32,349 bases of DNA, from positions 1 to 32,349 of the forward strand of contig JAJYLJ010000001.1 in assembly GCA_021787835.1 (NCBI GenBank), given 5' to 3'. Positions 1 to 32,349 of the stretch are shown one piece after another. Source of the stretch: Deltaproteobacteria bacterium (GTDB lineage Bacteria > Desulfobacterota > Dissulfuribacteria > Dissulfuribacterales > Sh68). The notes under the pieces were generated by a model that was not told the DNA's origin, searched no databases, and saw only the letters and a list, made by a program, of their open reading frames with translations. The translations under genes and the position numbers were made by a program. Within the stretch, counting starts at the first letter, position 1, and each line of letters begins with the position of its first letter.

Positions 1-460
1 GACCGCTCGTAACCCCGAGGGACAGGGGCGGAAACCCGGCAAGGTCATTCGGAGGAGCCAGCACCTGCAGTACGGCTATATCGGTGTCGGCGTCAATATT
101 GAGAAGCCTGGCTGGCCATTTCCTGCCATCGTTAAAAGTGACCTCTATGGAATGCGTGTCGCTTATCACATGGGCGTTCGTCACTATGTGGCCCATGTAG
201 TCGATGATAAAACCGGAACCGCTCCCCTTTGGCGCAAACGGAGACAAAGACGCATCCTGATTGATGGCAAGACTCGTAATGTTGACAACACCCTTTCCAA
301 GCCTCTGGCAGAGCTGGACGATCTGCTGTTCGTCGGAAAACGCGAAGGCCGTTCCGGGCAGCATAAGCCGCCCCAGCACCTGGATGAAAAGCATGAAAAG
401 AAACACGGACCGGCCGCAGGATGAAAGCGTAATCTTTATAATATCATGACGTATATTCAT
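1..460 (-). CDS. HtrA/DegP-type trypsin-like serine protease, N-terminal part (cut by window edge)
   Basis: This reading frame starts with ATG at 460 and stays open for 153 codons to the left edge, so the C-terminal part is missing. Residues 19-40 form a hydrophobic signal peptide ending in PGTAFA, a plausible signal peptidase I site after Ala40, so the protein should be periplasmic. The next part looks like the first beta-barrel of an S1C (HtrA/DegP/DegS) protease. GSGSGF near residues 80-84 is followed by TNAHV with the catalytic His97, and by DADTDIAVL with the catalytic Asp127. The catalytic Ser (GNSGGP in the family) and any PDZ domains would lie outside the window. It begins 7 nt after the uppP stop codon, so the two genes are probably cotranscribed. 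Seen directly: the motifs and the open frame. Inferred: a role in envelope protein quality control. Confidence 0.88.
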   Translation of the reverse strand, partial: MNIRHDIIKITLSSCGRSVFLFMLFIQVLGRLMLPGTAFAFSDEQQIVQLCQRLGKGVVNITSLAINQDASLSPFAPKGSGSGFIIDYMGHIVTNAHVISDTHSIEVTFNDGRKWPARLLNIDADTDIAVLQVLAPPNDLAGFPPLSLGVTSG

Positions 461-467
461 TTTAAAT

Positions 468-1280
468 TTATCCACCAATATTTGTTGTTATAAGAACCAC
501 GGCTACCAGCAACGCAAGCGCAAGCCGGTAATATATAAAGGGATAAAATGTATGCTTGACAAGATAACGCATAAGAAACGCTATGACCAGATAGCCCGAT
601 ACAGCGGCGGCGATAAAGCCCCATACAAAATCAAGACCGGACAGGCCGCCGGTCCACGTGCGCCTTAACATCTTGAGGCCTTCATAAAGGCCTGAGCCCG
701 CGATTATCGGGGCGGACAGCAGAAAAGAAAACCTGGCCGCGGCCTGCCGCTCAAGGCCCATAAAAAGCGCCGTACTCATGGTGATCCCGCTCCTCGAGAC
801 CCCTGGCACAATGGCAAGGGCCTGTGAGACACCAATAACGAGTGCATCCTTAAACCCTATGGAAGAAAACGCGCGCATGTGACCTGCAAATCTCTCGGCC
901 AACAGGAATAACAAGGCCACACCGGCCAGGGTCGCGGTCACCAGCCAAGGGGACCTGAAGGCCGTCTCGGCATAATGTGAGAGCATCCAGCCCCCAAAGG
1001 CACCGGGTATCGTCCCGACGATCAGCAGCGCCGCAAGACGCCTTGTTGCCCTTGCCTCGGCGCTGCCGGACAGAGACCTGGCCATCGCGACCCAGTCGCA
1101 CCGGAAATAGGCAAGCACGGCCACCAATGTACCCAGATGCAAGGTCACGTCAAATACGATCGGCGTATCCGGCAAGCCGAGAAGATGTTCGGCCAATATC
1201 AGATGGCCCGAGCTTGAGACAGGCAAAAACTCCGTCGCGCCCTGGATAACACCCAAAAATAAGGCCTGGGATATGGTCAT
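468..1280 (-). CDS. uppP: Undecaprenyl-diphosphatase (BacA/UppP family)
   Basis: Integral membrane enzyme that dephosphorylates undecaprenyl diphosphate to the monophosphate, recycling the lipid carrier for peptidoglycan and O-antigen synthesis. The 270-residue length is normal for the family. Both signature segments are present: EFLPVSSSGH at residues 17-26 and PGVSRSG at 159-165, which hold the catalytic Glu/Ser and Arg residues. The rest is a series of hydrophobic helices. The ATG at 1280 is preceded by AAGGA at a suitable distance. A 160-bp gap separates it from the upstream pilin gene, and the protease gene follows 7 nt after its stop. The family is also known as a bacitracin-resistance determinant when overexpressed. 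Confidence 0.97.
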   Translation of the reverse strand: MTISQALFLGVIQGATEFLPVSSSGHLILAEHLLGLPDTPIVFDVTLHLGTLVAVLAYFRCDWVAMARSLSGSAEARATRRLAALLIVGTIPGAFGGWMLSHYAETAFRSPWLVTATLAGVALLFLLAERFAGHMRAFSSIGFKDALVIGVSQALAIVPGVSRSGITMSTALFMGLERQAAARFSFLLSAPIIAGSGLYEGLKMLRRTWTGGLSGLDFVWGFIAAAVSGYLVIAFLMRYLVKHTFYPFIYYRLALALLVAVVLITTNIGG

Positions 1281-1440
1281 GGCATCCTTCTTTCATCTAT
1301 TAGGTCGTACATACTATTTAAAACTTGCGCGAGTTATGGCAAAATTCCCGGACAAAACCCCCAAGCCCTCATGACTACGGCCTCAACGATCACCATCCGC
1401 CATATAACACAGGGTTAAACCAGCCAAAGAAAGACATGGG
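1281..1440. other. Intergenic gap between the pilin gene and uppP, no recognised element
   Basis: This 160-bp gap separates the last gene of the pilus operon from uppP. I found no convincing terminator hairpin with a T-run and no good sigma-70 promoter. On the minus strand a TTGCCA followed about 16-17 nt later by an AT-rich TAAATA stretch is a weak candidate for a uppP promoter. It is too poor to call separately. Confidence 0.4.
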
Positions 1441-2634
1441 TCAGTGGTCTCCGGGGCCGCCTCCTCCGCCGGGGCCGCCGCCGCCACCACCGCCGCCACC
1501 GCCGCTTACTGGATAAACGGTTATGGACAGGGTCTTGGATGACTGGCGCGAACGGCTGTCAGTGACAGAAAAGGTGACAGGATATGTGCCATCCTTCGTA
1601 GGCGTTCCGGATACAACACCAGTATTGGCATCCAAACTTAAGCCATGCGGCAGCGGCGAGCCTAATGACCAAATATATGGAGGCTTTCCGCCTGTGGCGC
1701 TCATGGTAGTGGTTGGATACAGTTGATCAACGGTCCCGTAAGAGAGAAATTCAGTGGTGATGACCGGCGGGTTCGGGTTAACTGTTATGGTCAAGGTCTT
1801 TGAAGTGCTTTTCGGGCTGATATCATTGTCCTGAACCTGAACTGTAAAGCTATAACTGCCGGCCTGCGCGGGGGTTCCCGAGATGCACCCGCAAGGGTCT
1901 GAAGATGAGCAAGAGGCCGCGCCGCACGTACCTGATGTCAGATTCTGCAATTGCAGACCCGGCGGCAGAGACGACCCTGGCAATAAAGACCAGGCATATG
2001 GTTTTATGCCGTCCGTGGCCCCAAGAGGCACGCCTGACGAGGAGGCGGCCGGATACGTTATCTCTTCCACGCCGGTCGGGAGGCTGTCTGTGGTTATGCT
2101 GAAGGCGTTGCACACCTGCTGTCTGAGCTGATCTATGTCATCATACATGACCACATCGTCGTAGCCTGCGTTAGGGTCTTGGGTACAGGCCACCTTCGCG
2201 CCCTCGACGCTTATATTGAAAGGGGATGCGCTTCCGGTCTGATTGCAGAGATTCTCTCCGTCGGAAAATATGATGAATGCGACCGTTGTTTTTGTCTGCA
2301 TCGATCCACTGCTTGCGTCATTTACGGTCAAATACGAAGCGGACGGCCTCTGTGTGCACAGATCCGTAACGCCGCTTATCGCGAAATATTCCAATTTTCC
2401 GCCGTAAGAGTCCGTGGCGTCTACGCCAAGCACGTCCAAGCTTGGCGGAAGGCTCTTGTGCGCCATTGCGTAGCCAAGTATTGACTCGTATGCGGTCTTG
2501 ACTGTCTCCCTGGTCTCCATCAGCTTTGATCTCTTTACAAGCGGACCGATCATGCCGGCGCCGATGCCGAGAAGCAGACCTATCAGCACAAGCACGATCG
2601 CCATTTCGACAAGAGTGAAACCTTTCCGTCTCAT
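1441..2634 (-). CDS. Type IV (MSHA-like) prepilin with two He_PIG-type Ig-like repeats and a polyglycine tail
   Basis: The N-terminus is a textbook class III prepilin signal: a short basic leader MRRKG, predicted cleavage after Gly5, then FTLVE with Phe as residue +1 and Glu at +5, and a hydrophobic helix to about residue 33. After a pilin-like region of about 180 residues come two putative Ig-fold repeats of the He_PIG type (about 190-286 and 290-374). Each carries the typical second half, ISGTPAQAGSYSFTV and VSGTPTKDGTYPVTF. The first has a Cys-rich insertion (four Cys at about 237-249). Residues 378-395 are almost all Gly with two Pro. At 397 residues it is two to three times the size of a usual major pilin. 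It ends the pilus operon and is the only pilin visible. The start is supported by AAGG 7 nt upstream. A large minor or adhesive pilin is as plausible as a structural pilin. Confidence 0.9.
   Translation of the reverse strand: MRRKGFTLVEMAIVLVLIGLLLGIGAGMIGPLVKRSKLMETRETVKTAYESILGYAMAHKSLPPSLDVLGVDATDSYGGKLEYFAISGVTDLCTQRPSASYLTVNDASSGSMQTKTTVAFIIFSDGENLCNQTGSASPFNISVEGAKVACTQDPNAGYDDVVMYDDIDQLRQQVCNAFSITTDSLPTGVEEITYPAASSSGVPLGATDGIKPYAWSLLPGSSLPPGLQLQNLTSGTCGAASCSSSDPCGCISGTPAQAGSYSFTVQVQDNDISPKSTSKTLTITVNPNPPVITTEFLSYGTVDQLYPTTTMSATGGKPPYIWSLGSPLPHGLSLDANTGVVSGTPTKDGTYPVTFSVTDSRSRQSSKTLSITVYPVSGGGGGGGGGGPGGGGGPGDH
1450..1503 (-). repeat. Low-complexity GGN repeat encoding the polyglycine tail of the pilin
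   Basis: The stretch encodes ten Gly codons, Pro, five Gly, Pro and Gly. On the plus strand it reads as a run of CCG/CCA/CCT triplets. Such G-rich triplet tracts are prone to slippage, which would change tail length or frame. The tail is only two residues from the stop codon. Confidence 0.85.
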
Positions 2635-2682
2635 ACAGGCACCTTCCTTGTAAAAGTCAACGGCAAACCTCTTTGACGCCCG

Positions 2683-3621
2683 TCAACGCATCTGATCCAA
2701 CCGTTCAAGCGCAAGCCCCAGATTGAATTTAATGTCTTCATCTTCAGGCGCCTTCTTAAGGGCCTCTTTCAATACATCGGCGGCCTCCTGTGGTCTTCCG
2801 ACGGCAAGAAGCGCAGCCCCTAGATTATTGGCCACCCGCACATCCCCGGTCTTGAGCCAAACGGCCCTGTAAATGACGGCGGCCTCCTCAAAGTCGCCTG
2901 ATCTCCTGAGGTCTTCGGCCCGCTGAAGGTCCCGTTCCGTGGATATGAAAGATCCAATACCGCCAGACACAACTTCTGACCGGCCGGCGTCTTTAAGCGC
3001 GCCACCCTTAGCGGACCCGGCCTCTCTAACGGTCACGGTCTTTTTCTTATCCTGCGCTGTTGCATCATATCCTTTATTACGTTCTTTGCTACCCGCCCCG
3101 CCCTCCTTAACCAGCCCCGGCGGACTTACCGGCGCGGCGTCAACCTTATGCCTTGCGGCGGAGGATGGATGCAAACCCACGGGCCCGCCTTCCTTGCCGG
3201 GAGCGCCGGCCCCGGCGGTCTTTGCAATGGACACGATGGAGGCGTTGATAGCGCTCCGTCTGGTCACGGCCAAGGTATCGGACGGCCCTGCGGCTGCATT
3301 TTCTTTCCCTGGCGCAGGATTAGGTGCCGGAACGGGCTTTTGCAAGACATGGGCGGGCGCGGCCTTATCCAGCCTTGCAAAATCAGTCCTGGCCTGCGAT
3401 ACGGCCTTTACCGCCTTATATCTCCAAGAACCCAGTGTCAAAACGAAGAAAGAGCCAAAAACAACAAAAAAAGCCGCTACAATGGCCGGCAAGACCCAGG
3501 GGCGCCAGCCGCCCGGCGGCCATTTTCTTTCCCCGCGCCTTTCTGTCGCATAATCGACCGGGCTTCTGACCGGCGGCTGGCGCCCATCCAATTCCTTCAG
3601 CGCATCAAAGAGCTTACTCAT
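2683..3621 (-). CDS. mshN: Inner-membrane TPR protein, MshN-like pilus biogenesis component
   Basis: A cytoplasmic N-terminus opening with MSKLFDALKELDGR is followed by one transmembrane helix at about residues 43-64. A long Ala/Gly/Lys/Pro-rich, probably disordered linker comes next, then tetratricopeptide repeats over roughly the last 80 residues (about 232-312), with GDFEEAAVIYRAVW and GRPQEAADVLKEALK as helices. This architecture and the position next to the secretin match MshN of the MSHA pilus system. I chose the ATG at 3621, which overlaps the secretin stop codon as TGATG; a TTG one codon upstream is also possible. TPR proteins in these systems are thought to bridge the inner-membrane platform and the secretin. 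The exact role is not settled, and the linker is not conserved enough to recognise. Confidence 0.75.
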   Translation of the reverse strand: MSKLFDALKELDGRQPPVRSPVDYATERRGERKWPPGGWRPWVLPAIVAAFFVVFGSFFVLTLGSWRYKAVKAVSQARTDFARLDKAAPAHVLQKPVPAPNPAPGKENAAAGPSDTLAVTRRSAINASIVSIAKTAGAGAPGKEGGPVGLHPSSAARHKVDAAPVSPPGLVKEGGAGSKERNKGYDATAQDKKKTVTVREAGSAKGGALKDAGRSEVVSGGIGSFISTERDLQRAEDLRRSGDFEEAAVIYRAVWLKTGDVRVANNLGAALLAVGRPQEAADVLKEALKKAPEDEDIKFNLGLALERLDQMR

Positions 3622-5231
3622 CAAATGACCCGCACACGCATAAGGATCACAAGTTCGGCCCTGTCACCCTTCTTGACATTATACTTGAATGCAGGCCCTA
3701 TCAGAGGCAACCTGTCAAGGAACGGAAGGCTCGTGGTGGTGTTCTCTTTGGTATCCTGGATGAGTCCGCCCAGTATGGCCATGTCTCCAGACTTGACCCT
3801 GAGCACGGTCGACTCCTCGCTCAGATTCACCTTGGGGAAGGTGTAACGGTTGCCGCCTGTAAACTCCCGCTCCTCAAGGGAGACCAGGTCTGTCTTTATC
3901 GGGACTATGTGGATCGTCACAAAACCGTCACCTTCTATGACCGGAGTCACACCAAGGAGCACGCCGTCAAAAATGGAGCCTATCTCGGCCGTGGTAGTGG
4001 AGGTGGTTATTCCGCCGGTCCCCCCTGATGTCAGATTCTGCTGAAGGCTCTTTAAATATGACACGGATTGGCCAACACTTATCATGGCCGACTGGCCGTT
4101 CATCACCTTAAGCCTCGGGTTTGAAAGGGTTTTGACCTGCCCGTATTGCTTAAGGGCGTGAAGCACCGTTGTTACGTCGTAATAACGCTGGGACAGGTGT
4201 ATGCCGTAAAAAGAGCCGGTGTCTTGAATCGTGTTCGTTATGGCGAGGCTTGCACCCGCAGGATTTATGGCGCTTCTGCTCAAGGTCGCCTCGAGATTGC
4301 GCCAATCGACGCCAAGCTCATGATCAGATGTAAGCTTCACCTCCAGAAGGGTTGCATCTATCAATACCTGGCGTCTGTATTTCGAGCGCAGGGTCTTTAA
4401 ATAGGCGCCTATCTCGTCCACAATCCTTGGACGGGCACGCACCAACAGGGTACCCGTCTGCCTGTTGAGAAAAAAAGACCCGTTCTTGCCTATCCTGTCC
4501 TTAATCGAATCTTCAAGCTGTTTATAGATATCCGTAACCGTATCAGAGGCCTGGCCGCTGACCTGAAAACTGCCTGTAAGCGGCGCGCTGCCGCTTAAAC
4601 CGCCGCTTCCCGAACCACCTCCTCCGCCGCCGGCGCCTGAACCGGCGGAAGAAGCGCCGCCGCCTGAAGAAACGCCGGAGGAACTGCTCACAGAGCTGAC
4701 GCCGCCCAAAACGTCCCCGCCAACATTAAAATTTGACTGGCGCACAGAGCCAAGAAAATCAAGATCAAAGACCTTTTGCGCCATCGCATTCACGTATATA
4801 GTGCCGTCTGACTCATGCCACGATATATCAAGCGCCTGGCATACGGAATCAAGCACATCCCTGACCGGCCTTTCATGGTATTCGGCGGTGAGGGATCTGG
4901 CGCCGCCAAGCGCGGCATCAACCCCCGGGTCGATGACAAGATTGAGCCCTGCCGCAAGGGCGAGGGACTGCAATATATTCTTGTAATCCTCTCCGGCGAA
5001 TGACAGGCTTACCAGTTGCGTATCGACCGGAGAAAGCGATTTGAATCTGGGTTTCTGGTCATCCGCCAGCGGACCTTTTGCCCCGGCGGAGTCAATGCCG
5101 GGCATGGCCATAATGTCGGCCCGGGGTTGAACCGGCACCGCATTTATATCAGACCTGAGCGCGCAGCCGCAAAGCAAAATAGAGGCGGCGCAAGCAAGAA
5201 ATATTCTATGTACCTGGCATGTCTTCCGCAT
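3621..5231 (-). CDS. mshL: Outer-membrane secretin of the MSHA pilus system (MshL/PilQ/GspD family)
   Basis: This should form the gated outer-membrane channel of the pilus or secretion machine. The N-terminus is a lipoprotein-like signal with Cys21-Gly-Cys23. Residues 73-147 form a secretin/TonB short N-terminal domain (LSFAGEDYKNILQSL...), followed by a Gly/Ser-rich linker at about 177-216. An N1-type segment (about 235-285) with TGTLLVRARPRIVDEI comes next, and then the secretin core to residue 536. The core holds GLIQDTKENTTTSLPFLDRL and ends in ELVILMRVRVI, typical of secretins. Length 536 fits MshL. The ATG at 5231 overlaps the upstream gene's stop by one base, so translation is probably coupled. 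The long Gly/Ser linker is unusual and lies where GspD/PilQ proteins have additional N-domains. Confidence 0.93.
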   Translation of the reverse strand: MRKTCQVHRIFLACAASILLCGCALRSDINAVPVQPRADIMAMPGIDSAGAKGPLADDQKPRFKSLSPVDTQLVSLSFAGEDYKNILQSLALAAGLNLVIDPGVDAALGGARSLTAEYHERPVRDVLDSVCQALDISWHESDGTIYVNAMAQKVFDLDFLGSVRQSNFNVGGDVLGGVSSVSSSSGVSSGGGASSAGSGAGGGGGGSGSGGLSGSAPLTGSFQVSGQASDTVTDIYKQLEDSIKDRIGKNGSFFLNRQTGTLLVRARPRIVDEIGAYLKTLRSKYRRQVLIDATLLEVKLTSDHELGVDWRNLEATLSRSAINPAGASLAITNTIQDTGSFYGIHLSQRYYDVTTVLHALKQYGQVKTLSNPRLKVMNGQSAMISVGQSVSYLKSLQQNLTSGGTGGITTSTTTAEIGSIFDGVLLGVTPVIEGDGFVTIHIVPIKTDLVSLEEREFTGGNRYTFPKVNLSEESTVLRVKSGDMAILGGLIQDTKENTTTSLPFLDRLPLIGPAFKYNVKKGDRAELVILMRVRVI

Positions 5232-5749
5232 CAGGTCTCTCCACTGTTTTCCGCAGCACCTTCTGGCTTTAAGATAATGTCTTCCTTCTGACCAGGCCTG
5301 AGAAGGCCCTCGCCAGCGTCTGTCTTGATCAGGGCGCCGGCTTCGTCTATTTTTCTGACGACAAAACCATGGCCCCCGGCCCCTTCTTTAAAGAGCTTCC
5401 CGTTTATCCTGCAATAACGTCCAGCGCTTGCGACCACAACCAGACTGAGGGAAAGCTCCTTCAGGACAGGCGGCGGGACGACCTTTTCAGCGGTCTTTTT
5501 GATGCGCCCGAATGGGTCGTTGGCGCCGCCCGCGGATTCGCCGTACGACAGAGACGGCGGCGCGCCTTTGTATTTTTCATCCAATGCCGTCAAGTTGAGC
5601 GTAAAAGGCGCTGTCTTTCCTGGCAAGAAGGACAGGCAGCCGCTGGACAGGCGCCCAAGCCATACGGCGGATATGCTGGCTACAAGCAGACACAAAACGG
5701 GCAACGACACCAATACCCAATCCCTTTGTTTCATGAATTGCGCAGGCAT
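5231..5749 (-). CDS. mshK: Small inner-membrane pilus protein, MshK / PilP-GspC-like
   Basis: A 172-residue protein with one N-terminal transmembrane helix (about residues 12-31) and a periplasmic region. Its last 80 residues (LSLVVVASAGRYCRINGKLF ... LLRPGQKEDIILKP) resemble the small beta domain of MshK, PilP and GspC proteins. These link the inner-membrane platform to the secretin. Its position directly upstream of the secretin gene supports that role. The ATG at 5749 has a good GGAGGGG ribosome site 8 nt upstream inside the previous gene, giving a 19-nt overlap. A second in-frame ATG at 5734 makes an ATGA overlap but has no ribosome site. Sequence similarity in this family is low, so the assignment rests on architecture and gene order. 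Confidence 0.7.
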   Translation of the reverse strand: MPAQFMKQRDWVLVSLPVLCLLVASISAVWLGRLSSGCLSFLPGKTAPFTLNLTALDEKYKGAPPSLSYGESAGGANDPFGRIKKTAEKVVPPPVLKELSLSLVVVASAGRYCRINGKLFKEGAGGHGFVVRKIDEAGALIKTDAGEGLLRPGQKEDIILKPEGAAENSGET

Positions 5750-6225
5750 AGAAAATACCCCTCCACATGGAATACGAGCCCTTCATTAGACCTCTGTGAA
5801 GCAGCGCCACCCCCCTCCGGGTTTGGCCGCAAACCGCCCGCCTCCTGCTTATCTTGTCCGGAATGGGCGGCGGAAAAAGACTCAAGGGCGAATATCCTGT
5901 CCCCAAGATAAAGATTATAGAGCCTTTGAATAAGCTCTTCAAAGCTTATATTCAACCATTTCATGTCGGCCCTCTCCCAAACAAGATGACTGGCGGCGGC
6001 CCGCTTACCAGGCATATATCTGGCCTTAAGGGTCTGAAACAGGCGGATATTGGCCTCGGATATATTTAATACGGCCGCTTCGCTGTCAAGGGCAGAGGAT
6101 GCCAGCCTCAAGCCTTGCCCTTCATATAAAGCATTGGTCAGAAACCATAGGCTTGCGGCAAAAAACATGACCGCCGCAAGCTCCAATGCTAGCTCCTTGT
6201 AAGACGGCACCGGAACGCCATGCAT
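5731..6225 (-). CDS. mshJ: Inner-membrane pilus assembly protein, MshJ / PilO-like
   Basis: A 164-residue protein with one transmembrane helix near the N-terminus (LALELAAVMFFAASLWFLTN) and a periplasmic region carrying amphipathic helical segments, the plan of PilO, GspM and MshJ proteins. It lies between the PilM/PilN-like gene and the PilP-like gene, where PilO or MshJ is expected. I took the ATG at 6225, which overlaps the stop of the upstream gene as TGATG. An in-frame TTG at 6258 would add 11 residues but lacks a ribosome site. Function is inferred: it should pair with the PilN-like part of MshI to form the inner-membrane alignment complex. Confidence 0.65.
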   Translation of the reverse strand: MHGVPVPSYKELALELAAVMFFAASLWFLTNALYEGQGLRLASSALDSEAAVLNISEANIRLFQTLKARYMPGKRAAASHLVWERADMKWLNISFEELIQRLYNLYLGDRIFALESFSAAHSGQDKQEAGGLRPNPEGGGAASQRSNEGLVFHVEGYFLCLRNS

Positions 6226-7712
6226 CACGAGCGCCCATCCTTTACGGAAAGACGGCAAGACAAACGGCCTTGCCCGGATTTCTCGTCATAATCGAGTTTT
6301 ACATCCCGCATAATGAAACGCCTGCACAGCGCGGCGGCGGCCTCCTCAAGCCTCTGCCTGGACTGCGCGTAGCCCCCTGTTGTAACGAGCTCCAAAGACA
6401 AATCAAAAGGCCGGTCCAAAAGCTCTTCAGGGATAGGCCTTGACGATGCTCCCGTCCCTTCGGACCCCATGGCTTGCGGCTGCTGGCCGGATGGCCCGCC
6501 ATTGTTCTGCGCCATGGGACCGCCTGCGGCGGGAGCGGGATGGGTATTTTGCACATGCCTGTCGGCCTCAAGACTTGAAATGCTCACGCCGTCCGGCAGG
6601 GATCTTGAAACGGCCAAAAGCATAGAATCAAGCCTGGGCTGGCTCCTGTATCTTGACCAAAGGCCGGCAAGCCTCTCGACCGCCTCTTTTTCCTGACCGT
6701 CTGGAAGCATTTTCTGCAAACGCCCCCTCTGCACAGTTATGGCCCTGCCGCGCGCGGTTACATAGGCCTCCAGCGGCATATTTTCATTCTTGATATATGC
6801 CCCGACGCCGAAAAGCACCACGGCTCCAGCCATGGCAGCCATGGCCATCCACCGCGATATATCCTGAATGCGCCACGAAAGCCGCCAGGAAGCCGGAACA
6901 AAATCAAAGGCCCTGTCTACAAAATAAGACCCGAAAAGCGCTGGATATCTCGCGGCCAAGGACGGGTCATCCATGTCGAAAAATGCGCTCCATTCAGGCA
7001 GCCAAAGCCTGTAACCACCGACCATCTCAGGGCAGACGCCTGCGTTTGGACCAATGGCGGTTATGGTTTTAACATCAACATGGTGGATGCGGCGTACGGC
7101 CTGCAACACTATCTCGAACGTGTGCGCGAGCATCGGCTCTTCGAGCCGTCCGTTCGTATCAAACGGCACAAATTGCATATAAAGAGGCGCTCCCCCTTGC
7201 CCGACGATTATCAAAAGGATGTCCTGGAAAAAACATGCGGCAAGCACCGGCTCCGGCGTAAGTACACCCATCAGCCCGCTGATGGCGGCTGGCGCGGGAG
7301 AAATGGACACCGTCCTGACACCTTGCCCAAGGCCCATCATAATAAAGGGGTCGATCTCTTCTTGCGGCATACATATAATAGAATAAAGCGTCCGCCCGTC
7401 GCGCTCGGCGGTAGGCCTCATGCAATAGCTGAAACCAGACGCTCCGTCCCGCAAAAGACCGCTTTGCCTCATACGCTCGGTTATCTGGAGTCTCAAAATC
7501 TCACGCCCGGTCTTGGGGAATTCCTCGTTGAGCAGATACATCTTGCGGGAAAAAACCGCCAGCCGCACGTTGCCCTTTTTTACAGGAGTGGCGCCCCTTG
7601 TCTCTTCAACACCCCCGAATACCGGCCTATCCCCCGCCTTAAGCACCGGGACGCGCAGCCATGTATCATTTTTATCCCAGGGCTCGGCCAGCCAAAGACC
7701 TATCCGCTTCAT
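6225..7712 (-). CDS. mshI: PilM-PilN-like inner-membrane pilus protein (MshI)
   Basis: A 495-residue protein with a cytoplasmic N-terminal half (about 1-285) in the position of PilM/GspL. It has one transmembrane helix at about 287-307 (MAMAAMAGAVVLFGVGAYI) and a periplasmic C-terminal part with a PilN-like coiled region (ARGRAITVQRGRLQKML) and a ferredoxin-like end. A Gln/Gly/Pro-rich insertion lies near residues 410-440. The fused PilM-PilN plan is that of MshI. The frame is open for 30 codons further upstream, but the ATG at 7712 overlaps the stop of the ATPase gene as ATGA. The extra sequence lies inside that gene and lacks support, so I use 7712. In the machine this protein should connect the cytoplasmic ATPase to the PilO/PilP-like periplasmic proteins. 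Confidence 0.78.
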   Translation of the reverse strand: MKRIGLWLAEPWDKNDTWLRVPVLKAGDRPVFGGVEETRGATPVKKGNVRLAVFSRKMYLLNEEFPKTGREILRLQITERMRQSGLLRDGASGFSYCMRPTAERDGRTLYSIICMPQEEIDPFIMMGLGQGVRTVSISPAPAAISGLMGVLTPEPVLAACFFQDILLIIVGQGGAPLYMQFVPFDTNGRLEEPMLAHTFEIVLQAVRRIHHVDVKTITAIGPNAGVCPEMVGGYRLWLPEWSAFFDMDDPSLAARYPALFGSYFVDRAFDFVPASWRLSWRIQDISRWMAMAAMAGAVVLFGVGAYIKNENMPLEAYVTARGRAITVQRGRLQKMLPDGQEKEAVERLAGLWSRYRSQPRLDSMLLAVSRSLPDGVSISSLEADRHVQNTHPAPAAGGPMAQNNGGPSGQQPQAMGSEGTGASSRPIPEELLDRPFDLSLELVTTGGYAQSRQRLEEAAAALCRRFIMRDVKLDYDEKSGQGRLSCRLSVKDGRS

Positions 7713-8641
7713 GGCCTTATGACCTTGAATATCGTCCAGATAAACATCATGAGCAAAAAACAACCGGAGGCCAGGATCATGGCCTTCTGGTGCCATCCCC
7801 ACCTAAGATGCGTCATTTCAGGGATGGGCAGGGTCTCCTGCGCCACTTTTATGTCTTCGTCATATATCATGTGCCGACCCCGCGAACTCGCTATCAAAAA
7901 GGCCCTGTCCATGATCTTGTTTATAAGGCGCGGTATGCCGTAACTGGCCCGGTAAAGACGTGAAAGGGCCCTGGGCGCAAGTGTTATATCGGCCCTTCCC
8001 ACCTTTGCGAACCTAAAATTTATATACGCACCCATTTCCTGTCTTGTGAAGGGCCGCAGTTCCTCCCTTACGACAATGCGCTGGGCTAGCTGCCCAAGCT
8101 GGGGGGATTGCAAGATTACATCCAGCTCCGGCTGCCCTATCAGAAGTATCTGCAAGAGTTTGCGCCTGTCAGTTTCGATGTTTGAAAGGAGCCTCAACTG
8201 CTCAATGGTATCGAGCGGCAGGTTTTGCGCCTCGTCCACCACGATAAACAACTCCTTGCCCTTTGAGGCAAGATCGAGCACTGCGGCCTGAAATTGCTTG
8301 AGCAGCAGGCCCAAGTCGTCTCCATCTCCATCATACGGGCAACCCATCTCATCAAGTATGAGCCTCAGAAGGCCCGATGGGTTTACGGTCGGACTGACCA
8401 CCACGGCAGGGACCTTGTCTGGCGCAAGTCCTTCCAGGATAAGACGCAGTATAAGTGTCTTGCCTGTGCCGGCCGGACCTATAAGCACCATGAAGCCCTC
8501 GCCTCTTTCTATGGCGAACTTTAGCACCTCCTTCGCCGCGATATGCGGGGCCGCCGGAAAGAAAAAGTCAGGGTCTGGCGAAAGTCTGAACGGGGCGTCC
8601 TTGAGACCGAAATAGCCTATGTAATCAGGATAAGCCGCCAA
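7709..8641 (-). CDS. mshM: AAA ATPase of the ExeA/MshM family
   Basis: The start YFGLKDAPFRLSPDPDFFF is typical of ExeA/GspA/MshM proteins. Numbered from the upstream TTG at 8647, Walker A is GPAGTGKT at residues 57-64 and Walker B is LFIVVDEAQ with Asp138-Glu139. A sensor/arginine-finger region and a lid follow. A C-terminal transmembrane helix (ILASGCFLLMMFIWTIF) anchors the end of the protein. ExeA drives secretin insertion in Aeromonas together with ExeB; MshM is the counterpart in MSHA operons. The periplasmic peptidoglycan-binding domain of ExeA is absent, as usual for MshM. Two in-frame TTG codons, 8647 and 8641, could be the start. I prefer 8641 because GAGAGG is 8 nt upstream of it and only 2 nt upstream of the other. 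Confidence 0.9.
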   Translation of the reverse strand: MAAYPDYIGYFGLKDAPFRLSPDPDFFFPAAPHIAAKEVLKFAIERGEGFMVLIGPAGTGKTLILRLILEGLAPDKVPAVVVSPTVNPSGLLRLILDEMGCPYDGDGDDLGLLLKQFQAAVLDLASKGKELFIVVDEAQNLPLDTIEQLRLLSNIETDRRKLLQILLIGQPELDVILQSPQLGQLAQRIVVREELRPFTRQEMGAYINFRFAKVGRADITLAPRALSRLYRASYGIPRLINKIMDRAFLIASSRGRHMIYDEDIKVAQETLPIPEMTHLRWGWHQKAMILASGCFLLMMFIWTIFKVIRP

Positions 8642-8668
8642 AGGCAAAACCTCTCTCCAAACAAGGAA

Positions 8669-9871
8669 TCAATGCAGCCTGGTTATGATATCATAAATAG
8701 GCCCAAGCAGTCCAAGGGCTATGATCAAAAATATTAAGCCGGCAAATACTATAATGATAGGCTCGATAACCTTGGACATCGTATCAATAAACTTATTTAC
8801 CTTGGAACGGTAATGTTTGGCAAGCAGGGCTAGCTGATCCGGAAGGCCTCCGGTCTGTTCTCCGGCCGAGATCATGCGAAGGACAAACGGCTCGAAGAAA
8901 TCGACCCTTGAAAAGGATTCAAAAATGCTCTCGCCGGCCGTGATATCAGCCCTGATACCGCCTATCCCTTTTTTAAGGACCTGATTAGTTACCGATGCCT
9001 CCATAAACTCCAGGCCTTTGACAAAATTTATCCCAGCCGATGTAAGAACCGCCATATATTCAAAAAAGAAGGCCAATTGTGATGATTTTAACACATCACC
9101 TATCAAGGGGGAGCGCAGCCACGACAAATCCCACAGGTATTTCATGCGTTCGTTTTTGGCGGCTATTATATAAAATATAACGGCAACCACTGGGACTAAA
9201 ATGGCTGCCGGCCACCATCTATTGAATATCTCCACCGTCTTTATGAGGATCCTCGTTGCAAGCGGCAGGTCCTTTATGCCCATGTCTTTAAATAATTTCA
9301 ATATCTGCGGAAGCACGTAGATCATCCAGAAGGCGAGCGCCCCCGCCATTGCCGTCAGCACAAACGACGGATAGAGCAGGGCCTTTTTTGTATTCGAAAC
9401 GATCTCTTCTATCCGTTCGAGATGGGCCGCCGCGTCATCGAGCATCCTGTCAAGGTTGCCGGTCTCCTCGCCTATACTCACAAGCGTAATGAGAAGCCCT
9501 GAAAAGTGCCTGCGGTTCGCCTCCATGGCCGAAGATAAGAGCTGGCCGCCGTCAAGCCGCCTGAGGACATCGACAAGGACGTGCCTCAATGTCTTGATGC
9601 CCGGGCTTCTTGCCATATCGTCGATCGCCTGCCTTAAAGAGATGCCGCCCCTTACGAGCAAGGCCAGATTCCTGAAAAACTCGGCCATCAAGGTGCGCTT
9701 GACCTTACCGCCGGCAAAAGAACTCCATTTTATATATCTCCGGCGGTAATCAACGAGGACAAGACCCCTTGCCCCAAGCGTTTCAAACAGCCCCTCAAGA
9801 GACGGAAACTCCCCCTCGTCTTTTACCGGCACACCCGCACTGTCTATGGCTTTATATGAAAAAAACGGCAT
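8669..9871 (-). CDS. mshG: Inner-membrane platform protein, GspF/PilC/MshG family
   Basis: A 400-residue polytopic protein with the duplicated T2SSF domain. The first copy spans about residues 64-190, with FFRNLALLVRGGISLRQAI and the motif SIGEETGNLDRMLDDAA. The second spans about 265-390, with FFEYMAVLTSAGINFVKGL and SAGEQTGGLPDQLALLA. Three main hydrophobic segments are visible, at about 160-190, 220-240 and 370-395. The length is exactly family-typical. Its ATG directly follows the TAA of the ATPase gene with no gap, so translation is probably coupled. In the machine it is the inner-membrane rotor or platform that the assembly ATPase acts on to polymerise pilins. Confidence 0.95.
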   Translation of the reverse strand: MPFFSYKAIDSAGVPVKDEGEFPSLEGLFETLGARGLVLVDYRRRYIKWSSFAGGKVKRTLMAEFFRNLALLVRGGISLRQAIDDMARSPGIKTLRHVLVDVLRRLDGGQLLSSAMEANRRHFSGLLITLVSIGEETGNLDRMLDDAAAHLERIEEIVSNTKKALLYPSFVLTAMAGALAFWMIYVLPQILKLFKDMGIKDLPLATRILIKTVEIFNRWWPAAILVPVVAVIFYIIAAKNERMKYLWDLSWLRSPLIGDVLKSSQLAFFFEYMAVLTSAGINFVKGLEFMEASVTNQVLKKGIGGIRADITAGESIFESFSRVDFFEPFVLRMISAGEQTGGLPDQLALLAKHYRSKVNKFIDTMSKVIEPIIIVFAGLIFLIIALGLLGPIYDIITRLH

Positions 9872-11518
9872 TTAATAGATAACCCGCTGTATCTCGTCAA
9901 GGCTTGTTTCGCCTCTCTTAACCTTTGTCAGGCCGATATCCATAAGGTCCGCAAAGCCCTCTTTTCTGGCCTGATCATCTATATCTCCAAGCGGGGCGTC
10001 CTCGGCCACAAGCCTCAATATTTCCTTGGTGAACGGCAATATCTCAGCCACAACCATACGGCCTGAATAACCTGTCTGCCTGCAATGCTGGCATCCGACC
10101 GGCCTGAAATATTCCCCGTCCGGAGACAATTTATAACGCTCGATGAGTTCAGATGAAGGCAGATATTTTTCCTTGCAGTCAGGGCACAGCCTTCTAACCA
10201 GACGCTGTGCTGCTATGCCGACAAGTGAACTTGCAAGCAGAAACGGGGAGACGCCAAGATCTCTGAGCCTGGCGATCGCGCCCATGGCCGTATTCGCGTG
10301 CAGCGTCGAAAGCACAAGATGCCCGGTGAGCGCCGCCCTTACGGCAAAGGACGCGGTCTCATCGTCTCTTATCTCACCGACCAGTATCACATCGGGATCC
10401 TGGCGGAGGAACGTCCTGATGGCAGACGCAAAATCATAGCCCGCCTTTTCATTTACTTGCGTCTGCCTTATCATCATAAATTCGTATTCTATCGGGTCTT
10501 CCACCGTAATTATGTTCTTGCCTATGACATCTTGAATCCTGAGGGCTGCATACAGGGTCGTGGTCTTACCGCTTCCAGTGGGACCCGTTAGGAGCACCAT
10601 GCCGTGAGGATGTGAAAAAAGCTGTTTCATAACTTGCATCTGGTCATGCTCAAAACCAAGGTCGGAAAGACCCAGCACCTGGCCGCCTCTTGAAGGCAGG
10701 ATGCGGAGCACCATGTTTTCACCGAAATTGGTCCGTAAGGAGGAGACCCTTATATCAAAAAAGTCTCCCAAGAACTCGAAGGACATGCGCCCATCCTGGG
10801 GTTTCCTCTGCTCTGCTATATCCATACCCGACCTGACCTTTATGTTTGTCGCGAGACGGCTATGAAAAACCGCGGGAAACACATAGGCGGATGACATTAT
10901 GCCGTCCACCCTGAACATCACCCTGCTCGAAACACTGCTTGGGGTTATGTGGAGGTCAGTGGCCCTCAGGCTTACAGCGGAAGAAAGAAGCATATCCACG
11001 AGCTTGGCTATGTCTATATCAATGCTTGGATTGAGCCTCGCCCTTTCAACAATGCCGTCTATCTCGTCGGCGACAGGGTGTTCCAGGAGATAATAAAAGC
11101 GCTCCACCAGTTTCTTGAGCTCGTTTCTCCCGCCGACATGCGCAGTGGCGGGCAGGCCCGTAAACCGGAATATGATCTCTGAATATGTGGGGTCATAGGG
11201 GTCTGTAACGGCTATATGGAGGCTGTTGCCCTTAACGAAAAGCGGCAGGACCAGATTCTGTCTTGCAACCTGCGCCGGAAGCCTTGAAAGGACATTGGGA
11301 TCAGGTATGAAGACTCTGAGATCAATAAAGGGCATGCCGCTTTGCGCGGCCAAGGCCTTTGCTATGTCGGAATCGCTTACAATGCCAAGCCTTATAAGAC
11401 ATTCACCGAGCTTTTCGCCTGTAGCCTCCTGTTCCCTGACGGCGAATTGTATATACGCCTCACTTACAAGGTTCGCGTCTTTGAGTAATTTGCCGATCTG
11501 TGGGGCAGCGCTTGCCAT
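9872..11518 (-). CDS. mshE: Pilus assembly ATPase, MshE/PilB/GspE family
   Basis: The cytoplasmic motor that powers pilin polymerisation. Residues 1-150 form an MshEN/GspE N-terminal domain, which in MshE of Vibrio binds cyclic di-GMP; ligand binding here is inference only. The ATPase core has Walker A GPTGSGKT at residues 312-319, an Asp box around 339-346 (VEDPIEYEF), Walker B DPDVILVGEIRDDET at about 374-388 and a His box GHLVLSTLHANTA at about 399-411. A zinc tetracysteine follows: Cys445, Cys448, Cys476, Cys479. Length 548 is normal. It is first in the operon. The ATG at 11518 is preceded by AAAGG 9 nt upstream. No second, retraction-type ATPase (PilT) is nearby. Confidence 0.96.
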   Translation of the reverse strand: MASAAPQIGKLLKDANLVSEAYIQFAVREQEATGEKLGECLIRLGIVSDSDIAKALAAQSGMPFIDLRVFIPDPNVLSRLPAQVARQNLVLPLFVKGNSLHIAVTDPYDPTYSEIIFRFTGLPATAHVGGRNELKKLVERFYYLLEHPVADEIDGIVERARLNPSIDIDIAKLVDMLLSSAVSLRATDLHITPSSVSSRVMFRVDGIMSSAYVFPAVFHSRLATNIKVRSGMDIAEQRKPQDGRMSFEFLGDFFDIRVSSLRTNFGENMVLRILPSRGGQVLGLSDLGFEHDQMQVMKQLFSHPHGMVLLTGPTGSGKTTTLYAALRIQDVIGKNIITVEDPIEYEFMMIRQTQVNEKAGYDFASAIRTFLRQDPDVILVGEIRDDETASFAVRAALTGHLVLSTLHANTAMGAIARLRDLGVSPFLLASSLVGIAAQRLVRRLCPDCKEKYLPSSELIERYKLSPDGEYFRPVGCQHCRQTGYSGRMVVAEILPFTKEILRLVAEDAPLGDIDDQARKEGFADLMDIGLTKVKRGETSLDEIQRVIY

Positions 11519-11598
11519 AATGGTTCGCCTTTCACCGGAATTTATATTTCAAACTGGAATGGACAGGGCATGTCAAATGCGTCTCCAGGAAACCTCTA

Positions 11599-11627
11599 TT
11601 GACACCTGACAACAGCCATATTATAAA
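11599..11627 (+). promoter_or_regulatory. Sigma-70 promoter for rpsT
   Basis: A perfect -35 box TTGACA at 11599-11604 is followed, after a 17-nt spacer, by TATAAA at 11622-11627, five of six matches to the -10 consensus. Transcription would start near 11634, giving a leader of about 60 nt before the TTG start at 11695. On the opposite strand the same AT-rich segment reads TATAAT (11620-11625) but lacks a matching -35, so a shared divergent promoter for the pilus operon is possible but unproven. Confidence 0.8.
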
Positions 11628-11694
11628 ACCTCATCGAAAAAAATGATATAAATTCAAATAGAAAAATTATATTTATATATTGAGGAGGTATCTC

Positions 11695-11970
11695 TTGGCC
11701 AATCATAAATCAGCCATCAAAAGAATGCGCCAAAACGAGAAACGCAAACTCAGAAACAAGGCCAGAAAAACAAGGATAAAAAACCTCGTGAAGGCCGCCG
11801 AAACGGCCATTGCGGATAAGGCCGCAGACAAGGCGCAGGAACAATTGAAGCTCGCCCAAAAGGGCATAAGCAAGATCGCGTCAAAGGGTGCGATCCACAA
11901 ACGCAAGGCGGCGCGTAAGATCTCGCGGCTTACAAAAAAATTTAATGCGCTGACAAGGGCTGCAAATTAA
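11695..11970 (+). CDS. rpsT: Small ribosomal subunit protein S20 (bS20)
   Basis: Primary 16S rRNA-binding protein of the 30S subunit. It is small and extremely basic, with the family opening ANHKSAIKRMRQNEKRK and helical Lys/Ala-rich sequence to the end; 91 residues is normal (E. coli 87). The start is TTG at 11695, preceded by GAGGAGG 6 nt upstream, and gives the conserved M-A-N-H-K start. An in-frame TTG at 11680 would place the ribosome site inside the gene and can be dismissed. The E. coli rpsT gene also uses TTG and is autoregulated at translation, so the weak start codon here may serve the same purpose (inference). Transcribed divergently from the pilus operon and convergently with lptE. 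Confidence 0.97.
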   Translation: MANHKSAIKRMRQNEKRKLRNKARKTRIKNLVKAAETAIADKAADKAQEQLKLAQKGISKIASKGAIHKRKAARKISRLTKKFNALTRAAN

Positions 11971-12032
11971 CATTTAAATTTAATATGGCTGCGCAACGGA
12001 ATGACATGTAAATCTGCGGATACAATTACGGG

Positions 12033-12581
12033 CTAAAATACGTCGGTTATCCTGTGATAAATGGTCTGGGCCATATAACGGCTGAGTTGTTTGAGCGCCC
12101 CCTCTTTAAACCCTTCGGTCTGCACCAGATCCTGCCCCACCAGAAACCCCTCATCCCGGTTAAGATTATTCGTCTGCCATAGCACCTGCCCTGTCTTTCT
12201 GTCTATTATCTTAAGGGCGCATTCGGCGCTTATCCGTCTTTCGGTCGCCTGATTGTAAGTCAAGAAAGAAAGCCCGGCTGTCTCTACCCTGATCACATCG
12301 CCTTCAAGGATCACATCGGCCTGGTCCCTGGGGGCGAGGGCCAAGGCGCCGCCCCTTAGAAATTCGCGCCTGAGGTCATCCGTAATCCATACGCCAAGCA
12401 AAAGCTCGCTGCTACGGTTTGAAAACGGCGCAATGTATATGGTTTTTATCCAAGAAGGTATGGCTGCACTCCTCTCCACCCTGTGATAGCCGCATGCGGA
12501 AAACAAAACAGGAAGGGCCAGGCATAAAACGGCAAGGCAAAATCTCATAAAACCCCGCAACTTATCCATTAAGATCATCAT
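12033..12581 (-). CDS. lptE: LPS-assembly lipoprotein LptE
   Basis: Outer-membrane lipoprotein that plugs and assembles the LptD translocon delivering lipopolysaccharide to the cell surface. A hydrophobic signal ends in the lipobox LFSAC followed by GYH, the usual LptE mature start. The body is a LptE-like alpha/beta domain (IKTIYIAPFSNRS near the start, ECALKIIDRKTGQVLW in the middle). It follows leuS, a common arrangement. The start is uncertain. A TTG at 12602 overlaps the leuS stop (TTGA) but has no ribosome site, while ATG codons at 12581 and 12569 lie after GAGGCGG. I use 12581; all options keep the lipobox. LptE sequences diverge strongly, so the call relies on the lipobox, size and neighbours. 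Confidence 0.85.
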   Translation of the reverse strand: MMILMDKLRGFMRFCLAVLCLALPVLFSACGYHRVERSAAIPSWIKTIYIAPFSNRSSELLLGVWITDDLRREFLRGGALALAPRDQADVILEGDVIRVETAGLSFLTYNQATERRISAECALKIIDRKTGQVLWQTNNLNRDEGFLVGQDLVQTEGFKEGALKQLSRYMAQTIYHRITDVF

Positions 12582-12598
12582 ATCTAAAAAAAACCGCC

Positions 12599-15106
12599 TC
12601 AAGCAACTATAAAATTCACAAGCCTTCCAGGGACATGGATGACCTTTTTTATATCCTTTCCGGCCGTATGTCTTTTTACGCCCGGATCGGACAAGGCCTC
12701 GGATTCGATCGTCTTTCCGCCGGCATCCCGGCTTACCCTTATTTCGCCCCTTAACCGCCCATTGACCTGTACTACGATAGACATGGTCTCTGACAACATG
12801 GCCTCTTCGTCTGCCTTAAGCCAAGGCTCAAGGCAGATATGACCCTCATGGCCGATAAGCCTCCAGAGCTCATCGGTTATATGCGGAACCATTGGAGAAA
12901 GCAATAAAAGCGCGGCGTCCACGGCCTCTCTCATTACAGGCCAAACACCGGCGTCCATCTTGGCCGGATCTTCAAACCGGTTGAGATAGGCCGTGCATTC
13001 ATTGACGAGTTCCATTACGCTGCTTATAGCCGTATTAAAATGAAGACGCTTTTCAATGTCTTCCGTAACCCTGGCGATGGTCTGGTGGGTCTTTTGTCTG
13101 ATAACCTTCAGTTCTGGCAGCCTTTCCACTGAGGCAAGGATGATTCGCCTATCAACCTTCGCATCCTTTAACACTTCGATATTATTGGTCACAAGGCGCC
13201 ATAGACGCTGCAGGAACCTGTACGAGCCCTCGATCCCCTGATCGCTCCACTCAAGGTCTTTCTCAGGCGGGGCCGCAAAAAGTATGAAAAGACGCACCGT
13301 ATCCGCGCCGTATGCCTTTATCATCTCGTCTGGATCGACTACGTTGCCCTTGGACTTTGACATCTTGGCCCCTTCCTTGAGGACCATGCCCTGGGTCAAC
13401 AGGTTTTTAAACGGCTCTCCGGCGGACAGCCAACCAATATCCCTTAACACCTTGGTAAAAAACCGAGAATAAAGGAGGTGTAAAATGGCGTGTTCAACTC
13501 CGCCTATGTACTGGTCCACAGGAAGCCACTTGTCAACCAGCCGCCGGTCAAGAGGCTTTGTATCCTCATTCGGGCAAGCGTATCTTGCAAAATACCACGA
13601 CGACTCAACGAATGTATCCATTGTGTCGGTCTCGCGCCTGGCCTCGCCTTTACATTTTGGGCATACCGTCCTGTAAAATGACTCGAGACCGGCAAGGGGT
13701 GAACGGCCCTGCGGGTCGATCTGCGCATCACACGGGAGTATTACCGGAAGCTCTTCCTTTGGCACGGGCGCAACACCGCATTTTTCGCAGTAAACCATCG
13801 GGATCGGGGCCCCCCAATAGCGCTGTCTCGAGATGCCCCAGTCCCTGAGCCTGTATGTAACCTTCCTCCGCCCTATGCCCTCCTCCTCGAGGCGCCTGGT
13901 TATCGCACCTTTCGCCTCCTCGCTCCACATGCCGCTAAACGGGCCTGAATCCACAAGGCGCCCGCGGCCCTCCCACGCACCGTCCATGACCTCCGGCTGG
14001 ATGGGCATGGCCTCGGGCTGGATCACAACACTTACAGGCAACCCATATTCCTTCGCGAACTCAAAATCCCTCTGATCATGGGCCGGCACCGCCATTACCG
14101 CCCCTGTGCCATATTCCATCAAGACAAAGTTGGCGACATAAACTGGCAGACGCCTTCCTGTCAAAGGATGTATGGCAAAGGCCCCGGTAAACACACCTTT
14201 CTTCTCCTTCAAGTCTCTGCGCTCCTTAGGCGGTATCATGGAACATTGTTCTATAAAGGCCGAGACCGCTTCACATTGCCCTGTATCTCTAGAAAGCTCA
14301 GTGGCCATCGGGTGTTCAGGCGAAATACTGATAAATGTGACGCCAAAGAGTGTATCCGGCCTCGTGGTGAACACCGTGATCTCCTTGCGCCCGTCTTCAA
14401 GCCTGAATCCGATCTCGGCCCCTTCGCTCCTGCCGATCCAGTTGCGCTGCATGGTCAGAACCTTCTCGGGCCAGCCCGGGAGTCCGCCGCAGCCATTGAG
14501 CAATTCTTCGGCGTAACCGGTTATCTTGAAGAACCAGCCGTCAAGCTCCCTTTCAACGACCTGCCCGCCGCACCTCCAGCATCCGCCCTCTTCCACCTGT
14601 TCATTGGCAAGGACTGTCTGGCAGCCTTCGCACCAGTTGACCTTTGATTTTTTACGGTAAACAAGCCCCCGCTCGTACATCTCGAGAAAAAAGAACTGCT
14701 CCCAGCGGTAATATTCAGGGGCGCATGTGGCAACCTCACGTGACCAGTCGTATGAAAGGCCAAGGCGTTTGAGCTGACGCCTCATGTAGTCGATGTTTTC
14801 ATAGGTCCATCTGGCTGGATGCGTGCCATGCTTGATGGCCGCGTTCTCGGCCGGAAGCCCGAAGGCGTCCCAGCCCATAGGATGAAGCACATTAAAGCCA
14901 AGCATCCTCTTGTAGCGGGCCACCACGTCCCCAATGGTGTAATTCCGCACATGCCCCATGTGAATGCGCCCGGAAGGGTATGGAAACATCTCAAGGACAT
15001 AATATCTTTGCGCAGGGCTGTCATCGGACGCCTTGAAAAGACCGCGCGCCTCCCACTGATCCTGACACCTCTTTTCTATGTCTGCAAATGAATACCTTAG
15101 CTCCAT
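12599..15106 (-). CDS. leuS: Leucine-tRNA ligase
   Basis: Class I aminoacyl-tRNA synthetase that charges tRNA-Leu. The HIGH-type motif is HMGH at residues 49-52, within [16 protein letters not shown], and KMSKS is at 581-585. The CP1 editing domain lies between them, including [15 protein letters not shown] and the [19 protein letters not shown] segment. The ending has the anticodon-binding and C-terminal domains. At 835 residues it is full length for the bacterial type. The ATG at 15106 directly abuts the nusB stop (TAGATG), and the stop overlaps or precedes lptE closely, so nusB-leuS-lptE appear cotranscribed. Confidence 0.98.
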
Positions 15107-15544
15107 CTATGCCCGCACCATCTCGTCCATATCCTTTAAAACGGCATCCAATATCCCGTTTATAAATGCGCTCGACTCGTCGCTCCCAAACTTCTTTGCA
15201 AGCTCCACGGCCTCATTTATGGCCACCTTGGGCGGTATGTCCCTGCGGTAATAGAGCTCAAACACCCCCAGCCTCAAGATGTTCCTGTCAACCAGGGCAA
15301 GCCGGCTTACCCTCCAGCCCTTTGTCTTTTCTCTAATAAAGAGATCCAGATCGTCTCTGTGTTCAAGCACGCCGGAAAGCCATTCAAATACAAATTCAAG
15401 GACCGGGTCGTCCTCCTGAAATTCCCTCATGGCCAGTTCATGCACGTACCCATCCACGAGTTCCCTTACGCCTTTCTTTGCATCCCATTCATACTGATAG
15501 AGAAGCTGCAAGACGATCTCGCGGCCCTGCCTTCTAATAACCAT
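15107..15544 (-). CDS. nusB: Transcription antitermination protein NusB
   Basis: RNA-binding protein that acts with NusE/S10 in rRNA antitermination. At 145 residues it has the all-helical NusB fold, with the typical opening RRQGREIVLQLLYQYEWD and the ending RDIPPKVAINEAVELAKKFG ... SSAFINGILDAVLK. The ATG directly follows the ribH stop as TAGATG, and leuS follows with the same junction. The ribH-nusB pairing is widespread in bacteria. Confidence 0.97.
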   Translation of the reverse strand: MVIRRQGREIVLQLLYQYEWDAKKGVRELVDGYVHELAMREFQEDDPVLEFVFEWLSGVLEHRDDLDLFIREKTKGWRVSRLALVDRNILRLGVFELYYRRDIPPKVAINEAVELAKKFGSDESSAFINGILDAVLKDMDEMVRA

Positions 15545-16015
15545 CTAGGCGTCTAACCCCTTTAACAGGTTCGCCATCTCCACCACCGCAAGGGCCGAAT
15601 CCCAACCCTTGTTGCCGGCCTTGGTCCCTGCCCTTTCAATGGCCTGTTCGATACTCTCAGTGGTGAGTATGCCGAAACCCACGGGACAATCCGTCTGAAT
15701 GGCGATCTGGGCCACGCCCTTCGCCGCCTCTGCCGCCACATATTCAAAGTGGGGGGTGGCCCCCCTTATTATGCAGCCAAGACATAAGACACCGTCGTAA
15801 CGGCCGCTGGCGGCAAGCCTCTTTGCCGCAAGAGGTATCTCGAATGCGCCCGGTACCCAGGTGATATCTATATCGTCTTCCTGGGCCCCGTGCCTTATGA
15901 GCGCATCCATGGCCCCGCTTAAGAGCTTACCCGATATAAATTCATTGAATCTGGCAATCACAATCCCGACATGAAGCCCGTGGGCGTTAAGATGACCTTC
16001 GTAAACCCGCGCCAT
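15545..16015 (-). CDS. ribH: 6,7-dimethyl-8-ribityllumazine synthase
   Basis: Penultimate enzyme of riboflavin synthesis: it condenses 5-amino-6-ribitylaminouracil with 3,4-dihydroxybutanone 4-phosphate. Family motifs are present: [12 protein letters not shown] near the start, [32 protein letters not shown], and [10 protein letters not shown] with the catalytic His in the region of TPHFEY. The ATG at 16015 gives 156 residues and is preceded by GGGGGAGA. The frame is open to 16036, which would add seven residues and overlap ribBA, but that start is less well supported. It lies between ribBA and nusB in the rib operon. Confidence 0.97.
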
Positions 16016-16028
16016 TTCTCTCCCCCTG

Positions 16029-17240
16029 TTATTCAACCTCGAGAAGATGACCCATCTTCTCTTTTTTACACTTCAGATAATTTATGTTTTGCTCATGAGG
16101 CGCTATCTCTATCGGGACCCTCTCCACAACCTTAAGCCCGTAGCCCTCGAGGCCAACAATCTTTTTTGGATTATTTGTCATCAGCTTCATACGCCTTACT
16201 CCAAGGTCCCGGAGTATCTGGGCCCCTATGCCGTAATCCCTGAGATCGGCCTTGAATCCAAGTTCATAGTTCGCCTCGACTGTATCCCTGCCCTGATCCT
16301 GCAGACAATAGGCCTTGAGCTTGTTGATAAGCCCTATGCCGCGGCCCTCCTGCCTCATGTAAAGTATGACCCCGCGGCCCTCGCGGGCGATCCTGTGCAT
16401 GGCCGTCTGAAGTTGCGGACCACAATCGCACCTCAAGGACCCGAAGACATCGCCGGTCAGACATTCTGAATGGACGCGCACCAATATGTCTTCATCAGAC
16501 ATTATATCGCCGTCGCCAAGCACAAGCGCCAAGTGGTGCTTCTGATCGAGCAGGCTGCTATACGCGATAAGCCTCCAGTCCCCGCCGAACCTGGAGGGGA
16601 TCCTCGTCTCAACCTCTCTTTTTACCAGGCTCTCGATACGCAGACGATATGCTATCAAATCCGCCACCGTGGCTATCTTCAGGCCGTGCCCCCTGGCGAA
16701 GACTTCAAGGTCAGGCATCCTCGCCATCGTGCCGTCATCCTTCATTATCTCGCATATTACGCCGGCCGGTTTAAGGCCGGCAAGACGGGCGAGATCCACA
16801 GAGCCCTCGGTCTGGCCAGCCCTTACAAGCACGCCTCCGTCCCTTGCCCGCAGCGGGAAGACGTGGCCAGGGGTGGCTATGTCCGCCGGGCCGGCGCCGT
16901 CCGCAATGGCGGTAAGTATGGTAGTGGCCCTGTCCTGGGCCGAGATGCCTGTCGTAACGCCTCTTGCGGCCTCTATTGAAACCGTAAAGGCCGTCCCGAA
17001 TTTGGAGGTATTACTTGATACCATCATGGGAAGCTTAAGGCTTTCTACCTTTTGACCGGTAAGCGCAAGACAGACAAGCCCGCGGCCGTACTTGGCCATA
17101 AAATTTATGGCCTCTGGCGTAACCTTCTCGGCGGCCATGGTAAGATCACCCTCGTTCTCACGGTCCTCATCATCAACGAGGATGATCATCTTGCCCGCCT
17201 TGATATCCTCTAAAACCTCTTCAATTGAAGACACTGACAT
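16029..17240 (-). CDS. ribBA: Bifunctional 3,4-dihydroxy-2-butanone 4-phosphate synthase / GTP cyclohydrolase II
   Basis: It makes both precursors of lumazine: DHBP from ribulose 5-phosphate (N-terminal half) and the pyrimidine from GTP (C-terminal half). The DHBP synthase part (about 1-205) has [10 protein letters not shown] near residue 23, [14 protein letters not shown] and [11 protein letters not shown]. The cyclohydrolase II part has [18 protein letters not shown], with the three zinc-binding Cys, and [19 protein letters not shown] followed by DTVEAN. Both sets of catalytic residues seem intact, so neither half looks degenerate. An in-frame GTG at 17249 is an alternative start, but AGGG lies about 10 nt before the ATG at 17240 and only a base or two before the GTG. 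Confidence 0.97.
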
Positions 17241-17282
17241 CTCTATCACACCCTTTTACGGAGTTAGCCGCAAACATCTTTT

Positions 17283-17942
17283 TTATATGAAACCATGACG
17301 GGCCAGGAACGCCCGGTCAAACCCATCGTCTTTTTCAGCTTCACCTTCCGGCCTCTTGGGCCTGAGTAATTTTTCAATATACTTCCCAATCAGGTCAAGC
17401 TCAATATTGACCTTGTCACCGGCCTTCCTCCTGCCAAGCGTGGTAATGTCCGCCGTATGAGGGATCATGGAGACAGAAAGACGCCCCGGGCCGCAACTGT
17501 TGACCGTGAGGCTTACGCCGTCAAGTGCTATGGAGCCCTTTTCTATAATATATCTGTCAAAATCCAAGGGCACGGCCACTGAAATAAGGACAAATCGGCC
17601 AAGAGGCCTCTTTTCCAGTATACGGCCCACACCGTCAATATGCCCACTCACAAGATGCCCGCCGAGCCTGCCTGAAAGACGTAGCGCACGCTCCAGGTTT
17701 ACCACGTCCCCTGCCTTCAGATCCCCGAGATTTGACCTTGAGATGGTCTCTGGCGATACATCGGCCTTAAAGGAACCAGACAATATGGATGCGGCCGTTA
17801 GGCATGCGCCGTTTACAGCTATGCTCTCACCTTCTTCCGGATCGTCCAGGACGAAACCGGGCGCGATCTCAAGCACAAGGCCGCTGTCCTTCCGGGTAAT
17901 CTGCCTTATCGCTCCAAGGCCCTCAACTATGCCAGTAAACAT
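17283..17942 (-). CDS. ribE: Riboflavin synthase alpha subunit
   Basis: Dismutates two molecules of dimethyl-ribityllumazine into riboflavin and the ribitylaminouracil substrate. Two lumazine-binding repeats are seen: the first starts [12 protein letters not shown], and the second is announced by [14 protein letters not shown] near residues 95-110. NGACLTA and DGVSLTVN are the paired ligand-binding motifs. At 219 residues it is slightly long at the C-terminus but normal. It starts one base after the ribD stop codon, so translation is probably coupled. The same gene is called ribC or ribE depending on nomenclature. Confidence 0.97.
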
Positions 17943-17943
17943 C

Positions 17944-19083
17944 CTAGGCCCGCCAAAATCTGTCCAGGTCTGTCACGACGCCGTGAACCAGCCAGTTGTC
18001 GCCTATCTTTCTGTGGCTTATCATCTTAAGCCTTGGTGCGCCGTCTAGATGTCCGGCGCCGTGCCCGCCTATCGAGCAAGGGGCGTCCGTGCCGCCTATC
18101 ACAACCGGCGCATAGAAAAAAAAGGCCTCATCAACCAGCCCCTGATCCCAAAAAGTACCATGTATAGTAGCCCCACCCTCAACCAGCAACGACTGTATCC
18201 CGGACTCGCCCATCCTTGCAAGGACATCACCCATACGAGGCCTTCCATGTCTGTCGGGCGGCATGAGCCAGACCTCTGCGCCGGAGGCCTCCAGCGCCTC
18301 TTTCTTTTCAAGGCGGACGCCAGCTTCAGAGCCTACCACCACGGCTCTGCCGGTCTCGCCAAGCACCCTGCTATTGATACCTATCTCAAGCCTGCTATCC
18401 AGCACAAATCTTATCGGATCCTTGGCCTGGCCCCAGGCCGTTTTTTCTTTTATTCTGCATGTAAGCCGCGGATCATCGAGCAAGACGGTATTTTTCCCAA
18501 CAAGTATCGCATCGCTTGCGGCCCTGAGGGTGTGGCCCAGCATACGCGCGCGCGCACTGGTGATCCACTTCGACTCGCCAGTCCTGGTGGCCACCCGCCC
18601 GTCAATGCTCAACGCCGCTTTCGTCCTCACCCATGGAAGCCCTGTCGTTACATGCTTTGCAAAAGGGGCTATCAATAGGCGGCATCTGTCCTCCATGCAG
18701 CCCGTCTGGACTTCCAGGCCGCGGCTTCGCAGGAATCCGGCCCCTCCGCCCGCAATATTCGGGTTCGGGTCCATTGCCCCGACCACAACCCGGCTGACCC
18801 CGGCCTCGACAATCGCCTTGGTGCAAGGCGGAGTGCGGCCATAGTGGTTGCAAGGCTCAAGGGTCACATAGATAGTTGAACCCTCGGCCTTTTCACCGGC
18901 CGAGCTTATTGCATGGACCTCAGCATGCGCCGTCCCCGTCTTTTGATGGAACCCCTCGCCGGCTATCACACCGTCCCTTACCACAACAGCTCCTACAGCC
19001 GGGTTCGGGCTTGTCCGCCCGAGGCCCCTTTCCGCAAGCCTCAAGGCCCTCGCCATAAATCTTATGTCCTGCCGTGTCCACAT
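17944..19083 (-). CDS. ribD: Bifunctional diaminohydroxyphosphoribosylaminopyrimidine deaminase / 5-amino-6-ribosylaminouracil reductase
   Basis: Carries out the second and third steps of riboflavin synthesis from GTP. The N-terminal deaminase has TSPNPAVGAVVV, the zinc motif HAEVHAI, and EPCNHYGRTPPCTKAI with the other two zinc Cys. The C-terminal reductase begins at about residue 145 (PWVRTKAALSIDGRVA) and has SLLVEGGATIHG, the NADPH-site signature. 379 residues is full length. The ATG at 19083 lies 7 nt after the nrdR stop. I see no FMN riboswitch upstream; the rib genes appear to be read through from the nrdR side. Confidence 0.97.
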   Translation of the reverse strand: MWTRQDIRFMARALRLAERGLGRTSPNPAVGAVVVRDGVIAGEGFHQKTGTAHAEVHAISSAGEKAEGSTIYVTLEPCNHYGRTPPCTKAIVEAGVSRVVVGAMDPNPNIAGGGAGFLRSRGLEVQTGCMEDRCRLLIAPFAKHVTTGLPWVRTKAALSIDGRVATRTGESKWITSARARMLGHTLRAASDAILVGKNTVLLDDPRLTCRIKEKTAWGQAKDPIRFVLDSRLEIGINSRVLGETGRAVVVGSEAGVRLEKKEALEASGAEVWLMPPDRHGRPRMGDVLARMGESGIQSLLVEGGATIHGTFWDQGLVDEAFFFYAPVVIGGTDAPCSIGGHGAGHLDGAPRLKMISHRKIGDNWLVHGVVTDLDRFWRA

Positions 19084-19090
19084 ATCCTTC

Positions 19091-19564
19091 TCATGAACCC
19101 TGGCCAGAGCCCCCCTCGTTGATCATCTCAAGGAGCTGTTTCATAAACTCGTTGAGGTCCTTGAACTGCTTATAAACTGAAGCGAACCTAACGTAGGCGA
19201 CGTCATCCCATTTCTTGAGCTGGGCCATGACCCTTTCCCCAATGAAACTGCTGCCGACCTCGCGTTCGCCGCGCTCTTGAAGCTCTTTTTCGAGCTCATT
19301 TACAAAGGCCTCGATTTGGTCCATGCTTATGGGGCGCTTTTCACACGCCTTTAGCATCCCGTCTATCACCTTTCTGCGGTCAAAGGGCTCCCGTCTTCCG
19401 TCTTTTTTGACCACCATGGGCCTGAACTCCTCAACCCTTTCATAGGTGGTGAAACGCTGGCCGCAGGATATGCACTCCCTGCGCCTCCTTATCGAACGGC
19501 CATCCCTGCCGAGCCTGGAATCTATGACCCTTGAATCAGAGGTGCTGCAAAATGGACATTTCAT
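19091..19564 (-). CDS. nrdR: Transcriptional repressor NrdR
   Basis: Represses ribonucleotide reductase genes in response to ATP/dATP. The protein starts [19 protein letters not shown], with the zinc ribbon completed by [12 protein letters not shown], and continues with an ATP-cone domain ([19 protein letters not shown]). From the ATG at 19564 the length is 157, the family norm. The frame stays open 45 codons further upstream, but that part overlaps the deaminase gene in another frame and has no family similarity, so I trim it. Next to a dCMP-deaminase-family gene it belongs to a small nucleotide-metabolism group. I did not find ribonucleotide reductase genes in the window. Confidence 0.97.
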
Positions 19565-19568
19565 GAAA

Positions 19569-20051
19569 TCAATCTTTGTTTGATGACATCTTGGCGGCTC
19601 CGGCAAGCTGAATGAGCTCAACACCCGCTTCTTCAAGCATACTGCGCGACATGCCGTCTGCATACCCCTCATCATAATAAATAGAAAGTATTCCGGCATT
19701 TATAAGCATTTTAGTACAGATTATGCAAGGGAGATTTGTGCAGTAAAGGATGGATCCGGCTACCGGGGTGCCGTAATAAGCCGCCTGAACTATGACATTC
19801 TGCTCGGCGTGCAAGGCCCGACACAACTCATGTCTCTGGCCTGAGGGAACCTTTAATTCGTCTCTTAGACACCCTATCTCAAGACAGTGTTTAAGCCCGC
19901 TTGGAGCGCCGTTATATCCGGTACTCAATATACGCCTGTCTTTTACGAGGACAGCGCCGACCTTTCTTCTAAGACACGTCGAGCGCCCGGAAACAAGCCT
20001 TGCTATTGATATGAAATAGGCATCCCAGGATGGTCTTGTATCTCTTTCCAC
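19569..20051 (-). CDS. dCMP deaminase family protein (ComEB-like cytidine/deoxycytidylate deaminase)
   Basis: Zinc-dependent deaminase fold with HAEQN (His81, Glu83) and PCIIC (Cys109, Cys112) as the zinc and catalytic motifs. [20 protein letters not shown] near residues 31-50 and an inserted Cys/His segment (about 55-80) match deoxycytidylate deaminases and the ComEB group. The likely role is conversion of dCMP to dUMP for dTMP synthesis. The start is GTG at 20051. It lies 47 nt after glyA and 4 nt before nrdR; SHMT, which supplies one-carbon units for thymidylate, makes a sensible neighbour. Confidence 0.93.
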
Positions 20052-20098
20052 GTATTAGTGTCGCCCATGTATTGTAATGTTTTCACAAACGCAATCTT

Positions 20099-21355
20099 CT
20101 AACGCCAACTCTCCATCAGCCCGCTGTATATGGGGAAGCGCTTACATAAGGCCGCGATCTTGAGCCGCACCTGCCGCACCAATCCCGAATCCGCAGGCCT
20201 CGAGAGCAATTCCGAGATATACCCGCCTACCTCCTTCATCTCTTCCGGACCCAACCCTCTCGTTGTAACGGCAGGGGTCCCGATGCGTATGCCGCTTGTT
20301 ATCCTGGGAGGCTTGGTGTCAAACGGGATTGCGTTCTTGTTGACCGTTATCCCGGCTGATTCAAGGATATCTTCGGCCTCGGCCCCTGTCACCCCCTTGC
20401 TCGAAAGATCGACCAGTACGATGTGGTTGTCAGTGCCGCCGGATACAAGCCGGAAGCCATTATCAATCAGGACACCGGCAAGGGTGCTGGCATTTGCCAC
20501 GATCCTCTGCTGATATGTCTTGAACCCGGCTCCGAGGGCCTCCTTAAATGCCACAGCCTTCGCGGCTATAACGTGCATGAGGGGGCCGCCCTGAATCCCG
20601 GGGAATATCTGGCTGTTGATAAGACGTCCATACTTTTCCGTCGATAAGATGAACCCGCCCCTCGGGCCACGTAACGTCTTATGGGTGGTTGAAGTCACAA
20701 AGTCCGCAAACGGCACAGGGGAAGGATGAATGCCGGCCGCCACCAGTCCGGCTATATGCGCCATGTCGGTCATCATATATGCGCCGACTTCGTCGGCAAT
20801 GGCCTTAAACGCCGCAAAATCCAAGGTTCTCGGGTAGGCGCTCGCCCCGACGACTATAATCTTCGGCTTGTGCCCCCTGGCAAGCCTTTCAACCTGCTCC
20901 ATGTCTATGGTCTCGGTCTCACGATTCACTCCGTAATGGACGATCTTGTAAAACCTTCCGGAAAAACTGACTGATGAACCATGGGAAAGATGCCCGCCGT
21001 GGGCGAGGTCCATGGAGAGAATGATATCTCCCGGCTGGAGTACGGCGAAATAAACAGCCATATTGGCCTGACTGCCTGAATGGGGCTGCACGTTCGCATA
21101 CTCCGAACCAAAAAGCATGTTGAGCCTCTCTATCGCCAGGTCTTCAACCACGTCCATATTTTCGCAACCGCCGTAATATCTCTTTCCAGGGTACCCTTCG
21201 GCATATTTATTTATAAATACACTGCCCTCGGCCTCCATGACGGCCTCACTTGCAAGGTTCTCGGAGGCAATCATCTCAAGCTGCCCAACCTGTCGTTCCA
21301 ACTCAGCCCTTATGGACTGAAATACCTCTGGATCAGTCTGTTTTAAGTGCCACAC
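20099..21355 (-). CDS. glyA: Serine hydroxymethyltransferase
   Basis: PLP enzyme interconverting serine plus tetrahydrofolate with glycine plus methylene-THF. The PLP lysine is Lys226 in [14 protein letters not shown]. Other family segments are [11 protein letters not shown] near residue 27, [13 protein letters not shown] at 51-63, [12 protein letters not shown] at 91-102 and [12 protein letters not shown] at 197-208. Length 418 is normal. The start is GTG at 21355 with GGAGA about 9-10 nt upstream. It lies between rpiB and the deaminase gene. Confidence 0.98.
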
Positions 21356-21369
21356 CTTAGTCTCTCCAA

Positions 21370-21813
21370 TTAAACAGGTCTATCTATCATGGCCAACCTG
21401 CAGGCATGACGGCCGCCGGCAAAGGCGGTCGAAAGCCATATTTTTACCATTTCTTCGGCAATGGCCGGACCGAGCACCCTGCCACCCATGCAAAGTATAT
21501 TCGCATCATTGTGCTCACGGCTGAGGCGGGCCGTATAAAGCTCATGACACAAGGCGGCCCTGATGCCAGGGGTCCTATTAGCCATTATGGACATGCCTAT
21601 TCCGGTCCCGCAAATCAGTATCCCTCTTTCATATTCACCTGACGCAACAAGACCCACCACAATACGGCCTATCTCAGGGTAATTGACAGATTCTGTGGAA
21701 TAACAGCCGACATCCTTTATCTCATGATCCAAGGACTGGACAGCGGCCTTTATCTGTCCTTTAAGTTCAAACCCGCCGTGATCAGAACCTATCGCTATCT
21801 TCATGGGCCTCAT
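21370..21813 (-). CDS. rpiB: Ribose 5-phosphate isomerase B
   Basis: Interconverts ribose 5-phosphate and ribulose 5-phosphate; the latter is the substrate of RibBA encoded downstream. Family motifs are [15 protein letters not shown] at the start, [10 protein letters not shown] with the catalytic Cys68, [13 protein letters not shown], and [17 protein letters not shown]. The ATG at 21813 makes a 4-base ATGA overlap with fabF, while the ATG at 21804 would give the more common MKIAIGSDH start. Both are plausible and differ by three residues. LacA/RpiB sugar isomerases share the fold; RpiB is the more likely identity given the neighbours. Confidence 0.96.
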
Positions 21814-23063
21814 CCTTCATAGCGCCTGAATATAAGGACCGCATTGGTGCCGCCAAATCCAAAGGAATTGGACATCGCCACATTTACACTCTTGCGCCTG
21901 GCGATATTGGGGACATAATCCAGATCGCACTCAGGGTCAGGATTTTCATAGTTGACAGTAGGCGGGATAATGCCGTCTTCAATGGTCTTGATAGCGAAAA
22001 CGGCCTCTATGCCGCCAGCGCCGCCCAATAGATGCCCTGTCATGGACTTGGTTGAACTTACCGGTATCTTTTTGGCCACTTCCTTAAAGACGGTCTTGAT
22101 CGCCCTTGTTTCGCAGCTGTCATTGAGCTGGGTGCTGGTACCATGGGCGTTTATGTAATCTATGTCTTTATATGTAAGCCCTGCGTCATCAAGGGCCATC
22201 TGCATGCACCTTGCGGCGCCCTCGCCATCATCAGGGGGCGCTGTCATGTGATACGCATCTCCAGTAAGGCCGTAGCCAACTATCTCGGCGTGAACATCAG
22301 CCCCGCGTCTTAAGGCATGCCCAAGCTCTTCTATTACAAGTATACCGGCGCCCTCGCCTATTACAAACCCGTCGCGATCCCTCTCAAAAGGTCTTGACGC
22401 CTTTTCAGGCTCGCTGTTTCTGACCGACAGGGCCTTCAGCGATGCAAATCCGCTAAGGGCGAGCGGGGTTATGACCGACTCTGTGCCGCCGCAGATCATG
22501 GCATCGGCAGCGCCCCTCTGAATGGTCTTGAACGCCTCGCCGATTGCATGGGATCCGGCCGCACAGGCCGTACACAAAACCGTATTGGGGCCCTTTGCGC
22601 CAAAAATGATTGATATTTGGCCAGAGGCCATGTTCGGTATCGCCATGGGGATGAAAAACGGGCTGACCCTGTCCGGTCCTTTTTGCACCAAGACATCCCT
22701 ATAGCGTTCGATGGTTCCAAGCCCTCCGAGACCGCAGCCGGTTATAACCCCGAGCCTTGGGGCAAGTGAGGACGAGACCTCTAAGGCGGCGTCATCCATG
22801 GCCATCTTTGTGCAGGCCAAGGCATAGGCCACAAATAAATCTATGCGCTTGGCAAGCTTTGGTGAAATAAAATCCGACGAATCAAACCCCTTGACCTCTC
22901 CGGCGATCTGGCAGTCATAACCGCTGACGTCAAAGCGTGTAACAGGACCTATCCCAGACCTTCCCGCTGTAAGATTCTCCCACCCAGGCAAGACCCCTAT
23001 GCCAAGCGGGCTGATAAGACCCAAACCCGTCACTACAACGCGCCGCATCTGAATATCCGCCAT
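21810..23063 (-). CDS. fabF: Beta-ketoacyl-ACP synthase II
   Basis: Condensing enzyme that elongates acyl-ACP with malonyl-ACP. The Cys-His-His triad is present: Cys167 in [13 protein letters not shown], His in [11 protein letters not shown], and His in [15 protein letters not shown]. The N-terminal [16 protein letters not shown] and the ending [15 protein letters not shown] are typical. Length 417 fits. The ATG at 23063 has AAGGG about 5 nt upstream. It directly follows acpP, the normal acpP-fabF arrangement. Confidence 0.98.
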
Positions 23064-23080
23064 ATTCCCTTGAAATTAAA

Positions 23081-23317
23081 CTATTTTTTTGAATTGTTCT
23101 TCACAAAGTCTATGGCGTTTTGCACGGTCTGCATCTTTTCGGCGTCTTCATCGGCGATCTCTATGCCGAATTCCTCCTCCATAGCCATGACCAGCTCGAC
23201 AAGATCGAGAGAATCGGCGCCCAGATCATCCACAAATGAAGCGGATGGCACCACCTTCTCCTTGGCTACGCTCAGCTGGTTGGCTATGATATCAACCATT
23301 TTATTCTCTATTCCCAT
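23081..23317 (-). CDS. acpP: Acyl carrier protein
   Basis: Small acidic carrier of growing acyl chains. The 4'-phosphopantetheine attachment site is Ser36 in [18 protein letters not shown]. Length 78 is typical. The ATG at 23317 is preceded by a strong AGGAGG ribosome site 9 nt upstream, fitting the high expression of ACP. A 104-nt gap separates it from fabG; it is AT-rich and could hold a promoter, but no candidate there is convincing. Confidence 0.98.
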
Positions 23318-23421
23318 CTTTAGAGGCCTCCTGAATTTTATTTTCGAAAATTTTTCACCGCATTGGCTAATTTAATATTTTTTTGCAAATAAGTCTTTAC
23401 TGCAACCGGCAAAATCATGTC

Positions 23422-24180
23422 TTAATTACAGATCAGCCCTCCATTCACATGAAGCACATGGCCTGTTATGTACGATGCGTCCTCCGAACCCAAAAAAGCG
23501 ACCGCGGCGGCCACGTCCTCCGCCTTCCCCATTCTGCCCAAGGGTATCCGGGCAAGCAACTGCTCTTTTATCTTCTCTGAAAGCCCTGCGGTCATATCGG
23601 TCTCGATAAACCCGGGGGCCACGACATTGGCCGTTACACCGCGGGAGGCCACCTCCCTGGCGACAGACTTTGTAAGGCCTTCAAGCCCGGCCTTTGCCGC
23701 CGCATAATTGACTTGGCCGGCGTTTCCCATTGTGCCCACTACCGAACCTATGTTGACGATCCGCCCCCATCTTTGCTTCATCATGGCTGTAATGGCGGGC
23801 TGTATGCAGTTAAACACCCCCTTGAGGTTTACGGATATAACCCTGTCCCAGTCGTCCGGCTTCATGCGTGCGACAAGGGCGTCCCTTGTTATGCCGGCAT
23901 TGTTGACAAGGATATGAAGCCCCCCGGCCTCGTTTATCAGCCCCTTTATAGCGCCTGAGGCGGCCGCTCCATCCGCCACATCGAAAGGCAGCAGCGAGGC
24001 CTTTCCGCCTGACGCCGCTATCTCGTCAGAAACCGCTCTCGCCAGCGACTCGGAACTGGCGTAATTTATAAACACATAGGCGCCAAGGAAGGCCAATTTT
24101 AAACATACCGCCCTGCCTATCCCTCTCGAACCGCCTGTCACCAAGGCGACCTTGCCATCAAGACCCTTTACACAACACAT
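23422..24180 (-). CDS. fabG: 3-oxoacyl-ACP reductase
   Basis: NADPH-dependent reductase of the elongation cycle, short-chain dehydrogenase fold. The nucleotide motif is TGGSRGIGRA near residues 15-24, NNAG at about 93-96, and the catalytic Ser146, Tyr159 and Lys163 are all present. The end (GSEDASYITGHVLHVNGG) is FabG-like. Length 252 is slightly longer than usual because of a few extra N-terminal residues. It directly follows etfA by 2 nt. In most relatives fabD or fabH precedes fabG, so the etfA neighbour is unusual. Confidence 0.96.
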   Translation of the reverse strand: MCCVKGLDGKVALVTGGSRGIGRAVCLKLAFLGAYVFINYASSESLARAVSDEIAASGGKASLLPFDVADGAAASGAIKGLINEAGGLHILVNNAGITRDALVARMKPDDWDRVISVNLKGVFNCIQPAITAMMKQRWGRIVNIGSVVGTMGNAGQVNYAAAKAGLEGLTKSVAREVASRGVTANVVAPGFIETDMTAGLSEKIKEQLLARIPLGRMGKAEDVAAAVAFLGSEDASYITGHVLHVNGGLICN

Positions 24181-24182
24181 AT

Positions 24183-25241
24183 CTAGACCACCCTGCCAGT
24201 CTTTTCCAGCCTTATCTGTCTTATGAGCTCGGGCAGTATCAGGCCTACATTTCCAACCAAACCATAAGTAGATAGGTCAAATATGGGGGCGTCGGGGTCT
24301 TTATTCACGGCGACTATGATTTCAGAGTCTTTTATCCCCGCCACATGTTGCACGGCCCCTGAAACGCCAAGGCCTATATAAAGCCTCGGGGATACCGTGA
24401 CGCCTGACTGGCCGATCTGCAACCTTTCAGGCAGCCAGCCTTGATCAACGATAGGCCTCGTGCCGCCGACGGCCCCGCCCAAAAGCCCTGCAAGCTCTTT
24501 TACCAGGGCCATATCTTTTTCGTGCTCAACACCCCTGCCGGCCACGACTATCACCTTGGCCCCATAAAGCCGGCACTCGTCGCCGGCATCATCCTTCACC
24601 GATTCGACCACCCTTAACCTATGCTCAAGCCATTCCGCCTCCGGGCTTATACTTACGATCTCACCCTGTCTGGCTGGATCAGGCAGGACCTTTTTAAAGA
24701 CATGCGGCCTTACCGTGGCCATCTGAGGCCTTCTAAGAGGGCATACGATAGTCGCAAAAAGGTTCCCGCCCCAGGCCGGTCTCGTCTGAAGCAACACTCT
24801 ATCTTTTGGGTCTATGTCCAGATCCATGCAATCGGCGGTGAGCCCTGTCTCAAGGATGGTTGCAGCCCTCGGGATATAGGCCCTGCCCATTAAAGTGGCG
24901 CCGGCAAGTATGATCTCCGGCCTGTATTTAAGCGCAAGCCCAGCGAGCACGCCGCCGTAGGCCTCCTCGGTAAACGAGGCAAGCTCAGGGTGATCCACAA
25001 CAAGCACCTGGTCCGCACCGTGACCTATAAGCTCTCCGGCAAGTCCATCAACATGATAACCAATCAACACGGCCGCAAGGGGCGCGCCAAGCTTATCTCC
25101 GAGCACCCTCGCCTTGGCGAGAAGTTCAAGGGTGACATCGGCCGCCCTTTCACCGGTGCGCTCGGCCGCCACCCATATCCCGCGCCAAGGGACCGGGGTT
25201 CCTGCTTGAAGGCCCTGTTCTTTGCCAGCATTATCGGACAT
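24183..25241 (-). CDS. etfA: Electron transfer flavoprotein, alpha subunit
   Basis: Carries FAD and shuttles electrons between the acyl-CoA dehydrogenase and an electron acceptor. The C-terminal FAD domain has the family signature around SPRLYIGLGVSGAVQHVAG and VAVNKDPDAPIF, plus VGGTRPIVDQGWLP. The N-terminal domain opens with a short extension and then WRGIWVAAER, which resembles the clostridial, anaerobic type of EtfA more than the mitochondrial type (recalled, not computed). Length 352 is a little above the usual 310-340. It lies 14 nt after etfB and 2 nt before fabG. Whether this ETF bifurcates electrons cannot be settled by eye. Confidence 0.95.
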   Translation of the reverse strand: MSDNAGKEQGLQAGTPVPWRGIWVAAERTGERAADVTLELLAKARVLGDKLGAPLAAVLIGYHVDGLAGELIGHGADQVLVVDHPELASFTEEAYGGVLAGLALKYRPEIILAGATLMGRAYIPRAATILETGLTADCMDLDIDPKDRVLLQTRPAWGGNLFATIVCPLRRPQMATVRPHVFKKVLPDPARQGEIVSISPEAEWLEHRLRVVESVKDDAGDECRLYGAKVIVVAGRGVEHEKDMALVKELAGLLGGAVGGTRPIVDQGWLPERLQIGQSGVTVSPRLYIGLGVSGAVQHVAGIKDSEIIVAVNKDPDAPIFDLSTYGLVGNVGLILPELIRQIRLEKTGRVV

Positions 25242-25255
25242 AATCAGTCTCCAGA

Positions 25256-26050
25256 CTAAAGCAGCCCCGCCTCTTTAAGCCGTCCTATCAAGGCCCTCAC
25301 CTGTTCCTCAACTGTCCCTGAAAGCATCTCCTTTCTTGCGTTAAAGGCATGGACAGCGGTTGAAACGACCCTGGTCGGCGAGCCTTCGAACCCTATCTTT
25401 TTGAGATCGGCCTTGATATCGTTCGCGTTATAAATTGTGATGTCGGCCTTTTTGGCCCTCATTTTCCCTTTGAGTGAAGGCAGTCTCGGCGTATTCAACA
25501 ACGGCGGAACAGTTACCAGAAAGGGTGGCTCGACCTCTACTACGTCGTAGCCAGAATCGGTCTCGCGCCTGAATCTGAATAGCCCTCCGTCATTCAAGAC
25601 CGTTATTTCCTTTACGTATGCAACGCTTGGCAAACCAAGCCGCACGGCAAGACCAGGCCCCACTTGGGCGGTGTCGCCATCCATGGACTGCTTGCCACAG
25701 ATCACAACGTCAAAACGCCCCAACATCTCGATGCCCTTGGCCAATATGTACGTGGTGGCAAGCGTGTCAGAGCCGGCAAAAGACCTGTCCGAAAGAAGGA
25801 CCCCCTTATCGACGCCCATTGCAATCGTCTCTCTCAAGGCCTCGACAGCCTGCGGCGGCCCCATTGAAATAGCCGTGACCTCCCCGCCAAGGGCATCCTT
25901 GAGACTCAATCCGGCCTCAAGCGCATTAAGATCCACAGGGTTTATGACCGCGTCAACCCCTTCCCTTATAATGGTCCCCTTTTCAGCGTCAAACCTGACC
26001 GTCCTGGCGTCCGGGACCTGTTTTATACAGACAACGATATTGAGTGGCAT
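25256..26050 (-). CDS. etfB: Electron transfer flavoprotein, beta subunit
   Basis: Partner of EtfA in the ETF heterodimer. The start MPLNIVVCIKQVPDA is typical. The nucleotide-binding stretch runs through DTLATTYILAKGIEM and DVVICGKQSMDGDTAQVGP, and the signature loop is near residues 120-130. From the ATG at 26050 the length is 264, the family norm. A TTG at 26065 would add five residues and overlap the acyl-CoA dehydrogenase gene. It begins just after that gene, so acd-etfB-etfA form one unit. Confidence 0.95.
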   Translation of the reverse strand: MPLNIVVCIKQVPDARTVRFDAEKGTIIREGVDAVINPVDLNALEAGLSLKDALGGEVTAISMGPPQAVEALRETIAMGVDKGVLLSDRSFAGSDTLATTYILAKGIEMLGRFDVVICGKQSMDGDTAQVGPGLAVRLGLPSVAYVKEITVLNDGGLFRFRRETDSGYDVVEVEPPFLVTVPPLLNTPRLPSLKGKMRAKKADITIYNANDIKADLKKIGFEGSPTRVVSTAVHAFNARKEMLSGTVEEQVRALIGRLKEAGLL

Positions 26051-26058
26051 CGGTGCTG

Positions 26059-27228
26059 TTAACAATCCTTAATGATCTGTTCTTTATTTATGGCCTGGCC
26101 TATTATGTTTCTCAGTATCTGGTTGGTGCCTTCGTATATCTGCAAGACCTTCGCATCCCGCATCATCTTTTCAACCGGGTAATCCTTCATGTAACCGTAG
26201 CCGCCGAGTATCTGGACCGCATCGGTCGTGATTTTCATGGCCGCATCGGTCGGAAAGAGCTTGGCCATGGCGGATACCTTGGCGAAATCCTTTGCGCCGG
26301 CGTCAATGGTCCTTGCCACCGCATAGACAAGGGCTCGCGAGGCCTCTATCTGTGTCGCCATATCCGCCAGCATGTGCTGTATAATCTGAAAGGATATAAT
26401 CGGCTGACCGAACTGGATGCGTTCCTTTGCATATCTCGTGGCCTCGTTAAAGGCCGCATGAGCAAGCCCCACACCTATGGCGCCTATACCCGGACGGGCG
26501 AGATCCAGAGTCTTCATGGCGATTATAAAACCCTGGCCTCGTCTCCCAAGGATGCGTTCTTTTGGAATACGGCAGTCATTAAATATGAGCTCCCTTGTTG
26601 ACGAGGCCCTAAGACCCATTTTGCGTTCCTTCTTGCCAAAACCGAAACCAGGGTCTCCCTTCTCCACAATAAAGGCCGTAGCCCCGCGCGCACCTTTGTT
26701 TCTGTCGGTAAGGGCCACTATAGTATAGACATCCGCCTCGCCGCCGCTTGTAATCCACTGCTTGGCACCGTTTATCACCCAGGAATCACCATCTTCAACC
26801 GCAGTTGTCTGGATGGCGGCCGCGTCACTTCCAGCGTTCGCCTCCGTGAGCCCAAAGGCTGTAAAACGTCTGCCCGATGCTATATCTGGAAGATACAACC
26901 TTTTCTGCTCTTCGGAGCCATAAAGCAATATTGGATAGCCGCCAAGGGCGCTGGCCGCGTATGTTGTGGTCACCGCTATGCAGCCATATGCAAGCGCCTC
27001 GAGGGCAAGACACATCTCAAAGCAGCCCTTGCCCAGCCCGCCGTATTCCTCGGGTATATAAAGACCGAAGAGGTCCGCCTTGGCAAGCTCTTTCATGATA
27101 TCCCATGGAAACTCCTCTTTTTCATCCAGTTCGGCGCGCACGGGAATAATCTTCTCCTTGGATATCCTGAGGGCCAAATCCACAATCATCTGTTGCTCTT
27201 CGGTAAGAAGGTAATCAACATGGGCCAT
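26059..27228 (-). CDS. Acyl-CoA dehydrogenase
   Basis: FAD enzyme of the short/medium-chain acyl-CoA dehydrogenase type, expected to form or reduce a 2,3-double bond with the adjacent ETF as electron partner. Family blocks are FGLTEANAGSD at about 125-135, KQWITSGGEADVY at 156-168 and RIQFGQPI at about 270-277. The end holds LGGYGYMKDYPVEKMMRDAK then IYEGTNQI, with Glu366 in the position of the catalytic base. The ATG at 27228 has AGGAGAGGA 7 nt upstream; an earlier TTG at 27234 is less likely. 389 residues is normal. The substrate is unknown, and an acyl-ACP or a branched or aromatic acyl-CoA cannot be excluded. Confidence 0.95.
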   Translation of the reverse strand: MAHVDYLLTEEQQMIVDLALRISKEKIIPVRAELDEKEEFPWDIMKELAKADLFGLYIPEEYGGLGKGCFEMCLALEALAYGCIAVTTTYAASALGGYPILLYGSEEQKRLYLPDIASGRRFTAFGLTEANAGSDAAAIQTTAVEDGDSWVINGAKQWITSGGEADVYTIVALTDRNKGARGATAFIVEKGDPGFGFGKKERKMGLRASSTRELIFNDCRIPKERILGRRGQGFIIAMKTLDLARPGIGAIGVGLAHAAFNEATRYAKERIQFGQPIISFQIIQHMLADMATQIEASRALVYAVARTIDAGAKDFAKVSAMAKLFPTDAAMKITTDAVQILGGYGYMKDYPVEKMMRDAKVLQIYEGTNQILRNIIGQAINKEQIIKDC

Positions 27229-27290
27229 AAACAAATCCTCTCCTGATAAAGTGATTGAATCTCTTTAGAAAAACAGGCTCCCTGATCCTG

Positions 27291-28274
27291 TTACCACCGC
27301 ATGGCCAGCGCCCCCCAGGTAAAGCCTCCCCCGAAAGCCACCATCAAAAGCCTCATCCCGGGCTTTAAGAGTCCGGAACGGTTCGCCTCATCAAGGGCTA
27401 TCGGGATGCTTGCCGCCGAGGTATTACCATATTTGTTGATATTGATAAAGACCTTATCTTCCGAAAGCCCAAGCCTTTCCCTGAGAAAATCAAGTATCCG
27501 TATGTTGGCCTGATGCGCCAGCAAAAGGTCTATCTGGTCTGTGGTCCAATTATTGGCGCTGAGGGCCTCCCAGGCCACCGCCTCCAGGGCCTTGACGGCA
27601 TATTTGAACACTTCCTTGCCCTGCATCTGGATATACTGCCACCCAAGACCGAGCATCTCGGCGGTTACGGGCTGGGCCGTGCCAAGACCCTTGATGGTAA
27701 GAAGCCCGCCGAGGGACCCGTCCGCATGAAGATGAGTTGAAAGTATGCCCCTGTCCTCCCTTACGCCGGTCACAACAGCCGCGCCCGCGCCGTCGCCGAA
27801 CAGGACGCAGGTTGTTCTGTCAGACCAGTTGGTGCGCCGCGACAGAACTTCGCTTCCAACGACCAATATCTTCATCTTGCGATTGTCGCGTATAAACTTG
27901 TCTGCTATCGACAGGCCATAAATAAAACCCGAACAGGTGGCCGAAAGATCAAAGGCCCCGGCTTTTTTTGCGCCGAGTTCCTTCTGCACAAGACAGGCCA
28001 CTGACGGCATGGGCATATCGGGCGTAAATGTGCCGACTATTATTAGGTCCAAGTCATCCGGACGGATCCTGGCCATTTCAATGGCCTTTTTCGCAGCCCT
28101 TGCGGCAAGAAAGGAGTTCGTCTCTCCCTCGCCTATCAAATATCTCTGCTCTATGCCCGTTCTTGTCCTGATCCACTCGTCGCTCGTCTCAACGACGGCC
28201 TCAAGGTCCTTGTTTGTGACGAGGCGGCATGGAAGGGCCGAGCCGGTTCCTATGATTACGGTCCTGTTAGGCAT
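27291..28274 (-). CDS. fabH: Beta-ketoacyl-ACP synthase III
   Basis: Starts fatty-acid synthesis by condensing acetyl-CoA with malonyl-ACP. The triad is intact: Cys114 in LSATCSGFIYGL, His254 in LLAHQANIRIL and Asn284 in NKYGNTSAAS. DEWIRTRTGIEQR near residues 32-44 and the C-terminal GGGFTWGALAMRW are family hallmarks. Length 327 is normal. It follows plsX by 2 nt. A 62-nt gap then precedes the acyl-CoA dehydrogenase gene. Confidence 0.98.
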   Translation of the reverse strand: MPNRTVIIGTGSALPCRLVTNKDLEAVVETSDEWIRTRTGIEQRYLIGEGETNSFLAARAAKKAIEMARIRPDDLDLIIVGTFTPDMPMPSVACLVQKELGAKKAGAFDLSATCSGFIYGLSIADKFIRDNRKMKILVVGSEVLSRRTNWSDRTTCVLFGDGAGAAVVTGVREDRGILSTHLHADGSLGGLLTIKGLGTAQPVTAEMLGLGWQYIQMQGKEVFKYAVKALEAVAWEALSANNWTTDQIDLLLAHQANIRILDFLRERLGLSEDKVFININKYGNTSAASIPIALDEANRSGLLKPGMRLLMVAFGGGFTWGALAMRW

Positions 28275-28276
28275 CG

Positions 28277-29290
28277 TCAGGTGGCCGCGCTGGACAGTCT
28301 TACGGCGTCCTGCTTCAAGGCCTCGGCGATCTGTCCGGCAAGATCGGCCCTTGCAAGCTCATGGGCGACGGATACGGCGTTTTTCACGGCCCTGGGGCCT
28401 GAACGTCCATGGCATATTATGGCGACTCCATTTACGCCCAAAAGAGGCGCTCCGCCATATTCCGAATAATCCACCTTTTTCTTGAATCTGTGAAATGCCG
28501 ACCACGCAAGCCTATAGCCAATCTTAGCCATCAGACTCCTCTTTATCTCCGTCTTTAACATGGTGAGCACCGATTCCGCCAGACCCTCGCTCAGCTTAAG
28601 GCAGATATTGCCCACAAAACCGTCGCATACAATGACGTCGACATCACCCTTGAATATATCCCTTCCCTCGACATTTCCCAGAAAATTAAGTTCGCTTGCG
28701 GCCAAAAGGTCATAAGCGCGTTTCACCTGGAGGTTTCCCTTTGAATATTCCTCGCCGATGCTCAAAAGCCCGACCCTTGGTCTCGGATTGTCTATGATCC
28801 TCTTTGCGAAAATGGAGCCCATTATGCCGAACTGCAATAAATGATGAGGTCTGCAATCAACGTTGGCTCCGACGTCGATCATGACCACAGGATCTTTCAA
28901 TGTAGGCATTATGGTCGCGATGGCAGGGCGAACGCTGTTTATCCTGTCAAGGGCCACGATGGCCGTCGCCAGGGTCGCACCCGAGTTGCCGGCGCTCACT
29001 ACCGCGTGGGCGATTCCCTTGTTGACCAGCTCAAAGGCCACCCTTATGGTGGAGTCTTTTTTGTGCCGCAGCGATTCGGCCGGAGACTCCTCCATATCGA
29101 CAACCTGAGAGGCGGGATAGATATCTATAGGAAGACCGCCCCCGTCATAATGCTCGACATAGCCCGCAAGCACGTCTTCACGGCCCACCAGCGTAATGGC
29201 TATGCCTTTTTCCCTGGCGGCCGCCACAGCCCCCTCAACCAAGACCTCGGGACCGTGGTCGCCACCCATGGCGTCAACCGCAACCCTCAT
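28277..29290 (-). CDS. plsX: Phosphate acyltransferase PlsX
   Basis: Converts acyl-ACP to acyl-phosphate, the acyl donor for PlsY in phospholipid synthesis. MRVAVDAMGGDHGPEVLVEG at the start and SAGNSGATLATAIV, IDVGANVDCRPHHLLQFG and CDGFVGNICLKLSEG further on are clear PlsX segments, and the C-terminal part has SEYGGAPLLGVNGVAIICHG. Length 337 is normal. It sits in the conserved rpmF-plsX-fabH order, 3 nt after rpmF. Confidence 0.98.
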   Translation of the reverse strand: MRVAVDAMGGDHGPEVLVEGAVAAAREKGIAITLVGREDVLAGYVEHYDGGGLPIDIYPASQVVDMEESPAESLRHKKDSTIRVAFELVNKGIAHAVVSAGNSGATLATAIVALDRINSVRPAIATIMPTLKDPVVMIDVGANVDCRPHHLLQFGIMGSIFAKRIIDNPRPRVGLLSIGEEYSKGNLQVKRAYDLLAASELNFLGNVEGRDIFKGDVDVIVCDGFVGNICLKLSEGLAESVLTMLKTEIKRSLMAKIGYRLAWSAFHRFKKKVDYSEYGGAPLLGVNGVAIICHGRSGPRAVKNAVSVAHELARADLAGQIAEALKQDAVRLSSAAT

Positions 29291-29293
29291 ATA

Positions 29294-29479
29294 TTACGAA
29301 ACGTCTTCCTTCTGATTAAAGACCTTGCCTTTATAGGTTCCACATTGCGGGCATATCCTGTGAGGCATTTTAGGCTCGGTGCATTGAGGACACGCTGAAA
29401 GATTGGGAATGCTCAATGAATCATGCGAGCGGCGGCTGCCCCTGCGCGCCCTTGATGGTTTTGTCTTTGGGATACCCAT
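29294..29479 (-). CDS. rpmF: Large ribosomal subunit protein L32 (bL32)
   Basis: A 61-residue basic protein starting MGIPKTKPSRARRGSRRSHD, typical of L32. It has a zinc ribbon from Cys30, Cys33, Cys43 and Cys46, so it is the zinc-binding form; some bacteria also keep a zinc-free paralogue. The ATG at 29479 is preceded by GGAGGTGAT, a near-perfect ribosome site. The yceD-rpmF-plsX-fabH order is conserved in many bacteria. Confidence 0.98.
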   Translation of the reverse strand: MGIPKTKPSRARRGSRRSHDSLSIPNLSACPQCTEPKMPHRICPQCGTYKGKVFNQKEDVS

Positions 29480-29526
29480 TAGTAATCACCTCCAAATAAA
29501 ATAATTTTACAATGACAATCCAGGCG

Positions 29527-30063
29527 TCATGCCTTAAGGCCCCTCAAAACGGAAAACGGCCCATTGTCCATATCCTTTTTGCAACGGCACAATTCATCAT
29601 TGAGATCGGCCCCGCAACCAGGGCACATGCCCTTGCACTCTTCGTTGCATACATGACGCATCGGTATCTGAAGCAAAATCTGCTCTTTCAAGATATCTCC
29701 TATAGGCGCCTCTTTGCCGTTATAGGTCAAAACCTCGGCATCCGCCCTATTGGCCGCGTCGAACCCCTCTTTCTCGGCGGAACCTGGGACCAACAGATAT
29801 GCAAATGGCGCCTTAACCTCGAAGGGATATATTTTAAGGCAACGGTCACACGTCAAATTCATCATGACATCAATGGAACCTTTGACATAAATAAAATCAT
29901 CGACCCTGTTGAGGCATGCATTCACCCTCAAAACCCGCCCGGGGTCAGGACCATCTATTATCCCTGCCAACAAACCCGGGGCATCGTCATACGAAAGACA
30001 CAACCCCTCGTCAGGGATGTCCTCTACTGGTATATGATACCTAAAATTTGCGCTGGCTTCCAT
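29527..30063 (-). CDS. yceD: DUF177 / YceD family protein (23S rRNA accumulation protein)
   Basis: 178-residue member of the DUF177 family, usually found directly upstream of rpmF; E. coli YceD and plant DUF177 proteins affect 23S rRNA accumulation. A first Cys pair is seen in LTCDRCLKIY near the middle. A Cys-rich C-terminal zinc-like segment has the pattern CNEECKGMCPGCGADL followed by CRC. The N-terminal half is beta-rich with no recognisable motif. The start at 30063 lacks a clear ribosome site, but a strong promoter lies about 50 nt upstream, so this is probably the first gene of the long operon. Confidence 0.9.
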   Translation of the reverse strand: MEASANFRYHIPVEDIPDEGLCLSYDDAPGLLAGIIDGPDPGRVLRVNACLNRVDDFIYVKGSIDVMMNLTCDRCLKIYPFEVKAPFAYLLVPGSAEKEGFDAANRADAEVLTYNGKEAPIGDILKEQILLQIPMRHVCNEECKGMCPGCGADLNDELCRCKKDMDNGPFSVLRGLKA

Positions 30064-30113
30064 CTAGACAGTGGTTCAAAACAATTTGCACCTGTGTTTT
30101 CAATAAACTATTA

Positions 30114-30141
30114 ACTATATATGTTGGCGGATTCTTGTCAA
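30114..30141 (-). promoter_or_regulatory. Sigma-70 promoter for the yceD-rpmF-plsX-fabH operon
   Basis: On the minus strand TTGACA (plus-strand 30136-30141, all six consensus bases) is followed after a 16-nt spacer by TATAGT (30114-30119), five of six matches. Transcription would begin near 30107, about 45 nt before the yceD ATG at 30063. It lies between the tatC stop and yceD and is the best promoter candidate for the 18-kb downstream block. Confidence 0.72.
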
Positions 30142-30153
30142 GGACGAGCCCCC

Positions 30154-30885
30154 CTATGGGCTGTTTAACCTGGCCACGACTATGCCTAGCTCATATAAAA
30201 GATACAACGGTACGCCCATAAGTGTCATATTGAACATATCGGGAGTGGGCGTCAAGACGGCGGCTATTATGGCAATCAGTAAGATCGCATAACGCCTGTG
30301 CCTTACAAAGACCTTATGGCTGCATATGTTCAAACGGCAAAGAACCGTCATTAAGAGCGGCAGCTCGAAGACAACGCCGAAGCCCAGCATGAATATGCCG
30401 GCAAAATCAACGAAACGCCCGACCGATATGACAGGGGTCAGGTGACTTGTCTGATAGCCCAGCAGGAATTTTACACCAAAGGGCAGTGTTACAAAAAAAC
30501 AAAACGCCGCCCCCATATAAAAAAGGATCAGTGCGCTGAATGCAAAAAGCAGAGAAAACCTCCTGGTGACGCCGAAAACCGCCTCAAGCCCTTGAGACAC
30601 CCGAATGGACACAAAAGGTGCCATCAAGGCCAGCGCGGCTATGCTCGAAAGCTTCAAAAGCGCTACCACCGGTTCCATAACCCCGAAAAAGGCAAGACGC
30701 TGGCTGCCCAAGTGGACCTGTAGGACGGCCAGGATGCGCGGCGAAAACCAGTACAAGATAAAAGTGAGCGATACGAATCCCAAGGCTGTTTCAATGACAA
30801 AACGCCGCAGAAACATAAGAAACCTTGCGAGGTCTCTGGCCAATGAAGGCCCTTCAAGAGGGGTGCGGCCCAAAACCTCTTTCAT
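30154..30885 (-). CDS. tatC: TatC-family protein translocase subunit with altered signal-recognition residues
   Basis: Polytopic membrane protein of 243 residues with the six-helix plan of TatC, the twin-arginine signal receptor. Recognisable parts include LFYMGAAFCFFVTLPFGVKF, FGVVFELP with Glu174 (the position of E. coli Glu170), and the end TPTPDMFNMTLMGVPLYLLYELGI. The N-terminal HLxELR motif is FLMFLR here (residues 22-27), so the Glu equivalent to E. coli Glu15 is Phe25. The first cytoplasmic loop has VTRR where E. coli has HERR, so the Glu103 equivalent is Thr107. No tatA or tatB is adjacent. The ATG at 30885 has AGGA about 5-6 nt upstream. Family membership is secure; standard Tat function is less so. 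Confidence 0.85.
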   Translation of the reverse strand: MKEVLGRTPLEGPSLARDLARFLMFLRRFVIETALGFVSLTFILYWFSPRILAVLQVHLGSQRLAFFGVMEPVVALLKLSSIAALALMAPFVSIRVSQGLEAVFGVTRRFSLLFAFSALILFYMGAAFCFFVTLPFGVKFLLGYQTSHLTPVISVGRFVDFAGIFMLGFGVVFELPLLMTVLCRLNICSHKVFVRHRRYAILLIAIIAAVLTPTPDMFNMTLMGVPLYLLYELGIVVARLNSP

Positions 30886-30940
30886 ATTTTCCTGTCGTGT
30901 GGCATCGGCTGAAATAATTTTGTCTAAAAAACAGGCCTAA

Positions 30941-31771
30941 TCAGAGATTGCTGCGGATATAGTCCACTGCATTGCGGAAAATGGCGATACCTGCGCCTTC
31001 GTCAGGGAGGTTGAGCCTGGTCCATCTCGGATGGTTCGTCCTGTGATTGAACGCCTCGGGGTGCGGCATAAGGCCGAAGATACGCCCGGCAGGATCACAC
31101 ACCCCCGCAATCGCAAGTTCAGATCCATTTGGGTTATACGGATAATCCTGAGTGGGTTCATTTGTCACGGACGACACATATTGAAGCGCGACAAGCCCTT
31201 CATTCATGAGCCTGTCGCTTACAGAGGGGTTGAGGGTCACAAATTTGCCCTCGCCGTGTCTGACGGGAAGCTCCAGCACATCCAGACCCTTTGTGAATAT
31301 ACATGGGCTTTTCTTCACCACCCTGCACGTAACCCAGCGGTCTTCAAACCTGCCCGAGTCGTTATATGTAAGACTTGTAAGCCTCTCTTCATAATCGCCA
31401 TCGAGACCAGGCAGAAGCCCTGCCTTGACCATAAGCTGAAAACCATTACAGACGCCCAGGACAAGCCCGCCCCTCTCGACGAAGCGCAGGAACTGGTCCA
31501 TAACCCGCTCTCCGGTCCCCCTCACCTTCGCATATTTGAGCCGGTGCGCGCCGACTTGCGCCGCGCCAAGGTTGTCGCCATCAAGAAACCCGCCCGGCAG
31601 GTTCAAAAAATGATAATCATCTAAACGGACGACACCATCAAAAAGATCACTCAAGTGGACAATATCGACCTGGTCCGCGCCGGCGATATTGCAGGCGTGG
31701 GCCATCTCCCTTTCGCAATTGGTCCCGTAACCGGTGACCACAATCACTTTCACCTTAGCCGCCATTTGCAT
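30941..31771 (-). CDS. purQ: Phosphoribosylformylglycinamidine synthase, glutaminase subunit (PurQ)
   Basis: Class I glutamine amidotransferase that supplies ammonia to the PurL subunit for the fourth step of purine synthesis. The triad is complete: Cys108 in LGVCNGFQLM, His237 and Glu239 in GLMPHPEAFNH. LPGGFLDGDNLGAAQ at about 58-72 forms the oxyanion-side loop, and the opening VIVVTGYGTNCEREM is family-typical. Length 276 is above the usual 220-235 of PurQ but known in longer variants. purL and purS are not in the window, so their genes must be elsewhere. The ATG at 31771 has AAGGA 5 nt upstream. Transcribed divergently from cutA. Confidence 0.94.
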   Translation of the reverse strand: MQMAAKVKVIVVTGYGTNCEREMAHACNIAGADQVDIVHLSDLFDGVVRLDDYHFLNLPGGFLDGDNLGAAQVGAHRLKYAKVRGTGERVMDQFLRFVERGGLVLGVCNGFQLMVKAGLLPGLDGDYEERLTSLTYNDSGRFEDRWVTCRVVKKSPCIFTKGLDVLELPVRHGEGKFVTLNPSVSDRLMNEGLVALQYVSSVTNEPTQDYPYNPNGSELAIAGVCDPAGRIFGLMPHPEAFNHRTNHPRWTRLNLPDEGAGIAIFRNAVDYIRSNL

Positions 31772-31823
31772 CCCAATCCTTAATCGTTATAAAATTTTTG
31801 AAGGCCGCGCATCTTGCCGACGG

Positions 31824-31852
31824 TTCATAATTGCATCTTTTTTTGTTATATT
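31824..31852 (+). promoter_or_regulatory. Candidate sigma-70 promoter for cutA
   Basis: TTCATA (31824-31829) and TATATT (31847-31852) are separated by exactly 17 nt, matching four and five of six consensus bases. The cutA start is about 54 nt downstream of the expected transcription start. The -35 is weak, so the call is tentative. Confidence 0.4.
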
Positions 31853-31874
31853 ACAAGATCATTATCTCTTACAA
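31845..31874 (-). promoter_or_regulatory. Candidate sigma-70 promoter for purQ, overlapping the cutA promoter
   Basis: On the minus strand TTGTAA (plus-strand 31869-31874) and TATAAC (31845-31850) are 18 nt apart, with four and five consensus matches. The -10 overlaps the -10 of the candidate cutA promoter, so the two would compete. The purQ ATG at 31771 is about 70 nt downstream. No PUR box could be recognised by eye. Confidence 0.33.
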
Positions 31875-31911
31875 CAAAAACCTCTCTTTGGCCATCACGG
31901 AGGCAGTCCAT

Positions 31912-32259
31912 ATGGATACTGGCGGCAAAAAAGATCTCATAAAAGTAATAACCACCACTGAAAACGAAGAGGACGCGAGACGAATAGCCAAGGACCTGGT
32001 TGAGAAACGTCTTTGCGCCTGCGCCCAGGTAAGCGGGCCGATAACGAGCTATTATTGGTGGGACGGCGCCGTTCAGTCCTCGACGGAATGGCAATGCGCG
32101 GCAAAGGCCCCTGCCCAAAACTACAAAGATATCGAACGGGCGATCTTAAAAATACATCCCTATAAACTCCCCCAAATCATAGCCATCCCAATAATAGAAA
32201 CACTTTCAGACTACAAGGACTGGATCATGGAGGCCACCAAAAAACCCTTTGAGTTTTGA
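31912..32259 (+). CDS. cutA: CutA1 divalent-cation tolerance family protein
   Basis: Small cytoplasmic trimeric protein of the PII-like fold. The name comes from divalent-cation tolerance in E. coli; its molecular function is not settled. Motifs are [29 protein letters not shown] at the N-terminal part (residues 12-40), ITSYYWWDG at 44-52, and [13 protein letters not shown] near 82-94. Length 115 is normal. The ATG at 31912 has GGAGG 8 nt upstream; an in-frame upstream start at 31831 would add 27 unrelated residues and is rejected. It is one of only two complete plus-strand genes in the window. Confidence 0.95.
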
Positions 32260-32349
32260 TCTGAAAAGAGGCGGGCACCTTCTTATAAAGAGAAGCGGGG
32301 CCAGATACTATGTCGAGATAAAGGATGGCCCGCTTGTAAGCAGACACAG
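32249..32349 (+). CDS. Unidentified protein, first 33 codons (cut by window edge)
   Basis: From a TTG at 32249, overlapping the last codons of cutA, one plus-strand frame stays open to the window edge. It reads [16 protein letters not shown] then [17 protein letters not shown]. The stretch [17 protein letters not shown] resembles, from memory, a segment before the RPSVDVLF motif in the CheB methylesterase domain. The catalytic Ser region of CheB would lie upstream, however, where this frame is closed by stop codons near 32200. It may be a truncated CheB-like protein, an unrelated protein with chance similarity, or a non-coding tail. GGAGG lies about 15 nt upstream, too far to be convincing. 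Confidence 0.35.

Follow-up and report, generated by a model that had tools for sequence, protein, structure and literature searches.

Among modular pilins, the 15 most frequent architectures include He_PIG (PF05345) as one of their additional domains (PMC8179133). The modular plan is illustrated by PilB of Streptococcus sanguinis, whose class III pilin module is joined to additional non-pilin sequence, a vWA adhesin module that has been shown to bind ligands (PMC8179133). In the Staphylococcus aureus adhesin SraP, tandem cadherin-like modules form a calcium-stiffened stem carrying a lectin (PMC4047093). The MSHA pilus of Vibrio cholerae is encoded by a single operon with MshE, MshG, MshM, MshL and MshN-like genes and an MshEN domain on the ATPase (PMC9815625, PMC4624765).

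The window analysed here, a whole stretch of 32,349 nucleotides, encodes a large pilin with immunoglobulin-like domains (hereafter the Ig pilin) that resembles each of these systems in part. Like PilB, it fuses a class III pilin module to extra non-pilin sequence, but it has two He_PIG stalk domains, no distal module and a diderm-type MSHA-like operon. That operon shares the V. cholerae gene set and the MshEN domain, but its only pilin gene, the last one, encodes a large Ig pilin; no small MshA-like pilin was found with profile A2 in the window or in its own assembly, which at 88% completeness means little. As in SraP, two cadherin-like modules stand in tandem, and both sequence and structure searches matched them to SraP; those of SraP are the stem for an end module, but SraP is a cell-wall adhesin with its lectin on the N-terminal side (PMC4047093). 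We consider it likely, with a probability of roughly 70%, that the Ig pilin belongs to an MSHA-like type IVa pilus as a minor pilin of modular build, its Ig domains forming a stalk and its poly-Gly C terminus being a linker without a distal module.

A large pilin at the end of an MSHA-like operon

The Ig pilin open reading frame extends from 2634 to 1441 on the minus strand and encodes 397 amino acids; the preliminary description had given the same coordinates, which hold, without stating the strand. It is the last gene of the pilus operon and the only pilin in the window (Table 1). The MshE, MshG, MshM-like, MshI/J/K-like, MshL and MshN-like genes 5′ of it identify the cluster, as judged from sequence, as that of an MSHA-like type IVa pilus: an MshL-type secretin is present together with MshE, MshG and MshM in one operon, and the secretin scores just above the TIGR02519 equivalog cut-off. 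On the other side, bacA follows the Ig pilin gene after 160 bp on the same strand, and a search of the intervening sequence for a terminator or promoter gave a signal close to the level of shuffled sequence.

Table 1 Features of the Ig pilin gene and its operon in the window
Feature	Position	Strand	Basis
Poly-Gly tail VSG10PG5PGDH, residues 376-397	1444..1509	-	Translation; disordered in model; homologue linker position
Second He_PIG domain, residues about 287-375	1510..1776	-	Pfam, model; matches SraP cadherin-like module
First He_PIG (Ig/cadherin-like) domain, residues about 176-286	1777..2109	-	Pfam, model, alignment columns
Pilin head: helix residues 8-59 and globular domain	2110..2619	-	AlphaFold model, alignment A4
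Prepilin leader MRRKG, cleavage after Gly5	2620..2634	-	Translation; N_methyl and TIGR02532 above cut-off
TPR protein, MshN-like	2683..3624	-	Pfam TPR, conserved operon position
MshL secretin	3621..5231	-	TIGR02519, 252.9 bits against a cut-off of 250.2; Pfam Secretin
Small inner-membrane assembly protein, mshK position	5231..5749	-	Operon position, homologues; no Pfam family
Small inner-membrane assembly protein, mshJ position	5731..6258	-	Operon position, homologues
MshI-like assembly protein	6225..7802	-	Operon position, homologues; no Pfam family
MshM-like AAA ATPase	7709..8647	-	Pfam AAA_22, homologues
MshG platform protein	8669..9871	-	Pfam T2SSF
MshE extension ATPase with MshEN (c-di-GMP-binding) domain	9872..11518	-	Pfam T2SSE and MshEN, NF053729

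Pilin head and Ig stalk

The Ig pilin begins with the class III prepilin signal MRRKG/FTLVE, a short basic leader ending in Gly with Phe at +1 and Glu at +5 of the cleavage site, and continues into a hydrophobic helix, the features of a type IV pilin. Pfam N_methyl matches residues 2-24 (E 3.7e-6, 26.7 bits against a cut-off of 21.2), and TIGR02532 also exceeds its cut-off in the leader region. Within the head, Cys93 is kept in all 14 rows of alignment A4, and Cys130 and Cys175 in most of them.

Two stretches of He_PIG follow (E 2e-19, above the curated cut-off; window positions 1780-2013 and 1516-1767), giving the protein an architecture listed in PMC8179133. An AlphaFold2 model, built with an alignment of 14 homologues, has a mean pLDDT of 89.5 and shows the helix (residues 8-59), followed by a globular head and two β-sandwich domains. 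Searched against the PDB with Foldseek, the model ranked SraP first and cadherins next, and a profile search of PDB sequences also returned the SraP cadherin-like fragment as its top match (E 7.4e-10). Pfam, the model and Foldseek thus all place the repeats among He_PIG or cadherin-like Ig β sandwiches. The canonical prepilin signal cleaved after Gly5, with Glu at +5, and the two Ig-type He_PIG repeats of the preliminary description were therefore both confirmed, the former by translation and Pfam, the latter by profile search and predicted fold.

Compared with the calcium ligands of SraP, the Ig pilin keeps three acidic positions in domain 1, D183, D208 and D269, which are largely conserved in the alignment columns of its homologues; one of the corresponding positions in domain 2 is, in our own reading of the alignment, occupied by Gly. 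Calcium may be bound at the acidic trio of domain 1.

The poly-Gly tail occupies a linker position

The protein ends in VSGGGGGGGGGGPGGGGGPGDH: ten Gly, a Pro, five Gly and Pro-Gly-Asp-His before the stop, a tail of ten plus five Gly with a Pro spacer, as had been described. Its Gly tract is the sole run of at least eight GGN codons in the 2.03-Mb genome, and Gly makes up 9.3% of the Ig pilin outside the tail, so that chance does not explain it; nor is the tract a fresh homopolymer slip, because its codons are a mixture of GGC, GGT and GGA. In the AlphaFold2 model, the tail is disordered (pLDDT <50). A literature search for poly-Gly in type IV pilins gave nothing relevant.

In six homologues (L043, L053, L055, L097, L103 and L109), poly-Gly separates the stalk from another module or from a C-terminal segment. 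The tract precedes a Cys-rich Ig domain and a C-terminal cap in L053, L055 and L097, the cap in L103, another Cys-containing end in L109 and a short Cys-rich end in L043; poly-Ser occupies the linker position in L050, L051 and L052. Because the Gly run of the six homologues links their stalk to a distal module, the tail of the Ig pilin is, on this sequence comparison, most likely a linker deprived of its distal module, which would account for a striking feature in ordinary terms.

Alternatively, the tail could have a function of its own, for example by forming polyglycine-helix contacts that join fibres or by acting as a surface-binding brush. The length of the run, unique in the genome, would fit such a role, as would the mixed codons and two Pro spacers, which argue against recent slippage; moreover, homologue L102 likewise ends in a low-complexity Pro/Gly tail and L052 has a glycine-rich domain. 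We nevertheless consider an independent function unlikely, given that six homologues have the equivalent run as a linker at this location, that the tail is predicted to be disordered and that none of the other homologues seen here has a poly-Gly terminus. Of the earlier suggestion that the tail resembles attachment or flexible-linker segments, the linker part is thus supported and the special attachment device is not, the homologues having a Gly or Ser linker to another domain at this position.

As a separate observation, the MshL secretin (window 3621-5231) contains a Gly/Ser-rich insert too, which includes six consecutive Gly residues.

Homologues exchange their distal ends

Sequence searches (E 0.001) found homologues of the Ig pilin in 27 of 60 relatives, some through the pilin N terminus or the Ig part only; with the profile (E 1e-25), matches were obtained in 49 of the 395 phylum genomes, partly to Ig domains alone. 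Nine loci in a named genome collection come from records labelled Nitrospirae, Nitrospiraceae, Deltaproteobacteria and Desulfobulbus. Across the homologues, the pilin head and He_PIG stalk are conserved and the distal end is swapped: some homologues have a Cys-rich Ig domain with the cap there, others a glycine-rich domain or a lectin-like module, and some have no distal module at all.

The Cys-rich Ig domain and cap (YRVWNNTG...DR-stop) were located at L055:10042-10548, L053:9985-10491, L051:10033-10560 and L050:10342-10860. The region has no Pfam match in L055, L051 or L050, and its model is confident (pLDDT 95.5). The cap itself, a predicted β-rich domain ending in TDR or similar, is rare, with profile matches in 9 of 395 phylum genomes. 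It has no relatives among PDB sequences, and by fold it gave merely broad Ig-like matches, the best being the Aureispira hook protein GhpA (query TM 0.37); the cap appears to be an undescribed domain. The pilin homologue at L052:7857-9920 ends in a glycine-rich ALK_LTK_GRD domain. Homologous pilins from small genomes within the phylum (L098:706-2484 and L100:1459-3258) have ends similar to each other; that of L100, the one tested, shows weak similarity to legume lectins (E 9e-4). In L049, L056 and L095, the protein stops directly after the stalk. In L056 (8827-10285), the Ig pilin is immediately followed by another reading frame whose pilin-type start is similar, and the sequence there is partly N-masked.

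In a tree of pilin heads, the nearest neighbours of the Ig pilin are L051, which has a distal module, and L049, which has none. The module may have been lost in this lineage rather than never gained. The cap profile, run in six frames 3′ of the stop codon, found no remnant of it. The absence of a module could instead reflect an error in the draft assembly (2.03 Mb in 190 contigs, 88% complete), reads having collapsed in the GC-rich, repetitive GGC/GGT tract so that an existing distal module was missed. This we regard as quite improbable: the in-frame stop is followed by the 160-bp spacer and then by bacA on the same strand; a profile search of the 88% complete assembly found no cap elsewhere, just as no frame downstream holds a remnant; and L049 and L056 are without a distal module too.

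As a pilin with He_PIG domains, the Ig pilin is of a kind already known; the points of some interest, the interchange of distal ends and the undescribed cap domain, lie outside the window. Together the homologues add a coherent modular-pilin family, in which the pilin head and Ig stalk are conserved, the genes are tied to MSHA-like operons and the distal module is exchangeable. The series of cap, lectin-like, glycine-rich and missing ends offers a natural test of how type IV pili alter their adhesion targets.

Probable position of the Ig pilin in the filament

The preliminary description had taken the Ig pilin for the only pilin of a full assembly operon and proposed either an adhesive tip or a thick decorated fibre. 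The first statement is true of the window. However, the genome encodes six more N_methyl prepilins (Pfam) on two other contigs: C120 carries a PilA-like pilin and another small prepilin, and C73 carries four prepilin-type genes adjoining GspE/F-like genes. Among 18 homologue loci from the phylum set, msh assembly genes lie beside the Ig pilin homologue in 15, and a small pilin of about 190-240 residues is encoded near it in 13. In G006, such a small pilin directly follows the MshN-like gene, the place held by the Ig pilin in the window, and the Ig pilin of that genome lies elsewhere.

These neighbourhoods bear on whether the Ig pilin might itself be the main subunit, forming a thick fibre decorated with Ig domains throughout. 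Its status as sole pilin of the operon and the lack of an A2-type small pilin in the assembly would agree with this, yet we hold it to be very improbable, considering the small pilin near the same msh genes in most phylum loci, the arrangement in G006 and the PilA-like pilin on C120. A bulky 40-kDa subunit along the whole shaft would also be unusual packing. The small pilin is the likelier main subunit, and the thick fibre made of Ig pilin alone finds no support in relatives that pair the two proteins or in a genome with other pilins. Least probable is a main-subunit Ig pilin whose poly-Gly tail contacts neighbouring fibres or a surface, which if true would constitute a new type of type IV filament.

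The adhesive tip subunit, by comparison, is plausible for an Ig-like stalk on a pilin in an MSHA-type operon. By analogy with other modular pilins, which suggests the tip location, the Ig pilin is in all likelihood a minor pilin exposed at the tip, serving as an adhesin or as a stalk, and its function may be adhesive. As a minor pilin, its N-terminal module would be cleaved by prepilin peptidase and would pack at or near the filament tip, with the two He_PIG domains projecting outward as a stalk. The genome encodes a prepilin peptidase, and two PilT-like ATPase matches lie on contig C11. In relatives, the stalk carries the distal module through a Gly or Ser linker, and that module probably touches the ligand. 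In the organism of the window, the linker would persist as the disordered poly-Gly tail; with no distal module beyond it, contact would fall to the Ig domains or to another protein acting as partner.

Beyond the pilus operon, window positions 15107-20051 hold ordinary riboflavin genes together with nusB, nrdR and a deaminase-family gene.

Follow-up and report, generated by a model that had tools for sequence, protein, structure and literature searches.

The window analysed here, a stretch of 32,349 nucleotides, carries genes for an acyl-CoA-dehydrogenase-family flavoprotein (acd) and for the two subunits of an ETF (etfB and etfA) within a set of fatty-acid-synthesis genes (Table 1). The order is plsX-fabH-acd-etfB-etfA-fabG-acpP-fabF, all on the minus strand, and the coordinates confirm the placement of the three flavoprotein genes between fabH and fabG that had been read from the sequence alone. 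The intergenic gaps are 62 nt (fabH-acd), 8 nt (acd-etfB), 14 nt (etfB-etfA) and 2 nt (etfA-fabG), and the only terminator-like site that a scan of the minus strand found from fabH to fabG lies inside the etfA coding sequence; both agree with the earlier view that the module looks like part of the operon, drawn from the 2-14 nt spacing between etfB and fabG. The start of acd is the ATG at 27228, preceded by AGGAGAGG, with an alternative TTG at 27234; etfB starts with the ATG at 26050, with an alternative TTG at 26065. The promoter-like site 5' of yceD comes from a consensus scan in which such sites are about as numerous in the window as in shuffled sequence. Neither fabD nor an enoyl reductase is found in the window, as had been noticed at the outset.

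Table 1. Features of the fatty-acid-synthesis operon and its surroundings in the window.
Feature	Position	Strand	Evidence and remarks
promoter-like site, 5' of yceD	30114..30141	-	11/12 matches, consensus scan only
yceD family	29527..30063	-	weak NCBIfam YceD match; first gene of the presumed rpmF-plsX-fab transcript
rpmF-like small ORF (ribosomal protein L32)	29294..29479	-	61 aa, CxxC-type Zn residues, between yceD and plsX; named from sequence and position, no HMM
plsX, phosphate acyltransferase	28277..29290	-	TIGR00182, 351 bits
fabH, beta-ketoacyl-ACP synthase III	27291..28274	-	NCBIfam TIGR00747, 398 bits
acd, acyl-CoA-dehydrogenase-family flavoprotein, proposed enoyl-ACP reductase	26059..27228	-	Pfam N-terminal, middle and C-terminal domains; Glu366
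etfB, ETF small subunit, motif DGDTAQVGP	25256..26050	-	best solved relatives are bifurcating ETFs
etfA, ETF large subunit, without N-terminal 2[4Fe-4S] domain	24183..25241	-	best solved relatives CarE, T. maritima, C. difficile
fabG, 3-oxoacyl-ACP reductase	23422..24180	-	TIGR01830, 332 bits
acpP, acyl carrier protein	23081..23317	-	TIGR00517, 105 bits
fabF, beta-ketoacyl-ACP synthase II	21810..23063	-	TIGR03150, 634 bits

Families of the dehydrogenase and its ETF

The acd product certainly has the acyl-CoA dehydrogenase fold: it matches PF02771, PF02770 and PF00441 far above cut-off, and its best solved relative is the butyryl-CoA dehydrogenase of the C. difficile bifurcating complex (5ol2_C, 398 bits). 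The catalytic Glu is residue 366 (numbered from the ATG at 27228), within the motif IYEGT; it is intact in the window, in agreement with the sequence-only reading, and invariant in 132 of 132 orthologues. Four residues before it, 127 of these 132 orthologues have a Leu, whereas the two aligned butyryl-CoA dehydrogenases have a Thr. The nearest NCBIfam models are the acryloyl-CoA reductase subunits AcrC and AcrA (AcrB coming second for EtfB), all matched below cut-off. The fab-linked dehydrogenase differs from Bcd and AcrC in its separate clade (support 100/99), in the Leu replacing the pocket Thr and in its score against the AcrC equivalog NF042972 (438 bits, under the curated cut-off of 640). 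AcrC/A/B is a reductive system.

Both ETF subunits resemble bifurcating ETFs. EtfB scores 216 bits against CarD, 208 against the T. maritima protein, 206 against Lct and 195 against the C. difficile protein, with human ETF at 88; for EtfA the values are 291 (CarE), 274 (T. maritima) and 266 (C. difficile), with human ETF at 152. At the NADH site, the EtfB of the window has the motif DGDTAQVGP, as in bifurcating ETFs, in place of the canonical ETF motif, and in a motif alignment DGDT[AG]QVG is exact in 83 of 90 EtfB relatives and changed in the other seven. The anaerobic-type ETF that had been suspected is therefore of the NADH/bifurcating type by its best solved relatives and its EtfB motif. 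Dehydrogenase partners of NADH-using bifurcating ETFs reduce enoyl thioesters. CarE carries a two-cluster ferredoxin domain, and most relatives (76 of 87 fab-linked EtfA proteins) have such a domain at the N-terminus, whereas the EtfA of the window (352 aa) lacks this CarE/LctC-type extension.

Among the closest known systems is the electron-bifurcating caffeyl-CoA reductase CarCDE of Acetobacterium woodii (PDB 6fah), which contains the best solved relatives of both ETF subunits and likewise combines a dehydrogenase, an EtfB with DGDTAQVG and an EtfA. The acd-etfBA genes, however, lie in fatty-acid-synthesis operons and not in a caffeate operon, and their predicted substrate is enoyl-ACP. The same three subunits, with genes side by side as in the Bcd, Car and Acr bifurcating complexes, also make up butyryl-CoA dehydrogenase-EtfAB (C. 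difficile 5ol2; A. fermentans 4l1f/4kpu) and AcrCAB, where EtfA has no ferredoxin domain, just as in the window; those systems, in contrast, are fermentative and use short CoA esters as substrates.

Conservation across Desulfobacterota and Nitrospirota

Orthologues of acd occur in 43 of 46 genomes of the class (22 genera, single copy) and in 135 of 297 genomes sampled across the phylum. They are 62-88% identical and form one well-supported clade. Nitrospirota also carry acd genes of this clade, and the operon copies and the Nitrospirota copies in orphan positions group together with support of 100/99. The acd gene of the proposed enoyl-ACP reductase is thus shared by large parts of the phylum and by Nitrospirota. 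Paralogues from the same genomes fall outside the clade, at 35-47% identity, and the phylogeny that the sequence-only reading had called for separates the fab-linked dehydrogenases from the sampled beta-oxidation paralogues.

The same reading had asked for a comparison of the locus across Desulfobacterota. At each of the 40 phylum loci read, which come from 34 families, acd adjoins plsX, fabH, fabD, fabG, acpP or fabF, and at 68 of the 80 best genome_contigs loci it likewise lies among fatty-acid-synthesis genes. This conservation across 34 phylum families and Nitrospirota rules out a chance insertion of acd-etfBA, which had been offered as the alternative. In many relatives fabD and acd share one operon (acd-fabD-fabG or acd-etfB-etfA-fabD-fabG). 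A second arrangement, plsX-acd-fabD-fabG, has its ETF genes outside the operon, and the ETF encoded elsewhere is sometimes of a non-bifurcating type; bifurcation therefore cannot be a universal part of the system.

Enoyl reductases and beta-oxidation genes in carrier genomes

The genome of the window (G000) is 88% complete, and evidence from it comes from family searches. Here the expectations of the sequence-only reading were borne out in part. A fabD gene does exist outside the window (G000:C177:6898-7749; 283 bits, above the equivalog cut-off of 260.9); with fabD also beside acd in many relatives' operons, the idea that acd-etfBA stand in for fabD is ruled out. No FabI-type SDR, FabK, FabV or FabL was found in G000. 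Of its four PF13561 matches the highest is FabG, two others, each scanned as a protein of its own, turned out not to be FabI, and the remaining one is by sequence an aldolase-SDR fusion. The top score against the FabL model is 104 bits (L005; NF005975 equivalog cut-off 328), and PF12241 (FabV) has no match. The only NMO-family protein found scores 120 against the FabK model TIGR03151 (cut-off 453) and matches FabX (258 bits, with the C-terminal Cys motif), which rules out FabK as a hidden reductase in G000. Among the findings that had been named in advance as speaking against a role in synthesis, fabD elsewhere is thus the only one that was made; an ordinary enoyl reductase, a grouping with the sampled beta-oxidation paralogues and absence of the arrangement in relatives were not found.

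Closed genomes give a sharper picture. In G252 (3,282,536 bp) the single SDR of the FabI/FabG family is FabG, and there is no FabI/FabL-type SDR, no FabK-fold match and no FabV; the acyl-CoA dehydrogenase and the ETF pair each occur once, and a true thiolase is missing. The closed relative G032 also has one dehydrogenase and one ETF pair, without thiolase, FabI or FabV. Thiolase searches in G000 and in closed G032, G082, G305, G252 and G234 returned only weak partial matches (E about 1e-6 or worse), which we take as ketosynthase cross-hits. A beta-oxidation role is excluded, since in several closed carriers the operon dehydrogenase is the sole acyl-CoA dehydrogenase and no thiolase is present. 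More broadly, acd-etfBA might serve catabolism or fermentation as a CoA-specific module (for beta-oxidation, butyryl-CoA, propionate or aromatic degradation) and sit in the fab operon by chance, and the nearest named families (AcrC, cyclohexanecarbonyl-CoA dehydrogenase, Bcd) are indeed CoA enzymes. However, the gene content of the closed carriers, the position kept across families and phyla and the placement of beta-oxidation paralogues, where present, in other clades make this extremely improbable; gene content comes close to refuting it.

Across the phylum sample, only scores above 230 bits were taken as true FabI, since matches of 141-170 bits fall into a group of their own. By this measure FabI occurs in 3 of 135 acd carriers (G240, G262 and G321), as against 50 of the 162 non-carriers (Fisher p = 5e-12, relatedness ignored), and of the 41 families with carriers and the 20 with FabI a single family belongs to both sets. 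In about 112 sampled genomes both acd (at E <= 1e-150) and FabI are missing, so that a lack of FabI is not in itself diagnostic. FabV is present in one of the 135 carriers and FabK above cut-off in none. In 53 carriers, spread over 22 families, FabI, FabV and FabK-fold matches at E <= 1e-25 are all lacking. Many large-genome carriers have FabK-fold proteins that score under the FabK cut-off and could act as reductases. Carrier G059, initially taken as a further genome devoid of enoyl reductases, was dropped as such, as it has a FabI-like SDR (161 bits, cut-off 391); matches of similar strength occur in some other carriers.

The main enoyl-ACP reductase might instead be a different protein (the FabX/NMO homologue, a divergent SDR or some unrelated flavoprotein), with acd-etfBA, in the same operon, making or tuning a special acyl chain or balancing redox. 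The SDR of G059 fits such a scheme, as do the one NMO-fold protein found in G000 and in every class member of the phylum sample and the NMO-like genes without Cys motif in the same operon at two loci outside the phylum (L077 and L098). We nevertheless consider it unlikely, given closed G252, which lacks NMO-fold protein, FabI-like SDR and FabV alike, the 53 carriers above and the FabX-like nature of the NMO protein of G000.

A candidate enoyl-ACP reductase

From gene content and operon structure, together with the orthology and motif conservation described above, we infer an enoyl-reductase function. It is likely that the enoyl-ACP reductase used for type II fatty-acid synthesis by this bacterium and most members of its class is the product of acd-etfB-etfA. 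Flavin-based enoyl reduction during synthesis, one of the roles first envisaged, is strongly supported by operon conservation, the lack of other enoyl reductases, the lack of beta-oxidation and the NADH/bifurcating-type ETF. In many anaerobic bacteria the final reduction of fatty-acid synthesis appears to be the work of an acyl-CoA-dehydrogenase-like flavoenzyme rather than of any known enoyl reductase.

The predicted scheme covers the reaction and its direction, with ACP (not CoA) carrying the substrate and NADH donating the electrons, as well as bifurcation. FabG, a putative FabZ dehydratase and FabH/FabF would yield a trans-2-enoyl thioester on AcpP, whose phosphopantetheine arm and acyl chain would be bound by the dehydrogenase as in a Bcd/CarC-type enzyme. 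Electrons would pass from NADH on EtfB through the ETF flavins to the FAD of the dehydrogenase, which would give a hydride to C3 while Glu366 protonates C2. The enzyme is probably NADH-driven and possibly bifurcating: as the ETF is of bifurcating type and most relatives have the extra two-cluster EtfA domain, one electron per NADH may pass to ferredoxin, driven by the strongly exergonic enoyl reduction. Each elongation cycle might then couple NADH-dependent enoyl-ACP reduction to ferredoxin reduction and recover energy that FabI-type organisms lose as heat, a proposal that we put forward tentatively.

Like FabI, FabL, FabK and FabV, Acd-Etf is predicted to close every elongation cycle by reducing trans-2-enoyl-ACP to acyl-ACP, but its fold (acyl-CoA dehydrogenase plus ETF) is unrelated to their SDR or NMO folds. 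A 2022 review of enoyl-ACP reductases mentions neither acyl-CoA dehydrogenases nor bifurcation (PMC9260719), and our literature search found no earlier report of an Acd-Etf-type enoyl-ACP reductase. If correct, the proposal would add a further, structurally unrelated class of enoyl-ACP reductases in large parts of Desulfobacterota and Nitrospirota, explain fatty-acid synthesis without FabI, FabK, FabL or FabV in these bacteria, and correct annotations of acd as beta-oxidation, also in organisms incapable of it. This reassignment could make membrane-lipid synthesis energy-conserving and, to judge from the literature searched, would provide the first instance of lipid synthesis possibly conserving energy by flavin-based bifurcation. 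The existence of a cultured type strain makes the proposal directly testable.

An oxidative role is also conceivable, in which unsaturated fatty-acid synthesis would begin with Acd removing hydrogen at C2-C3 of acyl-ACP and the ETF serving as acceptor. H. pylori FabX (PDB 7e1q), likewise a flavoenzyme of fatty-acid synthesis, oxidises acyl-ACP at this position (PMC8626469), although it has an NMO fold; acyl-CoA dehydrogenases are classically oxidative and an ETF is able to accept electrons. This role is nonetheless improbable: genomes lacking FabI, FabK-fold proteins and FabV would then have no enzyme for enoyl-ACP reduction, an essential step, and the ETF belongs to the bifurcating type that uses NADH. 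Double-bond introduction by Acd, also proposed initially, is less likely because G000 already has, outside the operon, a FabX homologue available for it.

That the acyl-CoA dehydrogenase fold is able to act on carrier-protein thioesters is illustrated by the prolyl-PCP dehydrogenases (RedW/PltE type, PDB 4irn) and MbtN, which, unlike the proposed reductase, are oxidative enzymes of secondary metabolism and only distantly related to it (254 and 59 bits, respectively).

The fab operon and the enoyl reductases of its genome

The acyl-CoA-dehydrogenase-family gene acd lies on the minus strand in the gene order yceD, an rpmF-like small ORF, plsX, fabH, acd, etfB, etfA, fabG, acpP, fabF, rpiB, glyA and further genes. 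The tight spacing already remarked on in the sequence-only reading is confirmed by gaps, read from the sequence, of 8, 14 and 2 nt from acd through etfB and etfA to fabG. The acd product has all three Pfam domains of acyl-CoA dehydrogenases, carries the catalytic Glu366 described there as intact, and has as its nearest solved relative the dehydrogenase subunit (5ol2_C, 398 bits) of C. difficile Bcd-EtfAB, a bifurcating complex.

That reading also placed acd-etfB-etfA where fabD is expected. A FabD scoring over the equivalog cut-off is encoded elsewhere in this genome (G000), on a separate contig, and the module is therefore no substitute for fabD. A genome-wide check of G000 for fabI, fabK and fabV found none of them. 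Of its four SDRs detected by PF13561, one is FabG, one is fused to an aldolase and neither of the remaining two is FabI; FabV is absent, and its sole NMO-family protein is rejected as FabK (120 bits vs a cut-off of 453), matching H. pylori FabX instead (258 bits). The FabX reaction is oxygen-linked, and the host here would be a strict anaerobe. Since G000 is 88% complete, these absences need support from relatives.

Features and loci discussed in the text
Feature	Location	Strand	Remarks
etfA	window 24183-25241	-	
ribBA, ribE, ribD	window 16029-19083	-	Riboflavin genes; downstream of the fab operon, past glyA and nrdR
Secretin, T2SSF, T2SSE/MshEN and AAA genes	window 3621-11518		Gene cluster for type II secretion or a type IV pilus-like system
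FabX homologue of G000	L006:1438-2556 (G000:C25)		Motif of four C-terminal Cys conserved; between M16 peptidase-like and ilvE-like genes
SDR of G000	L004:1468-2328; L265		Conserved between G000 and closed relative G032; Arg replaces the SDR catalytic Lys
FabI-like SDR of G059 (L274)	G059:C1:1893590-1894303		Y-x6-K; adjoins a ketosynthase-like match
plsX-acd-fabD-fabG-acpP-fabF operons without ETF genes	L154, L156, L157, L163, L169, L173, L182, L185-L187		
Nitrospirota acd orthologues outside the fab operon	L065-L067, L069, L072, L074, L075, L084, L085, L093		
acd-etfB-etfA operons labelled Actinomycetota	L077, L098		NMO-like gene, lacking the Cys motif of FabX, between acpP and fabF

The operon dehydrogenase is the sole PF00441 dehydrogenase in G000, in the closed genomes G032, G082, G305, G059, G252 and G234 and in the near-complete G117, and the operon ETF is the sole ETF pair in G000, G032, G305, G059, G252 and G117. 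None of these genomes encodes a true thiolase (PF00108), the weak and partial matches being read as ketosynthase domains. The single dehydrogenase and the missing thiolase rule out ordinary beta-oxidation in them, and the acd module thus serves another purpose, which, its neighbours say, would be fatty-acid synthesis. G252 (contig of 3,282,536 bp) has one SDR of the FabI/FabG family, namely its FabG, and neither a FabK-fold match nor FabV; no candidate for enoyl reduction is visible in it other than the operon dehydrogenase. Weaker evidence comes from G059 because it encodes a FabI-like SDR below the cut-off (161 bits vs 391); similar matches of 141-170 bits occur in several further acd carriers.

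Distribution of acd and of other enoyl reductases

Within the class Dissulfuribacteria, acd was found in 43 of the 46 genomes (11 families) at 75-88% identity, in single copy, save that one assembly holds it as two partial and nearly identical copies; the search found no match in G015, G018 and G038, each a fragmented assembly. All 30 class loci inspected retain acd with whichever neighbours their contigs reach. In the comparison across Desulfobacterota that the sequence-only reading had proposed, 135 of 297 genomes carry one copy each, and the gene stands among plsX, fabH, fabD, fabG, acpP and fabF in 40/40 regions taken from carriers (34 families). Three arrangements occur, namely acd-etfB-etfA-fabG as in the window, acd-etfB-etfA-fabD-fabG, and acd-fabD-fabG without ETF genes. 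Genomes of the last type encode an ETF elsewhere, bifurcating-type in G057 and G069 and canonical-type in G055 and G156. Among the 80 best loci from the collection of named genomes, 68 have fab context; their sources are Desulfobacterota, Nitrospirota (Thermodesulfovibrionia) and a small number of records under other labels. The remaining 12 loci, most of them from Nitrospirota, lie outside it; at the two orphan loci read in detail (L067, L072), acd is preceded by genes for a phosphoribosyltransferase and a PmbA/TldD peptidase. The dehydrogenase phylogeny also proposed earlier (maximum likelihood, 62 sequences) unites every sampled operon and orphan copy in one clade (100/99), with the other dehydrogenases of the same genomes (35-47% identity) outside.

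True FabI (at least 230 bits) occurs in 53 of the 297 phylum genomes scored for acd, three of which are acd carriers; by family, 41 have acd, 20 have FabI and one has both (Fisher p = 5e-12 for exclusion across the 297 genomes, relatedness ignored). The three carriers with FabI (G240, G262, G321; loci L140-L142) share one family and have the top-scoring of all FabI matches, which suggests a later gain. FabV is present in one of the 297 genomes, and no acd carrier passed the FabK cut-off. Altogether 53 carriers (22 families) lack FabI, FabV and any FabK-fold match at E <= 1e-25; large-genome carriers possess FabK-fold proteins that could be reductases.

The ETF and a putative flavin-based enoyl reduction

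The ETF was correctly described as of anaerobic type, both window subunits being far nearer bifurcating ETFs (CarDE, T. maritima, LctBC, C. difficile) than canonical ETF. EtfB carries DGDTAQVGP, an established mark of the NADH site in bifurcating ETFs; the pattern DGDT[AG]QVG is matched in 83 of 90 fab-linked EtfB relatives and changed in the remaining seven. As in CarE, an N-terminal two-cluster ferredoxin domain is found on EtfA in 76/87 fab-linked relatives. The window EtfA is without it, as are C. difficile EtfA and some relatives among loci L038-L188; the domain has apparently been lost in some lineages.

Gene content, conservation and motifs are established here and support the flavin-based enoyl reduction suggested from the sequence; the reaction, its carrier and its coupling we infer. 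Most likely, the acd product with the ETF carries out an NADH-driven reduction of enoyl-ACP, ACP being a presumed carrier, as sequence cannot tell ACP specificity. NADH would reduce the flavin bound to EtfB, electrons would pass on to the dehydrogenase FAD, and C3 of trans-2-enoyl-ACP would receive a hydride, with C2 protonated by Glu366. Of the 132 acd orthologues aligned, 127 have Leu at the pocket position four residues ahead of Glu366, where the two aligned butyryl-CoA dehydrogenases have Thr; Leu would be compatible with longer acyl chains, which is no proof of them. Coupling to ferredoxin reduction, i.e. bifurcation, is plausible, because NADH-dependent reduction of an enoyl thioester releases enough energy to drive it, as known for Bcd-EtfAB.

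Known enoyl-ACP reductases of bacteria comprise FabI, FabL, FabK, FabV and FabI-like metagenomic variants (PMC9260719). We found no literature report of an acyl-CoA-dehydrogenase-type enzyme of this kind, in a search that covered subscription papers and preprints thinly, so that a prior report is possible. The components are known from bifurcating dehydrogenase-ETF complexes; the role of such a complex in fatty-acid synthesis appears to be new.
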